Assembly (NCBI RefSeq): GCF_900199405.1
Contig: NZ_LT963430.1
Span: 1,581,605-1,645,604, forward strand
From: Beduinella massiliensis
Lineage (GTDB): Bacteria > Bacillota > Clostridia > Christensenellales > Aristaeellaceae
Length of the DNA stretch: 64,000 bases
Direction: 5' to 3'
Positions 1 through 64,000 of the stretch are shown here, piece after piece. The notes beneath the pieces are model-generated. The model made no database searches. It saw only the letters and a list, made by a program, of their open reading frames with translations, and was not told where the DNA came from. The translations under genes and the position numbers were made by a program. Each line of letters starts with the position of its first letter. Position 1 is the first letter of the stretch.

Positions 1-24
1 GACGTGGAGATTTTGCTGCTATGA
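1..24 (+). CDS. 3' end of an upstream gene, possibly moeA-like
   Basis: Only the last seven codons are in the window; they read DVEILLL followed by TGA. A tail of this kind (VEVLLL-like) is common in MoeA-family molybdenum insertases, and the next genes make molybdenum cofactor, so a moeA-like gene is a reasonable guess. Seven residues cannot establish it. Confidence 0.3.
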   Translation, partial: DVEILLL

Positions 25-42
25 CCGATAGGAAGGCTCGAT

Positions 43-549
43 ATGATCGAAAAGTTAACGCATTTTGACGCCAAGGGGCAGGCGGTCATGGTCGACGTGA
101 CGGAAAAGAAGGAGACCGCCCGCACTGCCGTGGCGAAAGGGCGCATCCGCATGAGCCGGGCGACGCTTACGGCGATTTTGGAAGGGACGGCCTCCAAGGG
201 CGACGTGCTGGGCGTAGCGCGGGTTGCCGGCATTATGGGCACGAAGCGTGCGAGCGAGCTGATTCCCATGTGCCATCCGCTGATGCTGGGCAAGTGCGCG
301 GTGGACTTCCGCGTGCTCGAAGACGAGTGCGCCGTAGAGGCGGTTTGCACGGCCTCGCTGGTGGGGAAGACGGGCGTAGAGATGGAGGCGCTGACCGGCG
401 TTTCGGTAGCGCTGCTCACCATTTACGACATGTGCAAGGCGATCGACAAGCGCATGGAGATTACCGGCATTCACCTGGCGAAGAAGACGGGCGGAAAGAG
501 CGGGACGTTCGTAAACGACCCGGAATTTGCAGGTGAAGGCGATGATTGA
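43..549 (+). CDS. moaC: Cyclic pyranopterin monophosphate synthase MoaC
   Basis: Catalyses the second half of the first step of molybdenum cofactor synthesis, turning the MoaA product into cyclic pyranopterin monophosphate in the cytoplasm. The 168-residue length matches the family. Visible MoaC signatures are the MCHPL block (about residues 77-81) and [14 protein letters not shown] followed by YDMCKAIDK near residues 108-135, which hold the catalytic Lys and Asp. AGGAAGG precedes the ATG at 43 with normal spacing. The 3' end overlaps moaA by 8 bp, so the two are translationally coupled and probably in one transcript with the downstream moaB gene. Confidence 0.97.
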
Positions 550-1513
550 CGCATGCGGGCGCACGATCGACTACGTGCGCATATCCATTACCGATCGATG
601 CAACCTGCGCTGTGTATACTGCATGCCGGCGGGCGGCATCGAACCCTTCCCGCATGCGGACGTGCTCACGTTTGAAGAGATCGTCCGCGTGACGCGCGCG
701 CTCGCCCGGCTGGGCGTGCGCTACGTGCGGCTGACGGGCGGGGAGCCCATGGCGAGAAAGGGCTGTCTGGAGCTGATGCGTCTCATCCGCGACATCGAGG
801 GCATCGAAGAAATTTCGATGACGACCAACGGCCTGCTGCTCGATGGCAGGGTGGAGGAAGCGCGAAAGGCGGGCCTTACGGCGCTCAACATCAGCCTGGA
901 CACGCTGGACCCGGAGGCGTACCGGCGCATCACGCGCAGGGGCGAGCTTTCGCCCGTGCTGCGGGTAATCGACGAGGCGCTCGCCAGCGGGATTCGGGTC
1001 AAGGTCAACGCCGTACCCGTTCGCGGCCTGAACGATGCGGGCCTGGTCGACCTGGCGCGCCTTGCGAAGGACCGGCCGATCGACGTGCGCTTTATCGAGC
1101 TCATGCCCGTCGGGTGCGGGGCGGACCTCGTACCCATTCCGCCGGACGAGGTGTACGCGCTGCTGAACTGCGAGCTGGGGGCGCTTCGGGACGACCCCGA
1201 GCGCCATGGGTTCGGTCCGGCGCGCTATGCGAAGCCTGCGGGCTTTCGGGGCAGCATCGGGTTCATCAGCGCGATGAGTCACGAGTTTTGCGAGTCCTGC
1301 AACCGCGTGCGGCTGACGGCGGACGGTTACCTTAAGCTTTGCCTCAACCATAAGGCCGGCATGGACGTGCGCGCATTGCTGCGGAACGGCGTGGAGGATG
1401 AGGCGCTCCGATCCGCGCTGCAGGAAGCCATAGAAAAGAAACCGCGCCGCCATGGCTTTTTAGAGGATATCTCAGACCGCGAGGTGCGCCGGATGAACGA
1501 AATCGGCGGCTGA
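542..1513 (+). CDS. moaA: GTP 3',8-cyclase MoaA (radical SAM)
   Basis: Radical SAM enzyme that converts GTP to the 3',8-cyclo intermediate used by MoaC. The N-terminal cluster motif is CNLRCVYC (CX3CX2C). The C-terminal cluster is CESC...C (CX2CX13C) near residues 254-271. The protein ends in the conserved GG (MNEIGG), which is needed for activity in known MoaA proteins. I chose the ATG at 542, with GGTGAAGG just upstream, over an in-frame TTG at 527; the ATG overlaps the moaC stop. Length (323 residues) is typical. Confidence 0.97.
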
Positions 1514-1613
1514 ACGGATGGGCGAAGGATTAAAGAGCGCTGCGTATGGGCATATTTACCTGAAAGCGGCGGCGAACGAGAGAGGGCGGCCAGGCCGCCA
1601 TGGAGGGATGCAG

Positions 1614-2114
1614 ATGTATAAAGCTGCGATTATCACCCTGTCCGACAAGGGCGCGCGCGGCGAGCGCGAGGACGTGAGCGGGCAGGTTATCCGCGAGCTA
1701 TTGACCGAGGGCGGCTATGAAATCGCCGAGCAGCTGTTGCTCAGCGACGACCGGGAGGGGCTGACGCGTGAGCTCGTTCGCATCGCCGATACCGGTGCGG
1801 CGGACCTCGTCGTGACGACGGGCGGCACGGGCTTTTCCGTGCGCGACAACGCGCCGGAGGCGACGATGGACGCCATCGAGCGCAACGCGCCCGGCATCGC
1901 CGAGGCCATGCGCATGCAGAGCCTTTCGATTACGCCGCGCGGGATGCTCTCGCGCGGGGTCAGCGGCATTCGCAAGCGCACGCTGATCGTGAACCTGCCG
2001 GGAAGCCCTAAGGCGGTTCGGGAAAACCTTTCGTTTATCCTGAGCTCGCTGGATCACGGTATCGCTATCCTGAAGGGCGACGCGGGCGAATGCGCACAGG
2101 TGCCGAACGCGTAA
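1614..2114 (+). CDS. moaB: Molybdopterin adenylyltransferase family, MoaB/Mog
   Basis: MogA/MoaB-type protein that adenylates molybdopterin before metal insertion. The family pattern TTGGTGFSVRDNAPEAT (about residues 64-80) and NLPGSPKAVREN near the C-terminus are present. An upstream in-frame start at 1518 exists, but GGAGGG at 1602-1607 is spaced correctly only for the ATG at 1614, which gives MYKAAIITLSDKG, the usual N-terminus, and 166 residues. The gene lies 100 bp after moaA in the same direction. MoaB and MogA are hard to separate by eye, so the symbol is provisional. Confidence 0.9.
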   Translation: MYKAAIITLSDKGARGEREDVSGQVIRELLTEGGYEIAEQLLLSDDREGLTRELVRIADTGAADLVVTTGGTGFSVRDNAPEATMDAIERNAPGIAEAMRMQSLSITPRGMLSRGVSGIRKRTLIVNLPGSPKAVRENLSFILSSLDHGIAILKGDAGECAQVPNA

Positions 2115-2149
2115 TGCAATTTTGAAAATTCCAAATCGAATATAGAAAC

Positions 2150-2340
2150 CTGTTTCTCCGAGCGGCTGTGGCTAAGGTGAAAGCTATGTCCTGCCGCCGA
2201 GGAGCGCGCGAAGCGCTCCACAGGGCTGCGCTGGAAACGGCGCCGCCTTCCGCGTTTGAAAAGGAGAAGGGTGCGCGCAGCGAAGGCTGTGCTTTGGCCG
2301 TGCGCGCCGGCCTCCTCTTCAATAAATATTTTGAAAAGGA
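2150..2340 (+). promoter_or_regulatory. Structured modA leader, molybdenum-cofactor riboswitch candidate
   Basis: The 235 bp between moaB and modA fold extensively. CTCC 2156-2159 pairs with GGAG 2201-2204 and GCGGC 2162-2166 with GCCGC 2193-2197, around a CTAAG...TATG pair that resembles a GNRA-tetraloop receptor. GGAG 2201-2204 can instead pair with CTCC at 2216-2219 to form a GCGA-loop hairpin. CACAG 2219-2223 pairs with CTGTG 2287-2291 and GCTGCGC with GCGCAGC inside it, enclosing a CCTTC/GAAGG hairpin. Leaders of mod and moa operons in related bacteria often carry the Moco/Tuco RNA. The family assignment is inferred from context and general resemblance. Confidence 0.55.
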
Positions 2341-2349
2341 GAACCCCCT

Positions 2350-3123
2350 ATGAAGAAGATTCTGACTCTCTGCCTGGCGCTCTGTCTGTTTGCGCTTCCG
2401 TTTACCTCCCTCGCGGAGACGGAAATCGTGGTGCTCGCTGCGGCGAGCCTCACCGACGCGATGGACGAAATCATCGAAAACTACAAGGCCGTCGCGCCCG
2501 GCGTGAAGGTGACCGCCAGCTACGATTCCTCAGGAAAGCTGCTGACTCAGATCGAGCAGGGCGCGCCCGCAGACGTATTTATCTCCGCCGCGCAAAAGCA
2601 GATGAATACCCTGGAAGAAGAGGGCATGGTGCTGGAGGGAACGCGCATCGACCTGCTGGAAAACAAGGTCGTGCTCGTCGTGCCTGCGGACAAGACAGAG
2701 CCCGATTCGTTTGAGAATATCGCTAAGGCGCCTGTCATCGCGGTGGGCGATCCCGAGGTCGTGCCGGCTGGCAGCTATGCCAAGGCGATCCTGGAGAGCC
2801 TCGGCCTGTGGGAGAGCCTGAGCGCCGAGACGGGCAAGCTGGTGCTTGCGGGCAACGTGCGCGAAGTGCTGACCTATGTGGCCACGGGCAATGCGGATGC
2901 GGGCGTGGTTTACGCGACCGACGCGATGATCGAGCCGGGCGTCACCGTCGTGGCTGAAGCGCCGGAGGGAAGCTGCGAGAAGATCGTCTATCCGGCCTGC
3001 CTGGTGAAGGATACGAAGGCGCCGGAGGCGGCGCAGGCGTTCCTCGACTACGTTTCCGGCGAGGACGGGCTCAAGGTGCTTGAAAGGTACGGCTTTTCCC
3101 GCGCAGCGGAGAAGGCCGAATAA
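2350..3123 (+). CDS. modA: Molybdate ABC transporter substrate-binding protein
   Basis: Secreted binding protein that captures molybdate for ModBC. It has a Sec signal peptide (about residues 1-22, ending SLA before ETE) and no lipobox Cys, unlike many Gram-positive binding proteins. ModA motifs are visible: AAASLTDAMDEI near the mature N-terminus, SYDSSGKLLTQIEQGAPADVFISA, and GNADAGVVYATDA toward the C-terminus. Length is 257 residues. A strong AAAAGGAG sits 6-8 bp before the ATG. It is followed after 3 bp by modB. Expression is probably controlled through the structured leader upstream. Confidence 0.96.
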   Translation: MKKILTLCLALCLFALPFTSLAETEIVVLAAASLTDAMDEIIENYKAVAPGVKVTASYDSSGKLLTQIEQGAPADVFISAAQKQMNTLEEEGMVLEGTRIDLLENKVVLVVPADKTEPDSFENIAKAPVIAVGDPEVVPAGSYAKAILESLGLWESLSAETGKLVLAGNVREVLTYVATGNADAGVVYATDAMIEPGVTVVAEAPEGSCEKIVYPACLVKDTKAPEAAQAFLDYVSGEDGLKVLERYGFSRAAEKAE

Positions 3124-3126
3124 TCC

Positions 3127-3828
3127 ATGAAGTTCGACTTTTCGACGTTTGATTTTGGCAGTGTGGATTGGAGCCCGCTGCTCATCTCCTGCAAGACGGC
3201 GGTGCTCTCGACGCTCATTACCTTTTTGTTGGGGGTATGGGCGGCGTGGTGGCTGTGCGGGGCGTCCAGACGGGTGAACGGCATCATGGACAGCGTATTT
3301 ACGCTGCCCATGGTGCTGCCCCCGACGGTCGTAGGCCTGGTGCTGCTGCTCATCTTTGGAAAGAACAGCGCCTTTGGGCGCTTTCTTGCGGCCATCGGCA
3401 CCCAGGTGGTCTTTTCCTGGTCGGCGACGGTCATCGCGGCGGTGGTGGTGACGTTCCCGCTGATGTACCGCACCGCGCGCGGCGCGTTTGAACAGGTGGA
3501 TCCAGACGTCGTGAATGCCGCGCGCACCCTCGGCATGCCGGAGGCGAAGGTCTTCTGGCGCGTGGCCATGCCGCAGGCCTGGCCGGGCGTGGCGGCGGGC
3601 GCGGTGCTCTCCTTTGCGCGCGCGCTGGGCGAGTTTGGGGCGACGCTGATGCTGGCAGGCAATATCGCCGGACGGACGCAGACGATTCCCATCGCCATCT
3701 ACTTTGCGGTGCAGGGCGGCAAAAATGAGCTTGCGCTGCTGTGGATGGGGGTAATCATGGCGCTCTCCTTTGCGGTCATCATGGTGATGAACGCGCTGAC
3801 GGGCGGCAAGGGGGGCGGCAGGGCATGA
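3127..3828 (+). CDS. modB: Molybdate ABC transporter permease
   Basis: Integral membrane subunit of the molybdate importer, with about five hydrophobic segments in 233 residues. The cytoplasmic EAA-type coupling loop that contacts ModC is seen as NAARTLGMPEAKVFWRVAMP followed by ALGEFGATLMLAGN, the standard ModB/CysT pattern. It starts 3 bp after modA, and its stop overlaps the modC start as ATGA, so all three subunits are coupled. Confidence 0.96.
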   Translation: MKFDFSTFDFGSVDWSPLLISCKTAVLSTLITFLLGVWAAWWLCGASRRVNGIMDSVFTLPMVLPPTVVGLVLLLIFGKNSAFGRFLAAIGTQVVFSWSATVIAAVVVTFPLMYRTARGAFEQVDPDVVNAARTLGMPEAKVFWRVAMPQAWPGVAAGAVLSFARALGEFGATLMLAGNIAGRTQTIPIAIYFAVQGGKNELALLWMGVIMALSFAVIMVMNALTGGKGGGRA

Positions 3829-4871
3829 GCAAACTGCATGTGGACATCACACGCCGCCTGCCTGGCTTTGAACTGGGCGTTTGCTTCGATGCGGACGAAA
3901 ACTGCCTGGCGCTGCTGGGGGCTTCCGGCAGCGGCAAGAGCATGACTTTGCGCTGCATCGCAGGTATCGAGCGGCCGGACGAGGGCGTCATCACGCTGAA
4001 CGGAAAGACGCTTTTTGACTCAAGCCGCCGCATAAGCCTGCCGCCGCAAAAGCGCAACGTCGGATACCTGTTTCAGCATTATGCGCTCTTTTCGCACATG
4101 ACGGTGGAGGAAAACGTCGCCGCGGGCCTGGGGCATATGGAGAAGGCGAGAAAGGGACGCATCGTAGAGGAACAGCTGCACGTCTTTCAGCTCGAGGAGC
4201 TTCGCGGGCGCTATCCGCGCGAGCTTTCCGGCGGACAGCAGCAGCGTGTCGCGCTTGCGCGCGTGCTGGCGTACATGCCGGACGTGCTGATGCTGGACGA
4301 GCCGTTTTCGGCGCTCGACAGCTACCTGCGCTGGCAGCTCGAACCGCAGATGCTCGACATCCTGTCGCGCTATCACGGCGTGCCGCTTTACGTCTCGCAC
4401 AATCGGGATGAGGCCTACCGCCTGTGCCAGCGCATTGCGGTGGTGGACAGGGGCCATATCGTGGCCCTCGCGGGCAAGAAGGAACTCTTTGAAAACCCGG
4501 GGACGCAGGCGGCTGCCGTGCTGACGGGCTGCAAGAACGTTTCGCCCGCGAAGAAGACGGGCGAACATACGCTGTACGCCGCGCAGTGGGGGATGACCCT
4601 GACCTGCGCGCAGCGCGTGCCGGAGGGAACCTGCGCCGTGGGCGTGCGCGCGCACGACCTGTACCCGGCGGAGGCTGACGGCGTGAACGTGCTTGCCACA
4701 GCGGATGCGAGGATCAGCGAAGCGCCGTTTTCCGTAGCGGTGATGCTGAGGACGCAGGGTAAACCCTTCCGCTGGGAAATCGACCGTTCTGTCTGGGCGG
4801 GATTTTCAAGGGCGGGACTGCCTGAGCATGTCTCCATCGATCCGGAAAAGATCCTCTGTCTCAAAGCGTGA
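3825..4871 (+). CDS. modC: Molybdate ABC transporter ATP-binding protein
   Basis: ATPase of the molybdate importer. It shows Walker A GASGSGKS (residues 32-39), the signature LSGGQQQRVALARVL and Walker B MLDEPFSALD. The C-terminal third is a TOBE-like segment of the kind that binds oxyanion in other ModC proteins. I took the ATG at 3825, overlapping the modB stop, rather than an in-frame start at 3741 that lies inside modB. Length is 348 residues. It is the last gene of the molybdenum group and is followed by a long hairpin. Confidence 0.96.
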   Translation: MSKLHVDITRRLPGFELGVCFDADENCLALLGASGSGKSMTLRCIAGIERPDEGVITLNGKTLFDSSRRISLPPQKRNVGYLFQHYALFSHMTVEENVAAGLGHMEKARKGRIVEEQLHVFQLEELRGRYPRELSGGQQQRVALARVLAYMPDVLMLDEPFSALDSYLRWQLEPQMLDILSRYHGVPLYVSHNRDEAYRLCQRIAVVDRGHIVALAGKKELFENPGTQAAAVLTGCKNVSPAKKTGEHTLYAAQWGMTLTCAQRVPEGTCAVGVRAHDLYPAEADGVNVLATADARISEAPFSVAVMLRTQGKPFRWEIDRSVWAGFSRAGLPEHVSIDPEKILCLKA

Positions 4872-4915
4872 GGGGCGGTGAAGCCTTAGACGGAGCGATA
4901 CTTCTGAATAGCAAA

Positions 4916-4958
4916 CAAGGTGCTGCTGCAGACTTTGACAATCTGCAACAGCACCTTG
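4916..4958. repeat. Inverted repeat, dispersed hairpin family copy 1
   Basis: 17-bp arms (4916-4932 and 4942-4958) with one G-U pair and a 9-nt loop. It lies between the convergent modC and rubredoxin genes, so it could stop transcription from both sides, but no clear T-run follows. The right arm begins TCTGCAACAGC, shared with the hairpins at 54311-54347 and 61646-61692. Confidence 0.85.
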
Positions 4959-4980
4959 CTGATTTCGTATTGGGTTAAGA

Positions 4981-5139
4981 TCAGGCTTCCTCGAACTGAT
5001 CCTTGCCTACGCCGCAGAGAGGGCAGGTGAAGTCCTCGGGAACGTCCTCCCACTTCGTGCCGGGGGCGATGCCGTTGTCCGGATCTCCCGCTTCCTCGTC
5101 GTACTCGTAACCGCAGACCGCGCAGACGTATTTCGCCAT
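4981..5139 (-). CDS. Rubredoxin
   Basis: 52-residue mononuclear iron electron carrier of the cytoplasm, typical of anaerobes (oxygen and peroxide reduction, other redox partners). Both iron-binding CxxCG knuckles are visible: CAVCGY near residue 6 and CPLCGVG near residue 39. Length and the [14 protein letters not shown] block match the family. The start is the ATG at 5139 behind AAGGAGGATT. A much longer upstream reading frame is spurious because it runs through ebfC. It is monocistronic and converges on modC. Confidence 0.97.
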
Positions 5140-5283
5140 TTTGAGAATCCTCCTTTTATCTTCATTGGACAGGAAATGTCTCCACCAGTATACGCGCTTG
5201 TGTAGGAAAATATGAGTCTTTTTTTTTAGCGGCGGATGGTGTATAATGAAACGTATGCTATGAACAAAAGGAGGATATTTCCA

Positions 5284-5625
5284 ATGGCGAAGGGCGGATT
5301 TCCCGGAATTCCCGGTGGCAATATGCAGCAGCTCATGCGGCAGGCGCAGAAAATGCAGCAGCAGATGATGCAGCTGCAGGAGGAACTGGACGCGCGCGAG
5401 TACGAGGCGAGCGCGGGCGGCGGCATGGTTCAGGTAAAGATAAACGGCAAGCGCGAGCTGCTGGAACTGACGATCAAGCCGGAGGCCGTGGACCCGGACG
5501 ACGTGGAGATGCTGCAGGACATGGTCATGGCGGCGGTCAACGAAGCGCTGCGCGCGGGCGAAGACACCCGCGAAAAGGAAATGGCCAAGGTGGGCGGAGC
5601 GTCCGGACTGGGCGGCATGTTCTGA
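5284..5625 (+). CDS. ebfC: Nucleoid-associated protein, YbaB/EbfC family
   Basis: Small DNA-binding protein of the YbaB/EbfC family (113 residues). The N-terminus is Met/Gln-rich (residues about 12-35, likely coiled helix), followed by the conserved [20 protein letters not shown] core and a Gly-rich tail [10 protein letters not shown]. It is immediately followed by recR, the classical arrangement; dnaX is not in the window. I chose the ATG at 5284 because AAAGGAGGATATT precedes it; 16 upstream in-frame codons are unlikely to be translated. A TATAAT at 5242-5247 is a likely -10 element. Confidence 0.95.
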
Positions 5626-5626
5626 T

Positions 5627-6226
5627 ATGGCGGGGCAGATTGAACCGATCGCCCGCATGGTGAGCCAGCTGTCGCGCCTTCCCGGCATCGGCCAGAAGAG
5701 CGCCCAGCGCCTGGCTTATTACATCGTAGGCTTGCCGGAGGATCAGGTGCACGAGCTCGCCGCCGCCATCTGGCAGGGGCGCAAGGCCGTCAAATACTGC
5801 TCCATCTGCGGCAACTATACGGCGTCGGATCCCTGCGACATCTGCGCAGACGAGGCGCGGCATAACGGCATCCTTTGCGTCGTGCGCGACCCGCGCGACG
5901 TGGCGGCGATGGAACGCATGCGGGATTATCGCGGCGGCTACCACGTGCTGCACGGCACGATTTCCCCGATGGAGGGCATCGGGCCGGAGGACATTCGCAT
6001 CCGCGAGCTGCTGGAGCGCGTGGGGCGCGAGGACGTTCAGGAGGTCATCCTGGCGACCAATCCGGATATCGAGGGAGAGGCGACCGCCGCGTACATCGCG
6101 CGGCTGCTCAAACCTATGGGGATTCGCGTGACGCGCATCGCCCATGGGTTGCCTGTCGGCGGCGATCTGGAGTACACAGACGAGGTGACGCTCTCCAAGG
6201 CCATCGAGGGGCGCCGGGAAATGTAA
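5627..6226 (+). CDS. recR: Recombination mediator RecR
   Basis: Works with RecO/RecF to load RecA on gapped DNA. The 199 residues show the family layout in order: N-terminal helix-hairpin-helix ([18 protein letters not shown]), four-Cys zinc finger (CSIC...CDIC, about residues 57-72), Toprim domain beginning [10 protein letters not shown] and containing [14 protein letters not shown] and [11 protein letters not shown], and a C-terminal Walker-like strand ending [16 protein letters not shown]. It starts 1 bp after the ebfC stop, so the two are co-transcribed, and it ends at a strong terminator. Confidence 0.97.
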
Positions 6227-6231
6227 GCGTA

Positions 6232-6275
6232 ACCGCCGGAATTTTTCACGTGAAAGATTCCGGTGGTTTTTCTAT
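6232..6275 (+). terminator. Rho-independent terminator after recR
   Basis: An 18-bp stem (6232-6249 paired with 6250-6267, two G-U pairs, tight centre CACGTG) is followed by a T-rich stretch TTTTTCTATTTTT. It ends the ebfC-recR transcript. Confidence 0.9.
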
Positions 6276-6361
6276 TTTTCGGCCTGTCCGCATAGGGTGT
6301 ATCGTCCGGCGAAAGCAAGCGCGCCCGCCGATGGGGTGCGGCAAGGAAAGAGGATGGGACG

Positions 6362-7006
6362 ATGAAAGGAAAAAAGAACGCATGCGTTTTGGCAGCCTGC
6401 GCGGCGCTGGCCCTCTGGCTCGGAGGATGCGCGGCGGGCGAGCCGGAGACGACCGCGCCGCCCACGGAGCAGCCGGCTGCCGCCGCGAGCACCCAGGCGA
6501 CGCAGCAGGCCGTGGTGCTGCCGACTGGGGAAAAGACGCCCGCGCCTACGCAGGAGCCGCGTGCGAATCTCAGCGTTACGGTGGACGGCACGGCGCTCAA
6601 GGGCAAGGCCATGATCGAATCGGACGAGACGTTCCTGCCGCTCGTGCAGACGGCGGAAGCTTTAGGCTACAAGGCGTCCGTCTCGGAGCTGGAGGAGGAC
6701 GCCCAGCGCCGGCGCGTGCACACGTTTTCCGTGGGGGAGGACAAGTCGCAGGAGGTCGGCGTGTCCTATCTGCTCAAGGACAATACCGTATCGGACATCA
6801 GCTTTGCGCGGGACAAGATGATCGTGCCCGTGGACCGCGTGCTGCAGTTCGAGGGCGACGTCGTCTACGCTCCGGCCGATTTCTTTGAAGAGGCGATGGA
6901 GGCGGAAATCGAGACGGACGCGGAACAGAAAAAGGTGACCGTCCGCTCGGCCAAAGCGAAGCATGCTACGCCCGCGCCCGAGGAGACGGCCGCCGCCGCG
7001 CCGTGA
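6362..7006 (+). CDS. Lipoprotein with copper-amine-oxidase-N-like domain
   Basis: Secreted 214-residue protein. The signal peptide ends in lipobox LGGC (Cys about 22), followed by a long Ala/Thr/Pro/Gln-rich linker (about residues 25-68). The folded part, LSVTVDGTALKGKA...FLPLVQTAEALGYKAS...MIVPVDRV...YAPADFFEEAM, resembles the copper amine oxidase N-terminal (stalk) domain found in many Firmicutes envelope proteins. The tail is again Ala/Pro/Glu-rich. The function is unknown; a cell-wall or polymer-binding role is a guess. It converges end to end with the EamA gene. Confidence 0.75.
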   Translation: MKGKKNACVLAACAALALWLGGCAAGEPETTAPPTEQPAAAASTQATQQAVVLPTGEKTPAPTQEPRANLSVTVDGTALKGKAMIESDETFLPLVQTAEALGYKASVSELEEDAQRRRVHTFSVGEDKSQEVGVSYLLKDNTVSDISFARDKMIVPVDRVLQFEGDVVYAPADFFEEAMEAEIETDAEQKKVTVRSAKAKHATPAPEETAAAAP

Positions 7007-7444
7007 TTACAGGATGAGCACAAACGTGCCCGCCGTAATCAGCAGACCGCCGATCACGGTTTTGACGGTGACAGCTTCCTTTAGAATGAGGAAGGCGAGC
7101 ACCATGGAGATGACGACGCTGAATTTATCGATGGGGACGACCTTGGAAGCCTCCCCGAGCTGCAGCGCCTTGTAATAAAACAGCCAGGACAGGCCGGTCG
7201 CGAGGCCGGAGAGGATCAGGAAGACCCAGGAACGGGCGCTGATGTCGGCGATGCCGTGCTGAACGCCCGTCACGAAGACGATGCCCCAGGCCATGACGAG
7301 CACGACCACCGTGCGGATGGCCGTCGCGAGGTTGGAATTGATCCCCTCGATGCCGAGCTTGGCGAGGATGGACGTGGCCGCCGCGAAAAACGCGGAGAGC
7401 AGCGCGTAAAGAACCCAGATCGAGCTTCCGTCCTGTGTGCGCAT
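7007..7444 (-). CDS. Single-domain EamA/DMT-type membrane transporter
   Basis: 145 residues with about five hydrophobic helices and one EamA repeat (LYALLSAFFAAATSILAKLGIEG near the N-terminus, LGEASKVVPIDKFSVV later). Half-size EamA proteins act as dimers or pairs; the substrate cannot be told. AGGAGGAAT precedes the ATG at 7444. The leader on this strand holds two GC-rich hairpins (GGCGGC/GCCGCC at 7467-7484 and CCCCG/CGGGG-type near 7501-7524), one just before the Shine-Dalgarno and followed by GTTTT. These might modulate expression. Confidence 0.85.
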   Translation of the reverse strand: MRTQDGSSIWVLYALLSAFFAAATSILAKLGIEGINSNLATAIRTVVVLVMAWGIVFVTGVQHGIADISARSWVFLILSGLATGLSWLFYYKALQLGEASKVVPIDKFSVVISMVLAFLILKEAVTVKTVIGGLLITAGTFVLIL

Positions 7445-7579
7445 AATCAGATTCCTCCTGAAAACGGGCGGCTCGCCGGCCGCCTTTTTGGGTGACTTCG
7501 CCCCGGAGCTTTCCTGCGGGGATAAAATACCAGCACGAATAGGATACCCCTAAACGAGGTGGGTTGTAAAGGCCTTCCG

Positions 7580-7608
7580 TTGACAATTTCCCCGTAAAAC
7601 ACTACAAT
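7580..7608 (+). promoter_or_regulatory. Sigma-A promoter for the yfhO-family gene
   Basis: TTGACA (7580-7585), 17-bp spacer, TACAAT (7603-7608). The only plus-strand gene downstream starts at 7653. Confidence 0.85.
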
Positions 7609-7652
7609 GGACGAGGATTCTTTGCGATAGAACATACGAAGGAAGGCTGCGC

Positions 7653-10064
7653 ATGCAAAAAAGCCCTCTTATGAAGGATACGAGAGCGAACGGTGCGTTC
7701 TGCGCGTTTGCGCTGTCGGCGCTCTGCGCTTTTTTATCGCTCCTGCCCGCGATCTTGCCCTACGGCGGCAGGTTCGTGACCCGCGGCGATTACCTGGAGC
7801 AGCAGATCCCGTTCATCCTGGAAACGAGGCGCGTGCTGCTCTCCGGCACGCCCTATTGGAGCTGGAACACGTTCCTCGGCGCGAACTTCATCGGTTCCTA
7901 CTCCTTTTATACGCTGGGCAGTCCGTTCGTCTGGCCGCTCATTCTCTTGCCGGAGGCGGCGGTGCCCTACGGCATCAGCGTGATGGCGGTGCTCAAGCAC
8001 GCGGTATGCGGACTGACGAGTTACCTGTACCTGAAAAAGATGGTGAAGGAGGAGCGCGCCGCCCTTATCGGTTCCCTGCTCTATACTTTTTCTTCTTTTA
8101 CGGTCATCAATACGCAATTTTATCATTTTACGGAGGTCATCGCCTTTTTCCCGCTGATCCTGTTGGGGCTGGAAAACGCCTACTCAAAGGAACGGCGCCA
8201 CGGTGCGCTGGCGCTCGCCTGCGGGCTCAATGCGCTGTGCAACTACTACTTCATGGCGGGCACGGCGATCTTCACAGGGTTATACTTTGCGTGCCGCTTC
8301 TTTTCTGCGGACTGGCGCGTAAAAAGGCGGTTCAGAAAGAGCCTGAGCGTCCTGTTTGAGTGTGCGCTGGGCTGCCTGATGGCTTCCGTGCTGCTGATTC
8401 CGTCAGCATGGGCGCTGCTCAGCTTCACGCGCGCAAACGGCGTGCAGATGAAAATTTTCAGCATGTACGGCCTTTCCGACCTGCTGGAAAGGCTGCGCGT
8501 ATTTCTCATGCCCATCGAGAGCAACACGCTCAACGCCTTTTACGGAGACGCGGCGAACTGGTCGAGCGTAGCGGCTTACCTGCCCATGGCGGGCTGCGTG
8601 CTGGTCCTGCTTTACTTCCTGCGCCGGGGATGGAGCTGGCTCAAGACGCTGATCGTCCTTTGCCTGATCGTCTCGTTTGTGCCGGCGCTCAACGGGTTGT
8701 TTACCCTCGGATCAAACGTGGAATACACGCGCTGGTGGTATGCGCTGGAACTGATGCTGGCGCTCGCCTCCGCTTACGTGCTGGCGCGTCCCGACGCGCG
8801 GGATCGTTATCTTCGCCCGGCCGCCGCCGCGTCGCTCGCGCTGGCGGCGCTGCTGACGCTGCCGTGCCTGATTCCGCACTGGCTGCTGGCCGACTGGTAC
8901 GACAGCGACAACGGCGTGCTCGTACAGGTCGCAATTTTTCTGTATCGCCAGCAGTACCACGCGGCGTATGCTCCCTGCATCTTCCGCGTGATGGCGCTTG
9001 CGCTGACAGCGCTGAACTATGGAGCGCTGTGGGTGTTCGGCGGGAGGCTGCGGGAAGGCCGGGCGTTTATGCTGGCGCTGTGCGCGATCCTCGTGGTCAA
9101 CTACGCGGCGTTCATCGCGGTCAACGACCGCTACGTGCTTTCCGGCGGAGATACCGCGAACGACGGAACGGTCAGCATGGAGCGGATCGCCAAGGCGGAG
9201 CTGCTGGATGACCATCCCCGCCGGGAGGGAACGGCCTATTCCTACCGCATCGATCACAGCGGTCTTGCACGCAATTACAGCATGATCGTGAATGAGCCGT
9301 CGCTCACTTCCTTTCACAGCCTGCGGAGCGGCTATCTGCGTGATTTCGTCTATCAGGCGGGCTTCGGGTTCGACGAATCGACGACCGTACGCCCGCAGGA
9401 CGGGAGCGGTGCGCTGCGCAGCTTCCTTTCGGTCCAATACTATTATAACTTCGACGAGGAAAACGAACCGGGCGCGCCCGAGGGCTTCACGTTTCTGCGC
9501 AGGGAAGGGGACGTGAACGTCTACGAAAACCAGAACTACGTGCCCATGGGCTTCGTGTACGATACGTTTACCGACGTATTCGACCAGGCACTCACGCCGG
9601 AAACGACCGCGGAGGTGATGCTGAAGGCCGTTGTGCTGCGCGGATCTCAGGTCGGAGGCGTTTCAGGCATGACTCCGAAACGCCTCCTTGAGCAGCCGGA
9701 ACGTACCTGGCAGGAAGCTGCGGCGGAGCTGCGGGAGAACGCCTGCGACAGCTTTGAGGGGACGCCCGCAGGCTTTACGGCGCACATCGACGCGAAGCGC
9801 GACGGCATCCTTTGCTTCACGGTGCCGTTTGACAAGGGGTGGAGTGCGACGGTCGACGGAAAACCTGTGGACGTGCTCAGCGTGAACCTCGCCTTCATGG
9901 GCGTCACCCTTCGCGCGGGAGAGCACGTGATCGAATTTACCTACCGGGTACGCGGGCTGGCGCTGGGCGCGCTCATGAGTGCCTGCGCGGCGCTGGTCTG
10001 GGCCGTTTACGCCGGGGTATACGCCGGGCGGCGCAGAAGACGTGCGAAGCGGGGAAGAATATAA
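7653..10064 (+). CDS. YfhO-family polytopic membrane protein
   Basis: 803-residue protein with about a dozen hydrophobic helices spread over residues 14-470 and a final one near 765-790. A large extracellular region (about 480-760) lies between. The family pattern is clear: the N-terminal RGDYLEQQIPFILETRR loop after the first helix (acidic, substrate-binding type in GT-C-like proteins) and the C-terminal FDKGWSATVDGKPVDVLSVNLAF block. YfhO-like proteins are thought to act as glycosyltransferases or flippases on lipoteichoic acid or lipid-linked sugars; the exact role here is not known. It is a single-gene transcript with its own promoter and terminator. Confidence 0.9.
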   Translation: MQKSPLMKDTRANGAFCAFALSALCAFLSLLPAILPYGGRFVTRGDYLEQQIPFILETRRVLLSGTPYWSWNTFLGANFIGSYSFYTLGSPFVWPLILLPEAAVPYGISVMAVLKHAVCGLTSYLYLKKMVKEERAALIGSLLYTFSSFTVINTQFYHFTEVIAFFPLILLGLENAYSKERRHGALALACGLNALCNYYFMAGTAIFTGLYFACRFFSADWRVKRRFRKSLSVLFECALGCLMASVLLIPSAWALLSFTRANGVQMKIFSMYGLSDLLERLRVFLMPIESNTLNAFYGDAANWSSVAAYLPMAGCVLVLLYFLRRGWSWLKTLIVLCLIVSFVPALNGLFTLGSNVEYTRWWYALELMLALASAYVLARPDARDRYLRPAAAASLALAALLTLPCLIPHWLLADWYDSDNGVLVQVAIFLYRQQYHAAYAPCIFRVMALALTALNYGALWVFGGRLREGRAFMLALCAILVVNYAAFIAVNDRYVLSGGDTANDGTVSMERIAKAELLDDHPRREGTAYSYRIDHSGLARNYSMIVNEPSLTSFHSLRSGYLRDFVYQAGFGFDESTTVRPQDGSGALRSFLSVQYYYNFDEENEPGAPEGFTFLRREGDVNVYENQNYVPMGFVYDTFTDVFDQALTPETTAEVMLKAVVLRGSQVGGVSGMTPKRLLEQPERTWQEAAAELRENACDSFEGTPAGFTAHIDAKRDGILCFTVPFDKGWSATVDGKPVDVLSVNLAFMGVTLRAGEHVIEFTYRVRGLALGALMSACAALVWAVYAGVYAGRRRRRAKRGRI

Positions 10065-10073
10065 AAATACGGA

Positions 10074-10110
10074 CGGCGGCGCCTGGGAAACCCCCGGGCG
10101 CCGCCGTTTT
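10074..10110 (+). terminator. Terminator after the yfhO-family gene
   Basis: 14-bp GC stem (10074-10087 with 10093-10106, one G-U pair) followed by TTTT. Confidence 0.85.
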
Positions 10111-10408
10111 GACTGGATGTGACAAAAAATGTATGTCTTTGTAAGGACCACGAGGATTTAAAGGGAATTTTACACATGAAAGATGTTTTCTTAAGGCTGG
10201 CATGTTAGAATAAACGAGACGGCCGGGATGAGCCTTTGCCCAAATACGCCTTTGTGCAAAGACGGATTTCGTATTTGTGCATGACTTTTTGCTTAATTGT
10301 AATGATTGCCTTAAAAATAGACAAATAATGATACAGTATGACAAACGCGAAGACTGTTTTCACGCCGGTCGCTATGATAAAATAACGTCAGGATAAGGAG
10401 GAACGCCC
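10111..10408 (+). other. AT-rich intergenic leader before the MBL hydrolase gene
   Basis: No gene is seen. The stretch is markedly AT-richer than its surroundings. It holds a nested stem-loop: CAAATACG (10241-10248) pairs with CGTATTTG (10270-10277), enclosing CTTTG/CAAAG. TATGAT at 10373-10378 is a possible -10 element, with no good -35. AAGGAGGAA sits before the next start at 10409. Confidence 0.5.
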
Positions 10409-11269
10409 ATGAAACTTACATTTTTAGGGACAGGCGCTGGAGAAGGATATCCCGGACTCTGGTGTGAATGTCCGCACTGCGATTACGCGCGCAAGCACGG
10501 AGGAAAGAACGTCCGTACAAACAGCTGCGCGGTGCTCGACGAGAGCCTGCTGATCGATATCGGCCCCGGATGCTTCGACAATGCCGCGCGCTTTGGCGTG
10601 AACCTCTGCCACGTCACCTCGCTGCTGATTACCCATCCGCACGAGGATCACCTCTACCCGCAGCACCTGACCTGGAGGCGGACGGACGAGGGGAACCTGG
10701 GGCTTCCGTATGCGGAGCAGATGCGCAGGGGCGGTCCGCGTTTTACCCCTATCCCCGAACTCACGGTGTACGGCGGAGCGTTTACCGAAAAGCTGCTCTC
10801 GTCGCAGCGTGAACAGCTGGAAGGCGCGCGGATGCGCTTTGAGCGGATCGAGGAAGGGGTAACCTTTCAGGCGGGCGCATACCGCGTGACGCCCGTGCGC
10901 GGAAACCACGTGGAGCGCGGTTTCTCGCACAGCTACATCATCGAGAAGGATGGGCGCACGATGCTCTACGCGCTCGATACGGGCAGCTACGATCCGGACA
11001 TGGAGGCGCTGCTTAAAAAATACGTCTTCAACCTCATCGTCATGGAGGGAACCACGGGGTTGACCGAACAGTACGGCGGCCATATGTGCCTCGTCAACAA
11101 CGTGCGCATGCTGCATTTCTTTCAGGATAACGGCTGCTATGCGGCGGACGGCCGTTTCGTGCTGACGCACATGTCGCCTCACTGGTGCCCGCCGCACGAC
11201 TGGTACGAATCCATCGCCGGAGCGGAAGGGGTGACGCTTTCTTATGACGGCATGCAGATTGAAGTCTAG
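10409..11269 (+). CDS. MBL-fold metallo-hydrolase, PhnP-like
   Basis: 286-residue metallo-beta-lactamase-fold enzyme. The dinuclear metal motif is HPHEDH (HxHxDH, about residues 76-81), with a later His near GNHVERGFSH and Asp in YALDTGSYD. The N-terminal FLGTGAGEGYPGLWCECPHC resembles PhnP-type phosphodiesterases, which carry a Cys-rich first loop. It overlaps the first permease gene by about 26 bp, so it probably belongs to the sugar-import operon and may cleave a phosphodiester or cyclic ester made from the imported substrate; that role is inference. Confidence 0.85.
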   Translation: MKLTFLGTGAGEGYPGLWCECPHCDYARKHGGKNVRTNSCAVLDESLLIDIGPGCFDNAARFGVNLCHVTSLLITHPHEDHLYPQHLTWRRTDEGNLGLPYAEQMRRGGPRFTPIPELTVYGGAFTEKLLSSQREQLEGARMRFERIEEGVTFQAGAYRVTPVRGNHVERGFSHSYIIEKDGRTMLYALDTGSYDPDMEALLKKYVFNLIVMEGTTGLTEQYGGHMCLVNNVRMLHFFQDNGCYAADGRFVLTHMSPHWCPPHDWYESIAGAEGVTLSYDGMQIEV

Positions 11270-12179
11270 AAAACCCATCCGTCAAAGATTGAAGCAGTAC
11301 TGGCCCGCTTACCTGCTGCTGCTTCCGGTTGTTATCTGGTATCTGATCTTCTGCTACGCGCCGATGGGCGGGCTGGTGATCGCCTTCAAGAAGTACAGCG
11401 TGATCCGCGGCATCGCCGACAGCCCCTGGGTCGGCTGGCAGAACTTTGAAAAGCTGTTTTCCTCCGCCGCTTTCGTTCGCTCGATCAAGAATACGCTCAT
11501 CATCAGCGGGCTGAATTTGCTGGTCGGCTTCCCGATTCCGATCGTCTTTGCGATTCTGCTCAATGAAATGCGCTATATGCGCTTTAAAAAGCTCGTTCAA
11601 ACGGTCAGCTACCTGCCGCACTTCATCTCCTGGTCCGTCGCGGGCGGCATGGTCTACATGCTGCTTTCGCCCAGCACCGGCGCGATCAGCGCGGTGGTGA
11701 GGGCGCTGGGCGGCCAGCCGCAGAACTACCTGGGATTGAGCAAGTACTTCCGCACGATCGTGGTCGCCTCGCACGTGTGGAAATCCATCGGCTGGTCCGC
11801 CATCATCTACATGGCCGCCATCTCCTCCGTGGACGAGCAGTTGTACGAGGCGGCGCTGATCGACGGCGCGGGGCGTTTCGCCCGCATCTGGCACGTGACG
11901 CTGCCCGGCATCCGCAGCATCATTTCCATCCAGCTCATTTTAGCCGTAGGCAACATCCTGACCGTCAGCTTTGACCAGATCTTTATCCTGATCAACGACC
12001 TGACGCTGGAGGTGGGCGAAACCATCGATTACTTCATTTACCGTGTCGGCCTGGGTTCCTCCAACAACTTCAGCCTTGCGACGGCGTCCGGCATGCTCAA
12101 GTCCGTGATCGGCCTTGCGCTGGTTCTGGTCACCAATGCGGTTTGCCGCAAGCTGACCGACGGGGAGGGAATCTGGTAA
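11244..12179 (+). CDS. CUT1 sugar ABC transporter permease, LplB/MalF-like
   Basis: 311-residue membrane subunit with six predicted helices. The YAPMGGLVIAFKKYSVIRG segment after helix 1 is characteristic of the LplB/YtcP branch of oligosaccharide importers. The coupling loop EAALIDGAGRFARIWHVTLP is present near residues 194-213. The ATG at 11244 overlaps the MBL gene and has GGAAGGGG upstream; a TTG at 11259 is an alternative. No ATPase is encoded nearby, as is usual for CUT1 systems that share an MsmX-type ATPase. Confidence 0.93.
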   Translation: MTACRLKSRKPIRQRLKQYWPAYLLLLPVVIWYLIFCYAPMGGLVIAFKKYSVIRGIADSPWVGWQNFEKLFSSAAFVRSIKNTLIISGLNLLVGFPIPIVFAILLNEMRYMRFKKLVQTVSYLPHFISWSVAGGMVYMLLSPSTGAISAVVRALGGQPQNYLGLSKYFRTIVVASHVWKSIGWSAIIYMAAISSVDEQLYEAALIDGAGRFARIWHVTLPGIRSIISIQLILAVGNILTVSFDQIFILINDLTLEVGETIDYFIYRVGLGSSNNFSLATASGMLKSVIGLALVLVTNAVCRKLTDGEGIW

Positions 12180-13051
12180 TGAAGATCAAGAAGAAGCCCG
12201 TGGATTACGCGTTTGAGAGCGTCAACGTGCTGCTGATGCTGCTGGTGCTCGTCTGCACGCTGTATCCGTTCTGGTACGTTCTGGTTGGCTCCGTTTCCAG
12301 CGTAGGCCATCTGATCAAAAACGGCTTCGTGCTCTGGCCGGATGGGCTGAACCTGGACGCCTATCAGCAGGTATTCCGCAACAGCCTTATTCCCACCGCT
12401 TACCGCAACACGATATGCATCACCCTCGCAGGCACCGCGATCAGCATGGTGCTGACCATTCTGGGCGCGTACGTCCTCACGATCAAAAAGCTGCCCGGGC
12501 GCACAGCAATCACGTTTTTCTTCGTCTTCACCATGCTGTTCAGCGGCGGACTGGTGCCCACCTATCTGGTGGTGAGCGAGCTGGAGCTGCTCGATACGCT
12601 TTGGGCGCTGATCCTTCCCAGTGCTGTGAGCACCTATAACCTGGTGCTGATGCGAAATTTCTTTCAGAGCGTGCCAGACAGCCTGTACGAGGCGGCATCT
12701 ATCGAGGGAGAGACGCTGGTGGGGTATCTGCTCCACATCCTGCTGCCGCTTTCCGGCGCGGCGATCGCTACCATCGCGCTCTTTTACGCCGTGGGCTATT
12801 GGAATGATTACTTCAAGAGTTTGATCTACATTCGGGACAACACCCTCTGGCCCATGCAGACCGTACTGCGCCAGGCGCTGCAGACGGCGCAGTTCAACAC
12901 CATGATGTACGACGACTCCGCGCAGACCCTGGCATCCGAAACCCTGAAGGACGCCATGATCGTGGTGACGGTCGTGCCCATCCTGTGCGTGTATCCCTTC
13001 GTGCAGAAGTACTTCGTGAAGGGCGTCATGGTCGGATCTCTCAAGGGCTGA
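12179..13051 (+). CDS. CUT1 sugar ABC transporter permease, YtcP/MalG-like
   Basis: Second membrane subunit, 290 residues and six helices. It starts with KKKPVDYAFESVNVLLMLLVLVCTLYPFWYV, and the coupling loop is seen as LYEAASIEGETLVGYLLHILLPLS. Its ATG at 12179 overlaps the previous TAA (TAATG) with GGGGAGGG upstream. It pairs with the 11244-12179 permease to form the channel. Confidence 0.93.
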   Translation: MKIKKKPVDYAFESVNVLLMLLVLVCTLYPFWYVLVGSVSSVGHLIKNGFVLWPDGLNLDAYQQVFRNSLIPTAYRNTICITLAGTAISMVLTILGAYVLTIKKLPGRTAITFFFVFTMLFSGGLVPTYLVVSELELLDTLWALILPSAVSTYNLVLMRNFFQSVPDSLYEAASIEGETLVGYLLHILLPLSGAAIATIALFYAVGYWNDYFKSLIYIRDNTLWPMQTVLRQALQTAQFNTMMYDDSAQTLASETLKDAMIVVTVVPILCVYPFVQKYFVKGVMVGSLKG

Positions 13052-13103
13052 CGTATCGGGACCTTGCATAGCGGGCGCTATGTGAATAAAAGGAGGTATC
13101 ATC

Positions 13104-14630
13104 GTGAAAAAATCTCTATCTCTCGTGATGGTTCTCATGCTGCTGCTGTCGGCGCTGCCGGCGTTCGGCGTGGCTGAAGGAGAACCAGTGAAGCTGGACG
13201 TGTTCTACGCCACCTCACGCCCCATGAACGACGCGACGGAGCTCACGCACCAGTACATCAAGGACACGCTCGGCGTGGACGTGAACCTGATTCAGGGCGA
13301 CAGCAGCAACTTCGTGCAGCAGCTGGCGCTGTACATCTCCAGCGGCGACATGCCGGACGTCATCTGGTGCGACTACAACGTATGGATGGAATACGCCAAG
13401 GAAGGCGCGTGGGCTGACCTGAGCGCTTACCTGACCGACGCGAACGCGGATCTCATGAGCTACGTGGGCGACAACTGGGTCTACATGACGATGGACGACC
13501 AGGTGCTGGGCGTGCCGAGCATGCTGGACGTGCCCTCCAGCCACGTGACCTTCCTGCGTCAGGACTGGCTTACCAAGCTGGGCCTCGAATCCCCCAAGAC
13601 GCTGGACGAGTTCACCGAAGTGATGCGCGCCTTTAAGACGCAGGATCCCGACGGAAACGGCAAGGACGACACCTACGGCCTGAGCGGCGCGGGCGCGGAC
13701 TATCTCTCCTTCCTCATGGGCGCTTTCGGCGCGTCGAGCGAGGAGGACTACTTCCTGAACGACGACGGCACCATCACCACCAACGCCATCAGCGAAGAGT
13801 ACCGGGCGGCGCTGCGCTACCTGCGGGACATCTACGCTGAAGGTCTGATCGACCCGGAAATGTTTACCTGTACCTATGAGCAGGCCCAGGCAAAGTGGGG
13901 CCGCGGCGAAATGGGCATCTGGTCCGCGTGGTGGAGCCACGGCGGCAACGCTTATTCGCGGTTTGACTTTGGCGCCCTGCAGCCCGATGCAAACGTGCAG
14001 GCGGTTCTGCCCCCTGTCGGCGCGGACGGCAAGAGCGGAAACCTCTACTCGGCGCCCTTTACCTCCGTGGTCGGCATCAGCTACCTGTGCACGCCCGAAG
14101 AAGTGGAAGCGGCGGTGAAGCTGCTCAACTTCCAAGCGGGCGGCTACGGCTACCGCGTGTGCCAGTACGGCGTCGAGAACGAGTTCTTCGATTGGGACGA
14201 GGCGACCAACACCACCACCTGGTACTGGGGCGTGAACGACAACAAGTCCAAGTCCGGCAAGTACGAAATTACGGACATGGAGGTCTACAAGATGCTCTTC
14301 CACGAGGACTGGCAGGCGCAGGCCAACGCCCTGGTCGATACGCCGGCGAGCAAGCTGCACACCGCAGGCTCCGACATGCGTTACGTGGAACCCGCGCGCG
14401 AGGACGTCTTCTGCATGTTCCTTACGGACGAGTACATCGAGAACAACGCCGAGCTGAAGACCTTCTTCAAGACGAATATGCTGGCCTTCATCATGGGCGA
14501 GAAGGACATCGAAACCGATTGGGATGCCTACGTCAAGGAATACCTGAGCATGGGCGGCGAAGCGACGCGTCAGTCTCAGCTTGCGGCCTACAACGCAGCG
14601 TACGGCACCGCCTGCACGTTCGCGGAATAA
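13104..14630 (+). CDS. Extracellular sugar-binding protein, LplA-like
   Basis: 508-residue binding protein of the CUT1 importer. The start is GTG at 13104 behind AAAAGGAGG. It has a Sec signal peptide (about residues 1-24, ALPAFGVAEG) but no lipobox Cys, so it would be released or wall-held rather than lipid-anchored. Family features include a long type-1 solute-binding fold with GDMPDVIWCDY near residue 85 and FKTQDPDGNGKDDTYGLSG, a calcium-like loop common in LplA proteins. The gene is followed by strong hairpins that probably lower read-through into the sensor gene. Confidence 0.92.
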   Translation: MKKSLSLVMVLMLLLSALPAFGVAEGEPVKLDVFYATSRPMNDATELTHQYIKDTLGVDVNLIQGDSSNFVQQLALYISSGDMPDVIWCDYNVWMEYAKEGAWADLSAYLTDANADLMSYVGDNWVYMTMDDQVLGVPSMLDVPSSHVTFLRQDWLTKLGLESPKTLDEFTEVMRAFKTQDPDGNGKDDTYGLSGAGADYLSFLMGAFGASSEEDYFLNDDGTITTNAISEEYRAALRYLRDIYAEGLIDPEMFTCTYEQAQAKWGRGEMGIWSAWWSHGGNAYSRFDFGALQPDANVQAVLPPVGADGKSGNLYSAPFTSVVGISYLCTPEEVEAAVKLLNFQAGGYGYRVCQYGVENEFFDWDEATNTTTWYWGVNDNKSKSGKYEITDMEVYKMLFHEDWQAQANALVDTPASKLHTAGSDMRYVEPAREDVFCMFLTDEYIENNAELKTFFKTNMLAFIMGEKDIETDWDAYVKEYLSMGGEATRQSQLAAYNAAYGTACTFAE

Positions 14631-14657
14631 GCGCAAATTCCTGTGAAAGAATAATCT

Positions 14658-14731
14658 GCGCCGGGGTCTTCGGACTCCGGCGCGGATGAAGACAGCCCGG
14701 TGCGTCACCGCCGGGCTGTCTTCATCCGCGC
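14658..14731 (+). terminator. Two overlapping hairpins after the binding-protein gene
   Basis: Hairpin 1 (14658-14683) has an 11-bp stem capped by the very stable C(UUCG)G tetraloop. Hairpin 2 (14680-14700 paired with 14711-14731) has perfect 21-bp arms and a 10-nt loop. They share bases 14680-14683, so they compete at the edge. No T-run follows. They may act as an mRNA stabiliser or partial terminator between the binding-protein and kinase genes. Confidence 0.8.
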
Positions 14732-14804
14732 GGCGTGCCGCCGCAAGGGGGCGGCCGGGAGCGTCCGCCCGGCCCGCCCCACCTTAAGTCAGGAGATGGA
14801 TGAA

Positions 14805-16583
14805 ATGCCCGGATTTCCCAGGGACTCCCTGGCCCGCAAGATGATGCTGTGGTTCACGCTCGTCATCCTGGTGCCGTCCGTGGTGCTGTCCATCTTTTTG
14901 TACGGGACGGCGGCCGGACGGTATTACGACACGCTGGTAGAGGACGACTATGCCATCCTCGGCATGGCGTGCGAGAACATCAGGAACAGCTCGGCCATGG
15001 TGGAAAACATCGTGGAAGTGCTGTCGTTTAACCGGGACGTGCTCAAGCTTCTGACGGACGAGCGAATGAGCCAATACAGCCGGGTCATCATGCAGCAAAA
15101 TGAGGTGCAGGAGGCGCTGGCGCAGTCCCGCGCCTTTTTGTCGCCGCTGGAGGCGAACATCGTGCTCTTCGCCCGGGACGAGCGCGTGCCTGTCAGCTAC
15201 TGGTATCTGCTGAACCTGAACAGCGCGCTGGACACACCGGACTATCAGGCGTTCGCGCAGAGCGGCCGAAGCGACGCATGGGTGGGCATGGGCATGATCT
15301 ACCCGCCCAGCACCGTCATCTTCCCGGACAGCAACCGCGAAATGTTTTGCTATTACCGCAGCGTGATTTCGGGGCTCGGGCAGAGCGCGGGCGTACTCAA
15401 GTGCGGGGTCGCGAAGGAAAAGCTCTTTTCTGCCGTCGATATTCCCAACTTTGACGGGGACGTCTACGTGCTGGGGGACGGCGGTGCCATTTATCAAAGC
15501 GCCGGAGCGCCGGCGCTGCCCGACGGACTGGACGCGGGAGCGAGACGCCAGATGGCGGACGGGAAGCTTTATCTTACCCGATCCATCGACGCGCTGGGCG
15601 TGCGGCTCATGATGGGCATAGACAGCGGGAAGATCATGCGGCAGGCGCTTCAAAGCGGCATTCCGCAGCTGCTGGCAGGGCTTGCAAGCAGCCTGTTTAT
15701 CCTGCTGGCTACCTGGACGTTTCTGCGCTCAATCCAAAAGCGGCTGGACCAGGCCGTGGCGTTCACCAAGCAGGTGCGAGAGGGGAACCTCGACATCGCC
15801 TTTCCGGATCCGGGGGAAAACGAAATCGGGCAGCTGATCGTGTCGTTCAATTCCCTGATGGGCCAGCTTCAGGCGGAGGCGCGGGAGCGAATCAAGCACG
15901 AAAAGGCGGAAAAGCGAGCCCTTCGCCTCGCGCTTCAGTACCAGGTGAACCCGCACTTTCTGTTCAACACCCTGAACTGGATTCAGATGACGGCGGAGCT
16001 CGGCGTGGAGAGGGAGCTGCTTTCGCAGGCCATCACCCTGCTGGGCAAGCTGCTGCGCTATAACCTGAACGAGCAGGCCACAGCCACGCTCGAGGAGGAG
16101 CGAGACAACACCCGCAGCTACGTGCAGCTCATGAACATGCGCAAGCACGACATCGTTTCCCTGGAATTCAGGACGGACAACCTGCCGGACGACATGCTGT
16201 TGATCCGCTTTCTCTTTCAGCCGATCTGCGAAAACGCCATTCAGCACGGTATCGTTGGGGACAGGCAGCTGCACATCGTCGTCAGCGGCTCCATCGAGGG
16301 CGCGTGGGCGCACTTTGACATCGAAAACGACGGCGCGATGATTTCCGAAGAGAAGCTGGCAAATCTCGACATTCACAGTAAAGAGGCGCAGAGCCGAGGC
16401 GGCGTTGGCCTCGCAAACGTCTTCGCGCGGATACGGCTGCTGTACGGACCGGATTCGGAGCTGACGATCACCTCCCGGCCTGGCTTGACCCGGGTAAGCG
16501 TCTCCTTCAAGTACGCGCAGGACGTGGGGGCTGCGAATGAAAAGAAAGGGGAGGATGCGCATGCGGCTGCTGATCGTGGATGA
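14805..16583 (+). CDS. Sensor histidine kinase, YesM family
   Basis: 592-residue membrane kinase. Order: TM1 (about residues 12-34), large extracellular sensing domain, TM2 (about 285-305), HAMP linker, then the His_kinase domain with YQVNPHFLFNTLNW (phospho-accepting His near 384) and a HATPase domain with ICENAIQHG and GGVGLANVFARI. AGGAG at 14791-14795 selects the ATG at 14805 over a longer frame that would run through the upstream hairpin. It presumably senses the substrate of the 11.2-14.6 kb importer and phosphorylates the adjacent regulator. Confidence 0.95.
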   Translation: MPGFPRDSLARKMMLWFTLVILVPSVVLSIFLYGTAAGRYYDTLVEDDYAILGMACENIRNSSAMVENIVEVLSFNRDVLKLLTDERMSQYSRVIMQQNEVQEALAQSRAFLSPLEANIVLFARDERVPVSYWYLLNLNSALDTPDYQAFAQSGRSDAWVGMGMIYPPSTVIFPDSNREMFCYYRSVISGLGQSAGVLKCGVAKEKLFSAVDIPNFDGDVYVLGDGGAIYQSAGAPALPDGLDAGARRQMADGKLYLTRSIDALGVRLMMGIDSGKIMRQALQSGIPQLLAGLASSLFILLATWTFLRSIQKRLDQAVAFTKQVREGNLDIAFPDPGENEIGQLIVSFNSLMGQLQAEARERIKHEKAEKRALRLALQYQVNPHFLFNTLNWIQMTAELGVERELLSQAITLLGKLLRYNLNEQATATLEEERDNTRSYVQLMNMRKHDIVSLEFRTDNLPDDMLLIRFLFQPICENAIQHGIVGDRQLHIVVSGSIEGAWAHFDIENDGAMISEEKLANLDIHSKEAQSRGGVGLANVFARIRLLYGPDSELTITSRPGLTRVSVSFKYAQDVGAANEKKGEDAHAAADRG

Positions 16584-17316
16584 CGACGAGCTGACCTGCC
16601 GCGGGATGCAGGCGCGGATACGGGACATGCGCTTTGAGGCGCTTCAGGAGGTAGAGATCGCCTTTTCGGCGGAGGAAGCGCTGAGCTATGCACAGGCCTT
16701 CAAGGTGGACGTCCTCCTGACGGACGTCCGGATGGTGGACATGAACGGGCTTGAGCTGATCGCGGAAATACAGCGGACCAATCCGAAGATCCTGAGCGTC
16801 ATCATGACCGCTTACGCGAATTTTGAATACGCCCACCAGGCCATCAAGCTGGGCGTGGTGGACTTTCTGCTGAAGCCCTTCAGCAAGGAGGAAATGCAGC
16901 AGACCCTGCAAAAGGTCATCGAACAGGCCGCCGCCCGGCGCGATTCCCCACCCACGCAGCCGGAGGACGACCTCGCAAGCGAGCCCATCGCCTGGGCGAA
17001 GAATTACGTGCGCCAACACCTGGATCAGGAGATCAACATGTCGCTGGTGGCGAACAAGCTGAACCTGAGCTACAGCTATTTCAGCAAGCTCTTCAAGCAG
17101 CAGACGGGGCAGAGCTTTTCCGCCTACATTACCGACGAGAAGATGAAAGCGGCGGGGAACCTGCTGCGCTCGGGCAGGAAGACGAACGAGGTGGCGCTGG
17201 GGCTTGGCTATCACACGCCCCAGAATTTCAACCGCGCGTTCCTGCGCTACTGGAACTGTACGCCCGGAGAATACCGGCGGAGGAGCGGAAAGCGGCAGAA
17301 GGATGCGCCGCAGTAA
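16561..17316 (+). CDS. AraC-type response regulator, YesN family
   Basis: 251 residues. It has a receiver domain starting MRLLIVDDDE, with phospho-acceptor Asp55 (LLTDVRM) and Lys in LLKPFSKEE. A C-terminal AraC double helix-turn-helix follows, with LSYSYFSKLFKQQTGQSF and VALGLGYHTPQNFNRAFLRY. The ATG at 16561, six bases after GGGGAGG, is preferred over in-frame starts at 16537 and 16555; it overlaps the kinase end by 23 bp. It probably activates the importer operon. Confidence 0.95.
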   Translation: MRLLIVDDDELTCRGMQARIRDMRFEALQEVEIAFSAEEALSYAQAFKVDVLLTDVRMVDMNGLELIAEIQRTNPKILSVIMTAYANFEYAHQAIKLGVVDFLLKPFSKEEMQQTLQKVIEQAAARRDSPPTQPEDDLASEPIAWAKNYVRQHLDQEINMSLVANKLNLSYSYFSKLFKQQTGQSFSAYITDEKMKAAGNLLRSGRKTNEVALGLGYHTPQNFNRAFLRYWNCTPGEYRRRSGKRQKDAPQ

Positions 17317-17323
17317 CGCCATA

Positions 17324-17361
17324 GGAAAAGGGTTCCCGCGATGAGACGGGAACCCTTTCCT
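17324..17361. terminator. Convergent terminator between regulator and sirtuin genes
   Basis: Arms 17324-17338 and 17347-17361 pair with one bulged A around an 8-nt loop. The left arm is A-rich and the right arm T-rich, so it can serve both strands. Confidence 0.75.
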
Positions 17362-17376
17362 TATGACCTTCTTAGA

Positions 17377-18096
17377 TCAGGGGAGCTGTGCGAACACCTC
17401 GCCGATGGGCTCGCGCAGGACGAGGTCTGCGGCGCCGTCCTTGGGCGTCTGTCCTTTGTTGACGAGGACGAGACGGCTTCCCCGATACAGATCGATGAAG
17501 CTGGCCGCAGGATAGACCGTCAGAGAGGTGCCGCCGACGATGAGCATGTCCGCCCCCGCGATCGCAGCAACCGACCGGTCGATGACGTCCGCGTCGAGCG
17601 ATTCCTCGTAGAGCACCACGTCGGGCTTCACGACGCCGCCGCAGGGGCAGCGGGGAATGCCCCTGCTTTCCTGGACAAAGGAGAGCGGAAAGGCGCGGCC
17701 GCATTTCACGCAGTGGTTGCGGTGAATGCTGCCGTGCAGCTCCAGCACATTTTGGCTGCCTGCCATCTGATGCAAACCGTCGATATTCTGCGTGACGACG
17801 GCCTTAAGCTTTCCTTCACGCTCCCACAGCGCGAGCTTTTTGTGCGCCGCGTTGGGCTGCTTGTCTGTGAAGAGCATCTTTTCACGGTAAAAGCGAAAGA
17901 ATTCCTCCGTATGGCGCAGAAAGAACGCATGGCTGAGGATCGTTTCGGGTGGATACGCGTAATGCTGGCTGTACAGCCCGTCGACGCTGCGAAAGTCCGG
18001 GATACCGCTTTCGGTGGAGACGCCCGCCCCGCCGAAGAAGACGATGGAGCGGCTTTCCCTGACCCAACCGGAGAGCGTTTGAAGTGCATCAGGCAT
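17377..18096 (-). CDS. NAD-dependent protein deacylase, Sir2 family
   Basis: 239-residue cytoplasmic sirtuin that removes acyl groups from lysines using NAD+. Motifs in order: GGAGVSTESGIPDFRS (NAD pocket, about residues 22-37), TQNIDGLH (about 102-109), catalytic His in ELHGS, and a small zinc module with CVKC and CPCG (the second pair is CxC rather than CxxC). GGTSL and LVNKG near the end bind the cofactor. It is a single gene on this strand, converging on the regulator gene. Confidence 0.95.
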   Translation of the reverse strand: MPDALQTLSGWVRESRSIVFFGGAGVSTESGIPDFRSVDGLYSQHYAYPPETILSHAFFLRHTEEFFRFYREKMLFTDKQPNAAHKKLALWEREGKLKAVVTQNIDGLHQMAGSQNVLELHGSIHRNHCVKCGRAFPLSFVQESRGIPRCPCGGVVKPDVVLYEESLDADVIDRSVAAIAGADMLIVGGTSLTVYPAASFIDLYRGSRLVLVNKGQTPKDGAADLVLREPIGEVFAQLP

Positions 18097-18149
18097 TATA
18101 GGCCTCCTTCGGCGGCAAAAGCCGCCCGCATAGAGGGCGGACGAAAGCT

Positions 18150-18314
18150 TCAGTCGTCCGCGCGCTCTTTCTTATGAACGCTGTGGCAGCTGCCCGCATA
18201 GGGGCAGCCTCCGCACGAGCCGCCGCAGCGTCCCTTGCCGCGGCGATACGCGCGCAGAGCGAAGAAAAATGCGACGGCGACGGCCAGGAGAATGAGAAGG
18301 TCGAGTAGATTCAT
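18150..18314 (-). CDS. FeoB-associated Cys-rich membrane protein
   Basis: 54 residues: one N-terminal membrane helix (MNLLDLLILLAVAVAFFFAL), a short basic stretch, then a Cys-rich tail RCGGSCGGCPYAGSC. This matches the small FeoB-associated Cys-rich family that accompanies feoB in many Firmicutes and is thought to help ferrous iron transport. The ATG is at 18314, 20 bp downstream of the feoB stop on the same strand. It is very likely the last gene of the feo operon. Confidence 0.9.
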   Translation of the reverse strand: MNLLDLLILLAVAVAFFFALRAYRRGKGRCGGSCGGCPYAGSCHSVHKKERADD

Positions 18315-18334
18315 ACGTTCCTTTCAGGCTGCGC

Positions 18335-20338
18335 TCAGAAAATCAGAAGCGCGGCATGGTAGAGCAGGAAAGCGACGAGCCAGGCAATGCCGCACTGCAT
18401 CAGCGCGACGTAGACGGCGGCGCGGCGCGAGCCCATCTCGCGCCGGACGGCGGCGATGGCGGCGACGCAGGGCGTGTACAGCAGGGTGAAGGTGAGGAAG
18501 CTGAAGGCCGTCAGCGGCGTAAAGAGGGATGCGAGCGCCGTGGCCAGGCCCGCGATGTTGGTGCCCGTCAGGACGGCCAACGTGCTGACGACGGCTTCCT
18601 TGGCCGTAAAGCCGGTGATCAGCGCGGTGGAAACGCGCCAGTCGCTGAAGCCCAGCGGCGCGAAGATGGGCGAGATCCACTGGCCGAGCGCGGCGAGCAG
18701 GCTGTCCCGGCTGTCCGCGACGACGTTGAGGCGCATGTCGAACGTCTGCAGGAACCAGATGATGATCGTGGCCGCGAAGATGATGGTGAAGGCGCGCTCG
18801 ATGAAGTCTTGGGCCTTATCCCACATCAGCAGCGCGACGGAGCGCAGCGAGGGGAAGCGGTAGTTGGGCAGCTCCATGACGAAGGGCACGGGATTGCCGC
18901 GGAAGGCGGTATTTTTGAACAGCAGACCCACCAGCACGCCCACGACCATGCCCAGTGCGTACAGGCCGATCATCACCAGCGGCTCCTTCCCCGGGAAGAA
19001 GGCTGCGGAGAAGACCGCGTAGATCGGAAGCTTCGCGCTGCAGCTCATGAAGGGGGTGAGCAGGATCGTCATCTTGCGGTCGCGCTCGCTGGAAAGCGTG
19101 CGGGTCGCCATGATGGCGGGCACCGAGCAGCCGAAGCCGATCAACATCGGCACGAAGCTGCGGCCCGACAGGCCGATCTTGCGCAGCAGCTTATCCATGA
19201 CGAAGGCGACGCGCGCCATGTAGCCGCTGTCCTCCAGGATGGAGAGGAAGAAAAAGAGGGTCACGATGATGGGCAGGAAGGAAAGCACGCTGCCTACGCC
19301 CGCGAAGATGCCGTCGATGACGAGGCTATGCACCACGGGGTTGAGCCCGTAGGCGGTGAGCGCAGCGTCCGTCAGATTCGTCAGGCTGTCGATGCCCAGG
19401 CTGAGCAGATCGCTCAGCGCCGCGCCGATGACGCCGAACGTGAGGTAAAAGACGAGCAGCATGATGCACAGGAAGATCGGAATCGCGAAGACCTTATGCG
19501 TGAGCACGTTGTCGATCGCGACGCTGCGCCGGTGCTCGCGGCTCTCGTGGCACTTTTCGACCGCCTTGTCGCAGAGCTGCTCGATGAACGTATAGCGCAT
19601 GTCGGCCATGGCGGCGTTGCGGTCGAGCCCGACCTCCGACTCCATTTCGGAGATGCTGTGCTCGAGCATGTCCAGTTCGTTCTGGTTGAGCTCAAGCGCC
19701 TTGAGCATGGGCTCGTCGCTCTCAACGACCTTGGTGGCGGCAAAGCGGGGGTTCACGCCGATGCGCTGGGCATGATCCTCGATCAGGTGGGTGATGGCGT
19801 GAATGCAGCGATGCACCGCGCCGGAGCAGAAGTCCACGCGCTTGGGGACGACGCGCTCGCGCACCGTGCGCTCCGCCTCGCTGATGAGCTCCTCGATACC
19901 CTCGTTTTTCGCGGCGCTGATGGGGACGACAGGGATGCCCAGCTCGGCGCTCAGCGCCTTGACGTCGATGGAGCCGCCATTGGAGCGCACCTCGTCCATC
20001 ATGTTGAGCGCGAGCACCATGGGGATGCCCGTCTCGATCAGCTGAAGCGTGAGGTAGAGGTTTCGCTCGATATTCGTCGCGTCGATGATGTTGATGATGC
20101 CGTCCGGGTGCCCGCTCAGCAAAAAGTCGCGGGTCACGATTTCCTCGGACGTGTAAGGACGAATGGAGTAGATGCCGGGCAGGTCCACCACGGTCATGTC
20201 CTTGTGGCCGCGGATGATGCCGCTCTTTTGCTCGACGGTGACGCCGGGGAAATTGCCGACATGCTGGTTGGAGCCCGTCAGCTGGTTGAACAGCGTCGTC
20301 TTGCCGCAGTTCTGATTGCCTGCCAATGCAAAGATCAT
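18335..20338 (-). CDS. feoB: Ferrous iron transporter FeoB
   Basis: 667-residue GTPase-permease for Fe(II). The N-terminal G domain shows G1 GNQNCGKT (residues 7-14), G3 DLPG (52-55) and G4 NMMD (112-115), followed by a helical spacer and then the membrane domain with about ten helices. Gate motifs and the conserved GCSVPAIMATR and MSCSAKLPIYAVF segments are visible. The start overlaps feoA by 4 bp (ATGA). Confidence 0.97.
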   Translation of the reverse strand: MIFALAGNQNCGKTTLFNQLTGSNQHVGNFPGVTVEQKSGIIRGHKDMTVVDLPGIYSIRPYTSEEIVTRDFLLSGHPDGIINIIDATNIERNLYLTLQLIETGIPMVLALNMMDEVRSNGGSIDVKALSAELGIPVVPISAAKNEGIEELISEAERTVRERVVPKRVDFCSGAVHRCIHAITHLIEDHAQRIGVNPRFAATKVVESDEPMLKALELNQNELDMLEHSISEMESEVGLDRNAAMADMRYTFIEQLCDKAVEKCHESREHRRSVAIDNVLTHKVFAIPIFLCIMLLVFYLTFGVIGAALSDLLSLGIDSLTNLTDAALTAYGLNPVVHSLVIDGIFAGVGSVLSFLPIIVTLFFFLSILEDSGYMARVAFVMDKLLRKIGLSGRSFVPMLIGFGCSVPAIMATRTLSSERDRKMTILLTPFMSCSAKLPIYAVFSAAFFPGKEPLVMIGLYALGMVVGVLVGLLFKNTAFRGNPVPFVMELPNYRFPSLRSVALLMWDKAQDFIERAFTIIFAATIIIWFLQTFDMRLNVVADSRDSLLAALGQWISPIFAPLGFSDWRVSTALITGFTAKEAVVSTLAVLTGTNIAGLATALASLFTPLTAFSFLTFTLLYTPCVAAIAAVRREMGSRRAAVYVALMQCGIAWLVAFLLYHAALLIF

Positions 20339-20565
20339 GCGCGCATCTCCTCAATCTCAATCTTTTGTGCGTCCTCCAGGCGGATGGTGAGCTCATAGCC
20401 GCGCAGCATCAGCTCGATGGGGTCGCCCATGGGCGCGACCTTTCTGACGGTTACCCGGGTGCGCGGGGTGAGCCCCATATCCAACAGACGGCAGCGCAGC
20501 GCGCCCTCGCCGCCGACCTGGATAATGCGGGAGGATTTGCCGATGGGAAGCTGGTCGAGCGTCAT
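20335..20565 (-). CDS. feoA: Ferrous iron transport protein FeoA
   Basis: 76-residue SH3-like cytoplasmic partner of FeoB. The family pattern is clear: LPIGKSSRIIQVGGEGALRCRLLDMGLTPRTRVTV, then GDPIELMLRGYELTIRLEDAQKI. It is the first gene of feoA-feoB-Cys-rich peptide and is driven by a consensus promoter about 60 bp upstream. Confidence 0.96.
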   Translation of the reverse strand: MTLDQLPIGKSSRIIQVGGEGALRCRLLDMGLTPRTRVTVRKVAPMGDPIELMLRGYELTIRLEDAQKIEIEEMRA

Positions 20566-20627
20566 GATGAATCCCCCTTCTCTTTCCTAACGTTTCTCCT
20601 CAAATCTATGCGCCTATGCCGGATACT

Positions 20628-20656
20628 ATCATAGACATCTGCAGAATGTTTGTCAA
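20628..20656 (-). promoter_or_regulatory. Sigma-A promoter of the feo operon
   Basis: On the minus strand TTGACA (20656-20651), 17-bp spacer, TATGAT (20633-20628). The feoA start lies 63 bp downstream. No convincing Fur or DtxR box was recognised. Confidence 0.85.
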
Positions 20657-20717
20657 GGGTAACTCGTAAGAAAATACGGCCTGTTTTCTGTGCAGGAACG
20701 CGATCAGGCGAAAACGC

Positions 20718-20746
20718 TTGACGCATGGGTCTTTTACGTGTATAAA
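20718..20746 (+). promoter_or_regulatory. Sigma-A promoter of the ppa operon
   Basis: TTGACG (20718-20723), 17-bp spacer, TATAAA (20741-20746). It is followed by a ~165-nt GC-rich leader with small hairpins (CACA/TGTG near 20791-20808, TGCG/CGCA near 20876-20900) and then the ppa start. No fluoride riboswitch consensus was recognised in that leader. Confidence 0.75.
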
Positions 20747-20917
20747 TAAAGTTGCTAAACGCTGAAAAAAGGAAGAAAAATGGGCGGGGTTTCACATCCG
20801 GGGTGTGCTTTGACGATTCGCGCGCCGCGCGGCGAGAAGATCCGGACGTGAACGCCGCGGCACGGCAAAGCAGATGTGCGGAGGAGAAGGCCTTCGCACG
20901 GAGAGAAGGAGCGGCTT

Positions 20918-21463
20918 ATGAACATTTGGCATGACGTATCCCCCGATAAGATCACGCCGGAGCGCTTTGTGGCGGTGATCGAGATCAAGAAGGGCTGCAA
21001 GAACAAGTACGAGCTGGACAAGGAGACGGGCTTTTTAAAGCTCGACCGCGTGCTGTACACCTCCACGCATTATCCGGCCAATTACGGCTTCATTCCCCGT
21101 ACCTACGCGCAGGACGACGACCCGCTGGACGTGCTGGTGCTGTGCAGCGAGGCGATCGAGCCGCTGACGCTCGTCTCCTGCCGCCCGATCGGCATGATCG
21201 AGATGGTGGACGGCGAGGAGCGCGACGAGAAGATCATCGCCGTGCCGCTGGGCGACCCGAACTACAACTACATGTTCGACATCAGCCAGCTGCCCGCCCA
21301 CGTGCTGGAGGAGATGGGACACTTTTTCACGGTCTACAAGAGCCTGGAGGGCAAGGAGACGGTGGTGCGCCAGGCAACCGACCGCGACCACGCGGTGCGC
21401 GCCATCTCGCAGGCGATCGAGCGCTATAACGAAAAGTACGTCAAGGGAGAGGAAAAGGCATGA
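20918..21463 (+). CDS. ppa: Inorganic pyrophosphatase, family I
   Basis: 181-residue soluble enzyme hydrolysing pyrophosphate to phosphate. Family-I residues are present: KNKYELDKETG, the YPANYGFIPRTYAQDDDPLDVLV core (metal-binding Asp cluster) and KIIAVPLGDPNYNYM. Start at ATG 20918 behind GAAGGAG; an upstream in-frame start at 20876 has no support. It overlaps the next gene as ATGA. Confidence 0.96.
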   Translation: MNIWHDVSPDKITPERFVAVIEIKKGCKNKYELDKETGFLKLDRVLYTSTHYPANYGFIPRTYAQDDDPLDVLVLCSEAIEPLTLVSCRPIGMIEMVDGEERDEKIIAVPLGDPNYNYMFDISQLPAHVLEEMGHFFTVYKSLEGKETVVRQATDRDHAVRAISQAIERYNEKYVKGEEKA

Positions 21464-22380
21464 GAATCGCGGTGCTGGGCGCGGGCGCGATGGGCTCGCT
21501 CTACGGCGGCTATCTCTCGCGCCAAAACGAGGTTTATCTGGTGGATCGCAGCCCGGAAAAGGCGGCGCTCATCAGCGAACGCGGCGTCACCATTCATGAG
21601 AAGGAGGGGAAGGCCGTCTATTATCCCGGATGCGTGACGGATTCCTCTAACCTTGGAAGGATGGATCTGGTGATCCTCTTCACCAAGGCGATGTTCAGCC
21701 GCGACGCGCTTGAAAAGAACAAGGGACTGATCGGCCCGGACACGTACCTGCTGACGCTGCAAAACGGCGCGGGCCACGAGGAGGTTCTCGCGCCCTACGC
21801 GGCGCGCGACCACATCGCTATCGGCACCACGGAACACAACTGTTCCGTGCTCTCGCCCTGCGAAATCAGCCACGGCGGCGGGGGAAGGACCAACCTCGGC
21901 CTCGCCTACGGCGACAGCCAGGCGCTTGCGGGCGTAAAGGATGCGTTCGAGGCCTGCGGCTTTGCGACCATGCTGCACGACAACATCCGCCGCCTCATCT
22001 GGGACAAGCTGTTCATCAACGCATCCTCCAGCGTCGTCAGCGGCGTTTTGCAGGTTCATCAGGGCTTCCTGCTGTCGAGTGCATGGGGCTGGGGGATGGT
22101 CGAAAGCCTCGTGCGCGAGGCGGTTGCCGTCGCCTGCGCGCAGGGACAGGATTTTCGCTGCGAGGAGGTTCTCTCGCACGTGCGTGCGGTCGTAAGCAGC
22201 GCGCCAGCCGGATTCACGTCGATCTATGCGGACCTCAAAAACGGCCGCCGCACCGAGGTGGATACGATTTCCGGCGCGGTTTTGCGCGCCGCAGAGCAGG
22301 CGGGCGTCGCCGCGCCTTCGCACGCGCTGATGGTGTGCCTCGTGCACGCGATGGAAGAAAAATCCGCACAGCGGAATTGA
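21460..22380 (+). CDS. Ketopantoate reductase family oxidoreductase (PanE/ApbA-like)
   Basis: 306-residue NADPH-type dehydrogenase. Rossmann motif GAGAMGSLYGGYLS at the N-terminus (about residues 7-20), LQNGAGHEEVLAPY in the middle, and the C-terminal helical domain with WDKLFINASSSVVSGVL and DLKNGRRTEVDTISGAV, where the Lys and Glu of the family active site lie. The best-known activity is 2-dehydropantoate to pantoate, but paralogues of this length act on other 2-keto acids. It is coupled to ppa by a 4-bp overlap. Confidence 0.88.
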   Translation: MRIAVLGAGAMGSLYGGYLSRQNEVYLVDRSPEKAALISERGVTIHEKEGKAVYYPGCVTDSSNLGRMDLVILFTKAMFSRDALEKNKGLIGPDTYLLTLQNGAGHEEVLAPYAARDHIAIGTTEHNCSVLSPCEISHGGGGRTNLGLAYGDSQALAGVKDAFEACGFATMLHDNIRRLIWDKLFINASSSVVSGVLQVHQGFLLSSAWGWGMVESLVREAVAVACAQGQDFRCEEVLSHVRAVVSSAPAGFTSIYADLKNGRRTEVDTISGAVLRAAEQAGVAAPSHALMVCLVHAMEEKSAQRN

Positions 22381-22394
22381 CGGGGGAAGTGCGC

Positions 22395-23111
22395 ATGAAA
22401 AGACCCCTGATTGCCATCACGCCGGACTACGATGAGCAAACCGGCTACTATAAGATCAACGCGCGCTACATGGAGGCCGTATACGCGTCGGGCGGCACCG
22501 GCTTGCTGCTCGGTATGGACATGGCGGAAGCGGACGTGGAGCTGCTGGCGGAGCGCTTTGACGGCTTCCTCTTTTCCGGCGGCGGGGACATCGCTCCTTC
22601 CTATTTCCGGGAAGCGCCGCATCCGTGCTGCGGTAAGGTTTCTCCCCGGCGCGACGCGTTCGAGCTGCCGCTGCTGCGCGCGGCGGTGCGAAGGGGCAGG
22701 CCGGTGCTCGCCGTCTGCCGCGGCGTCCAGGTGCTGAACGTCGCTCTGGGCGGCACGATCTATCAGGATATCCCCTCGCAGCTTGGCATCGAGGAAGGGC
22801 GGCACCGTCAGCAGGAGCCCTATGACCGGACGCATCACGAGGTGGAGCTGACGCCGGGCGGGCTCTTGGCCCGCGTCACCGGCAAGGCGCGGCTTTCGGT
22901 CAATTCGGTGCATCATCAGGCGGTTCGCGATGTGGCGCCCGGCATGGTCGTGGAGGCCAGGAGCGGGGACGGGGTGATCGAGGCGCTATCCCTCGCAGAC
23001 AGGAAGGACGTGCTGGGCGTGCAGTGGCACCCGGAGCAGCTTTTTGCGCAGGATGCGGCGCAGCGCGCGCTGTTTGCGCACCTCATCGCCCGTGCAGGGG
23101 AACGAGGCTGA
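22395..23111 (+). CDS. Peptidase C26 family gamma-glutamyl amidohydrolase (PuuD-like)
   Basis: 238-residue class-I glutamine-amidotransferase-like hydrolase. The nucleophile Cys lies in AVCRGVQVLN (elbow, near residue 110). The catalytic His and Glu are in VQWHPEQLF near residue 212. FSGGGDIAPSYF is the oxyanion-side loop. Relatives cleave gamma-glutamyl-GABA or other gamma-glutamyl amides; the substrate here is unknown. The ATG at 22395 follows GGGGGAAG and lies 15 bp after the reductase gene, so it is probably in the ppa transcript. Confidence 0.9.
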   Translation: MKRPLIAITPDYDEQTGYYKINARYMEAVYASGGTGLLLGMDMAEADVELLAERFDGFLFSGGGDIAPSYFREAPHPCCGKVSPRRDAFELPLLRAAVRRGRPVLAVCRGVQVLNVALGGTIYQDIPSQLGIEEGRHRQQEPYDRTHHEVELTPGGLLARVTGKARLSVNSVHHQAVRDVAPGMVVEARSGDGVIEALSLADRKDVLGVQWHPEQLFAQDAAQRALFAHLIARAGERG

Positions 23112-23202
23112 CAGAAAAAAGATTCAACAAAATGCTTTTTTGATTCGTCAGTAGGAGTGAAACCCTTGCGCATGCGTAAGGCGAAAAGGAGAGACGAAAG
23201 AT

Positions 23203-25017
23203 TTGAGAATGAAAAAGTCCCGAATCCTGCGCGCAGCGCTGTGCGCCCTCGTCACGCTGCAATGCGCGCTTTCGTTCCTGCTGCCGGCAGGCGTCGCGCC
23301 GGCCGCGCGTGCGGCGGAAGCCGAAAGCCGCGTGCGCGTGCTGCTCAGCCGTTTGAAGATATCGGATCGGATGGACATCCGGTTCGACGGCGTGTACGCT
23401 GCGGGCGAGAACGACATGCTGACGTTTGAGCGGGGCACGGGCGTGTCGGTGGTCCTGAAAAACGGTCAGTTGATCCTGCACTACCAGGGCATGACGGTCA
23501 ACATGGGCGGGCAGATCGCCTTCATCCGTCACGCGGCAGGCGAGGGCGAGGAAAACGGCCTGCGCTTCGGCGGCGGTGCGAACCTGTACGAGGGAGACCT
23601 GCTGCTGACCGCGTCGGACGGCGTCATTCGTCCGGTGCTCACCATCGACGTGGAGGATTATCTGATGGGCGTCGTGCCCTACGAGATGAGCGACAGCTTC
23701 CCGCTGGAAGCGCTCAAGGCCCAGGCGGTCACCGCCCGCACGTATGTGCTCAGAAAGATGGGCGCAAAGCGCGATTACGACGTGGTAGACACGACGAACG
23801 ACCAGGTATATAAGGGCAGGAACAGCGCCTATCAGAACGCGATCGCCGCGGTGGAACAGACGCGCGGCGTGTGCGGCTACTACAAGGGCAAGCTGGCGGA
23901 GTGTTACTATTCCGCGAGCAACGGCGGGCAGACAGAGCTGGTGGAGCACGTCTGGTCGGGCGAAGGCGATTACGGTTACATCGCCATGAACGAGGATCCG
24001 TATGATCTGGAAAACCCGCAAAGCGTCGTGCGCCGCTACGCGATCGCCAAGAAACCGGGAAGCCGGGGCGTCGGCGAGGCGCTGCACGCCCTGATTGCCG
24101 CGGAATTGAGCGAGCAGCTCGAGGCGAAGGGGCTGGACACGGCGGCAGAGAACGTGCGAATCGACGAGGTGCTGGCGACGAGCCTCCATACGCCGATGTT
24201 TGACGCGCCCTCGCGCCTGATGACCAAGCTTACGCTTACGCTTAAAATTTCGGCCCGCGAGGTGCTCGCGGGGACGAAGGGAACCCCTGCGCCGGAAGCG
24301 GGGAGCAGTGCGCAGGAAGACGACGACCTGTTTGCCACCGCCGCGCCTGCGGAAACCCTGGCGCCATCCGGTACGCCCAACCCGTCGCCTACGCCCGCGC
24401 TGGGCGACCTCAAGGCGCTGGACGAGGCGATCGAGGTCGAGCTCTCCGTCTTCCCGGACGCGGAAAAGGCGATGCGGCTTTCAATCAACAAGGATCAAAA
24501 CGAGCTTTGGACCATCCAGGAGACGGATAGCGCCTTTGAAATCGAGGCGCGGCGGTACGGACACGGCGTCGGCATGAGCCAGCGGGGCGCGGAGTGGATG
24601 GCCAAGCAGTACGGCAAGAGCTACGAAGAGATCCTCAAATTCTACTATCCCGGCATGGAGCTGAGCGTGCGTACGGCCGCGCCGGCTCCCCTGCCGACGC
24701 TGAACGTGGAGCTGATCTCGACCCCAGCCCCCAAACCGACGAATACGCCCAGGCCGACGATGATGCCCGTGACCCAGGAATTGCCGGAGGGTGCCTGGTA
24801 CGCGGTCGTCAGCAACATCGAGGATAACTCGACCCTGAACCTGCGCGTGGAGCCGAACATGGACAGCGACGTGCGCATGCGCATGGTGAAGGGGCAGCGG
24901 CTGATCGTGCTCAGAAGCGTAGCGGATGCGGACGGATGGGTTGAGGTCAAGACGGATACGGCCGACGGATATGTATTGGAAGCATATCTGGGGCGAGAGG
25001 AAGACAGTGGGAAGTAA
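23203..25017 (+). CDS. SpoIID/LytB-domain protein with C-terminal SH3 domain
   Basis: 604-residue exported protein. It has a signal peptide (about residues 1-38, ending AARAAEA) and a SpoIID-type amidase-enhancer/lytic transglycosylase domain (about 115-470) with PYEMSDSFPLEALKAQAVTARTY, YSASNGGQTELVEHVW and RRYGHGVGMSQRGAEWMA. A Thr/Pro-rich linker and a bacterial SH3 domain (about 525-598, NLRVEPNMDSDVRMRMVKGQRL) follow. A low-complexity Ala/Pro/Thr insert sits within the SpoIID domain (about 365-400). It probably acts on peptidoglycan in the wall; a link to sporulation cannot be judged. The TTG at 23203 is better spaced from AGGAGAG than the ATG at 23209. Confidence 0.88.
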   Translation: MRMKKSRILRAALCALVTLQCALSFLLPAGVAPAARAAEAESRVRVLLSRLKISDRMDIRFDGVYAAGENDMLTFERGTGVSVVLKNGQLILHYQGMTVNMGGQIAFIRHAAGEGEENGLRFGGGANLYEGDLLLTASDGVIRPVLTIDVEDYLMGVVPYEMSDSFPLEALKAQAVTARTYVLRKMGAKRDYDVVDTTNDQVYKGRNSAYQNAIAAVEQTRGVCGYYKGKLAECYYSASNGGQTELVEHVWSGEGDYGYIAMNEDPYDLENPQSVVRRYAIAKKPGSRGVGEALHALIAAELSEQLEAKGLDTAAENVRIDEVLATSLHTPMFDAPSRLMTKLTLTLKISAREVLAGTKGTPAPEAGSSAQEDDDLFATAAPAETLAPSGTPNPSPTPALGDLKALDEAIEVELSVFPDAEKAMRLSINKDQNELWTIQETDSAFEIEARRYGHGVGMSQRGAEWMAKQYGKSYEEILKFYYPGMELSVRTAAPAPLPTLNVELISTPAPKPTNTPRPTMMPVTQELPEGAWYAVVSNIEDNSTLNLRVEPNMDSDVRMRMVKGQRLIVLRSVADADGWVEVKTDTADGYVLEAYLGREEDSGK

Positions 25018-25031
25018 GCTGCGACAGAATG

Positions 25032-25064
25032 CGGGGGCAGGCGCCGAGCCTGACCCCGTTTTTT
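25032..25064 (+). terminator. Terminator after the SpoIID-domain gene
   Basis: Stem CGGGG-CAGGC with GCCTG-CCCCG (one bulge on each side), 5-nt loop, then TTTTTT. Confidence 0.9.
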
Positions 25065-25086
25065 ATACGAAGGAGGTAAATTCAGG

Positions 25087-25740
25087 ATGGAGCAGAGAGT
25101 CTACGGGTACATCCGCGTGTCGACGCGCGAACAAAATGAGGATCGCCAGCTGATTGCCATGGAGGCTTTTCCGGTGCCGCAGCAGCATATCTGGCTGGAC
25201 AAGCAGAGCGGCAAGGACTTCAACCGGCCGGCGTACAAGCGGCTGCTGCGCAAGCTACGCCGGGGCGATCTGCTCGTGATCAAGAGCATCGACCGTCTCG
25301 GCAGGAACTATCACGAGATCATCGACCAATGGCGCATCCTGACCAAGGACAAAGGCGTGGACATCGTGGTGCTGGACATGCCGCTGCTCGACACGCGACG
25401 CGGCAAGGATCTGCTGGGCACGTTCATCGCGGACGTGGTTCTGCAGCTGCTCAGCTTCGTCGCGGAAAACGAACGCGCGAACATTCGCCAGCGCCAGGCG
25501 GAGGGAATCGCCGCCGCCAAGCTGCGCGGCGTGAGATTTGGCCGCCCGCCGATTCCCATACCCTCGGCGTTTTACGAGTGGTACGACCGCTTCCGCGAGG
25601 GCAAGGCGTCCATCCGTGTGGCGGCGAGGGCGCTGGGGGTCTCGCACGAGACGTTCAGACGCTGGGCTAAGCGCCAAAACGAAAAAACCCTTGCCGCTGC
25701 GCCAGAGCAGCTTGCGGCAGGGGAACGGGTTACAGGATGA
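25087..25740 (+). CDS. Small serine recombinase (resolvase/invertase family)
   Basis: 217-residue site-specific recombinase. The N-terminal catalytic domain has VYGYIRVSTREQNEDRQ (nucleophile Ser12), KSIDRLGRNY (Arg pair near 68-72) and SFVAENERANIRQRQAEGI (E-helix). A short C-terminal helix-turn-helix follows (RVAARALGVSHETFRRW). No partner transposase, invertible segment or cargo is evident next to it. It starts behind GGAGG and converges on the CapA-like gene with an 11-bp overlap of coding ends. Confidence 0.92.
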   Translation: MEQRVYGYIRVSTREQNEDRQLIAMEAFPVPQQHIWLDKQSGKDFNRPAYKRLLRKLRRGDLLVIKSIDRLGRNYHEIIDQWRILTKDKGVDIVVLDMPLLDTRRGKDLLGTFIADVVLQLLSFVAENERANIRQRQAEGIAAAKLRGVRFGRPPIPIPSAFYEWYDRFREGKASIRVAARALGVSHETFRRWAKRQNEKTLAAAPEQLAAGERVTG

Positions 25741-27034
25741 CTTCGATCAGCCCTTCGCGCATCTCAAAACAGGTGCCGTAGCGCTCGCTGACGCGGCGAA
25801 GATAGCAGAGGATCCCCTCCGCCTCGCCGGGCCCGGCGGGACGGGGCCAGGAAGAGAGGTGGCGGGGCAGGTTCTCACCCAGCGACACGGGCAGCAGCGC
25901 AAGCTGCGCAAGGCGCTCGTCTTCGAAAGCGAAGAACGGGAGCACGCTGCGGTAGGCCCAGACGTTCTTTTGCAGACTGCCCGTCGCTTTTTCGCGGCGC
26001 GCAGCCAGCCCCTCGGCCGCGCTGGCGGAAGCGGGCAGGCCGTACATTTCCATGAAGTCCGGCGGAACGAGCCGGACGGATTGATTTTGAAACGTAAAGT
26101 TCCCCAGAGAATAGAAGATAGGTCGGCCCTTGTACAGTTCGATCCCCTTGAGCTGGTGCGTGCCCCCGCCTACGACGGCGCAGGCGCCCGCGTCGACGCA
26201 GCTGTGCGCGAAGGATTCGACAAAGTCGTCCGTTTCCTCGTCCGACGCGCCGCGCACTTCGTGGGAGTGGACCATCACGACCGCGTAGTCGGCGTCCGTC
26301 AGCGCCTCGCGAATGGACTTTACCGTGCGCGCCACGTCGCCCGCATGCGGCAGCGTGCGCTTGCCCTCGGCGTCGCCCTCCTCGAAGAGCAGGTCGCCGA
26401 AGGCGTACAAGCCATGCGGCGCGGGCAGGCGAAAGCCCTGACGCACCATCGCCTCATCGTAGGCGTTGATGCGCGTGCCGCCGGCGATTTCCCGCAGCGC
26501 GCGCATGTGCTCCGGCGTCACGGTGTAGACCGTCTGGTGGCGCAGGGGATTCAGGCCGGGCCTGCCGGGCTGCGCAAAGCTCTGCTCTCCCGCGCGAGCG
26601 CTGGAATCAAAGGTGGAGCAGATGGACAGAAAAGCGACGCGGCCATGCGGCGTATCGAGCAGAGCGGGACGGGACGCTTCGTACAGGTTTTCCCCTGCGC
26701 CCGCATGCAGGACGCCCGCTTCGCAGAGATGTCGCCGGGTCTCGAGCAGACCGGGCACGGCATAGTCGAGCGTATGGTTGTTCGCCCAGCCGACGAGGTT
26801 GAATCCATAGGAAAGCAGGTCGCCGAGCACGGCAGGATCGGACGTCAGCCACGTGCCGCCGGAGAAGGCGGAGGGATAACAGCCCCCGCGCGTGAGCGTG
26901 GTCTCCAGGTTGGTCATGCGCGCAGCGCCGCGCCGGAGAAAGCGGGAGATTTCGAGGAACCCCGGGTAGTTTTCCGGCATGCGCCGGGCGATCAGCGCGT
27001 CGCCGGACGCGGTAAACGTCATTTGCTTTTGCAT
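25730..27034 (-). CDS. CapA/PgsA-like metallophosphatase-fold protein
   Basis: 434 residues with the CapA (poly-gamma-glutamate synthesis type) calcineurin-like fold. It shows FTASGDALIARRMP at the N-terminus, NLETTL, GWANNHTLDYA, MVHSHEVRG and GGGTHQLKGIELYKGRPIFYSLGNFTFQ. There is no signal peptide or membrane anchor, unlike capsule-linked CapA, so it is probably cytosolic. The ATG at 27034 follows CCAGGAGG; the frame extends 33 codons further upstream without support. It lies 14 bp after the acetyltransferase gene on the same strand. Confidence 0.85.
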   Translation of the reverse strand: MQKQMTFTASGDALIARRMPENYPGFLEISRFLRRGAARMTNLETTLTRGGCYPSAFSGGTWLTSDPAVLGDLLSYGFNLVGWANNHTLDYAVPGLLETRRHLCEAGVLHAGAGENLYEASRPALLDTPHGRVAFLSICSTFDSSARAGEQSFAQPGRPGLNPLRHQTVYTVTPEHMRALREIAGGTRINAYDEAMVRQGFRLPAPHGLYAFGDLLFEEGDAEGKRTLPHAGDVARTVKSIREALTDADYAVVMVHSHEVRGASDEETDDFVESFAHSCVDAGACAVVGGGTHQLKGIELYKGRPIFYSLGNFTFQNQSVRLVPPDFMEMYGLPASASAAEGLAARREKATGSLQKNVWAYRSVLPFFAFEDERLAQLALLPVSLGENLPRHLSSWPRPAGPGEAEGILCYLRRVSERYGTCFEMREGLIEVIL

Positions 27035-27048
27035 GAGCGGCCTCCTGG

Positions 27049-27606
27049 TCAAGCCGTACCGGACGGCGCTATTTTTTTGACGAAATAGACGGTGTCGATC
27101 CCCTTGCCGCGGTCGTCCGCAATGCGTTCGCAAATCGCATAGCCGCGCTTGAGAAAGGAATGCATCTGCGAGGCGTTGGTAGACCAGGTGCGCGTAGTTA
27201 CGTAGGCCGTGCGCAGAGAGAGCGGAAGCTCCTCCTCCACCAAGGTATACATGCGGTTGACGATGCCCTGTCCGCGGTAGGGCGGCAGCACGCAGGCCGT
27301 CGTCATGTAGAGGTTTTCGCCATAACGAGAGAGCGCGGGGCAGGTATAACGGGGCTTGAACGTCAAAAAAGCGACCATCAGTCCGTCTTCATTTCGCCCG
27401 ACGATAAAGTGCTGACGGCGCATTTCCTCAAAATAAGCGGTAGGCCGCCCGGCGATGGGACGGCCGTCCGCAAGGGCCTGCTGCGTCGAGCTTTGGCGGG
27501 TGCACAGAGGCGGAACGAACTCGTGCTGGCACGCGCAGAGGATGTCAAAGAGATCCGACAGATCCCGCCCGTCCGTCGGGACGCCGATGTAAGAGAGCGC
27601 AGTCAT
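27049..27606 (-). CDS. GNAT-family N-acetyltransferase
   Basis: 185 residues. The acetyl-CoA binding signature is VLPPYRGQGIVNRMYTLVEEEL (about residues 117-138), with a final QMHSFLKRGYAICERI strand-helix typical of GNAT enzymes. The acceptor is unknown. The ATG at 27606 has AAGGAAGG upstream; the frame extends farther but has no second ribosome-binding site. Confidence 0.85.
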   Translation of the reverse strand: MTALSYIGVPTDGRDLSDLFDILCACQHEFVPPLCTRQSSTQQALADGRPIAGRPTAYFEEMRRQHFIVGRNEDGLMVAFLTFKPRYTCPALSRYGENLYMTTACVLPPYRGQGIVNRMYTLVEEELPLSLRTAYVTTRTWSTNASQMHSFLKRGYAICERIADDRGKGIDTVYFVKKIAPSGTA

Positions 27607-27670
27607 GCACAGACCTTCCTTATATGAAAGAATGGGTTTGCGTGCATTATAGCGCAAAGGATAGACGGCG

Positions 27671-27874
27671 TCAATGAATGTGCGCGCCGCCGATGCCCGC
27701 CTTTTCCAGCGCGGCGATGACGTCGCCCTGGGTGAGCCGATCCCCCTGGTGCATGCGAATGCTGCGTCCGTCCGCGAGCAGGTCTGCGGCGAGCACGCCG
27801 GAGAGCCCCTCGAGCGCGGCCCGTGCGCGCGCCGCATCCTGTGAAGCGCCGACCGTAACGATTCTGGTCAACAT
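27671..27874 (-). CDS. Small HMA-fold-like protein without CxxC
   Basis: 67 residues, preceded by GGAGGAAT. The layout ARARAALEGLSGV...DLLADGRSIRMHQGDRLTQGDVIAALEKAGI follows the beta-alpha-beta spacing of heavy-metal-associated domains (ALxxLxGV...AIExAGY), but the metal-binding MxCxxC is replaced by VGASQDAA. It may be a degenerate HMA domain with a non-metal role. The family match is by eye only. It lies 64 bp from the acetyltransferase gene on the same strand. Confidence 0.6.
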   Translation of the reverse strand: MLTRIVTVGASQDAARARAALEGLSGVLAADLLADGRSIRMHQGDRLTQGDVIAALEKAGIGGAHIH

Positions 27875-27901
27875 ACCGATTCCTCCTTAAATAAAATAGA
27901 A

Positions 27902-27927
27902 AAGCCTGCAGATTGCTCTGCGGGCTT
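27902..27927 (-). terminator. Terminator after the thioesterase gene
   Basis: 11-bp stem (27902-27912 with 27917-27927, one G-U pair) and TTGC loop. On the minus strand it is followed by TTTTCTATTTTATTT; on the plus strand by TAGTTTTT. Confidence 0.8.
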
Positions 27928-27960
27928 AGTTTTTGCGATCGGGGCGCGCTTATGCAGGAA

Positions 27961-28713
27961 TCAGAAGCGGCGACCGTCCGTCCAGGGCATGAAGCTGCCT
28001 CCGGCCTCGAAAAAGCGCTGCTCATCCTCGTCCTGCGCGAGAAAGGAAAAGTCGTCCTCCCGGACGCGAAGGCTCAAAATCGTCTGTGTCTGCGGCTTGA
28101 TTTCCTTCGCGTAGTTGACGAGCAGGGAACGCAGCGCGTGCGTGCGCAGCGTTTCCACGGGCAGACTGTCGCAGATCCAGTCGATGTAGCGCGCGTTGTT
28201 GACGTGACCGTTGACGTCCAGATCGGAATAAGCGGCCACATGCGCGCGCGTAACGGCCGCACAGGGAAGATGCTCCACGCGCTCCGGCGTGGAAAGCGGC
28301 GGGGTGAGGGCGCTGGTATCCGGCATGGCGATGCCGCTGGTAAGCGGGGAGCGCACGGCGCGCGATTCCATATCGACGACCGCCCATAGCGTGCTGACCG
28401 CGCCGAGCGGCGAGCCATCCGGCCGGACAAAGGTATGATAGCGCGGGCAAAAGAAACGGTTGCTCTTGCCGGGCCAGGTGCGATGCACCACGGTTTCGCC
28501 CATCACCGGGTAATCGTCCATCTGAAGCTGCGCACGCACGAGCACGAAGATGAGCCCGCGCGCAAGCAGCGCCTCGCGGCCAAAGCCGAGCGCGTGTGCG
28601 TGAATTTCGCCGTCCTCCTGCATGCGGGTGAAGATCGCGCCGGGGCGGAAGCGGCCCATAAAATCTACGTCGCGCGCGGTTAGAGAAAAGCTGGTTTCGT
28701 AAAAGGGCTGCAT
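27961..28713 (-). CDS. Acyl-ACP thioesterase, FatA-like
   Basis: 250-residue double hot-dog enzyme releasing fatty acids from acyl carrier protein. The N-terminal hot-dog has DFMGRFRPGAIFTRMQEDGEIHA. The C-terminal half has DLDVNGHVNNARYIDWICDSLP, the conserved Asn-His region of the active site, and VNYAKEI. Length fits bacterial members. The ATG at 28713 is 12 nt from AAGGAGG, a little wide; no better in-frame start is seen. It is divergent from the giant surface-protein gene. Confidence 0.88.
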   Translation of the reverse strand: MQPFYETSFSLTARDVDFMGRFRPGAIFTRMQEDGEIHAHALGFGREALLARGLIFVLVRAQLQMDDYPVMGETVVHRTWPGKSNRFFCPRYHTFVRPDGSPLGAVSTLWAVVDMESRAVRSPLTSGIAMPDTSALTPPLSTPERVEHLPCAAVTRAHVAAYSDLDVNGHVNNARYIDWICDSLPVETLRTHALRSLLVNYAKEIKPQTQTILSLRVREDDFSFLAQDEDEQRFFEAGGSFMPWTDGRRF

Positions 28714-28799
28714 AAGCCGGTCATGCCTCCTTGCTGATCGTTCCGCTTTTTTGGAAAGAAGACGGAACATCCTATAAACGATACCACAATGTCCTTTCC

Positions 28800-28828
28800 T
28801 TGACAAGTCCACCGCTTTGCGATACTAT
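28800..28828 (+). promoter_or_regulatory. Sigma-A promoter of the giant repeat-protein gene
   Basis: TTGACA (28800-28805), 17-bp spacer, TACTAT (28823-28828). About 125 nt of leader separate it from the start at 28958. Confidence 0.8.
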
Positions 28829-28957
28829 TATTCTTACGGTAATAGGCCCTTTGGGCAATCCGGCGCCGGAGAAGGGAAAAACCCTGGCGCGTCTACGATA
28901 CAGAGCTTTGCACAGGCCGTTTGCTCCTCTGCGGCGGCTGAATATGGAGGTATTCGC

Positions 28958-31900
28958 GTGAACATACGTAGGCTTATGGCGAGCTTTCTGGCAGCAACGC
29001 TGCTGGCGTCGCCGCTTCCCACGGCGGCTGTAGAGGAGGTGTCGCTCGGCACGTACGCGTACGTGCCCGCGCGCACCGCGGAGGCTTCGCAGGCTGTGCT
29101 GCTTTCCGTTCGCGGCCTTGCGCTGACGCAGGAGTCGGACGAGCCCGTGACCATCGACGCGCTCGCGGGCGCGTCGTTCGGCGTATACGTGCAGGACGCG
29201 CAGGGGCAGATGCGCCCCTGGGCGAACCCGCTGTACCCGCAGGAGCCTATGCGCGTGCTCAGCGGCGAGGAAGCGGTGAGCTTTGCGCTGCCTGCGGGCC
29301 AGCAATTCTACATCCACCAGGAGTCGGCGCCGTCGGGTTATCGTCCCATGGACGAGGAATACCTGCCGGTCGAGGCGGGCGCGGCGCTTGAAATCGTCAA
29401 CGCCATGCCGGGCGAGATATGCGTTCAGGTGACCGATACGGCGGGCACGGCGCTCGCGGGCGCGAAGATTCGCCTGACCGCGCCGGACGGGGCGGTGCTG
29501 GAGAAGGAGACCGACGGCAAGGGCCTGCTGACATTTGAGGGCCTGACGGACGGTCTGTACGCGGTGGAAGAGGCGGAAGCGCCGCAGGGCGCGGTGGCGC
29601 TTGCCCAGACGGTGCAGATGGCTTCCGCAGCGGACGCCTCGCGCGCCCGGGTTTCCTTTGTGCATCCCCAGAAGGGACGGCTTTCGCTGCGCGCGGTCAC
29701 GCGCGAGGCGCTCGAGGATGGGACGGTGCAGGAGGTGCCGCTTACCGGCCTTGCGCTCACGCTCACCGGCCCGGAAGGAACGGTGCAGGTCGAGACGGAC
29801 GACGAAGGGCGCGCGGTTTGCGCGCTGTCCGCGGGGGTCTACCGTGTGACGGTGGAAGACGAGCTGGCAGGCTATGTGCTCGAAGAGCGGACGTTTGAGG
29901 CTGCCGTCGCGGACGAGCAGGAGACGCGCGTGGAGCTGACGGCGTTGGCGTTGGGCGGCCGCGCGGTGATCGAGCTTGAGGCTGACGGCGGGGCAGGCGC
30001 TTCGGTGACGCTCGTCGGCCAAGAACAGACCTATGGTCCATACGATGTCGAGGCGGGACGCAACGTCACGGAACCGGTTCCGGCGGGCGCCTACTCGATC
30101 GCGGTATCCGAGGCGGAGGAGGGCTGGCTGCCCGCGGACGAGGTGTCGGTGAACGGCGAACACATGCCTCTGTCGCAGGCGAAAGTGACGATCTTTGACG
30201 CATCGGCAGCGGAAATCCTGCTTCGTCTGCTGCCGGTGTATACACAAACCTTTACCCTGGTGGGCACGCAGGTGCAGCCGGATGGGCAGGAGACGCGCAC
30301 CCAGCTGCCCGGCATCCAGCTTTCCGTGCTGGATGCGGAGGGAACCCCCGTCGTAGATGCCGCGACCGGCGCACCGATGACGCTGACGACGGACGAGCGC
30401 GCGCGGCTCACACTGACGCTGCCGCAGGGCGACTACATCCTTTATCCGGACGACGGGCAGGAGGCCATCGCGGTCTATGCGACCGGCGGTCTGGCGGTCT
30501 CGCTGCCTACGGAGGCGGACACGCTGTCTTTGCCAGCCGCGCGCACGCGCATCGTCGTTCGGGCGCTGAGCGAGCAGGACGCGCGGCTCGGCGGCGCGGT
30601 CTACGCGCTGTACGATGCGGCGGGAAACCGTACTGAGCTTGCGGTGGACGAAAACGGACGCGCGGTGTCGGAGCCGCTCGCGCAGGGCGATTACGTGCTC
30701 TCCTGCGTAAAAGCGCCGGGCGGGTACGCGGCCTGCGAGGACGTAAGGGTCAGCGTGCAGCCGGGGCCCGCGGTACAGGCGCAGATGGTGCACAGGGAGC
30801 TGGGCGGCCTGTCCGTGCAGGTGCTACGCACCGAACTGGACGCGGCGGGCGAAGAGGTCAGCGCGCCCGTGCCGGGCGTAAGCTTGTCGCTTTACGCGCT
30901 GAAGGCGGACGGTGACGCCGGAAAAACGGAGGATTTCCTGCCCTATCCGACGGAAGCGCCGGTGACGTACAAGGCGGATGCGCAGGGAGCTATTTCTCTG
31001 CGCCTGCCCGCAGGCACCTACCGCCTTGCGCTCAGGGACGGGACGCTGATTTCGTGTGCCGAAGCGTCGGGCTGCGGGCTCACGTTCACGGTGGTGGATG
31101 GAGAACGGAGCGAGCAGGAACTTAAAATCGGCGTTGGAAACGGCGGCGTGGAGGCTGCGCTCGAGGGGACGTGGACGGCGGAGCAGATCGCGCAGACCGC
31201 TTATGTGCTCATCCTGGACGCAGACGGCGATGGGATTCCGGACGAGGACGCGCCGGAGATCGAGCTGCCGGCGTCGGGCGCGGGGCTGTATCGCGCAAGG
31301 GACGTTGCGCCCGGCGCGTACGTGCTTCGCCAGACGCTCGCACCCGAAGGCTATGGCCGCGCGGACGAGCGCGCCGTTACCGTGCCTGCGGGACGAATTC
31401 TGCGCCTTGACCTTCGCATGGAGGAAAACGCGCGGCTCACCGTGAGCAAGACGGGCATCACCTTCAACAGCGCCCTGCAGATGTTCAGCGTGCCGCTGGG
31501 CGCGGCATATGCCGTCTACACCCGTACGGCACAGGGCGATTATCTGCCTTATCCGGATGCGGATGCGCAGGCGGTGATCTACGCGAACGCGACGGCGGCG
31601 CAGATCGAGGCGGGCGCGCGCGCCGCGCTTTCCCTGCCGGCACGCGCAGAGGGATCCTCTTATTACCTGCGCGAGGTCGAGGGGAGCTCCTCCGAGGGAT
31701 ATCTGGCGGATGACGGCTACCACGAGGTCGTCGTATACCCGGGCCAGGCGCAGACGGCCACGATCACCAGCACGGCGGATCGCGGGTTCTTCCGCGTGGA
31801 TTTGGCCGACATAGCGACGGACGCGCCCCTCACGGGCGGCGAATTCGAGCTGTACGCGCTCGCGGGAAGCGGCTCCGGCGTGCAGCCGGGACAGCAGCCC

Positions 31901-34900
31901 GTGCTGAGTTTTTCCTGCGCGCAGGGGACGTATACGAGCGCTATGGCGCTGCCTGTGGGCGCCTATCTTCTGGTGCAGAAGGCAGCCCCTGACGGCTATA
32001 TGCTGGATTCGCGCGTAAGCGACACGAGGATTCCGCTTGAAATTACCTCCTACGTCGCGACGGGCGACAGCGTTGCATCGGTTCGCGTGAAGAACGCGGC
32101 CGCTATCGGCGAGACGCTCGGCGGGGAACTGAAGGCTCAGCTCCAAAGCAGCGACGGGCGGGCGCATTTTGTGCTGCAAAACGTCGCGCAGGGCGATAAC
32201 CCCGTGCCCGTCGAGGGCATAGGCGCGCTGATTTACGGCACGGAAACGCTGGACATCGAGGCGGTGCGGATTCTTCAGCCTACGAGCGCGGACGGCCGCG
32301 CGCTGGGCGCGCGGCTCGTCTACCAGCTGTCGGACGGCGGCTGGCAGTGGACGGACGTGCGCACGGCGGATCTTTCGCAGGGGGACGCGACGGTTTCCCT
32401 CGCGGACGTCGCGGGCAGCGTGACCGCGGTACGCGTCGTCTACATCGACCTGAAGACGGGCGCAGAGGAAGTGCCTGCGGGCTTTACCGCCCCCGAAATC
32501 GAGGTAGAGGCGGCGCTCGTCTGCGCGCAGGACGCGCAGATACAGATGAACGCGCAGCGCACGGGCATCTATACCTACGCGGACGCGCGCGGCGAAAACG
32601 TGCGGGAGGGGAGCCTGGAAGCGCAGGTCTACAGCGATATGGTGACGGGCTGTGCCACCGGCGATTCAGCCGTGCGGGCGCAGAGCGCCTCGAAGGAGGC
32701 CGCGGGAACCGTCGCGGGCGTTCTTTTTGACGACGCGGACGGCGACGGCTGGATGCGGCCGCAGGGACAGCACGGACTTCAGGGCGTGCAGATAACCCTG
32801 CTGTCGGAGGATGGACAGGCGCTCCTTGAAACGCGGACGGATGCGCAGGGCGCGTACAGATTTGACGGCGTTGCACCGGGAACCTACCGCGTGCAGGTGC
32901 TGCTGCCGGAAGGCTGGCGCTTTACACAGGAAAAGGGCGGACTGGGCGGAGGCGCGAAGCTCGACGAACAGGGACGCTCGGATGCCTTCGCGCTCGACGC
33001 GCGGCAGGCTTTTGCCTGCGTGAACGCCGGCGCGCTGCTGGGCGCGGCGGTGCGCGGCGTGGCCTTTGCCGACGAGAACGCCGACGGTGCGCGGGATGCG
33101 TCTGAGGCGGCGCTCGCGGGCGTGCGGGTTTCGCTCACCGGCGAAACGGGCCTGGAGCTCGCGCACACCACGACCGACGAGTCGGGCGCGTTCTACCTGG
33201 ACGACCTGTTCCCGGGGCGCTATAGCCTGCGCTTTGACGCGCCGGACGGCTACGCGGCGGTGAGCGGGGCGGACGTGACCGCTTCTGGCGACGCGTCGCT
33301 TGCGAGGACGGGGGAGATGACGCTCGAGGCGGGCGAGGTTTCCCGGGAATTTACGGCGGGCTTCCTGCGCGTGGGCGAGATTTCAGGCCGCGTCTTTATC
33401 GATGAGAATGCGGACGGTCTGCGGGATGCGTCGGATCGCGGCCTTGTGAATGCTTCCGTAAAGCTGATTCGCGACGTAGACGGGCAGTCGGTGGAGGCCG
33501 CGGCCGCCCGGACGGACGAGGCAGGCGCCTATCGGTTTGAGCGCGTGCGCGCCGGAAAGTACCGCGTGCTCTTCGAGCTGCCGGACGGCTATGTGTTCTC
33601 GCAGTACGCGCCGGACGCGGAGGAAGGAAGCGACGTATACGGCGCCGTGACCTCCAGCGGCACGACGCAGCCCTTCCTGCTCACCGCGGGCGAAAAGCAC
33701 GAGCACCTGGACGCGGGCGCGACGCTGCCGGCGTCGATGACGGTCGTGTGCTGGCAGGATACACAGTACGACGGCATCATGAGCTCTGCGGAGAGCGGGC
33801 TTTCGGGCGTACGCCTCTCCCTCTCGCGCCTCGAGTCGGGCGCGCTCACCCAAACCCTGGCGCTGGAGACGGATGAAAACGGCCGCGCCGTGTTCGAGGC
33901 GGTGAGCCCGGGCACGTACGTGCTGACCTATACGCTGCCGGACGCCTGGCGTACGACGAAGAATGTGCAGCGCGAGGGAGCAGTGGTGAGCGGCGTGCCG
34001 ATGTCCGCCCTGCCCACGGGAGAAACGGAGCCCTTTACGCTCGCCATGGGTCAGCAGGACGCGGCGGTCTACATCGGCGCGATGATCTCGAGCTCCATTC
34101 GGGGCGCTGTCTTCGCAGACGCGGACGACAACGGCCTGTGGGACGCCGGGGAACCGGCGCTGGCGGGCGTTGGGGTCGAACTCCTTGACGCCGACGGCCT
34201 GTCTGTGGCGGCGGCATTCTCCGACGCGGAGGGCGCCTATGCCTTTGAAGGGCTGGCGCCGGGGCGTTATCGCGTGCGCTTCACGGCGGACGGATGCGCG
34301 TTTTCCGGTACGAGCCGCACGCAGGCGCGCGGTTGCGCGCCGCGAACGGAGGAAGACTCCTCTACCACCGACCTGTTGAACGTGACCATGGGCGGAAGCC
34401 TTGCGGAAATTAACGCGGGCGTGGTGGCGCTTTCGACCGTCAGCGGACGCATCTTCGAGGACGGTGACGGCGACGGCGCGCAGGGCGCGTTTGAGCGGAT
34501 GTTGCCGGACGTGCAGGTCGAGCTGCTTTACGCGGACACGAACCGCGTGGCGCGCGAGACCGTGACGGTATCGGACGGCGCCTTCGTGTTCGGCGGCGTG
34601 CGCCCGGGAAGCTATCGCCTGCGCCTGACGCTGCCGGACGGATACGTGTATGCGGCGACGGGCGGGCTTGAAAGCGTCGAGATGGAAAAGGGCATGACGG
34701 GCGAGATACAGGTCCGCTACGGCGAGGACGTCGAGGGATTGACCTGGGGTGCGCTCATCATGGGCGGCGTAACGGGCCTCGTCTGGGACGACGAGGACTT
34801 CGACGGCGTGCTGACCGAAGGGGAAGGCGCGGTACGCGGGGCGGTCGTGGAGCTGCTGAACGAGGCGGGGAGTGCGGTGCAGACCGTGACGACCCTGCGC

Positions 34901-36835
34901 AAGGGAGAATTCTCCTTTGAAGACCTCATGCCGGGCGTCTACTCCCTGCGCCTGACGCTGCCGGACGGATACGTCCTTACGCGTGCCGGGGACAGTGCGG
35001 TCGCCGCGGAAGGCGAGCGCGCGGTGCAAACCGTGAGCTTTGACCTTGCGATGGGCGAGCGGCGGACGGACGTGCGCTTCGGCGCGCTGAGGCCCGCAGC
35101 GGTCGAGGGAACCGCCTGGATAGACGCGGACGACGACGGAAGGCCGGCGGGCGTCGAGAGCGCCATGCCGGGCGTCGAGGTTTCCCTGTGGAGCGAAGAA
35201 AGCGGCGCATGCGTCGCGCAAAGCCGAACGGACGAATCGGGTGTGTGGCGGTTTGACGACGTCATGCCGGGCGATTACAGCCTGCGCGCGGCGCTGCCGG
35301 AGGGTTACGCCTTCGCCCGCAGAGCCGAGAACGGACGAAATACGAGCGCGATCCTGACGACGGACGCGCTGGAGGGACAAAGCGAAGTCTTTACGCTCAA
35401 GAGCGGACGCACCGCGCAGATGCAGATCGGCGCGGTCGGCGTCGGTTCGATTGGCGGGGCCGTCTGGCTGGATAGCCAGTATGACGGGCGCCTGAACCGC
35501 GAAGAGGCGGGCATCGCGGACGCACAGGCAGAGCTGCTGGACGAGACGGGCGCGCTCGTGATGCAGACCCGAACGGACGAGCATGGGCGCTATGTCTTTG
35601 AACGGGTGCGCATGGGAAATTACAGTGTGCGCATCCGCCTGCCGGGCGGCGAGATTTTCACGAAGACGCAGGAAGACGGCGACAGTCTCGTCCCACAGCA
35701 GGATACGGACGTGGGAGAGACGGCGATGATGAAGCTGGAAATGGGCGCTTCCATGACCGGCGTGAACGCGGGCGCGATCGAGCCCGGATCGATCGAGGGC
35801 ATGGCCTTCATCGACAGAAACGAGGATGGGCAGCTTTCAGAGGGAGAGGAAGCGCTCGGCGGCGTGCTCGTCGAGCTGATGCAGGGCAGCACGGTCGTCG
35901 CCTCGCAGACGACGGACGAACTGGGCGCGTTTGCGTTTAAAACGCTGCGTCCTGGCAGCTACCGGCTGCGCATCGCGCTTCCGGCGGGCTATCTGTTCGG
36001 TCGTGAGGTATCGCTGAACCTCGCGCACGAGGACGACGCGCAGGGCGAGAGCCCGGAGATGCTGCTGGACATGGGCTGCTCGATCGACGGACTGAACTAT
36101 CCGGCGCTGCCCGGCGCGTCCATCAGCGGTTGCGCCTGGGAAGATCTGGATGTGGGCGGCGTGCGCGACGCGGCCGAGCCCGTGCTTGCCGGAACGAAGG
36201 TAGAATTGATGCTTCAGACGGACGGCGGCTGGCAGATGCTGAAAGCCGTGACGGTCGGCGACGACGGCACGTATGCCTTTGAACGCCTGCGTCCCGGCAC
36301 CTACGCGGTGCGCTTCACGCTGCCGGGCAATTACCTGTTTACGGAGAACGCGACCTACGCGCCGGAACAGAATTCGGACGTGTTCGTCGTGCCCGGCCAG
36401 ACCGGAACGACGCCGGAAATGACGCTCGCCATGGGCGACGCGCAGCAGCACGTCGACGTGGGCGGCATACTGCCCGGACGGCTGGGCGACACGGTCTGGC
36501 TGGACGAAAACGGAAACGGCTTGCAGGATCACGGGGAACCCTTCGTAGAGGGTGTAACGCTGGAGCTGTACGCGGTCTCGGCGGACGGCGGGATGACGCT
36601 GACGCAGACGGCGGTGAGCGATGCCTACGGCCGCTACCGAATGAAGGATCTCAGGCCTGGACGATACGTGCTGCGCGCCATCCTGCCCGAGGGCAGGACG
36701 TTTACCCAGCGCGTTCAGGGTCTGCCGGAAATCGACAGCGACATCGCCGACGTTCGGGACGGATACGGGGAGACGGAGGTATTCGTGCTGAAATCCGGGC
36801 AGACGCTGCTCAGCGTGGATGTGGGCCTCCAATAA
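28958..36835 (+). CDS. Giant secreted protein, tandem Cna_B-like and SdrD_B-like domains
   Basis: About 2625 residues. GTG at 28958 follows TATGGAGG with ideal spacing and yields a signal peptide (NIRRLMASFLAATLLASPLPTAA); earlier in-frame codons give no export signal. The first half is a series of prealbumin-like Cna_B/SpaA domains, with the marker FYIHQESAPSGYR near mature residue 105 (YxLxExxAPxGY type, which can hold isopeptide bonds). The second half is twelve SdrD_B-like domains. The C-terminus ends in the last repeat (GQTLLSVDVGLQ) with no LPxTG, membrane helix or charged tail, so wall attachment by sortase is not expected. The likely role is adhesin or structural stalk. It is monocistronic with its own promoter and terminator. 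Confidence 0.9.
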   Translation: MNIRRLMASFLAATLLASPLPTAAVEEVSLGTYAYVPARTAEASQAVLLSVRGLALTQESDEPVTIDALAGASFGVYVQDAQGQMRPWANPLYPQEPMRVLSGEEAVSFALPAGQQFYIHQESAPSGYRPMDEEYLPVEAGAALEIVNAMPGEICVQVTDTAGTALAGAKIRLTAPDGAVLEKETDGKGLLTFEGLTDGLYAVEEAEAPQGAVALAQTVQMASAADASRARVSFVHPQKGRLSLRAVTREALEDGTVQEVPLTGLALTLTGPEGTVQVETDDEGRAVCALSAGVYRVTVEDELAGYVLEERTFEAAVADEQETRVELTALALGGRAVIELEADGGAGASVTLVGQEQTYGPYDVEAGRNVTEPVPAGAYSIAVSEAEEGWLPADEVSVNGEHMPLSQAKVTIFDASAAEILLRLLPVYTQTFTLVGTQVQPDGQETRTQLPGIQLSVLDAEGTPVVDAATGAPMTLTTDERARLTLTLPQGDYILYPDDGQEAIAVYATGGLAVSLPTEADTLSLPAARTRIVVRALSEQDARLGGAVYALYDAAGNRTELAVDENGRAVSEPLAQGDYVLSCVKAPGGYAACEDVRVSVQPGPAVQAQMVHRELGGLSVQVLRTELDAAGEEVSAPVPGVSLSLYALKADGDAGKTEDFLPYPTEAPVTYKADAQGAISLRLPAGTYRLALRDGTLISCAEASGCGLTFTVVDGERSEQELKIGVGNGGVEAALEGTWTAEQIAQTAYVLILDADGDGIPDEDAPEIELPASGAGLYRARDVAPGAYVLRQTLAPEGYGRADERAVTVPAGRILRLDLRMEENARLTVSKTGITFNSALQMFSVPLGAAYAVYTRTAQGDYLPYPDADAQAVIYANATAAQIEAGARAALSLPARAEGSSYYLREVEGSSSEGYLADDGYHEVVVYPGQAQTATITSTADRGFFRVDLADIATDAPLTGGEFELYALAGSGSGVQPGQQPVLSFSCAQGTYTSAMALPVGAYLLVQKAAPDGYMLDSRVSDTRIPLEITSYVATGDSVASVRVKNAAAIGETLGGELKAQLQSSDGRAHFVLQNVAQGDNPVPVEGIGALIYGTETLDIEAVRILQPTSADGRALGARLVYQLSDGGWQWTDVRTADLSQGDATVSLADVAGSVTAVRVVYIDLKTGAEEVPAGFTAPEIEVEAALVCAQDAQIQMNAQRTGIYTYADARGENVREGSLEAQVYSDMVTGCATGDSAVRAQSASKEAAGTVAGVLFDDADGDGWMRPQGQHGLQGVQITLLSEDGQALLETRTDAQGAYRFDGVAPGTYRVQVLLPEGWRFTQEKGGLGGGAKLDEQGRSDAFALDARQAFACVNAGALLGAAVRGVAFADENADGARDASEAALAGVRVSLTGETGLELAHTTTDESGAFYLDDLFPGRYSLRFDAPDGYAAVSGADVTASGDASLARTGEMTLEAGEVSREFTAGFLRVGEISGRVFIDENADGLRDASDRGLVNASVKLIRDVDGQSVEAAAARTDEAGAYRFERVRAGKYRVLFELPDGYVFSQYAPDAEEGSDVYGAVTSSGTTQPFLLTAGEKHEHLDAGATLPASMTVVCWQDTQYDGIMSSAESGLSGVRLSLSRLESGALTQTLALETDENGRAVFEAVSPGTYVLTYTLPDAWRTTKNVQREGAVVSGVPMSALPTGETEPFTLAMGQQDAAVYIGAMISSSIRGAVFADADDNGLWDAGEPALAGVGVELLDADGLSVAAAFSDAEGAYAFEGLAPGRYRVRFTADGCAFSGTSRTQARGCAPRTEEDSSTTDLLNVTMGGSLAEINAGVVALSTVSGRIFEDGDGDGAQGAFERMLPDVQVELLYADTNRVARETVTVSDGAFVFGGVRPGSYRLRLTLPDGYVYAATGGLESVEMEKGMTGEIQVRYGEDVEGLTWGALIMGGVTGLVWDDEDFDGVLTEGEGAVRGAVVELLNEAGSAVQTVTTLRKGEFSFEDLMPGVYSLRLTLPDGYVLTRAGDSAVAAEGERAVQTVSFDLAMGERRTDVRFGALRPAAVEGTAWIDADDDGRPAGVESAMPGVEVSLWSEESGACVAQSRTDESGVWRFDDVMPGDYSLRAALPEGYAFARRAENGRNTSAILTTDALEGQSEVFTLKSGRTAQMQIGAVGVGSIGGAVWLDSQYDGRLNREEAGIADAQAELLDETGALVMQTRTDEHGRYVFERVRMGNYSVRIRLPGGEIFTKTQEDGDSLVPQQDTDVGETAMMKLEMGASMTGVNAGAIEPGSIEGMAFIDRNEDGQLSEGEEALGGVLVELMQGSTVVASQTTDELGAFAFKTLRPGSYRLRIALPAGYLFGREVSLNLAHEDDAQGESPEMLLDMGCSIDGLNYPALPGASISGCAWEDLDVGGVRDAAEPVLAGTKVELMLQTDGGWQMLKAVTVGDDGTYAFERLRPGTYAVRFTLPGNYLFTENATYAPEQNSDVFVVPGQTGTTPEMTLAMGDAQQHVDVGGILPGRLGDTVWLDENGNGLQDHGEPFVEGVTLELYAVSADGGMTLTQTAVSDAYGRYRMKDLRPGRYVLRAILPEGRTFTQRVQGLPEIDSDIADVRDGYGETEVFVLKSGQTLLSVDVGLQ
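32698..36832 (+). repeat. Twelve tandem SdrD_B-like domains within the giant gene
   Basis: Twelve copies of roughly 105-125 codons. Each begins with a pattern like GxVxxDxxxDGxxxxxExxLxGVxVxL, has a central TDxxGxYxFxxLxPGxYxLR, and ends GYxF. Copies begin near TVAGVLFDDADGDG, VRGVAFADENADG, ISGRVFIDENADG, MTVVCWQDTQYDG, IRGAVFADADDNG, VSGRIFEDGDGDG, VTGLVWDDEDFDG, VEGTAWIDADDDG, IGGAVWLDSQYDG, IEGMAFIDRNEDG, ISGCAWEDLDVGG and LGDTVWLDENGNG. The acidic DxDxDG loops suggest calcium binding in most copies. The copies are diverged, not recent duplicates. Confidence 0.88.
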
Positions 36836-36850
36836 AGGCGTTTAAAGGGA

Positions 36851-36887
36851 ACGGCGCGGATGCTGCAAAAGCTTCCGCGCCGTTTTT
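36851..36887 (+). terminator. Terminator after the giant gene
   Basis: Stem ACGGCGCGGA (36851-36860) with TCCGCGCCGT (36874-36883), followed by TTTTT. Confidence 0.9.
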
Positions 36888-36927
36888 GCTTTATCAAGTT
36901 GAATTTTAACATAATACGAACAAGTGT

Positions 36928-36956
36928 TTGCAATAATGCAAAAGACATGATATAAT
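36928..36956 (+). promoter_or_regulatory. Sigma-A promoter of the radical SAM pair
   Basis: TTGCAA (36928-36933), 17-bp spacer, TATAAT (36951-36956), 35 bp before the GTG start. Confidence 0.8.
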
Positions 36957-36990
36957 ACCTGTATCAGAGGATGGAAGGAAGATACGGGAC

Positions 36991-38262
36991 GTGGATATTT
37001 GGGAAAAGCTGCGCATCTTATCGGACGCCGCCAAGTACGACGCCGCCTGCACCTCCAGCGGTGTCTCTCGCAAGGGAAGCGGCGGGCTCGGCAACGCGGT
37101 CAGCTACGGCATCTGCCACAGCTTTGCAGCCGACGGGCGGTGCATATCGCTGCTCAAGGTGCTGATGAGCAACGCCTGTATCGGCGACTGCAAGTATTGC
37201 CAATCCCGCAGCTCAAACGACTGCGAGCGTGCGACGTTTACGCCGGACGAACTGGCGGATTTGACGATCTCCTTTTACCGGCGAAATTACATCGAGGGGC
37301 TGTTTCTCTCCTCGGGCATCGTAAAGTCGCCCGACCATACGACCGAGATGATGATCCGCGCGCTTTCCAAGCTGCGCAACGTCTATGGGTTCCGCGGCTA
37401 CATTCACGCCAAGGCGATTCCCGGCGCATCGCCCCTGCTGGTGGAACGGCTGGGGCTGTTGGTGGATCGCATGAGCGTCAACATCGAGCTGCCGAGTTCC
37501 GGGTCGCTGAAGGCCCTCGCGCCGCACAAGACGAAGCAGTCCATCCTTTCGCCTATGGCCCAGATTCGCGACCGGGCGGTGCAGAGCCGTCAGGAGCTCG
37601 CGCTCTATCGCTCGGCCCCGCGCTTCGCGCCCGCTGGGCAAAGCACGCAGATGATCGTGGGGGCCTCGCCGGAGACGGACATGCAGATTCTTCACCTCAC
37701 CCAGGCGCTGTACAAAAGGTACAGCCTGCGGCGGGTCTTCTATTCAGCCTATATCCCAGTGGGAGACAAGCGGCTGCTGCCGGTCAAGGCTCCGCCGCTT
37801 CTGCGCGAGCATAGGCTTTATCAGGCGGACTGGCTGCTGCGTTATTACGGGTTTACGGCGGATGAAATCCTGGAACAGAATGCGCAGATGCTCGACCCGC
37901 GGCTCGACCCCAAGTGCGCCTGGGCGCTGCGCCACCGGGATCACTTTCCGGTGGACGTGAACCGCGCGCCCATCGAGATGCTGCTGCGCGTGCCAGGCGT
38001 CGGCGTCACCTCGGCGCAGCGCATCGTCGCCGCGCGCAGGGAAGCGTCGCTGACGTTTGACGGGCTCAAAAAGCTGGGCGTCGTCACAAAGCGGGCGCAG
38101 TTTTTTGTCGCCTGCAAAGGGGGCGTGCAGCCCGGCCTGCGCGCCGGGGAGGACGCGGTTTACCGTCAGCTTGCGCGGGAGAGCCGCGTACCCGGCCTCA
38201 TGGGCGGGGAGCAACTCTCTCTCTTCGACGGCAGGCCGCAGCTTTTACTGGGAGGGGATTGA
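36991..38262 (+). CDS. Putative DNA modification/repair radical SAM protein
   Basis: 423 residues of the radical SAM family known as a partner of uracil-DNA-glycosylase-like proteins (TIGR03916 type, recalled, not searched). The cluster motif is CIGDCKYC (CX3CX2C, about residues 62-69). A preceding YGICHSF segment and a C-terminal helix-hairpin-helix (DVNRAPIEMLLRVPGVGVTSAQRIVAARR) suggest DNA contact. Start at GTG 36991 after GGAAGGAAG. The next gene begins one base after its stop and is the usual companion. The chemistry is unknown. Confidence 0.9.
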   Translation: MDIWEKLRILSDAAKYDAACTSSGVSRKGSGGLGNAVSYGICHSFAADGRCISLLKVLMSNACIGDCKYCQSRSSNDCERATFTPDELADLTISFYRRNYIEGLFLSSGIVKSPDHTTEMMIRALSKLRNVYGFRGYIHAKAIPGASPLLVERLGLLVDRMSVNIELPSSGSLKALAPHKTKQSILSPMAQIRDRAVQSRQELALYRSAPRFAPAGQSTQMIVGASPETDMQILHLTQALYKRYSLRRVFYSAYIPVGDKRLLPVKAPPLLREHRLYQADWLLRYYGFTADEILEQNAQMLDPRLDPKCAWALRHRDHFPVDVNRAPIEMLLRVPGVGVTSAQRIVAARREASLTFDGLKKLGVVTKRAQFFVACKGGVQPGLRAGEDAVYRQLARESRVPGLMGGEQLSLFDGRPQLLLGGD

Positions 38263-38263
38263 C

Positions 38264-39016
38264 GTGGAATACGTATACGACGGCACCCTGGACGGACTGC
38301 TTTGCTGCATCTTCCGCGCGTTTGAACGGCGGGAGACGCCCGAGGAGGTGCATCCGCGCATGCCAAGCCAGCTGTCGCTGCTGGGCGCGCCCGTCTGCGT
38401 CGAAACGGAGGAAGCGCGCGCCCGGCGCGTGGAGGCGGGCATCGCGCGCACGGGCGGCATGCAGGCGCTCTCGGCGGTGCGCGACGCGGTCTATTCCGCA
38501 AACCCGCACGCGGGGCGCGACGCGGTTCGCTACGCACGGCTCGTCTTCCGTTACGGCCCGGCGGTGCACGATCTGCTGACCGACGATACGCTGCTTTGCG
38601 TCCGGGACACGTCCCAAAAGCTCTGGCGCGAGGTAGGGCAGCTCCGCGAGTTTCTCCGGTTCCGCGAGCTCGAAAACGGCGTATACATCGCAGAAATGAC
38701 GCCGGAAAACGACGTGACGGAGCTGCTGATGCCTCATTTTGCAGACCGGTTTGGGGACATGTCCTTCATCCTGCACGACCGGGGGCGAAAGAAGGCGGGC
38801 GTGTTCGACACGCGCGGCTGGGTAATCGCCTCCTCCGAGCAGATGCGCCTGCCTGAAATCAGCGCACGGGAGGCGCGGTATCAGTCGATGTGGAAGCTTT
38901 TTTATGAGACGATCGCGATCAAAGCACGCGAGAACCCGCGTCAGCGCCGCCAGTTCATGCCCAAGAAGTATTGGCGCGACCTGCCGGAGATGCAGGGCCC
39001 GGCGGTCTTTCGCTGA
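38264..39016 (+). CDS. DUF4130-type DNA metabolism protein, radical SAM partner
   Basis: 250 residues. It begins YVYDGTLDGLLCCIFRAFERRETPEE, the hallmark of the TIGR03915/DUF4130 family that is almost always encoded next to the preceding radical SAM protein. The C-terminal MWKLFYETIAIKARENPRQRRQFMPKKYWRDLPEM is also conserved. In some genomes a UDG-like domain is fused at the C-terminus; here it is absent. Start at GTG 38264 after GGGAGGGG. The function is inferred only from pairing. Confidence 0.85.
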   Translation: MEYVYDGTLDGLLCCIFRAFERRETPEEVHPRMPSQLSLLGAPVCVETEEARARRVEAGIARTGGMQALSAVRDAVYSANPHAGRDAVRYARLVFRYGPAVHDLLTDDTLLCVRDTSQKLWREVGQLREFLRFRELENGVYIAEMTPENDVTELLMPHFADRFGDMSFILHDRGRKKAGVFDTRGWVIASSEQMRLPEISAREARYQSMWKLFYETIAIKARENPRQRRQFMPKKYWRDLPEMQGPAVFR

Positions 39017-39026
39017 CCCTGGATGC

Positions 39027-40205
39027 TTACGCCCTTTTCCGCAATCGGCTTTCCACGAAGTCCGCGGCGGCGTTAGCGCCGCCCGCGCGCTTAAAGCTGT
39101 CCGCGATGCGGCGGGCGCTTTGCGTGTAGGCGGCGTCGCCCAGGAGCGTATCGACCGCCCGGCGGATCGCCTCGGGGCGGTTTTCCTTTAAGAAGAGGCC
39201 CGCGCCCAGATCGGCCGTCCGGTTGGCTACGCCGCTCTGTTCGGCGGTCTGCGGGAAGAGCACCAGCGGTACGCCGAAATAAAGGCTTTCGCTGACGCTG
39301 TTCATCCCGCAGTGCGAGAGGAAGGCGTCGGCGCTCTGCAACACCGCCGTCTGCTCGACATGCCCATATACGGATACGCTTTCGGGCAGAGGGCCCAGCG
39401 CGGCGATGTCGGTTCCATCGCCTACGGACAGGAGGGCGCGGTACGTACCGTCCGAAAAAGCTTCCACGCAGTTTTGATAGAAGTCGGGCATGCGGTTGTT
39501 GACGGTGCCCATGGAGATGTAAATCGTCTTTCTCGAATCCCTCTTAAACGGCTGCGGTACATGGAGGGAGGGGCCGACGAAGGCGTAGTGCTCGGAAAAC
39601 GTATCCGAACGGGGCTGAAAAGCCTTTGAGGTGTAGACGAGGGTATCCGTCTCGTCGTCATTTTGGATGAGGGAAAGCAGGTTTTTGACCGGGTACCCGT
39701 GCGATTGAAGCAGCTTCAAATCGCGACGGACGCTAGGCATCGCCGCGATCATGGAAAAAACCTGCGAAAGGCTCGGCTTCATGATTCGGGCAGAATAGCG
39801 GTTGAAGGCGAAGGTGGTGGTGGACGAGATGAAGGGAATGCCCAGCTTGAGCGCTGCAAACTTTCCCCACGCGGCCATGGAATCCGCGATTACGCAGTCC
39901 GGACGCCACTTTTTCAGCGTCTCGCAGACCATTCCATCCAGCGCCAGGGTCGTCTGAACGAGCAGCTTGATGGAAAAGCCCATGTCCTTTCCGACGCGCG
40001 CGGCATCCTCAGGACGCAGGTTCATCTCTACGTCATACGGGTCGCAGGCGATGAACGTTGCGCCGGCGGCCTCGATTTTTTCTCGAAACGCCTGATAGGA
40101 GAAGTATAGGACGTCGTGCCCGCGGCGGGTGAGCTCGCGGACGACCTCTAGGGTTGGGTTCGTATGCCCGTGCGCGGGAATACAGAAAAAAGCGATTTTG
40201 GACAT
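39027..40205 (-). CDS. MGT-family glycosyltransferase (GT1)
   Basis: 392-residue GT-B enzyme that transfers a sugar from a nucleotide donor to a small lipophilic acceptor (macrolide glycosyltransferase group). The N-terminal acceptor half has PAHGHTNPTLEVVRELTRRGHDV. The C-terminal donor motif is FLSHCGMNSVSESLYFGVPLV followed by FPQTAEQ. Cytoplasmic, no signal. It lies 39 bp after the AbrB-type gene in the same operon. It could modify a host or microbial metabolite or a membrane lipid; undecided. Confidence 0.92.
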   Translation of the reverse strand: MSKIAFFCIPAHGHTNPTLEVVRELTRRGHDVLYFSYQAFREKIEAAGATFIACDPYDVEMNLRPEDAARVGKDMGFSIKLLVQTTLALDGMVCETLKKWRPDCVIADSMAAWGKFAALKLGIPFISSTTTFAFNRYSARIMKPSLSQVFSMIAAMPSVRRDLKLLQSHGYPVKNLLSLIQNDDETDTLVYTSKAFQPRSDTFSEHYAFVGPSLHVPQPFKRDSRKTIYISMGTVNNRMPDFYQNCVEAFSDGTYRALLSVGDGTDIAALGPLPESVSVYGHVEQTAVLQSADAFLSHCGMNSVSESLYFGVPLVLFPQTAEQSGVANRTADLGAGLFLKENRPEAIRRAVDTLLGDAAYTQSARRIADSFKRAGGANAAADFVESRLRKRA

Positions 40206-40244
40206 GATGCACCTCCTGAAGGGCTGTCGGTTTAGGCAGGGCAG

Positions 40245-40535
40245 TCAATCGGTTTCGCCCGCCTGTTTGATCGCCTCCGCGAAGGCTACGGAATCCTCTT
40301 CCTGCTGATCCGGGTAGAGTTCCTTCGCCTTTCCGGCAAAGATGGCGTCCGCGATGCTGGAAAATATCGCGTACCGTTCCAACGCGATACCTTTTTCCGC
40401 GTCCGCGAGCAATATCAGGGTGTCGCCCGGGGCGATCTGAAAAAGATCCCGAACCTCCTTGGGGATGACGATTTGCCCTTTGGGGCCGACCTTGACCGAG
40501 CTCATGAACTTGCCGTCCTTCACAGTGGCTTTCAT
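40245..40535 (-). CDS. AbrB/MazE-type DNA-binding protein
   Basis: 96 residues with an N-terminal SpoVT-AbrB swapped-hairpin domain: SSVKVGPKGQIVIPKEVRDLFQIAPGDTLILLAD (about residues 12-45). The remaining Glu/Asp-rich helix would mediate partner or oligomer contacts. No toxin gene follows, so this is a transcription regulator rather than an antitoxin. It heads an operon with the glycosyltransferase and probably represses its own promoter. Confidence 0.88.
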   Translation of the reverse strand: MKATVKDGKFMSSVKVGPKGQIVIPKEVRDLFQIAPGDTLILLADAEKGIALERYAIFSSIADAIFAGKAKELYPDQQEEDSVAFAEAIKQAGETD

Positions 40536-40552
40536 GCCGTCGCCTCCTTGAA

Positions 40553-40600
40553 AGTATAATTTGTATTACTAGTTATACTATTCTGCGCTGGATTTGTCAA
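40553..40600 (-). promoter_or_regulatory. Promoter and candidate operator of abrB-MGT operon
   Basis: On the minus strand TTGACA (40600-40595), 17-bp spacer, TATAAC (40577-40572). An inverted repeat AGTATAA (40553-40559) and TTATACT (40573-40579) overlaps the -10 and start region, a plausible autoregulatory site for the AbrB-type protein. Confidence 0.75.
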
Positions 40601-40706
40601 GTGAAACCCGACGCGTCCGCTCTGCGGTTTGACCCAGGGAAGATCGTGCTTGCGGGAAGACGCGGGGTATGATACCATAGGATAAAAGCGCGGAAGGAGA
40701 CCTCCC

Positions 40707-41261
40707 ATGTCGCAGATCACCAAGAGAGCGCTGGCCGAAGCGCTCAAACGTCAGCTTGAGCAGCGCCCGCTCGAAAAGATCACCGTCAAGGATCTGACCG
40801 ACGAGTGCGGCCTTAACCGCCAGACGTTCTACTATCACTTTCAGGATATTTACGACCTGCTCGGCTTCACGTTTAAGGAAGAGGCGGAGCGCACTTTGGG
40901 GGAGAACCGCACCTATGAAAGCTGGCAGGAGGGCTTCCTCAACGCCCTGTGCTACGTGCAGAACCACCGGCGCATGGTGGAAAACGCCTATCACTCCATC
41001 GGCCGCGAGCATCTGGAAGCCTATCTGTACAGCGTCGTGTTCGAGCTGCTGATGGGCGTGCTGGACGGACAGGCGCGGGGGATGCGGGTATCGCAGGACG
41101 ACCGGCGCTTCATCGTCGATTTCTACATGTATGCTTTCGTAGGCGTAGTGCTGGAATGGATTCGCAGCGGGCAGAAGGAGGAGCCGCGCGCGCTGACGGA
41201 GCGGCTTGCGCGGCTGATCGAGGGGGACTTTAAGCGCGCGCTGGAAAAGTTCAGCGCCTGA
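40707..41261 (+). CDS. TetR-family regulator (DhaS/TetR_C_8 type)
   Basis: 184 residues. N-terminal helix-turn-helix: ITVKDLTDECGLNRQTFYYHFQDIYDLL (about residues 26-53). The C-terminal part, with QNHRRMVENAYHSIGREHLEAYL and a late FMYAFVGVVLEWIRSG, fits the TetR_C_8 group. It likely controls itself or the following oleate-hydratase-like gene. A palindrome GGTAT-G-ATACC (40666-40676) overlaps a TATGAT in its own promoter region. Confidence 0.9.
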   Translation: MSQITKRALAEALKRQLEQRPLEKITVKDLTDECGLNRQTFYYHFQDIYDLLGFTFKEEAERTLGENRTYESWQEGFLNALCYVQNHRRMVENAYHSIGREHLEAYLYSVVFELLMGVLDGQARGMRVSQDDRRFIVDFYMYAFVGVVLEWIRSGQKEEPRALTERLARLIEGDFKRALEKFSA

Positions 41262-41304
41262 ATGCGACAAGCAGGGGTCTTTGTCTAAAGTTCATACAGA
41301 TCGC

Positions 41305-41333
41305 GAGCGGTGCCTGAATTTTCGGCACCGCTC
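41305..41333 (+). terminator. Terminator after the TetR gene
   Basis: 10-bp stem GAGCGGTGCC with GGCACCGCTC around a 9-nt loop, then CTTCTTTG; modest T-richness. Confidence 0.7.
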
Positions 41334-41410
41334 CTTCTTTGTCTATGGATGGCCGTTTTTGCTGCCGGTACAATGCAGGATAGATATCATTGTGCTGGAG
41401 ATGAGATGCG

Positions 41411-42598
41411 ATGAGCAAAGCTTATTTTGTGGGCGGCGGACTGGGCACGCTGGCGGCGGCCGCGGACTGCCTGCGCAAGCGGGGCATGCGGGGCGGCGAT
41501 TTGTTCGTCTATGAGACGGCAGGCGACGGACGGATGCTGCGCTTGCGGGGGATGGACGGACCGAGGCCATCCGATAAGGGCGAGACGCTGCCGGAACGAC
41601 TGGACGGCCTGTGTGCGGGGGCGCAGACGGCGCCTTGCGTATGGAAGACGCTGCGGGACGGTGAGCTGCGCGCCGCAGCGCCCGAAGGGGAAGCGCCTGC
41701 CCTGTGGGAATGGCTGCTGTCGCAGTCGTCGCTGGTGCGTCCGTTACGGGCGTTCCTCGTCGACTCGGACGTCCATTTTATCCGGCAGACCGTGACCGAC
41801 CTCGAATTCGAGGAGGGAGAGGAGACCGCCGTCACCGCGCTGTACACCACGGACGGCAGGCGCGAGGAGATGGTGCAGCTGCACGAGGGCGACCTGTGCT
41901 TCTTCTCGCCCGGACAGGGTGACTGTGCTGCCTGGGCGGACGCGGCGCGCCTGCCCGGTTCCGCGCCGGCATGTCCGGACGTGGCCGTTCTCTGGCGGCG
42001 AATCGCCGCGCGCCGCCCGGGTTTGGGCAACCCGGAGGCTTTTTTTACCATGCCGGAGACGACGGAGCGCGCGCTTTTGCTCGTACACGGCCTTCGCATA
42101 TCATGCGGGCAGCTTGAACGTCTGGCGGCGGCGGATGCGATCGTGAAGCTGGAAGGAACGCCCTGGGAGATGTCGATGCGCGTGCAGGGGGCGCGGGGCG
42201 CGCGTTCGATTTGCGCGTGCTGTCTGCGTCCGGGCGCAAGGGGCGCGCTTACGGGAAAACCGATGCGGGCCTGCAGCGGTCTGGAGGCCGCGCGGGAGCT
42301 GCTCGGCGCGATCGGAGAGGGGATGAGCCTGCCGAATCGGGAAGCGGATGTCTTTTTCGGCATCCTGCCCTATGCGGGCGCGCCGCTCCTTGCGGGAACG
42401 GAGGCCGCACGCCCGCGCATGCTGCCCGTGCAGTCCGAAAATCTGGCGGTGCTGGGGCCGTTCGTCTCTGGAAGCTTTTCGCCGGTCCGGACGCTGCTGG
42501 ATGCGAGGCGTGCAGTGGAAGCGCTCAGCCGCCCGCTCCCTGCGGCGGCCGGGCGGGACTTTTTTCGCCGTAGTCCCTCGGCGTTTGCGGACGAATAA
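41411..42598 (+). CDS. Shortened oleate-hydratase/MCRA-like flavoprotein
   Basis: 395 residues. The N-terminus KAYFVGGGLGTLAAAADCLRKRG matches the FAD-binding Rossmann start of oleate hydratase. The C-terminal LPVQSENLAVLGPFVSG and CSGLEAARELLGAIG correspond to its conserved end blocks. True oleate hydratases are near 560-600 residues. Here the central region, with the aromatic-rich helices that line the fatty-acid channel, is missing, and FAD-loop residues are diverged (GRMLRLRGMDGPRP). It may be an inactive or altered-substrate relative. The TetR gene lies upstream, and an inverted repeat ACAATG-N12-CATTGT (41370-41393) sits in the promoter region. Confidence 0.7.
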   Translation: MSKAYFVGGGLGTLAAAADCLRKRGMRGGDLFVYETAGDGRMLRLRGMDGPRPSDKGETLPERLDGLCAGAQTAPCVWKTLRDGELRAAAPEGEAPALWEWLLSQSSLVRPLRAFLVDSDVHFIRQTVTDLEFEEGEETAVTALYTTDGRREEMVQLHEGDLCFFSPGQGDCAAWADAARLPGSAPACPDVAVLWRRIAARRPGLGNPEAFFTMPETTERALLLVHGLRISCGQLERLAAADAIVKLEGTPWEMSMRVQGARGARSICACCLRPGARGALTGKPMRACSGLEAARELLGAIGEGMSLPNREADVFFGILPYAGAPLLAGTEAARPRMLPVQSENLAVLGPFVSGSFSPVRTLLDARRAVEALSRPLPAAAGRDFFRRSPSAFADE

Positions 42599-42695
42599 GA
42601 ATTTTGCCGGATGAAGGAAAACGAGGACGCGGACGCGAAAGAGTATGCCAAACCTTTCATGCAGGAACGACGACAAAGGAGAGGGGCAAATAAAG

Positions 42696-43520
42696 ATGAA
42701 CGTGGGCATTTGCATCGAGCATACGGAAAGCGGCATGCGGAAAAAGTTTCACGACGCGGCGGCGAAGGGATTTGCGCATTGCCAGCTGATCAGCTGGGCG
42801 CTGGGGCTGTGGACGGAGGAAGAAGCGGAGCGCATCCGTGCATACGCGAGCGAGAGCGGCGTCGCGATAACGGCCTTCTGGTGCGGCTGGGCGGGCCCGC
42901 GGATCTGGAACTTCACGGACGGGCCGGAGACGCTGGGGCTGGTGCCGGCGGCGTATCGCTTTGCGCGCATGCAGAACCTGATGGACGGGGCGGACTTTGC
43001 CCAGCGTCTGGGTGTGAAGGACGTGGTGAGCCACATGGGGTTCATTCCGGAATCGCCGAACGACCCGAACTACGCGGGGTTCGTGTCGGCGATACGCGCG
43101 GTGGCGGGGCACCTGAAGGGGAACGGGCAGAACCTGCTGTTCGAGACGGGGCAGGAGACGCCGGTGACGATGCTGCGCTGCTTTGAGGACGTGGGGACGG
43201 GGAACCTGTACGTGAACCTGGACCCGGCGAACCTGATCCTCTACGGCAAGGCGAACCCGGTGGACGCGCTGTGCGTGTTCGGGGGCTACGTGCGCGGGGT
43301 ACACGCGAAGGACGGGCTGTACCCGGTGAACGGGCGGGAGCTGGGCACGGAGGTCAAGATCGGCACGGGCAGGGTAGACTTTCCCGCGCTCGTGCGGTCG
43401 CTGGGCGAGCTGGGGTACGAGGGAAGCCTGACCATCGAGCGGGAGATCGAGGGCGAGGAACAGATTCGCGACATACTGGAGGCGAAGGAATACCTGAGCG
43501 GCCTGATCGCCGCGCTGTAA
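42696..43520 (+). CDS. Sugar phosphate isomerase/epimerase (xylose-isomerase-like TIM barrel)
   Basis: 274-residue AP-endonuclease-2-type TIM barrel. Metal and substrate residues appear in order: VVSHMGF, LLFETGQET (Glu), VNLDPANL (Asp), VHAKDG (His) and TIEREIEG (Glu near the C-terminus). Enzymes of this group isomerise or epimerise free or keto sugars and inositols. Start at ATG 42696 after AGGAGAGG; 17 upstream codons are unsupported. It is paired with the oxidoreductase gene 15 bp downstream, a common inositol or uronate breakdown module. Confidence 0.9.
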   Translation: MNVGICIEHTESGMRKKFHDAAAKGFAHCQLISWALGLWTEEEAERIRAYASESGVAITAFWCGWAGPRIWNFTDGPETLGLVPAAYRFARMQNLMDGADFAQRLGVKDVVSHMGFIPESPNDPNYAGFVSAIRAVAGHLKGNGQNLLFETGQETPVTMLRCFEDVGTGNLYVNLDPANLILYGKANPVDALCVFGGYVRGVHAKDGLYPVNGRELGTEVKIGTGRVDFPALVRSLGELGYEGSLTIEREIEGEEQIRDILEAKEYLSGLIAAL

Positions 43521-43535
43521 GGGAGGAAGAAGAAG

Positions 43536-44489
43536 ATGCTGAAGGTAGGAATCGTGGGAACGGGCGGCATCAGCCAGTCGCACCTGACGGGATGGGCCGC
43601 TGTTCCGGAGGCGAAGCTCGCGGCGGCGTGCGACATCAGGGCGGAGCAGGTCGATCCGGTGGGGGAGAAGTACGGCTGCCGGGTGTATTACGACCTGGAC
43701 GAGATGCTGAAGGGCGAGGAGCTGGACGTGCTGGACATCTGCCTGCCGACGTACCTGCACGCGGACGCGGCGGTGAAGGCGATCGGGCGGGGGATCAACG
43801 TGCTGACGGAAAAGCCGGTTTCGCTGCGGCGTGCGGACGTGCGGCGCGTGTACGGCGCAGCGCGGGAGAAGAGCGTGCGCGTGATGGTGGCGCAGGTGCT
43901 GCGGTTCTGGCCGGAGTACGAGCGGCTGAAGGAAGCGGCGGATAGCGGCGAGTACGGCAGACTGCTCAGCGGCAGCATGACGCGGCTGGGCAACACGCCG
44001 AAGTGGAGCTGGGACGACTGGATGAAGGATCCGGAGCGCAGCGGACTGGTGCCGTTCGACCTGCACATCCACGACCTGGACTTCATGATCTACGCGTTCG
44101 GGACGCCGGAGAGCGTCGCGTGCAGCCGCGCGGGGAACGAGCGCCAGGACTACCTGAACGTGATCTACCAGTACCCGGGGTTCTTCATAAACGCGGAGGC
44201 GGCGTGGTACGACTGCGACTACGCGTTCACGGCGGGATACCGCTTCCAGTTCGAGAAGGCGGTGATGGAGTTCAAGGCGGGAACGCTGACGATCTACCAT
44301 CAGGATGGGCGCGTGGAGACGTGCGCGCAGGAAGAGGACGCGGCGGAGAACGGCATCAACCTGCCGCGCAGCAACGCGTACTACAACGAGATCCGTTACT
44401 TTGCGGACTGCGTGCTCGCGGGCAAAGACTGCGACCGGGTGCGCCCGGAAGAGCTGGAGGCCGTGCTCGACACCATCGAAAAGCTGTAA
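43536..44489 (+). CDS. Gfo/Idh/MocA-family oxidoreductase
   Basis: 317-residue NAD(P)-dependent sugar dehydrogenase. Rossmann fold VGIVGTGGISQSHLTGW at the N-terminus. The family EKP motif is LTEKPVSLRRADV (about residues 91-103). The C-terminal substrate domain has PFDLHIHDLDFMIYAFG, carrying the catalytic His and Asp. It is in an operon with the isomerase. This pair uses almost only G/C-ending codons and many GGG codons, more extreme than the neighbours. Confidence 0.93.
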   Translation: MLKVGIVGTGGISQSHLTGWAAVPEAKLAAACDIRAEQVDPVGEKYGCRVYYDLDEMLKGEELDVLDICLPTYLHADAAVKAIGRGINVLTEKPVSLRRADVRRVYGAAREKSVRVMVAQVLRFWPEYERLKEAADSGEYGRLLSGSMTRLGNTPKWSWDDWMKDPERSGLVPFDLHIHDLDFMIYAFGTPESVACSRAGNERQDYLNVIYQYPGFFINAEAAWYDCDYAFTAGYRFQFEKAVMEFKAGTLTIYHQDGRVETCAQEEDAAENGINLPRSNAYYNEIRYFADCVLAGKDCDRVRPEELEAVLDTIEKL

Positions 44490-44588
44490 AATAGGTTTCA
44501 CAAATACGGCTGTGCGGGAAAAACGTTCTTGCGCCTGCCGGCGAAGCGCGTAGGATAGAGAAAAGATATACGCAGGGAGAAACGTATC

Positions 44589-45320
44589 ATGAGGATTTTA
44601 ATTATTCGCCATGGAGAGCCGGATTATGCGATTGACTCCTTGACGGATAAGGGATGGAAGGAAGCGGAGCTGCTGAGCCGCAGGCTGGTGCGCGAACGGA
44701 TGGACGCGATTTACGTCTCTCCCCTGGGCCGGGCGCAGGATACGGCCAGGCCCACGCTGGATAAGCTGCACCGCACAGCGCGGGTGCTGCCGTGGCTGCA
44801 GGAGTTTCCTGGTCGAGCCGCCGATCCGGATACAGGGGATCAACGGATTCCGTGGAACCTGAGGCCGCAGTATTGGACAGCGCAGCCTGAGCTGTACGAC
44901 CGGGATGCATGGCGGAACAATGCATTTTACTGTACGGGAGATGTGGCGGCGGTCTATGACGAAGTTGCCGGTGGAATAGATGCGTTGTTGGCCGGGTATG
45001 GGTATCATCGGGCGGGCGGCGTGTACTGCTGCCAGAGGAACGACGAAACCACTTTGGCGCTGTTTTGCCACTTTGGCCTCGGCATGGCGTTGCTGTCCCA
45101 CCTGCTTGGTGTGTCGCCTACGGTGATGTGGCAGTGCTTCTTCATGCCCACCAGCTCCGTCACTACCCTGATTACAGAGGAGAGGGTGCGGGGCGAGGTC
45201 TTCTTCAAGTGCATGCAGTTAGGCGATACGTCGCACCTGTATGCCGAAGGCGAGCCGGTGTCCCATTCAGGGCTGTATTGCGAGGTATACGGCGCAGGCG
45301 ACGTAAAGGAAGCACAGTGA
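44589..45320 (+). CDS. Histidine phosphatase family protein
   Basis: 243 residues of the phosphoglycerate-mutase-like superfamily. RHGE (residues 7-10) carries the nucleophilic His, SPLGRAQDTA the second Arg, and FCHFGLG the second active-site His. An insert of about 60 residues (PWLQEFPGRAADPDTG...NNAFYCTGDV) separates the motifs. It overlaps the sensor kinase gene by 4 bp, so it belongs to the second importer operon. It may dephosphorylate a sugar phosphate, but the substrate is unknown. Confidence 0.88.
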   Translation: MRILIIRHGEPDYAIDSLTDKGWKEAELLSRRLVRERMDAIYVSPLGRAQDTARPTLDKLHRTARVLPWLQEFPGRAADPDTGDQRIPWNLRPQYWTAQPELYDRDAWRNNAFYCTGDVAAVYDEVAGGIDALLAGYGYHRAGGVYCCQRNDETTLALFCHFGLGMALLSHLLGVSPTVMWQCFFMPTSSVTTLITEERVRGEVFFKCMQLGDTSHLYAEGEPVSHSGLYCEVYGAGDVKEAQ

Positions 45321-47119
45321 AAGGCGGGCAAGGGCGCCTTTTGCAGGCGCGGAGCGGCAGGCAATCCATCCACCAGATCATCCGCACCGTGGTGCTGCTG
45401 TTTTTCTTGAGCTTTGCGGCGGTGAGCCTCATCGGCAATCAGTTGCTGTACAACGCGTACAGCAACGGTTTTGCTGCGCAGCAGGGCGAGATATACGAGC
45501 GGTACTTCTCTCAAATCGAAACAAACCTGAGGGAAGCGGAGCGCGTCTCCCTCCAGCTTGTTTCCAGTGAAACGATCCAGCAGGCGTTAGGTACGATTGC
45601 GCAGGCGCAGGGACAGACGCTGGCCAATGCACGAACCGCCCTGCACTCCGCAATCACCTCTACGGTGGGGAACGCGTTCTATTTTGCGCGCAACGTAGTG
45701 CTGAAGGACACGCGAGGCTTTTGTTACAGCTATGGCGGGGTGGTGAACAAAAACGAGTTGATCGACCAGGTGGAGACGCTGCTTGATAACACGTCGGATG
45801 ACGGCAGGATGGCTTGGTTTGGGATGGTCAGCGGAGGCAGAGAGTATATGGTCCTGACCCGCGCTATCCGTGAATCCCGGCAATTAAGCTTAAAGGTGCT
45901 GGGCTATGAGGCCGTTTGCGTAGACGTACAATCCATGCTGGCAGGCATCGATCGGGGTGCGGAGCCCCTGCTGGAAATGACGGAAATCTACATGGACGGT
46001 CTGCGATTGTATCGCGGCGGCCAATGCCCGGAGCTGCCGGAGGACGACGTGGCCGCCATTGAGGACAAACAGCTGATGACTCTGAAGGGGAGCACGATTT
46101 TCGTAACCAAGACGGCGGTATTTGATGGACGGATTGTGTTAGTCAATTATGCGAACTTTGACCGGATTACCCAAACCCTGCGCTTCAGCCGCACGGTGCT
46201 GCTGCTGGCGGTGCTGGCGCTTTCCCTGCTGTTGATGCTGGCGACGCTGCGAACGATCGACGGGGTGCTGCGGCGGCTCGATAAGCTGGCTGCGGCGGTG
46301 GAACACGTGGGCACGGACGACCTGCGGGTGAAGCTGGATCTGGAGCTGCTGGAAAGCAGGGATGAGATTGGCCTGCTGGCGCGGCATTTTCAACGCCTGA
46401 TGAATCAGGTGGATGAATTGGTCAATCAAAAGCTGAAAAAGCAGCTGTACGCCGCGCAGGCGCAGAACAGGATGCTGCAGGCGCAGATTCGACCGCATTT
46501 TCTCTATAACACATTGGAAACCATTCATGCCATGGCGGTGAAGAGCGGAGACGTGCAGATCGGCCGCATTTCTATGTGCTTGTCGAAGTTGGTGCGAGCG
46601 TCTTATCGTGGCTCCATGCATGTACCCCTGCGCGATGAAATCGACTTTGTGCAGCAATATCTGACGATCTACCGCATTCGCTTTGGGGAGCGGCTGCGCG
46701 CACGGATCGATTACAACGACGCCGACGAGGAAATCCTGCTTCCGCAGATGACACTGCAGCCGCTGATGGAAAACTCGGTACGCTACGGATTGATGACAAA
46801 GATGGAGCGGGGGGTGATCCGCCTGCGCATCCGCCGCCGACGCAACCAGCTTGTCATCAGCCTGTATGACAACGGAATGGGTTTCCCACCGGAGGTTGTC
46901 GAAAGGTATAACCATCTGCAGTTGGAAGATGAGCTGGAAATCCATGGATACGGCAACGTTCTGCAACGCCTGCGGTATACCTACGGCGAGGAGGCTCATG
47001 TGCAGGTGCGCAGCAGGCAAGGGCACTGGACCAATCTGGCGATAACGATCCCCGATGTGCTGCCCGCGCGGTTGAGAGAGGAGGCGACACAACCTGTACA
47101 AGATTCTGCTGGTGGATGA
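45317..47119 (+). CDS. Sensor histidine kinase, YesM family
   Basis: 600 residues. TM1 about 22-44, extracellular region to about 290, TM2 about 293-313, HAMP, then the His_kinase domain with QAQIRPHFLYNTLETIHAM (His near 394) and a HATPase with LMENSVRYGL, DNGMGFP and GYGNVLQRL. Start at GTG 45317 (GTGA overlap with the phosphatase stop) after AAAGGAAG. It pairs with the next gene and likely senses the substrate of the 48-51 kb importer. Confidence 0.95.
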   Translation: MKGGQGRLLQARSGRQSIHQIIRTVVLLFFLSFAAVSLIGNQLLYNAYSNGFAAQQGEIYERYFSQIETNLREAERVSLQLVSSETIQQALGTIAQAQGQTLANARTALHSAITSTVGNAFYFARNVVLKDTRGFCYSYGGVVNKNELIDQVETLLDNTSDDGRMAWFGMVSGGREYMVLTRAIRESRQLSLKVLGYEAVCVDVQSMLAGIDRGAEPLLEMTEIYMDGLRLYRGGQCPELPEDDVAAIEDKQLMTLKGSTIFVTKTAVFDGRIVLVNYANFDRITQTLRFSRTVLLLAVLALSLLLMLATLRTIDGVLRRLDKLAAAVEHVGTDDLRVKLDLELLESRDEIGLLARHFQRLMNQVDELVNQKLKKQLYAAQAQNRMLQAQIRPHFLYNTLETIHAMAVKSGDVQIGRISMCLSKLVRASYRGSMHVPLRDEIDFVQQYLTIYRIRFGERLRARIDYNDADEEILLPQMTLQPLMENSVRYGLMTKMERGVIRLRIRRRRNQLVISLYDNGMGFPPEVVERYNHLQLEDELEIHGYGNVLQRLRYTYGEEAHVQVRSRQGHWTNLAITIPDVLPARLREEATQPVQDSAGG

Positions 47120-47846
47120 CGAGCCCATGATTCTGGAGCACACCCGGAATCTGCTGCCTTGGGAGACGCTGGGCTGCACTGTGGTCGGTACCGCTGACAA
47201 CGGAACGGACGGGGCCGATTGTATCCGCCGCTTGCGCCCCGACGTCGTGATAACGGATGTGGTGATGCCCGGCCAGGGGGGACTGGAGATGATCGACGCG
47301 GTGAGCGCGGAGGTGCCCTGCAAATTTATCATTATCTCCGGCTATCAGGAGTTTGAGTATGTGCGCCACGCGCTACGGGCGGGAGTGGTGGATTATCTGC
47401 TCAAGCCCATCACGGCGACTGATCTGCAGGAGGTGCTCATGCGTATGCTGCACCCCGAAAAGATAGAGGAAAGCTACGACAGCCGCTATGGGACGGTGAT
47501 CGCAAAGACCCTCCGCTGTATCGACGAGCATTATTCCGAACCGGAGTTTTCTCTGAGCTGGATCTGCGAAAACGAGCTGTTTATGAACGAAACCTATGTC
47601 GGACGGCTATTTCAGAAGCGCACGGACATGAAGTTCACCGCTTGGGTGACCAGGAAGAAGTTGGAGGAGGCGGTACGCCTGCTGACCACAGTGCCGGATA
47701 TCACCGTGGGGGAAGTGGCGGAGCGGGTTGGCTTTGTGACGTCGAAGTACTTTATTGAAGTGTTCAAGAAAAACATGGGCATGTCGCCGGGGCAGTACAG
47801 ACAGAAGCAGATGAAGGCGGGAGAGCGGCTGCCTGGGGAAGGATGA
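47094..47846 (+). CDS. AraC-type response regulator, YesN family, CTG start
   Basis: 250 residues. The receiver domain needs its first strand YKILLVDDEPM, which begins at codon 47097. The codon before it is CTG (47094), nine bases after AGAGGAGG, and the frame is closed by TGA at 47073-47075. No ATG, GTG or TTG lies between that stop and the receiver strand; the first GTG (47112) would delete strand one. CTG is therefore the likely start. The phospho-acceptor is Asp55. The C-terminus is AraC-type (VAERVGFVTSKYFIEVFKKNMGM). It overlaps the kinase end by 26 bp. Confidence 0.9.
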   Translation: MYKILLVDDEPMILEHTRNLLPWETLGCTVVGTADNGTDGADCIRRLRPDVVITDVVMPGQGGLEMIDAVSAEVPCKFIIISGYQEFEYVRHALRAGVVDYLLKPITATDLQEVLMRMLHPEKIEESYDSRYGTVIAKTLRCIDEHYSEPEFSLSWICENELFMNETYVGRLFQKRTDMKFTAWVTRKKLEEAVRLLTTVPDITVGEVAERVGFVTSKYFIEVFKKNMGMSPGQYRQKQMKAGERLPGEG

Positions 47847-47919
47847 ACAGAGCAAGTAGCCTTCGGGGACGTGGCATTTTATCCAAGGGGAAGGGTGAAG
47901 AGGTCTTTTCTAAATCATA

Positions 47920-48175
47920 AGCGGCATCGGCCGCTCAGACCGTTGACAAAGTATCGTCTTGTAAAAGGGGATGCATGAAGGGGAGACTTCCCCTTCATAT
48001 GAAATCGTATCGACCGGCTTTGCCGGTCGGGCGGGGCGTTTTCCGTAGTCAAATGCGCAGCATTTGCGGAGGAAAACATCTCCCGTGACATTCGTGCAAA
48101 ATGTTTATTCATTTTGCACGAGGCCATCGACTTTGTCGATGGCCAGAGCGGCATCGGCCGCTTTTCTTTTTTGCC
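47920..48175 (+). repeat. Array of seven consecutive stem-loops, ending as a terminator
   Basis: The 495-bp gap between regulator and binding-protein genes has no coding sequence. It holds, in order: AGCGGC/GCCGCT (47920-47935); ATGAAGGGGA/TCCCCTTCAT (47975-47998); CGACCGGC-TTT-GCCGGTCG (48011-48029); CAAATGC-GCA-GCATTTG (48050-48066), itself inside GTTTTCC (48038)/GGAAAAC (48071); CGTGCAAAATG/CATTTTGCACG (48093-48120); GGCCATCGAC-TTT-GTCGATGGCC (48122-48144); and AGCGGC/GCCGCT again (48147-48162), followed by TTTTCTTTTTT. The first and last hairpins are identical 16-mers. The final one looks like a terminator for the operon starting at 44.6 kb. Confidence 0.88.
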
Positions 48176-48259
48176 GTCGAATGTGCAAATTGCCCGTTTT
48201 TATGCCGAAGAAGCTATACGAAAGTCTGTTTTTTGGTGTTTTAAGTCAGAGTTGAGTGA

Positions 48260-48288
48260 ATGACATTTGTCGAAACCCCCATTATAAT
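48260..48288 (+). promoter_or_regulatory. Promoter of the second binding-protein gene
   Basis: ATGACA (48260-48265), 17-bp spacer, TATAAT (48283-48288). A small inverted repeat TGACA-TT-TGTCG overlaps the -35. Confidence 0.75.
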
Positions 48289-48341
48289 GAAGAAAAATTG
48301 ATCGTTCTATACAGGAACGGCAAAAATGGGAGGTATTTTTC

Positions 48342-49604
48342 ATGAAAAAGCTGGGTGCTATGCTGATCGCCGTCGTCATGCTGATGACCGCTACCTGCGC
48401 TTTGGCTGTGGATGAACCGCTGCGGTTGACCTGGTGGGGCTCCGAATCCTCCAACGCCTTATACCTATCCGTGTCTGACATGTTCCAAGAAGCTACTGGC
48501 ATTGAATATGAAGCAGAGTACCTGTCCTGGGACGATTACTGGACCAAACTGAACACCCTGGCCGCGGCCAACGACCTGCCCGACTGCCTCCGCATGGACT
48601 ATCAGTACATTAAGAGCTATGTGGACAAGGGACTGTTAATGGACCTTACGCCTCTGGTGGAAAGCGGCGCCATCGACCTGAGCAACGTGCCTGATAGCGC
48701 CGTCAGCGGTGGCCGCTTTGATGGCGGACTGTACGGCATCAACGCGGGCTCCAACTCCCTGGGCCTGGCGCTGAACGCCAAACTGATTACCGACGCTGGC
48801 ATGGAGGTACTGCCCAACGAAGCGACGTGGGCGGAGTTCGAGCAATGGGTGCTGGACTTCCACACAGCCACGGGCCTGTTTGGCACCGACCTGTGGGGAA
48901 TGCGCGACTATAATGGCACCTTCCGCGTATTCGCCCGCGAACAGGGGCAGGAGCTATACAACGAAGAGCAGACCGAACCGGGCTACGACGTGTCCACGCT
49001 GGCGGAATACTTCGCCTCTGTAAAGCGCATGCATGACGCGGGAGCCGTGCAGAACGTGTCTGAAATTACTGTAGACGTGGGACGTGAGAATCAGCCCTTC
49101 TCCAAGGGAACGGCTGCGACCATTACCACCACCACCGACAGCTTCACCACCTATTACAGCATGGTGAAGGACGCCTATGGACCTACCGAATTGCACGTAA
49201 TACCCGGAGCCGCGGGCACCAAAGCCATGTTTGTCAAACCTTCTCAGTTCCTTAGCATTGCCGCTACTGCGTCCGATGTGGAGGATGCCGCTGCTTACAT
49301 CGACTACTGGTGCAACGACGAGGCTGCCAACCTGTTCATAGCCGGGCGACGCGGCGTACCGATTGCTTCCAACATGGCCGGTATCGTGGGGGATTCCCTG
49401 GACGAGGCATCCAAGGTTACTTTCGACTACATGGTTTTCATGGCGGACTACGCGTCTGACCTGTATGCGCCCGATCCCATTGCACATAGTGAGATCAGCA
49501 GTGAGTTCAACAACACCCTGGCTACCGTCCTCTTTGGAGAAATGACCCCTGAGGAAGGCGCACAGCACCTGTATGACTTTGCGGTCAAGACCTTGGGCGA
49601 GTAA
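48342..49604 (+). CDS. Extracellular sugar-binding protein, CUT1 family
   Basis: 420-residue type-1 solute-binding protein for an oligosaccharide importer. It has a Sec signal peptide (about residues 1-22, ATCALAVDE); the Cys at 19 is not in a good lipobox, so signal peptidase I cleavage after ALA is more likely. Sugar-binding family features: RLTWWGSESSN at the mature start, ANDLPDCLRMDYQYI and GGLYGINAGSNSLGLALN. GGGAGG precedes the start. It has its own promoter downstream of the hairpin array, and a hairpin separates it from the permease genes. Confidence 0.92.
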   Translation: MKKLGAMLIAVVMLMTATCALAVDEPLRLTWWGSESSNALYLSVSDMFQEATGIEYEAEYLSWDDYWTKLNTLAAANDLPDCLRMDYQYIKSYVDKGLLMDLTPLVESGAIDLSNVPDSAVSGGRFDGGLYGINAGSNSLGLALNAKLITDAGMEVLPNEATWAEFEQWVLDFHTATGLFGTDLWGMRDYNGTFRVFAREQGQELYNEEQTEPGYDVSTLAEYFASVKRMHDAGAVQNVSEITVDVGRENQPFSKGTAATITTTTDSFTTYYSMVKDAYGPTELHVIPGAAGTKAMFVKPSQFLSIAATASDVEDAAAYIDYWCNDEAANLFIAGRRGVPIASNMAGIVGDSLDEASKVTFDYMVFMADYASDLYAPDPIAHSEISSEFNNTLATVLFGEMTPEEGAQHLYDFAVKTLGE

Positions 49605-49621
49605 CTTGCCGTGAAGCATGA

Positions 49622-49662
49622 GGGCGCGGGGAATGCGGCAATCAAGATGCTTCCCCGCGCCC
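49622..49662 (+). terminator. Intercistronic hairpin after the second binding-protein gene
   Basis: 12-bp GC stem (49622-49633 with 49651-49662) and 17-nt loop, then GTTTTA. It is weak as a terminator and probably allows partial read-through so that binding protein exceeds permease. Confidence 0.75.
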
Positions 49663-49705
49663 GTTTTATGGATTCCTGTTTGAATGAAAGAAAGGGCGAT
49701 TGACG

Positions 49706-50629
49706 ATGGCAGCAGTACTCATGAAAAAGCCGGTGTCGCAAGGGGCACGCTTAAGACGGAGACGAGACAACCTGGCGGGCCTGGCGTTTATTTCGCCGTG
49801 GCTGTTTGGCCTGCTCGCCTTCACGTCTATCCCCATGCTCTACTCTTTGTATCTTTCCTTTACGAAGTTTGATGGGTTGGGAAGTCCGACCTGGTACGGA
49901 ATGAACAACTACGTCAACATGCTGGGAGATGGAGTCTTCTGGAAGTCCCTGGGCGTCACCTTTAAATATGTGCTCATTCTGGTTCCGCTGCGGCTGGCGA
50001 CGGCGTTGGGCGTGGCCATGGTGCTGGCGAGCAATCATCGGGGGATCGGCGTTTATCGCACGGTATACTACATTCCATCCTTGCTCAGCGGCAGCGTGGC
50101 CATTGCCATCATCTGGTCGAAGCTGTTCGGAACAGACGGCGCCATAAACGGCATCATCACCGCGTTGACGGGCAAAGCCTTCGCCTTTAACTGGGTAGGC
50201 GAGCCGTCAACAGCGCTTTATTCCTTGATCCTGCTGGGCTGCTGGCACTTCGGTTCTTCGATGCTGATCTTCGTGTCCGGCATCAAGCAGATTCCGGGCA
50301 GCTATTACGAGGCAGCGCTGCTGGACGGCGCAACGCCCTGGCAGAGGTTCCGTCATATCACGCTGCCTATGCTGACCCCCGTAATCTTTTTCAACTTGAT
50401 CATGGGCTTCATCAACGCGTTCAAGGCCTTCTCCGAAAGCCTGATTATCACAGATGGCGGCCCAATGAATACCACTATGCTGTTTGCACTTTACATTTAC
50501 AAGCAGGGCTTCTCCTACTTTAAGATGGGATATGCTGCCGCCATGTCCTGGATCCTGCTGATTATCATCTCCGTGTTCTCGATCTTTATCTTCAAGAGCT
50601 CGGACGGATGGGTACATTACGAAGCGTAA
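49706..50629 (+). CDS. CUT1 sugar ABC transporter permease, MalF-like
   Basis: 307 residues, six helices. It starts with a basic tail (RLRRRRDN) and LAGLAFISPWLFGLLAFTSIPML. The coupling loop is YYEAALLDGATPWQRFRHITLPML. Start at ATG 49706 after AAAGGG; TTG 49700 is an alternative. It forms the channel with the next gene; no ATPase is encoded in the operon. Confidence 0.93.
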   Translation: MAAVLMKKPVSQGARLRRRRDNLAGLAFISPWLFGLLAFTSIPMLYSLYLSFTKFDGLGSPTWYGMNNYVNMLGDGVFWKSLGVTFKYVLILVPLRLATALGVAMVLASNHRGIGVYRTVYYIPSLLSGSVAIAIIWSKLFGTDGAINGIITALTGKAFAFNWVGEPSTALYSLILLGCWHFGSSMLIFVSGIKQIPGSYYEAALLDGATPWQRFRHITLPMLTPVIFFNLIMGFINAFKAFSESLIITDGGPMNTTMLFALYIYKQGFSYFKMGYAAAMSWILLIIISVFSIFIFKSSDGWVHYEA

Positions 50630-50644
50630 GGGAGGAGGAAAGGC

Positions 50645-51496
50645 ATGATGCGTATCTCAGCACGAACGGCCAGAAAAGGCGCTGCTTTCCATGCGTTGGC
50701 TATTCTCTTTGGCATCATTATGATTTACCCGCTGGTGTGGATGCTGTCCAGTTCGCTTAAGCCTAATGAAGAAGTGTTCACTACCGTGACCAGCCTCATT
50801 CCTTCCCGATTTGTATGGGAGAATTATGCGGTGGGGTGGCAGTCTGCCGGGAGATATACCTATGCGACCTACTTTAAAAATTCCTTTCTTATTTCGATCC
50901 TGTCTACTTTGGGCGGCGTAGTATCCTCCTCGGTAGTGGCCTATGCCTTTGCGCGGATTCCTTTTTCGGGGCGCAAGGCCTGTTTTACCATCCTCATGGG
51001 CACCATGCTGCTGCCCGCGCAGGTGCTGCTGATTCCGCAGTACGTGATGTTTAAAACGCTCGGCTGGGTCAATACCTTTCTGCCCATCGTCGTACCGCAA
51101 TTTTGCGGGGTCCCCTTTTTCATTTTCTTGAACATCCAGTTTATGCGCGGTGTGCCGCGGGAGCTGGATGAGGCGGCAGAGATTGACGGGTGCGGTTGGT
51201 GGAAGAAGTATTCCACGGTGATGATACCTCTGTCCAAGCCCTCCCTGATCACGTCGGCCATCTTCGCGTTTTACTGGTCATGGCAGGAGTTTCTCGGCCC
51301 GCTGATTTACTTGAGCAAGCCGGCGATGTACCCTGTATCCATTGCGCTGAAAATGTTCTCCGATCCCTCGACCCAGACGAACTGGTCCGGCCTGTTCGCC
51401 ATGACGACTTTATCCATCGTACCCGTGCTGTTGGTGTTCATGTTCTTTCAGAAGTATCTGGTGGAGGGCGTAGCTACCACGGGTCTGAAAAGCTGA
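50645..51496 (+). CDS. CUT1 sugar ABC transporter permease, MalG-like
   Basis: 283 residues, six helices. The MalG-type N-terminus HALAILFGIIMIYPLVWMLSSSLKPNEEV and the coupling loop ELDEAAEIDGCGWWKKYSTVMIPLSKP are clear. GGAGGAAAGG precedes the ATG at 50645. It is the last gene of the importer operon. Confidence 0.93.
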   Translation: MMRISARTARKGAAFHALAILFGIIMIYPLVWMLSSSLKPNEEVFTTVTSLIPSRFVWENYAVGWQSAGRYTYATYFKNSFLISILSTLGGVVSSSVVAYAFARIPFSGRKACFTILMGTMLLPAQVLLIPQYVMFKTLGWVNTFLPIVVPQFCGVPFFIFLNIQFMRGVPRELDEAAEIDGCGWWKKYSTVMIPLSKPSLITSAIFAFYWSWQEFLGPLIYLSKPAMYPVSIALKMFSDPSTQTNWSGLFAMTTLSIVPVLLVFMFFQKYLVEGVATTGLKS

Positions 51497-51744
51497 ACCG
51501 ACTGGCTCCACAGCGCCCCTGCCGATGGCATATAGCCCGGTGAGGGCGCTGCCTGCGTTGCCGATGGAAGGAGCGGTTGTAGGCGGATTCGTGTGGAGTA
51601 TGAAAACGACAGCGGGGATAAAGGAAAGACTGTCGGATTTACAAACCCAAAAGGCCAGGATTTTCCAGCAGGGATCATGGACTTTGCCGATAATCATCTG
51701 AGGGGGCCGTTGCACAAAAAGACCGTAACAAGAAAATGAAAAAA
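51497..51744. other. Non-coding stretch between permease gene and IS element
   Basis: No gene, no clear terminator. Near its end GGGGGCCGTTGCACAAAAAG (51703-51722) loosely resembles the outer part of the hairpin at 54311-54347 read on the other strand, so it might be the old left end of the IS1182-type element whose 3' part remains at 53042. Confidence 0.35.
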
Positions 51745-51781
51745 TGGACTGTATCCCGATAAACGGACAATGAAATAAGAG

Positions 51782-51824
51782 ACCTCCTGTTGTAGAATGT
51801 AAGAAGCAAACTACGACAGGAGGT
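51782..51824 (+). promoter_or_regulatory. Hairpin sequestering the orfA ribosome-binding site
   Basis: 14-bp arms (51782-51795 and 51811-51824, one G-U pair) with the Shine-Dalgarno ACAGGAGG inside the right arm, 8 nt before the orfA ATG. Transcripts entering from outside would fold and hide the site, a known way for insertion sequences to limit transposase. Confidence 0.8.
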
Positions 51825-51831
51825 TTATTGT

Positions 51832-52134
51832 ATGAGGCAAAAATACACGAAGGTACAAGGCCTTATTGAAACAATACGCGAGCGGAAAATCACAGGCGAA
51901 ACGAATCGTGAAATCGGAGCCAGCCTTGGGCTAACGAAGAAACAGGTTGAGCAACTAGTCAATCGAGAAAACCGTAGAGAACGATTAATCGCAAAGGGCG
52001 ATGTACCTCGCCCTAAAGGCCGTCCGCGTAAAATGCCGGAGAACGGGGAAATCCAGCAGAATAATGAATTGGTAAAACTGCGTATGCAGGTGGAACTGCT
52101 GCGAAATTTTCTGTTAGAAGTTGGAAGGAGGTGA
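51832..52134 (+). CDS. IS3-family transposase OrfA (helix-turn-helix)
   Basis: 100 residues, DNA-binding subunit. Helix-turn-helix TNREIGASLGLTKKQVEQLVNR (about residues 29-50), a basic stretch RPKGRPRK, and a short C-terminal coiled-coil helix NNELVKLRMQVELLRNFL. It overlaps orfB by 4 bp (GTGA) instead of showing an obvious A-rich slippery site, so OrfB may be made by re-initiation rather than frameshift. Confidence 0.9.
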   Translation: MRQKYTKVQGLIETIRERKITGETNREIGASLGLTKKQVEQLVNRENRRERLIAKGDVPRPKGRPRKMPENGEIQQNNELVKLRMQVELLRNFLLEVGRR

Positions 52135-52982
52135 AGTTGAAATATCGAGTTATAGAACGTTTTCGCAACATTTATCCTATCGTCACAATGTGTGAAGTAT
52201 TTGAAGTTTCCCGAAGTGGGTATTATGCTTGGCGTAAAAAGCAAGAAAAGACGCCGAAAGATCAGTGGTTGGTCGATCTGATTGTGGAATGTCAACAGCA
52301 GTGCAACCAGACCTACGGCATCCGCCGTGTTCGTCTCTGGATCCAGCGGAAGAAAAGAAAAAATGTAAATCTTAAAGCACTTCTGCGCGTCATGCGCAAG
52401 ACCAATCTGCTTGCACAGATTCGGCGGCAAAGAAGATATACTCAACATCAGCAAAACGTGTACAAATGCCCAAACCTATTGCAGCGTGCCTTTGAACAGC
52501 AACGGCCCAATCGTTTCTGGTCAACAGATATCACCTATATCCCCACACCACAGGGAATGCTGTATATGTGTGCGGTGATTGACCTTTGTGGTCGAATGGT
52601 GTTGGCCTATCGCATTGGTGGCGACATGGCCGCATCGCTGGTTACTCAGACGATCCGAGACGCTATGATAACAGAGAAGGTCACTGATGGACTCGCGCTC
52701 CACAGTGACCAAGGGTCTCAATACACCTCCGAAGCATACTTCGACCTAAGCAAAGAATATCACTTTCAACCCTCTATGTCCAGTCCCGGATGTCCATACG
52801 ACAATGCTGCTATGGAGAATTTCTTCGGAACGCTTAAATCGGAATGCCTTTATCGTGCCCATTATTCTACTCGCGCAGAGGTAGAGGAGTTGGTTGCACA
52901 ATATGTCCACTTCTACAACTTCGAACGCATTAACCTGAAATACGGCCTTACTCCCTATGAAATCAGGTGCAACGCCGCGTAA
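52131..52982 (+). CDS. IS3-family transposase OrfB (DDE integrase)
   Basis: 283 residues with an N-terminal HTH_21 segment (YGIRRVRLWI) and an rve integrase core. DDE residues are visible in WSTDITYIP (first Asp), LHSDQGSQYTS (second Asp) and AAMENFFGTLKSE (Glu). The core ends with FYNFERINLKYGLTPYE. GTG at 52131 overlaps the orfA stop; TTG at 52137, six bases from AAGGAGG, may be the true start. It appears intact. Confidence 0.93.
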   Translation: MKLKYRVIERFRNIYPIVTMCEVFEVSRSGYYAWRKKQEKTPKDQWLVDLIVECQQQCNQTYGIRRVRLWIQRKKRKNVNLKALLRVMRKTNLLAQIRRQRRYTQHQQNVYKCPNLLQRAFEQQRPNRFWSTDITYIPTPQGMLYMCAVIDLCGRMVLAYRIGGDMAASLVTQTIRDAMITEKVTDGLALHSDQGSQYTSEAYFDLSKEYHFQPSMSSPGCPYDNAAMENFFGTLKSECLYRAHYSTRAEVEELVAQYVHFYNFERINLKYGLTPYEIRCNAA

Positions 52983-53041
52983 GGTTGCGTAATTCTACAA
53001 TATCCTTTTATTTTCCTGTCCGTTCAACTGGATACAGTCCA

Positions 53042-54181
53042 ATCGAGAGCAAAGCGAATCGATATACGTTCGTGTGGCGAAAAAGAGTAGAACGGGAACT
53101 GAAGAAAATCAAAGAGAAGCTGAAAAAATACCGAACGGAAGAACATGGATACACGACGATGAAAAAGGCACAGGCATATTTGGATGAATTGAATCGGGAG
53201 ATTGCCCAAGCGAATATCGAGGTGAAGAAAGGCCGCGGACATCATAAACCCACGATTGTACGTTTACGGGACGAGGTTCAAGAGCTTGTTCGGCGTTGGA
53301 TGGATTATGAAGAAAAGCTCAAGACCTTGGGAGACGGGCGAAACAGCTTTTCAAAAACAGATCCGGATGCAACGTTCATGCACATGAAGGAAGATCATAT
53401 GCGCAACGGGCAGTTGAAGCCGGGATACAACGTACAGTTTGCAGTCAACAGCGAATACATCACAGGAATCGGAGTTTTTTCGGCCAGAACGGATTATTCA
53501 ACGCTTTCCATCCTGTTGAAAACCATGGAAGAATGGCAGAAGGCTATCTACAAAAGAGTCTGTTTGGATTCGGGTTATGAAAGCTTGCTCAACTACCGGC
53601 ATCTGGCAGGGAACAAGCAGCTGGCATACATCAAGCCCAATAACTACGAAGCCATAAAAGAGAAAAAGTTCAAGGCGCAGATCGGACGCAGAGAGAACAT
53701 GGCATATTACGAACCGGGGGACTATTTCCTGTGCAAAGCCGGAAGGATGCTGGTGCGGATTTCGACAACAACCGAAAAGGAAAAAGACGGTTCCCTGAAA
53801 GAATTGGCGCATTACCGCTGTGAGGATTGCTGTGCGTGTCCACATCGTGCGGCATGCTGTAAAGCCAAGGATCCCGAAAAGCAAAAGGAACTGGTTGTCT
53901 GCTGGGAAATGGAACATCTGCGCAAAGCTTCACTGGAACGAATCACATCAGAGGAAGGAAAACTGCTTCGGGTGAACCGCTCCATTCAGGCAGAAGGCAG
54001 CTTTGGTCAACTCAAGCATAACCGCAATTTCAAGCGCTTTTTGACCGGTGGTCATATCAAGGTGATGACGGAGCTATGCCTTCTTGCCCTCTCACAGAAC
54101 ATCCGTAAGCACATTTCCAAATGCAACGCCCAAAGGCAGAAAACGCATCTTCTGCGTCCCAAAGCGCTGCTGAAATTCTGA
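53042..54181 (+). pseudogene. 5'-truncated IS1182-type transposase
   Basis: The first IS1182-like residues are IESKANRYTFVWRKRVE, which in full-length transposases follow the first catalytic Asp (DGTKxEAxANKYTF). The N-terminal ~150-180 residues are absent and not found left of the IS3 element. The rest is open to 54181: FSKTDPDATFMHMKEDHMRNGQLKPGYN, a Cys cluster (CEDCCACPHRAACC) and RSIQAEGSFGQLKHNRNFKRFLTGG (Glu of the DDE set). The open frame reads back into IS3 DNA to 52967, giving a hybrid N-terminus without meaning. AT-rich relative to the chromosome. Confidence 0.88.
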
Positions 54182-54310
54182 TTTCCCAGAAAAACTGTTT
54201 TTGTTCATAAAAAACAGACGCCCTAAAAATACGATTGTGTTGGACGTCTATTTGCTGTTCGATTATTTGCTGAAATTGGCTGCGTTGTGACCATAAAAGA
54301 GTACAACAAT

Positions 54311-54347
54311 GGCGGTGCCGCAGATTTTTTTAATCTGCAACACCGCC
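54311..54347. repeat. Inverted repeat, dispersed hairpin family copy 2
   Basis: Arms GGCGGTG-CC-GCAGATT (54311-54326) and AATCTGC-AA-CACCGCC (54332-54347) with a 2x2 internal mismatch and a T5 loop. It lies 130 bp after the truncated IS1182-type gene and just beyond the 3' end of the thioredoxin-fusion gene on the other strand, so it may also serve as that operon's terminator. Confidence 0.82.
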
Positions 54348-54375
54348 CTGCACTTAATTGTATTTTACGAATCGC

Positions 54376-55608
54376 TTACATCAGCTTTTCCAAAAGTTCG
54401 TCAGCGATTTTTGCCCAGTCTTTCTTGGTGGTAGCGCCCATAACGGTTTTGATTACCTCGCCTGTGTCGTTGAGGAAAAAGCTGGTGGGGAAGGCGGTCA
54501 CACTTGGCAAGGTGTCAGAGAGGAGCTTTTCGCCGGGGACGACGATAGGGTAGGTCACGCCGGTCTTTGCCACGATCTCTTTTGCCAGTTCTAGCAGCTC
54601 CTGGTTGATCTCGCCCTTTTCGTTTACGACGTCGGCCACGACACCTACGACCTGGAATTTCTTCCCTGAATCGGCAAATTCCTTGTTCAGCTCCTCCAGG
54701 TGGGGCATTTCCGCCAGGCAGGGATTGCAGAAGGTCGCCCAGACGTTCACCATTGTGATTCCGCCCTTGACCAACAAATCCTCCGGCAGGGCGTTGCCGT
54801 CAAGGCTGGTTCCGTCCAACGCAAGACTGGGGAACATTTCGGCGCTGTCCGCGTAGTACATTTCGGCGGTATGATCGCTTGCTAGCATTGCCTTGTCGCC
54901 GGAGTCCTTCAAAATCTCGTTGGCCTGCTCCACCAATTTTTCCGCTTCCTCCGCCGTGGCGCAGGTGACGGTTCCACCCAGGTAATAGCCGCTGACGCTT
55001 TCGCCGGTCAGCTTTACGATATCCTCAGGGGTTACGAAAATCTCATATAGCGGCGCGTTCTCCTCGGTGAGTCCGCCAATCCTGCCCTTTTCGCTGTAGC
55101 CGTACAAACCGGTGATTTCATACTCGGCCTGGCCAAGCGGCGTATCCAGCGTCACCTTATCGCCCACCTTTTTGCCGTTCCTATGGGCCCAGGACGCTGG
55201 AACCACGCAGCCACCGGTGGAACCGTCCGCGGGCAATTTGCCCTCGGTCAGCTCGTAGGTGACAAACAGCCCCTTCTCCTCCAGTTCAGGTTCGCCGCTG
55301 AGCAGCATGTCTGAACTGTCGCCCAGTGTCACATCATCGATATAGCCTTCGATGTGATTTGGGCACTCCACGCCGGGAAGTGTCATCACCTTGCGCCACG
55401 TATCGTAGCTGAGCAGCTTGTCTGTGCTAAAGCGCACGCTGCGCTCCATCAGCGCCTGCTCCTGGTCGGAGATGGGGTCCTGTGTCACCATGTCGTCCAG
55501 GGAAGGGGCCCCATCCTCGCCGGGAATGAACACGGGCTCGGCGAGGATGCAGGTAGCCAGCGAGAAGGTCAAGCACAGGGCCAGCAAGAATGTCAATAGC
55601 TTTTTCAT
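54376..55608 (-). CDS. MacB-like extracellular domain fused to TlpA-type thioredoxin
   Basis: 410 residues, exported (signal peptide about 1-23, ATCILAEP). Residues about 85-200 (EKGLFVTYELTEGKLP, CVVPASWAHRNGKKVGDKVTL, YEITGLYGY) follow the extracytoplasmic core-domain pattern of FtsX/MacB permeases, and align by eye with VISDTLAGLNGLKPGDTF...VTGVY of the permease encoded upstream in the same operon. Residues about 275-410 are a TlpA/ResA thioredoxin with active site WATFCNPC (Cys294, Cys297) and cis-Pro in TAFPTSFFL. The last gene of the operon. It may hand reductant to, or be recruited by, the ABC complex. Confidence 0.85.
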   Translation of the reverse strand: MKKLLTFLLALCLTFSLATCILAEPVFIPGEDGAPSLDDMVTQDPISDQEQALMERSVRFSTDKLLSYDTWRKVMTLPGVECPNHIEGYIDDVTLGDSSDMLLSGEPELEEKGLFVTYELTEGKLPADGSTGGCVVPASWAHRNGKKVGDKVTLDTPLGQAEYEITGLYGYSEKGRIGGLTEENAPLYEIFVTPEDIVKLTGESVSGYYLGGTVTCATAEEAEKLVEQANEILKDSGDKAMLASDHTAEMYYADSAEMFPSLALDGTSLDGNALPEDLLVKGGITMVNVWATFCNPCLAEMPHLEELNKEFADSGKKFQVVGVVADVVNEKGEINQELLELAKEIVAKTGVTYPIVVPGEKLLSDTLPSVTAFPTSFFLNDTGEVIKTVMGATTKKDWAKIADELLEKLM

Positions 55609-55635
55609 CGTTAATTTCCTTTCTTTCTTCGAGCG

Positions 55636-56592
55636 TTAGACTTTTTCTCCTAAGCCGGATTTTTTGGCGCAGGTCTTAGAACAGGAGGCGCAAGAGGTTG
55701 TGCAGGCGGGTGTACGCGATTTCTTGCACGTGCCAAAGCTCCATGAGAGGGCCCCGGTGGGACAGGCCCGCACGCAGTCGCCGCAGCGGATGCACTCGAT
55801 GCTGTTTGGCGTCTTCCGGGGATCCACGCCCATCTTGCATACCTTTTTGCAGACGCCGCAGTCCACGCATTGCTCCTTGTCCACGCGCATGTGGTAGAGT
55901 GAAATGGGGTTAAACACGCCGTAGACTGCGCCCAGAGGGCAAAGAAACTTGCAAAATGGCCGGTAGATGAACATGGAGAGCACCAAGATGGACAGCAGCA
56001 GGAAAACCTTCCAACTAAACAGCCAGCCGACGGCGGCTTGTAAATTGGGATTGCCCGCCACTAGGGGAATGCCACTCAGCAAGGTGCCTGAGGGGCAAAT
56101 CCACTTGCAGAACCAGGGGTCTCCCTGGCCGATGATGTTCACCGCGAACATGGGCAGCAGCAGCACGAACACTGCAAGGATGACGTACTTGAGGTACTTC
56201 AGGATTCTTTCGCCTGGCAGCTTTTTGAGCTTTGGCACGGGGATTTTATGCAGCAAATCCTGAACCAACCCGAAGGGGCAGAGGAAACCGCAGATCAACC
56301 GGCCACAGAAAGAGCCCACGGCCACTAAAATACCGATGATGTAAAAGGAAAACTGATATTTCCGGCTGCCGACGACCGCCTGCAGGGCGCCGATGGGACA
56401 GGCCCCTAGCGCGCCGGGGCAGGAGTAGCAGTTAAGCCCCGGTACGCAAAGCGCTTTCGTGGGACCGGTGTAGATTTTCGACTGGAGAAATCCGTTTACG
56501 TACCCATTGGTCAACGCGGCGAATAGAATCTGCACCCAGAGGCGAATGCCTTTTTTCGGCCGCCTGTCCCCGATATTTTCTTTATGCTTCAT
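55636..56592 (-). CDS. NapH-like membrane polyferredoxin
   Basis: 318 residues, about five membrane helices, with Cys motifs on the loops: NCYSCPGALGACPIG, CGFLCPFGLVQDLLHKIPVPK, CKWICPSGTL and CKFLCPLGAVYGVFNP. A 2[4Fe-4S] ferredoxin module CVDCGVCKKVCKMG and CIRCGDCVRACPTGALSW follows near residues 240-285. A Cys-rich tail TCKKSRTPACTTSCASCSKTC (split here by position 287-308) has six more Cys. NapH/RnfB-type proteins pass electrons across or along the membrane. It lies between the CXXC peptide and the thioredoxin fusion, so it probably supplies electrons for that thioredoxin. Confidence 0.88.
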   Translation of the reverse strand: MKHKENIGDRRPKKGIRLWVQILFAALTNGYVNGFLQSKIYTGPTKALCVPGLNCYSCPGALGACPIGALQAVVGSRKYQFSFYIIGILVAVGSFCGRLICGFLCPFGLVQDLLHKIPVPKLKKLPGERILKYLKYVILAVFVLLLPMFAVNIIGQGDPWFCKWICPSGTLLSGIPLVAGNPNLQAAVGWLFSWKVFLLLSILVLSMFIYRPFCKFLCPLGAVYGVFNPISLYHMRVDKEQCVDCGVCKKVCKMGVDPRKTPNSIECIRCGDCVRACPTGALSWSFGTCKKSRTPACTTSCASCSKTCAKKSGLGEKV

Positions 56593-56601
56593 AGGCCACC
56601 T

Positions 56602-56748
56602 CTAACCGATCCCTATGCATTCCAGGCAGATTGCTACGGCTTTTTTGAGCACCGTCAAATGCTCTTCCCGGAACAACCCTACGCCAATGAACGCCAAACC
56701 CAATGCAAAGCATGCGATTCCGATCCACTGTCTTCTCCTTTCCGTCAT
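56602..56748 (-). CDS. CD1871A-type CXXC membrane peptide
   Basis: 48 residues: basic start (MTERRRQW), one membrane helix (IGIACFALGLAFIGVGLF) and a C-terminal AICLECIGIG with the CXXC pair. This matches the small CD1871A family found beside 4Fe-4S and TlpA genes in Firmicutes. The ATG at 56748 overlaps the ABC ATPase stop (ATGA) and the gene ends 9 bp before the polyferredoxin start. A thiol-redox relay between polyferredoxin and thioredoxin is a reasonable inference. Confidence 0.88.
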   Translation of the reverse strand: MTERRRQWIGIACFALGLAFIGVGLFREEHLTVLKKAVAICLECIGIG

Positions 56749-57431
56749 ACGGCTTCGCCTCCCGTCCCCAGGTAAACGAGGCATCCGCCCTTGTTCAGCC
56801 CCCAAACTTCGTCCGCGCAGCGGACAATTTTTTGCGAGTGGGTCGCGACGATTACGCACTTATTTTGTGCGTGAGCCAGATCAACCAAAATTTTCATCAC
56901 TTCTTTCTCCGTTTCCCGGTCCAGGTTGCCGCTGGGCTCGTCGGCTAGCATCAGGTTTGGTTCGTGGGACAAGGCGCGGGCGATGCCAACCCGCTGCTGC
57001 TCCCCTCCCGAGAGACCCAGCACACGGTGGTCCGCCGTCTCCTCGTCGATGCCCACGCGCTTGAGCAGGGCCAAGGCATAGGCGCGATTATCTTTATGGC
57101 GTACGCCGCTGATGGACATAGAAAGCTCGACGTTCTCTAACGCGCTTTTGTTTAGCAGCAGGTTAAGGCCCTGGAAGACGACGCCGATTTTTTTGGCGCG
57201 GTAATTATCTCGATCCATTTTGCGCAAATCTTCGCCTTCGTACAGAATCGTTCCCTCCGTACAAGCGTCTAGCCCGGCCAGCAGGGAGAGCAGCGAGGTC
57301 TTGCCCGCTCCGGATTTTCCCACGATGCAGTAGAGCCTGTGCGACTCAAAGTCCGCGTTCAACCCATGAAATACCGGCTTTGTGGCCTTTTCATAGGTGT
57401 ACCCCACGTTTTTAAGCGATAGAACAGCCAT
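56745..57431 (-). CDS. ABC transporter ATPase, MacB/LolD type
   Basis: 228 residues. Walker A GKSGAGKT (about residues 38-45), Q-loop [18 protein letters not shown], signature [15 protein letters not shown], Walker [13 protein letters not shown] and H-loop VATHS. The length and NLD sequence are those of the MacB/LolD/FtsE group, which drive mechanotransmission rather than classical import. It pairs with the following permease gene and is coupled to the CXXC peptide gene. Confidence 0.95.
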
Positions 57432-57447
57432 ATCGTTTCCTCCGTTA

Positions 57448-58821
57448 TCAGTTTCGTTCGCGCAAAATGCGCATGGGCTCGTACTTCATCGCGCAGAACG
57501 TGCTGACCGCGCCCGCCGTCGCTACCAGGACTAGGGCGATGCCCACGAGTTCCCAGACGGTTATGAGACTCAGCGTCGCGCTGATGTGGGTGATGGGCAC
57601 GTTGTCCGTGGCCAGCCCGTCGAAGGAGGCACCGCTCATTCCGATGGCCAAGCTCGGCCCGTTCAGTACCTGGGCCAACTGGTTGGACAGCAGCATATCG
57701 GTGACTGGCTGAGCCAACAGACTGCCTAGGGCGACGCCGAAACCCAGACAAACCGCCATGATGAGCGCGGATTCCAGCACCAGTTGAGTCGCGACCTTGC
57801 TCTTTTTCATGCCCATTGCCCGCAGAACGCCGATCTCATATTTTCGCTCTCGCACCACCAAAGAGGAAAGGATGAGCAAAACGGCCGCGCCCAGCGCCAG
57901 CACCACGCACAAGAAAATTAGGGAGATGACGCCCATCTGTTCGATGGGTTTTACAAAGGCGTCGTAGGCGACGGCGTCGGTGTTCAGGTTATAGTATTCG
58001 GAGAGGCCGGCAGCGTAGGCTTCCTGGGCGAAGGCGTCCAGATCGCCGGGGTTTTTCAGGAAAAAGGATGCTTGGAACGTGGGCTCGTAGGTATAGCGCG
58101 GGTCGGTCAGGAGATTATATTGGGTGAAGATCTCGTCGTCGCTATCCGTCTCCCCTTCGCCGTATGCCCGGTGGTAGACGCCTGTAACCTTGAGGAGCAT
58201 TTCCTCCAGGGGACGCCCCTGCTTGTCGGTGTAGTAGATGCTTTTCGCCTGAAAAGTGTCCCCGGGCTTAAGACCGTTCAATCCCGCCAAAGTGTCGGAG
58301 ATCACGCATTCGTCATCCGCCGTGGGAAAAACCCCTTTGATGAGTTTGGCCTGCCCGCCTTGGAACGGCTTGGCTTGGCTTACATCGTTGAACCCGCTGA
58401 GGATGTATTGGGGAAAACGGGTTTTCGCCGGGTCCTCGCCCGCTCGCTGCATCTCTATATCCCGGTAGTTAATCGGGGTGGTATACTTCAGGCCGTCCGC
58501 GATTGCCTCCATCTGGACGCTGTACACAGCCTTTTTCAGGTACTTGGAGGCGGACAGCCTTTGAAGCAGATCATCCGTGAGGGCGGGCTTGCGGAACGCC
58601 TCATCTTCTCCAAACGCTTCGCCGACCTTCACGTAATCGACGCTTAGGAGAACCTCGACGCTCAGCTGTTCCTTGTACTGAGCTGCGATGACGTTGGCGC
58701 CGTTGTAGACCACCAGCGTCACGCAGCTCATGGTGATGACCAGTAGAAAGAGCGCGGCCACCAGCGAGTTCCGCCCCGCGTTTCGGTACAGGTTTTGAAA
58801 GGCGTTTTTCAAAATATACAT
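57448..58821 (-). CDS. MacB/FtsX-type ABC permease
   Basis: 457 residues, four membrane helices: one at the N-terminus (about 18-40) and three at the end (about 300-330, 350-380, 415-440). A ~250-residue extracellular core domain lies between. VVRERKYEIGVLRAMGMKKSKVATQLVLES is the coupling region typical of MacB/FtsX. First gene of the operon, transcribed from the promoter in the 58822-58983 gap. Its substrate is unknown; MacB-type machines move peptides, lipoproteins or antibiotics, or transmit signals. Confidence 0.94.
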   Translation of the reverse strand: MYILKNAFQNLYRNAGRNSLVAALFLLVITMSCVTLVVYNGANVIAAQYKEQLSVEVLLSVDYVKVGEAFGEDEAFRKPALTDDLLQRLSASKYLKKAVYSVQMEAIADGLKYTTPINYRDIEMQRAGEDPAKTRFPQYILSGFNDVSQAKPFQGGQAKLIKGVFPTADDECVISDTLAGLNGLKPGDTFQAKSIYYTDKQGRPLEEMLLKVTGVYHRAYGEGETDSDDEIFTQYNLLTDPRYTYEPTFQASFFLKNPGDLDAFAQEAYAAGLSEYYNLNTDAVAYDAFVKPIEQMGVISLIFLCVVLALGAAVLLILSSLVVRERKYEIGVLRAMGMKKSKVATQLVLESALIMAVCLGFGVALGSLLAQPVTDMLLSNQLAQVLNGPSLAIGMSGASFDGLATDNVPITHISATLSLITVWELVGIALVLVATAGAVSTFCAMKYEPMRILRERN

Positions 58822-58856
58822 CGGACGGCACGCTCATTTCATTTAGGATTGGCATC

Positions 58857-58947
58857 AGTATAGCACGGTCAATGTTAATGCTGCGGCAAGGCGGAATCCC
58901 GCCACAAGGACGCCTTGCTTTTGCGTTAACATGACCCGTGGTATACT
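58857..58947. promoter_or_regulatory. Mirror-image divergent promoters, MacB-redox operon and its regulator genes
   Basis: Plus strand 58923-58947 reads GCGTTAACATGACC then CGTGG then TATACT. Minus strand 58881-58857 reads GCATTAACATTGACC then GTGC then TATACT. Both -10 boxes lack good -35 boxes, as expected for activator-driven promoters, and both carry the same upstream element. Between them a GC stem-loop pairs GCAAGGC (58886-58892) with GCCTTGC (58912-58918). An OmpR-type regulator binding the TTAACAT boxes would switch both directions together. Confidence 0.7.
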
Positions 58948-58983
58948 ACTTTGAATAAATTCAGATTGCGGCGGGTGATTGCG

Positions 58984-59652
58984 GTGCGTCTATTAGTAGT
59001 TGAAGATAACATGGAATTGGCGGATCTGATGAAGGAAAGGCTTTCCGGCTTTGGATATGTATGCGATGTGGCCTATGACGGGGCAAGCGGAGATCTGAAG
59101 GCCTCCGACAATGATTATGACGCGATTTTGCTGGATTTGAACCTGCCGGACAAGGATGGCTTCGACCTGCTGGAGGACTGGCGGGGCCGGGGGCTTTCTG
59201 CACCTGTCTTGATCATAACCGCCCGGGGCGGGCTGGAGCAACGGGTCAAGGGCCTACGGCTTGGCAGCGACGACTATATCACCAAGCCCTTTGAATTCGC
59301 GGAAGTGGACGCCCGCATCCAGGCGGTGATCCGGAGGTTCCGGGGCCGGGCGAATCCGGCCATTCTCATCGGGGCGCTATCTTTGGACCCGGCCACCCGG
59401 CGGGTAACGTTGAACGGGCAGGAGATTCCCCTTTCCTGCAAGGAATTTGATATTTTGGAATACTTGGCAAGTTGCTATCCCCGAATTGTATCTAATGAGG
59501 AATTGGCGGAACACGTCTACGATGAAAACTTCGATCCCTTTTCCGGGGTCATCCGGGTTCACATGGCGAACATCAAGAAAAAACTGAAAGCAGGGGATGT
59601 GCCAATTTTGCGGAATGAAAAAGGAAAGGGGTATTACCTGTGTCTAGAGTGA
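58984..59652 (+). CDS. OmpR-family response regulator
   Basis: 222 residues. Receiver MRLLVVEDNMELADLMKERL with phospho-acceptor Asp51 (LLDLNLPDKDG) and Lys in ITKPFEFAE. The C-terminal winged helix is EIPLSCKEFDILEYL...RVHMANIKKKL. GTG 58984 is preferred: it gives the standard MRLLVVEDN start. GTG 58975 is an alternative; a TTG at 58951 would sit too close to the promoter. It probably activates the divergent MacB-redox operon. Confidence 0.93.
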   Translation: MRLLVVEDNMELADLMKERLSGFGYVCDVAYDGASGDLKASDNDYDAILLDLNLPDKDGFDLLEDWRGRGLSAPVLIITARGGLEQRVKGLRLGSDDYITKPFEFAEVDARIQAVIRRFRGRANPAILIGALSLDPATRRVTLNGQEIPLSCKEFDILEYLASCYPRIVSNEELAEHVYDENFDPFSGVIRVHMANIKKKLKAGDVPILRNEKGKGYYLCLE

Positions 59653-60683
59653 AAAAGCAAACCTGGCTTTTGATTGCCGGGTATACCCTCCTGCTCAGCC
59701 TGAGTATTGTTCTGTGCTTTTACCTGTTCGTGCGCAATTCTGGCGCAGATACCAGCGCGCTGCCAAAGATCCTGTTTTACGCCCCAAGCGGCCAGACTAT
59801 TTTGGACAGCTCCGTCACCTCGGCAGAACTGCACGACTATTTTCGAGCGGCCTTTTTCCGATATTTGCCTGTGCTGGTCGCCTCCGTATGCCTGCTAGTT
59901 CTGTTATTTTCCTGCGTGCTGCTGCTGGGTTTCTGTACGCTGGAGCGCCGGCATAACAGAGTTATCGCCAGTGATCTGAGAGATTTGACGGAAGCGGAGC
60001 TTGAACGCATCCGGGAGATGGATTTAAAGGAAGAGTATCAAGGCATTCACGCGCGGCTTTCCGCGTATGAGGAGGATCAGCGGCGGCTCCATTCATTCAT
60101 TGCCCACGAGCAAAAAAATATGATCATGCTGATCAAAGCCCGGCTCGATCAAAATTCCGATCCGCTTTTAGTGCGGGACATCGAGAAGCTGGCCCAATCG
60201 GTAGACGACATTCTGACCGTATCCGCCCACCGGGACTCCAGCCATGAAACAGTGGACCTGGCGCTGATCGCAGCGGAGGAGTGTGACGCCTATCGAAACA
60301 TTTATTCCGATTTGATCTTTTCCTTTGACGAGAATGCCTCTTATACGATTCTGGGCAAGGAACAGTGGCTGCGCCGGGCTGTCGATAACCTGTTGGATAA
60401 CGCGGTCAAATATGGGGGTGGAAACCCGATTGAGGTGACTCTTGAGCAACAGCACAACAGCGTTTTACTCCACGTTCGGGATCACGGTGCTGGAATGAGC
60501 GAGGACGAGGCGGAACTGGTATTTGGATATGGCTACCAAATTAGAGCGTTGAACAAAGACGGCTATGGGATTGGGCTGAGTCTTGTACAGCATGTTTGCG
60601 CTTTGTGCGACGGCTTCATTCGAGTGAACAGCAAAAAGGGGCGGGGCAGTGAGTTTGTTTTAGCGTTTCCCCTAAATAGGTAA
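59640..60683 (+). CDS. Sensor histidine kinase of the MacB-redox locus
   Basis: 347 residues. TM1 about 9-31, a short extracellular loop of about 40 residues, TM2 about 75-98, then a dimerisation segment with HSFIAHEQKNMIMLIKARL (His156, HExKN rather than the common HELRTP). The HATPase has DNLLDNAVKYGGG, DHGAGMS and GYGIGLSLV. The short sensor loop suggests it reads the state of a membrane partner such as the ABC permease. GTG 59640 after AAAGGAAAGGGG overlaps the regulator gene by 13 bp. Confidence 0.92.
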   Translation: MSRVKKQTWLLIAGYTLLLSLSIVLCFYLFVRNSGADTSALPKILFYAPSGQTILDSSVTSAELHDYFRAAFFRYLPVLVASVCLLVLLFSCVLLLGFCTLERRHNRVIASDLRDLTEAELERIREMDLKEEYQGIHARLSAYEEDQRRLHSFIAHEQKNMIMLIKARLDQNSDPLLVRDIEKLAQSVDDILTVSAHRDSSHETVDLALIAAEECDAYRNIYSDLIFSFDENASYTILGKEQWLRRAVDNLLDNAVKYGGGNPIEVTLEQQHNSVLLHVRDHGAGMSEDEAELVFGYGYQIRALNKDGYGIGLSLVQHVCALCDGFIRVNSKKGRGSEFVLAFPLNR

Positions 60684-60712
60684 GTCTTTTTTATTAAAAC
60701 CTCCATAAACAG

Positions 60713-60744
60713 AAAAAGAGTGGCCTGCTTCACGTAGGCCGCTC
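60713..60744 (-). terminator. Terminator beyond the decayed transposase
   Basis: 9-bp stem (60718-60726 with 60736-60744, one G-U pair). On the minus strand it is followed by TTTTTCTG, so it closes the old transposase transcript. Confidence 0.7.
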
Positions 60745-60782
60745 CCAGATGATCAACAAAAGCCATGATTTCGCAGGGGAAA

Positions 60783-61554
60783 TCACGGCCTTTCATAAAA
60801 AAGAAGAGAGAAACGCAGAGCGAAGACATTCATCAAACGTTTTACGTTCTGGACGGCGGCAGTTAGAAAGCATTGCTTACGCATGGTTTGGATTCGGAGC
60901 ATGCGGGCAAAGAGCAGGCCGTGGTTTTGTTTGGACTCCGCAAAAGAGCGTTCAATGGTCCCTTTAAGCCATTCCTAAATCTGCCTTTCATTGGAAGATT
61001 TAGTAAAACGGGTAAGGGCGTCCAGGTCATTCTGCCGGACATGCCTTGTCACCATCTTCCGCGTGCTTTGCCGCTGAAACATTCTTTGCGCCTCAGACAA
61101 TCAGCACAAACTTTCGGATTACAGAAGTATTGCCGATATCCTTCTCGCGTCGTTGTTTTCCAGTTCAAAAGAGGGTGTTCTGGGCAACGATAAACGTCAT
61201 ATTTAAAGTCGTAAAGAAATCGCTACTTTCTGTAGTGCTCTCTGGCATGTGTGTGGCGTCGGTACCGATTAGGCCCTGGATTCCTTTTGCCCTCAACAGA
61301 TGTGCAATAGCGGCGTTGTGGTATCCCGCATCCATTCCATGTAAGTTGGTAAATAGCCTAAACGTGCTTTGATCTCTTGTACGTCCATTGTCCAGGCAAT
61401 ATAAATTCTTACAGTGACCATGGATGAAGCTGAAATCTGCTGCTGTTTCGACATTCTTCAGATAGAGGTGCTCTTTCGGCGCCAGATCTTCCAACAACAC
61501 GATCCTGCATTCATTCTGCCGGCCTATTTTCCGTTTTCGCAGCATTCGTTTCAT
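60783..61554 (-). pseudogene. Decayed IS1182-type transposase
   Basis: On the minus strand the N-terminal block LLEDLAPKEHLYLKNVETAADFS...LYCLDNGRTRDQ (61554 downward) and GTDATHM are recognisable. Then, in other frames, CPEHPLLNWK...YFCNPKVCADCLRRKECF (Cys cluster) and GTIERSFAESKQNHGLLFARM...QCFLTAAVQNVKRLM complete the C-terminus. Stops, frameshifts and an internal deletion between the first and second Asp break it. It is a different, more decayed copy than the one at 53042-54181. Confidence 0.85.
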
Positions 61555-61645
61555 CTACATGTTTTTCTTCTTTCGCCCTCTCTCTTCCTTTTTTCTTGAT
61601 ATGCTCAACCCCCTGACCACTTCCGTTAGTGGGTGTTAATGGTCT

Positions 61646-61692
61646 GAACGGCCGCTGTTGCAGATGCGGAAAATCTGCAACAGCGGCCGTTC
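61646..61692. repeat. Inverted repeat, dispersed hairpin family copy 3
   Basis: Perfect 20-bp arms (61646-61665 and 61673-61692) with a 7-nt loop. Core TGTTGCAGAT/ATCTGCAACA. It sits between the 5' side of the decayed IS1182-type gene and the 3' end of the RraA-like gene. Confidence 0.88.
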
Positions 61693-61751
61693 AAATAGGG
61701 CAGGATGTAAATGCACACGGTGGATTTCCCTCTTAAAGGGCAGCAAGCAGC

Positions 61752-62432
61752 TTAAAACAGAACCCCGCGTTCCAGCGCCTTTTGCGGCGTGATCTTTTCG
61801 GCAATGACGTGGCGCCAGCCTTTCTCTTCCTGCACCTTCAGCTCGGCCTCGACCAGAATGTCGTAGGCCATCTCGCGCGGCACGCGCACGACGCCATCGC
61901 AGTCGCCGAAGAGGACGTCGCCGGGGCGGATGAGGACGTCCCCGATTTGAATCGGAATCTCCCATGCGAGGATCTTGAAGTGAATCATCGGCGTGGGCGT
62001 CGTATAGCGATACCATGCCCGGAAACCCATTTCGCGGATGCGCTCGCTGTCGCGCACGCCGCCGTCGATGATCGCGCCCCGGCAGCCCATGACGATGGAC
62101 TGCGCGCTCATCATTTCTCCGTATTCAGCCTGTCCCTGCACGCCGCTGCAATCCCATACGGGAACGCAGTCCTCGTAGTAACCGCCCATGTACGCAGCGC
62201 GAACCCGCATCTCCTCGTCGAGCGGAATTTTTTCGTGCCAGGGCGCGCCCTTGACCGTATAGGCGAAACCGCACAGCTTCTGTCCTGGAACAACCGGCTT
62301 CAGATACGTGGGAAGCGTGCAGTTCGCGATGCCGTGCGCGTTCATCGTGTCGAACACGATGGCGCTGTGCAGATTTTTTTCGTAGCGGGCGATGAGCTCC
62401 TTTGGAGCGATGGGAAAAGATGAATGCTGCAT
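61752..62432 (-). CDS. RraA-like family protein (HMG/CHA aldolase type)
   Basis: 226 residues of the RraA/4-hydroxy-4-methyl-2-oxoglutarate aldolase fold. The metal and substrate motif is CRGAIIDGGVRDSERI (Arg-Asp pair near residue 125) and GDVLFGDCDGVVRVPRE follows (about 165-185). Members cleave short-chain keto acids or have lost activity. It is 27 bp from the aldo/keto reductase gene on the same strand, so a role in sugar-acid breakdown is likely. Confidence 0.88.
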   Translation of the reverse strand: MQHSSFPIAPKELIARYEKNLHSAIVFDTMNAHGIANCTLPTYLKPVVPGQKLCGFAYTVKGAPWHEKIPLDEEMRVRAAYMGGYYEDCVPVWDCSGVQGQAEYGEMMSAQSIVMGCRGAIIDGGVRDSERIREMGFRAWYRYTTPTPMIHFKILAWEIPIQIGDVLIRPGDVLFGDCDGVVRVPREMAYDILVEAELKVQEEKGWRHVIAEKITPQKALERGVLF

Positions 62433-62459
62433 AAATACCTCCTTTGAAGTCAGAGAGCC

Positions 62460-63440
62460 TCAGCTTTCGAGCTCCTGAACGCTATGGAACGGCAATTCGC
62501 TGCGAAGCGCGAGGATTTGCGCCCACTGCTCGGGGTAGATCATGTGATCGAGGGCCTCCAGGGTAGAGGCGAGATTGGAGGCGCGGCGGATGCCGTTCAG
62601 GGTGATGTCTACGTCCGGGTTGAGCAAAGAGACCTGCAGCGCCGCCGGGATGACGGGTACGTTCAACTCCCGGAGCAGCCTTTGCATGCGCTCCGCCGCT
62701 TGGCGGATGTGCAGCGCGCCGCCGACAAACGGGCGGCCGTCCCACCAGAGGTCGTGAAAGTTCAACGGGTCATCCGCCTTCACGACGCCGTAGTGCAGCA
62801 CCGCGGCGTTGAGGAATGCCGCGCCCTTCTCGCGGCACACGTCAATCAGCGACTGAGCGGAGGATTTGAGCAGGCTGTACTCCAGGTAGGAAAGCACGCT
62901 GTCCAGCCCGCCGTCACGCACGCCCAGCTCCAGGGCGTTTAAATCCCGCGTGCCCATGCCGATGTATCCGATCATGCCCTCCGACTTGCGGTCCCGCAGG
63001 AAGGGGATGACGTCGCGCACACAAACATTGTAGTTGTTGGTGTCGTGAATCTGGTACAGGTCGATGTAATCGGTGTGCAGGCGCTCAAAACTCTCATAGA
63101 ACGTGCGCTTGAATACCTCAAACGCGTCCGGCTGCTCGAAGGGGTAGCGGGACTTGGTGCAAAGAAAGATGCTGCTGCGGTCGATACGGCGGATAAAATC
63201 ACCCACGACGCATTCGCTGGGGCCGTAATCACAGGACGTATCAAATATGCGAAGGCCCGCTTCATAGCACTTTTCCATGAGCGCGCTGTCCTCGCGAATG
63301 GCTTCCTGCGAGACCTTTCCATCCCGCTCGCCGAGAAACGCACAGCCTACGCCGATGGGGAGCACGCGGCCGGAGGCCGTGCGCATGCGAAAGCCGCGAA
63401 GCACTTCCTTGATGGGTTTTCCAGAATGAGTCCGGGTCAT
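62460..63440 (-). CDS. Aldo/keto reductase
   Basis: 326-residue NADPH-type TIM barrel. The catalytic tetrad is visible: Asp in IFDTSCDYG, Tyr in the same block (CDYGPSE), Lys in LCTKSRYP and His in DLYQIHD. The C-terminal part lacks the usual GNxL cofactor tail, being closer to the short-chain sugar-lactone group (galactose/fucose dehydrogenase like). It overlaps the next gene by 4 bp. Confidence 0.9.
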   Translation of the reverse strand: MTRTHSGKPIKEVLRGFRMRTASGRVLPIGVGCAFLGERDGKVSQEAIREDSALMEKCYEAGLRIFDTSCDYGPSECVVGDFIRRIDRSSIFLCTKSRYPFEQPDAFEVFKRTFYESFERLHTDYIDLYQIHDTNNYNVCVRDVIPFLRDRKSEGMIGYIGMGTRDLNALELGVRDGGLDSVLSYLEYSLLKSSAQSLIDVCREKGAAFLNAAVLHYGVVKADDPLNFHDLWWDGRPFVGGALHIRQAAERMQRLLRELNVPVIPAALQVSLLNPDVDITLNGIRRASNLASTLEALDHMIYPEQWAQILALRSELPFHSVQELES

Positions 63441-64000
63441 AGAGATCCTCCTTCGTCGTCAAAAGGCGTTTGATAGGACGGCTTTCGGGAAAAGCGCTTC
63501 ATCCACAGCTTGCAGGTGAGAACGGATGCGGCGCAAAGGGATACCGCGAGCCATGGGCTGTCGACGCAGAGCGTTGCGGGCTCGCCGCCCGGCTCCTGAT
63601 ATTCGGCGTGCGTGATCTGATGCTCGCCGAACGCGCCGCCCTGCAGGATCAGCTTGCGCGGCTTTGCCGGGTGCAAATTGACGAGCGTCACCACGGCGAA
63701 ATCCGGATGAAGCTCGCTTACGAGCGCGGCGACGTCCGGCGGGAGCCCGGGACGCAGGGCTTCAGCGTCGTAATAACGGAGCGTGACGAGCAGCAGCCCG
63801 CCGTTGTAGACCGGGGGAAGGCCGCCCAGCGTCAGGTGTACGAGCGCTTCGGTGTTCACGGGATTTCGCTGCTGGAGATACGAGTCGGAATACGTCGATG
63901 GATCCTGAGCATCCTCGCGAATGGCCTTCATGCGAGCGTAGACCTGGGTAAGCGCATGGTCGAGGGCATCGAGCGGATACCCCGGGTACGCGCCGTTCAG
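63437..64000 (-). CDS. Unidentified protein, 3' portion (5' end outside window)
   Basis: At least 187 codons are present, continuing past the window edge: LNGAYPGYPLDALDHALTQVY...STYSDSYLQQRNPVNTEALVHLTLGG...YYDAEALRPGLPPDVAALVSELHPDFAVVTLVNLHP...RKLILQGGAFGEHQIT. I do not recognise the family. The last part looks like a beta-rich C-terminal domain with no membrane helix, ending in a basic tail. It is the upstream member of the reductase and RraA-like operon, so an enzyme of carbohydrate breakdown is possible. Confidence 0.6.
   Translation of the reverse strand: MNGAYPGYPLDALDHALTQVYARMKAIREDAQDPSTYSDSYLQQRNPVNTEALVHLTLGGLPPVYNGGLLLVTLRYYDAEALRPGLPPDVAALVSELHPDFAVVTLVNLHPAKPRKLILQGGAFGEHQITHAEYQEPGGEPATLCVDSPWLAVSLCAASVLTCKLWMKRFSRKPSYQTPFDDEGGSL

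Follow-up and report, generated by a model that had tools for sequence, protein, structure and literature searches.

We find that a divergent gene cluster in Beduinella massiliensis is a composite of two parts, an ABC/sensor module and a redox triad made up of a CXXC membrane peptide, a polyferredoxin and an exported thioredoxin, and that this triad is repeatedly joined elsewhere to FtsX-superfamily ABC genes with a two-component pair, a link that is new here. Pairing of the ABC/sensor module with the electron-passing membrane set seems to have been made several times in evolution; the relay proteins appear to pass electrons outward to the thioredoxin, and the pairing possibly serves to cleave extracellular disulfide bonds. 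To our knowledge, transmembrane transfer of reducing power in anaerobic Clostridia has been little studied, and the repeated association with sensor-controlled ABC modules hints at what that reducing power may be used for. The triad is common in the class, since its peptide family, CD1871A, scores over cut-off in 39 of 245 sampled clostridial genomes.

The analysis covered a 64,000-nucleotide stretch of the genome (the window), in which a check of the open reading frames found five minus-strand genes and a divergent pair, all open. The features of the locus are as follows.

57448–58821, minus strand: FtsX/MacB-type ABC permease, 457 aa (PF02687 52.3 bits, cut-off 25.5)
56745–57431, minus strand: ABC ATPase of the LolD/FtsE/MacB class, 228 aa (ABC_tran PF00005 108.2 bits, cut-off 25)
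56602–56748, minus strand: CD1871A-family CXXC peptide with a single transmembrane domain (TM), 48 aa (NCBIfam NF040920 55.5 bits, cut-off 32)
55636–56592, minus strand: NapH-like membrane polyferredoxin, 318 aa (Fer4_5 57.9 bits, cut-off 22; Fer4 over cut-off)
54376–55608, minus strand: exported thioredoxin of the TlpA/ResA type, 410 aa (Redoxin PF08534 44.5 bits, cut-off 26.6)
54913–55260, minus strand: part of the thioredoxin gene encoding a MacB-type periplasmic core domain, residues 117–232 (hhalign, phmmer)
58951–59652, plus strand: OmpR-type response regulator (Response_reg and Trans_reg_C over cut-off)
59640–60683, plus strand: sensor histidine kinase (HATPase_c over cut-off)
58857–58878, minus strand: promoter/regulator box TTAACATT-N5-TGCTATACT before the five-gene operon (zero mismatches)
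58926–58947, plus strand: second copy of the box, divergently oriented ahead of the regulator gene (two mismatches to the pattern of the preceding entry, one to the whole-genome pattern)
54311–54347, minus strand: terminator-like hairpin 3' of the thioredoxin gene (16-pair stem)

Both the reading frames and the family scores agree with the preliminary description of this DNA, which had read a minus-strand run of permease, ATPase, CXXC peptide, polyferredoxin and exported thioredoxin with a divergent sensor/regulator pair. The tight spacing it reported was also found: the genes are separated in turn by a 16 bp gap, a 4-bp overlap, 9 bp and 27 bp, the overlap being that of the CXXC peptide ATG with the ATPase stop codon as ATGA. 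By eye, the regulator is more likely to start at GTG 58984 than at the listed 58951, as this gives the usual N-terminus. Five terminator-like sites were found in 54200–60900 where 8.3 would be expected by chance, so that only its location and 16-pair stem favour the hairpin at 54347–54311. An Rfam scan of the stretch gave no match.

The permease belongs to the FtsX-like superfamily by its PF02687 gathering score. Hydropathy predicts TM segments at residues 20–38, 299–317, 352–370 and 415–433 with one large extracytoplasmic domain, and the Pfam FtsX domain spans residues 302–442. Neither the permease (21.5) nor the ATPase (131.2) approaches the cut-off of 966 for the macrolide exporter MacB (NF007826), and they are encoded separately, unlike the fused MacB. 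The NCBIfam models that score best with the ATPase, without reaching their cut-offs, are of the LolD, FtsE and bacteriocin-export types, LolD leading at 176 bits. The kinase has predicted TM segments at 9–27 and 78–96, enclosing an outer loop of about 50 residues.

Elsewhere the regulator, kinase, permease and ATPase genes are found as a set that lacks the redox genes, and the triad was absent from the stretches around a related permease in 14 other genomes, with up to four candidates scored per genome. The regulator's nearest relatives lie in two such ABC-only loci, L105 and L107; it scores 258.6 bits with that of L105 and 84–86 bits with those of two triad-bearing loci, L031 and L034. By these similarities the window's sensor pair belongs with the ABC half. 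Arrival of the pair with the triad was considered and rejected, since the nearest relatives sit in ABC-only loci.

The two box copies fall within a 37-nt inverted repeat (58857–58893/58911–58947, 76% complementary). A first, strict box pattern gave no match. A looser form, written after inspection of the sequences so that its counts are not blind, is found exactly at four distinct places among 212 loci (six loci carry it, of which L073 is the window copy and L075 and L077 repeat L105 and L107). All four are promoters of this type of permease and regulator, and the box is conserved in L105, L107 and L045, being common to the window and its ABC-only relatives. With up to one mismatch there are two sites in the B. 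massiliensis genome, both in the window's divergent promoter; as a reversed control pattern also gives two, only their location is telling. Three other whole genomes were scanned for exact boxes: G165 has one, before its permease (control 0), and G211 and G546 have three each, one of them at this promoter (control 1 each). The regulator would presumably act by binding the box, which, being confined in its own genome to this promoter, provides a direct handle on induction.

The CXXC peptide, polyferredoxin and thioredoxin do form a conserved unit. Neighbourhoods were sampled in two sets, one found through the CXXC peptide and the other comprising the best 80 of 591 polyferredoxin loci, which leans towards the window's polyferredoxin. 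The CXXC gene adjoins that of the polyferredoxin in 39/39 loci of the first set and 78/80 of the second, or 117 of 119 overall, bearing out the proposal that the redox genes are linked; a thioredoxin is near in 30/39 and 67/80, respectively (97 of 119). The CXXC peptide matched at 43 places, of which 40 were fetched, leaving out the window's own and two weak matches (G142, G044). One locus scoring below cut-off, with both motif cysteines replaced (L070), was excluded from all triad counts to give 39, while L055 was counted as a match though a TGA interrupts its motif. When the entire thioredoxin was used to scan the genome collection no relative came up, and a polyferredoxin alignment replaced it as search query. 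The same three gene families lie side by side in a previously uncharacterised 4Fe-4S/TlpA/CxxC operon of gut Clostridia, assigned to redox homeostasis in a November 2025 preprint that associates it, on statistical grounds, with immune side effects in cancer therapy (PMC12637426). The accessible portion of that preprint speaks neither of an ABC partner or a sensor pair nor of a promoter box or a MacB-type domain, and a link of triad, ABC genes and sensor pair was not found in the retrieved text of the open-licence PMC literature searched.

The polyferredoxin has 18 cysteines, each conserved in 97% or more of 40 aligned rows (gaps excluded), arranged as an N-terminal quartet, three CX3CP pairs and a 2[4Fe-4S] ferredoxin. 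It is NapH-like only, scoring 60.8 against 213.05 for TIGR02163 and 47.1 against 234 for NF007013, and its fold model matched no PDB entry below E 0.037, the best matches being ferredoxin-like pieces. In NapH-like flavinylated systems, too, electrons travel outward through a NapH-like membrane protein of the Fer4_5 type, but in the available description an FMN-binding domain is part of that protein or lies next to it (PMC8238504), whereas none was detected among nine window proteins scanned. The CXXC peptide aligns to positions 3–38 of 38 in the CD1871A profile and has its motif, CLEC, near the C-terminus. In 30 of the 38 peptides of the first set with a readable motif the N-terminal flank is more positive than the C-terminal one, which places the CXEC pair outside. 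At two loci (L059 and L062) polyferredoxin and thioredoxin are fused, with ferredoxin motif, TM and thioredoxin following one another in a single chain. This arrangement fits the inside-to-outside electron path put forward in the preliminary description, for which we infer the direction and the donor.

The proposal that the five genes form one fixed unit did not stand. They are rarely found together (7/119 triad loci and 0/14 permease stretches), and rare co-occurrence in a neighbourhood search is the outcome that the preliminary description had itself set against such a unit. At seven of the 119 sampled loci (39 plus the best 80 of 591) the triad has an FtsX-type permease no more than three genes away in its same-strand run; the other 112 have no FtsX-type ABC in that run, indicating that the basic role of the relay needs none. 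A joined locus is carried, for example, by the non-pathogenic anaerobe Clostridium tetanomorphum DSM 4474 (L201). FtsX-type ABC genes occupy 9/282 same-strand slots within three genes compared with 5/1132 in the remainder of these loci (Fisher p 3.5e-4, using a home-made FtsX profile seeded with domains from some of the joined loci). On the polyferredoxin tree the joining requires seven changes, at least five of them on well supported branches, and the joined ABCs are of several kinds (Vex-like, Bce-like and MacB-like). Regulator and kinase are present in all seven joined loci and the window. Counted by slot, regulator genes show no enrichment near the triad (21/639 vs 17/775, p 0.25). The two halves are interleaved twice, as ATPase-thioredoxin-CXXC-polyferredoxin-permease in L206 and as thioredoxin-ABC-ABC-CXXC-polyferredoxin in L161, where one ABC is an ABC_tran-FtsX fusion over both cut-offs and the FtsX score of the other is just below cut-off. 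No such permease was near any of 40 CcdA loci, which were drawn from the upper part of the CcdA list and not at random; with so small a control the difference from 7/119 does not reach significance, whether counted by loci (p 0.19) or by slots (p 0.063). Since the joining is repeated, enriched, twice interleaved and, in the window, behind a shared promoter box, some functional link of the triad with the ABC genes is likely.

Bce permeases are large, of about 650 aa, whereas that of the window has 457 aa and four predicted TM segments with its FtsX domain at 302–442, a two-component partner being present. Three of the joined ABCs have permeases of 629–662 aa with the FtsX domain at about residues 60–179, which we take to be the Bce-like arrangement, so that these triad loci resemble Bce modules in both permease size and domain position. 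Bce modules are peptide-antibiotic resistance machines (PMC10314905; PMC7038271) and likewise combine an ABC transporter with a two-component partner, but redox genes are not among the module parts in the text available (PMC10314905).

The exported thioredoxin consists of a signal/TM segment, a MacB-type domain and a TlpA/ResA-type thioredoxin with a CNPC motif, a two-domain nature that the preliminary description had only hinted at. Cysteines 294 and 297 of this motif are invariant in 22 rows, the fold matches ResA, TlpA and Etrx2, with ResA structures among the best, and the Redoxin domain with its CXXC assigns the protein to the exported TlpA/ResA type, although it scores 62.1 against the cut-off of 170 for the ResA model NF002854. 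Residues 117–232 align to the permease profile with an hhalign probability of 96%, compared with at most 0.8% for 100 shuffles and at most 1.4% for the N-domains of 12 other thioredoxins. A profile of the outer domains matched no solved structure. The fold model of the N-terminal part is of low confidence (block pLDDT 24–77); it was built from thioredoxin-only rows containing no homologues of the N-domain and is therefore no test of the MacB-type fold. A mixed alignment of permease domains and thioredoxins was dropped for folding because it misaligned the two. None of 128 other thioredoxin ORFs has a MacB-type domain, so tethering would not be general.

In the pneumococcal Vex123-VncRS system, two permeases flank one ATPase and are accompanied by a regulator/kinase pair. 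The window has one permease, a second outer domain being fused to the thioredoxin instead, and its regulator falls with L105 and away from L031/L034, as scored above. Those two loci carry, behind the triad, a gene set of the type seen at L113, whose order permease-ATPase-permease-regulator-kinase resembles that of Vex123-VncRS. The best phmmer match of the thioredoxin N-domain is the first permease of L113 (E 4.4e-5), which is like Vex1 of the pneumococcal system (PMC11034029). An origin of this N-domain by recent duplication of the neighbouring permease was rejected (20.8 bits, E 0.039).

We give about an even chance to a model in which a transmembrane thiol-reducing relay has been built into an FtsX-superfamily ABC module under sensor control, the thioredoxin being held at the permease and reducing disulfides of the ABC substrate. 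The module would fall in the wide group whose members sense peptide antibiotics and counteract them. The kinase/regulator pair would detect stress and open the divergent promoter, turning on all five genes. The 2[4Fe-4S] domain of the polyferredoxin would receive electrons from reduced ferredoxin in the cytosol or from some other donor of low potential. By way of the polyferredoxin's cysteine sites in the membrane they would reach the CXEC pair of the CD1871A peptide on the outer side, which would hand them on to the exported thioredoxin. Docked through its MacB-type domain against the outer domain of the permease, the thioredoxin would reduce the cargo of the ABC, most probably an antimicrobial peptide or a damaged envelope protein. 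The function would then be disulfide reduction in peptide-antibiotic defence.

A shared promoter would suffice for the joining if the ABC and the relay were separate answers to envelope stress, without physical coupling, with the relay keeping envelope proteins reduced in the manner of pneumococcal CcdA-Etrx. The relay usually occurs without an FtsX-type ABC (112/119 sampled loci) and the same box is present in ABC-only relatives, and in pneumococcus, the published portion available indicates, CcdA-Etrx feeds methionine sulfoxide reductase (PMC3914529). However, the interleaved orders in L206 and L161, the MacB-type domain fused to the thioredoxin and the repeated joining to one ABC superfamily all suggest more than a shared promoter, and we consider simple co-regulation rather unlikely. 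It is improbable that the ABC exports a small thiol or cysteine-rich peptide which the relay keeps reduced: a thioredoxin beside exporters is chemically sensible, the best ATPase scores include export types below cut-off, and L161 has paired ABC genes with one ABC_tran-FtsX fusion, but no biosynthetic or precursor-peptide gene was found among the nine window proteins scanned, and the recurring two-component pairs better fit sensing of an outside agent. A reversed relay, carrying electrons from outside thiols into the polyferredoxin with disulfide formation, is very unlikely, for although sequence does not fix the direction and CXXC chemistry is reversible, studied members of the ResA/TlpA type to which the thioredoxin domain belongs are mostly reductants, bacterial-type 2[4Fe-4S] ferredoxin domains are usually low-potential donors, and CcdA is rarer in CXXC-positive genomes (13/42 vs 111/203 others; Fisher p 0.006, kinship uncorrected), as expected if the triad is an alternative reductant supply. 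Strict replacement of CcdA was rejected, as those 13 of 42 genomes, that of B. massiliensis included, also have the CcdA-type route. The outward relay of the preferred model resembles pneumococcal CcdA-Etrx, where cytosolic electrons reach an exported TlpA-type thioredoxin through a membrane protein; CcdA, as far as the source text extends, is fed by cytosolic thioredoxin (PMC3914529), whereas the window has the 18-cysteine polyferredoxin and a separate CXXC peptide, and none of the nine window proteins scanned matches PF02683 (DsbD_TM) at E 0.01.

More tentatively, and with the odds against it, these loci might represent an unrecognised class of defence module, in which a ferredoxin-driven transmembrane relay would drive a thioredoxin outside the cytoplasm, and this thioredoxin would open the disulfide bonds of antimicrobial peptides bound by Bce-, Vex- and MacB-like FtsX ABCs. 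Such modules would have been assembled at least five times independently, the window's thioredoxin having acquired its outer domain from a second permease since lost.

At L055, the same place as L026, in genome G096, the motif of the CXXC peptide begins with a TGA codon, giving ULECIGIG if read through; SelB scores over cut-off in G096, and none of the three other genomes tested reaches it. The codon is a possible selenocysteine, which would favour a redox role. It could be a plain nonsense mutation, being a single case with an RNA fold after the TGA no better than shuffles (z −0.42); no second case was found among matches in 245 genomes of the class, 206 of G096's family and 158 loci with the motif. 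This lead left the odds of the readings unchanged. Relatives of the polyferredoxin showed no broad spread on plasmids or phages at E ≤ 1e-30, a threshold at which they occur on one plasmid record, an 809-kb replicon, and in two unannotated gut 'Bacteriophage sp.' records.

The locus is almost certainly composite in structure, with a redox unit joined to an ABC/sensor unit. Family scans identify the following genes:

58821-54376, minus strand: five open genes (FtsX-type permease, ABC ATPase, CD1871A-family CXXC peptide, NapH-like polyferredoxin and TlpA/ResA-like thioredoxin), separated in order by 16 bp, an ATGA overlap, 9 bp and 27 bp
58951-60683, plus strand: divergent OmpR-type regulator and histidine kinase
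52967-54181: transposase gene just below the operon (PF13751 over cut-off)

Since the window proteins fell far below the cut-offs of the curated NapH, MacB and ResA models, these names denote likeness and not membership. Transposase genes occupy 51832-54181, one confirmed as DDE_Tnp_1_6 and the other recognised by eye; a transposase-like remnant, also seen by eye, lies above the kinase (about 60749-61554), and GC is reduced in both flanks. The operon may be bounded on both sides by insertion elements.

The CXXC peptide, polyferredoxin and exported thioredoxin (the triad) are a unit of their own, apart from the ABC and sensor genes. A CD1871A search of 245 genomes sampled from the class, including the window's own, gave matches at E <= 0.01 in 42 genomes, above cut-off in 39. 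Neighbourhoods were taken for 40 of the 43 match places, leaving out our own and two weak ones, and one locus that has lost the motif (L070) was dropped to give 39 loci (set 1). The polyferredoxin adjoins the CXXC peptide in all 39, and a separate thioredoxin gene lies on the same strand within 900 bp in 30. Among the best 80 of 591 polyferredoxin relatives in named genomes (set 2; many Clostridia, also Treponema), 78 have the peptide and 67 a thioredoxin. The CxEC motif sits at the C-terminal end of the peptide, and of the 38 set-1 peptides with a readable motif 30 carry more positive charge in the flank before the TM stretch than in the one behind it; by the positive-inside rule the motif therefore faces outwards. 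Of the polyferredoxin's cysteines, 18 are conserved in 97% or more of 40 rows. The three-gene operon has been described before, as an uncharacterised one, in a November 2025 preprint (PMC12637426). The triad is published though unexplained; its setting in a sensor-controlled FtsX-type ABC module is one of which we found no description in the open-licence papers searched.

The ABC and sensor genes form another unit, distinct from the triad. The permease was matched at E <= 1e-15 in 15 of 398 genomes of the phylum, our own included, in a search that scored at most four candidates per genome. No CXXC peptide or triad-type polyferredoxin was present in the stretches around the 14 other permeases (6 to 15 kb, some ending at contig ends), and in eight of these a regulator and kinase stand beside the permease and ATPase. 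The closest relatives of the window's regulator and kinase are at L105, an ABC-only locus (258.6 and 215.7 bits); a second such locus, L107, scores 228.0 and 122.5 bits, whereas triad-near genes reach at most 164.9 (regulator) and 46.5 bits (kinase). L119, from the same genus as the window, has a thioredoxin, a CXXC peptide and a polyferredoxin scoring 399.6 bits, a value exceeded by L058 alone (399.7), and no FtsX-type gene was found by profile in its stretch.

Triad and FtsX-type ABC genes have been joined repeatedly. Across the 119 triad loci of both sets, 9 of the 282 same-strand gene slots lying no more than three genes from the triad hold an FtsX-domain gene, compared with 5 of the other 1132 (Fisher p 3.5e-4). 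The profile used for scoring was home-made, and its seven seed domains included several from joined loci, which may bias it towards them. Seven loci have such a nearby gene, all with a regulator and kinase in the cluster. Pfam, run on five of the seven joined loci, put FtsX over cut-off in all five (L034, L144, L161, L201, L206), and FtsX is listed also at the L045 place (G211:C6:176176). The arrangements differ: L031 and L034 have a Vex-like permease-ATPase-permease order, L045 a single window-like permease, L144 ([Clostridium] citroniae), L201 (C. tetanomorphum) and L206 (Clostridium sp. OS1-26) large Bce-like permeases, and L161 (Catenibacillus scindens) ABC-FtsX fusions. The triad of L206 sits between ATPase and large permease, and the ABC pair of L161 between thioredoxin and CXXC peptide. 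On a quick-method polyferredoxin tree (125 rows) the ABC-joined label needs seven changes, at least five forced by starred branches; shuffled labels average 7.9, and because 66 of 500 shuffles were as low the label is scattered, as expected of independent joinings. Against the joining stand two results. Control CcdA loci had a nearby FtsX gene in 0 of 40 cases, not significantly fewer than triad loci (p 0.19 by loci, 0.063 by slots). Regulators were not enriched near the triad by slot (p 0.25); a stricter rule finds them in 8 of the 39 loci of set 1, compared with 4 of 69 background blocks.

Two further loci have other ABC neighbours. At L037 (834-8141) the triad follows three proteins of 729, 575 and 578 aa that match the ATPase profile (Pfam confirms ABC_tran for the single one tested) and precedes a regulator and kinase; this is another sensor-controlled ABC setting, non-FtsX by the profile used. 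At L203 (3798-7720; Oceanirhabdus seepicola) the ATPase gene ahead of the triad stands between those of two proteins that have no Pfam match; together they may be a transporter of the ABC-2 or lantibiotic-immunity type.

The divergent intergenic region of the window contains a 37-nt imperfect inverted repeat, each arm carrying one copy of TTAACAT(T)-spacer-TG-TATACT. The patterns were written after inspection of the sequences, so the locus and window counts are not blind. Among 212 loci, the form TAACATT-N5-TGNTATNNT has exact matches at four distinct places: before the permease in the window (as L073), L105 and L107, and before the regulator in L045. Another written form has two window matches at up to two mismatches, against 0.03 expected from shuffles. 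With up to one mismatch allowed, the whole 4.18-Mb genome has the box at the two sites of this promoter region and nowhere else; since a reversed control pattern is equally frequent (two sites), the evidence there is one of place, not number. The only exact site in genome G165 precedes its permease (control 0), and G211 and G546 each have two exact sites in addition to the one at this kind of locus (control 1 each). We read the box as belonging to this type of regulator, which would bind it, and the redox genes of the window as having been put downstream of it.

The thioredoxin of the window has a MacB-type domain seen only there. Aligned to the permease profile by hhalign, its residues 117-232 reach a probability of 96%, against at most 0.8% for 100 shuffles and 1.4% for the N-domains of 12 other thioredoxins; Pfam MacB_PCD stays below cut-off (18 vs 27). 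Among the compared loci, no single protein comes nearer than the Vex1-like permease of L113 (E 4.4e-5); searched against 398 genomes, the N-domain hit only itself and that permease gene in G528 (E 5.9e-5). None of 128 other thioredoxin ORFs has such a domain. The thioredoxin part of the structural model has a confident fold (block pLDDT 93-98) matching ResA, TlpA and Etrx2, and the N-domain is weakly modelled.

The triad quite likely works as a thiol relay, and the protein families named make an outward flow of electrons, as the preliminary description proposed, likely too. That polyferredoxin and thioredoxin are partners facing each other across the membrane is best supported, at the sequence level, by one-chain fusions of the two (L059 6884-9515, L062 4082-7043), in which a TM stretch separates the ferredoxin motifs from the thioredoxin CXXC. 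Beside them lies a protein with five predicted TM stretches ending in the CD1871A-family CXXC motif. Both genomes belong to one family within the window's order, and the fusions may reflect a single event. We lean towards a functional coupling of relay and ABC complex beyond mere shared control; the Bce-like and Vex-like company tentatively suggests peptide-antibiotic defence as its purpose. Our genome also has a CcdA-type gene (C3:848868, thioredoxin match at 849812), and the relay is therefore not the sole possible source of outer reducing power.

Several variants were observed. At L055 (8404-8535; same place as L026) the first motif cysteine codon of a CD1871A peptide is TGA; read through, it gives KAVRV-U-LECIGIG and then a normal stop. 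SelB is over cut-off in this genome, and no second TGA-motif peptide occurs in the 245 + 206 genomes searched. This single case is possibly selenocysteine or else a nonsense mutation, making a selenocysteine relay a lead from one genome of the class. The L070 peptide (8209-8361), CD1871A-like below cut-off, has both motif cysteines replaced and no adjoining polyferredoxin, possibly as a non-redox descendant. Polyferredoxin relatives also occur in two short 'Bacteriophage sp.' records of human stool origin that lack annotation (MT836032.1 9686-10558, MT836098.1 4754-5581), and may be phage cargo or host DNA. The thioredoxin protein of L039 (6845-7723) seems reversed in domain order, thioredoxin first and then a helical-looking stretch. 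In Lachnoanaerobaculum (L189 8001-11643, L193 8001-15502) a histidine kinase gene lies between polyferredoxin and CXXC peptide, and L193 has two thioredoxin genes.
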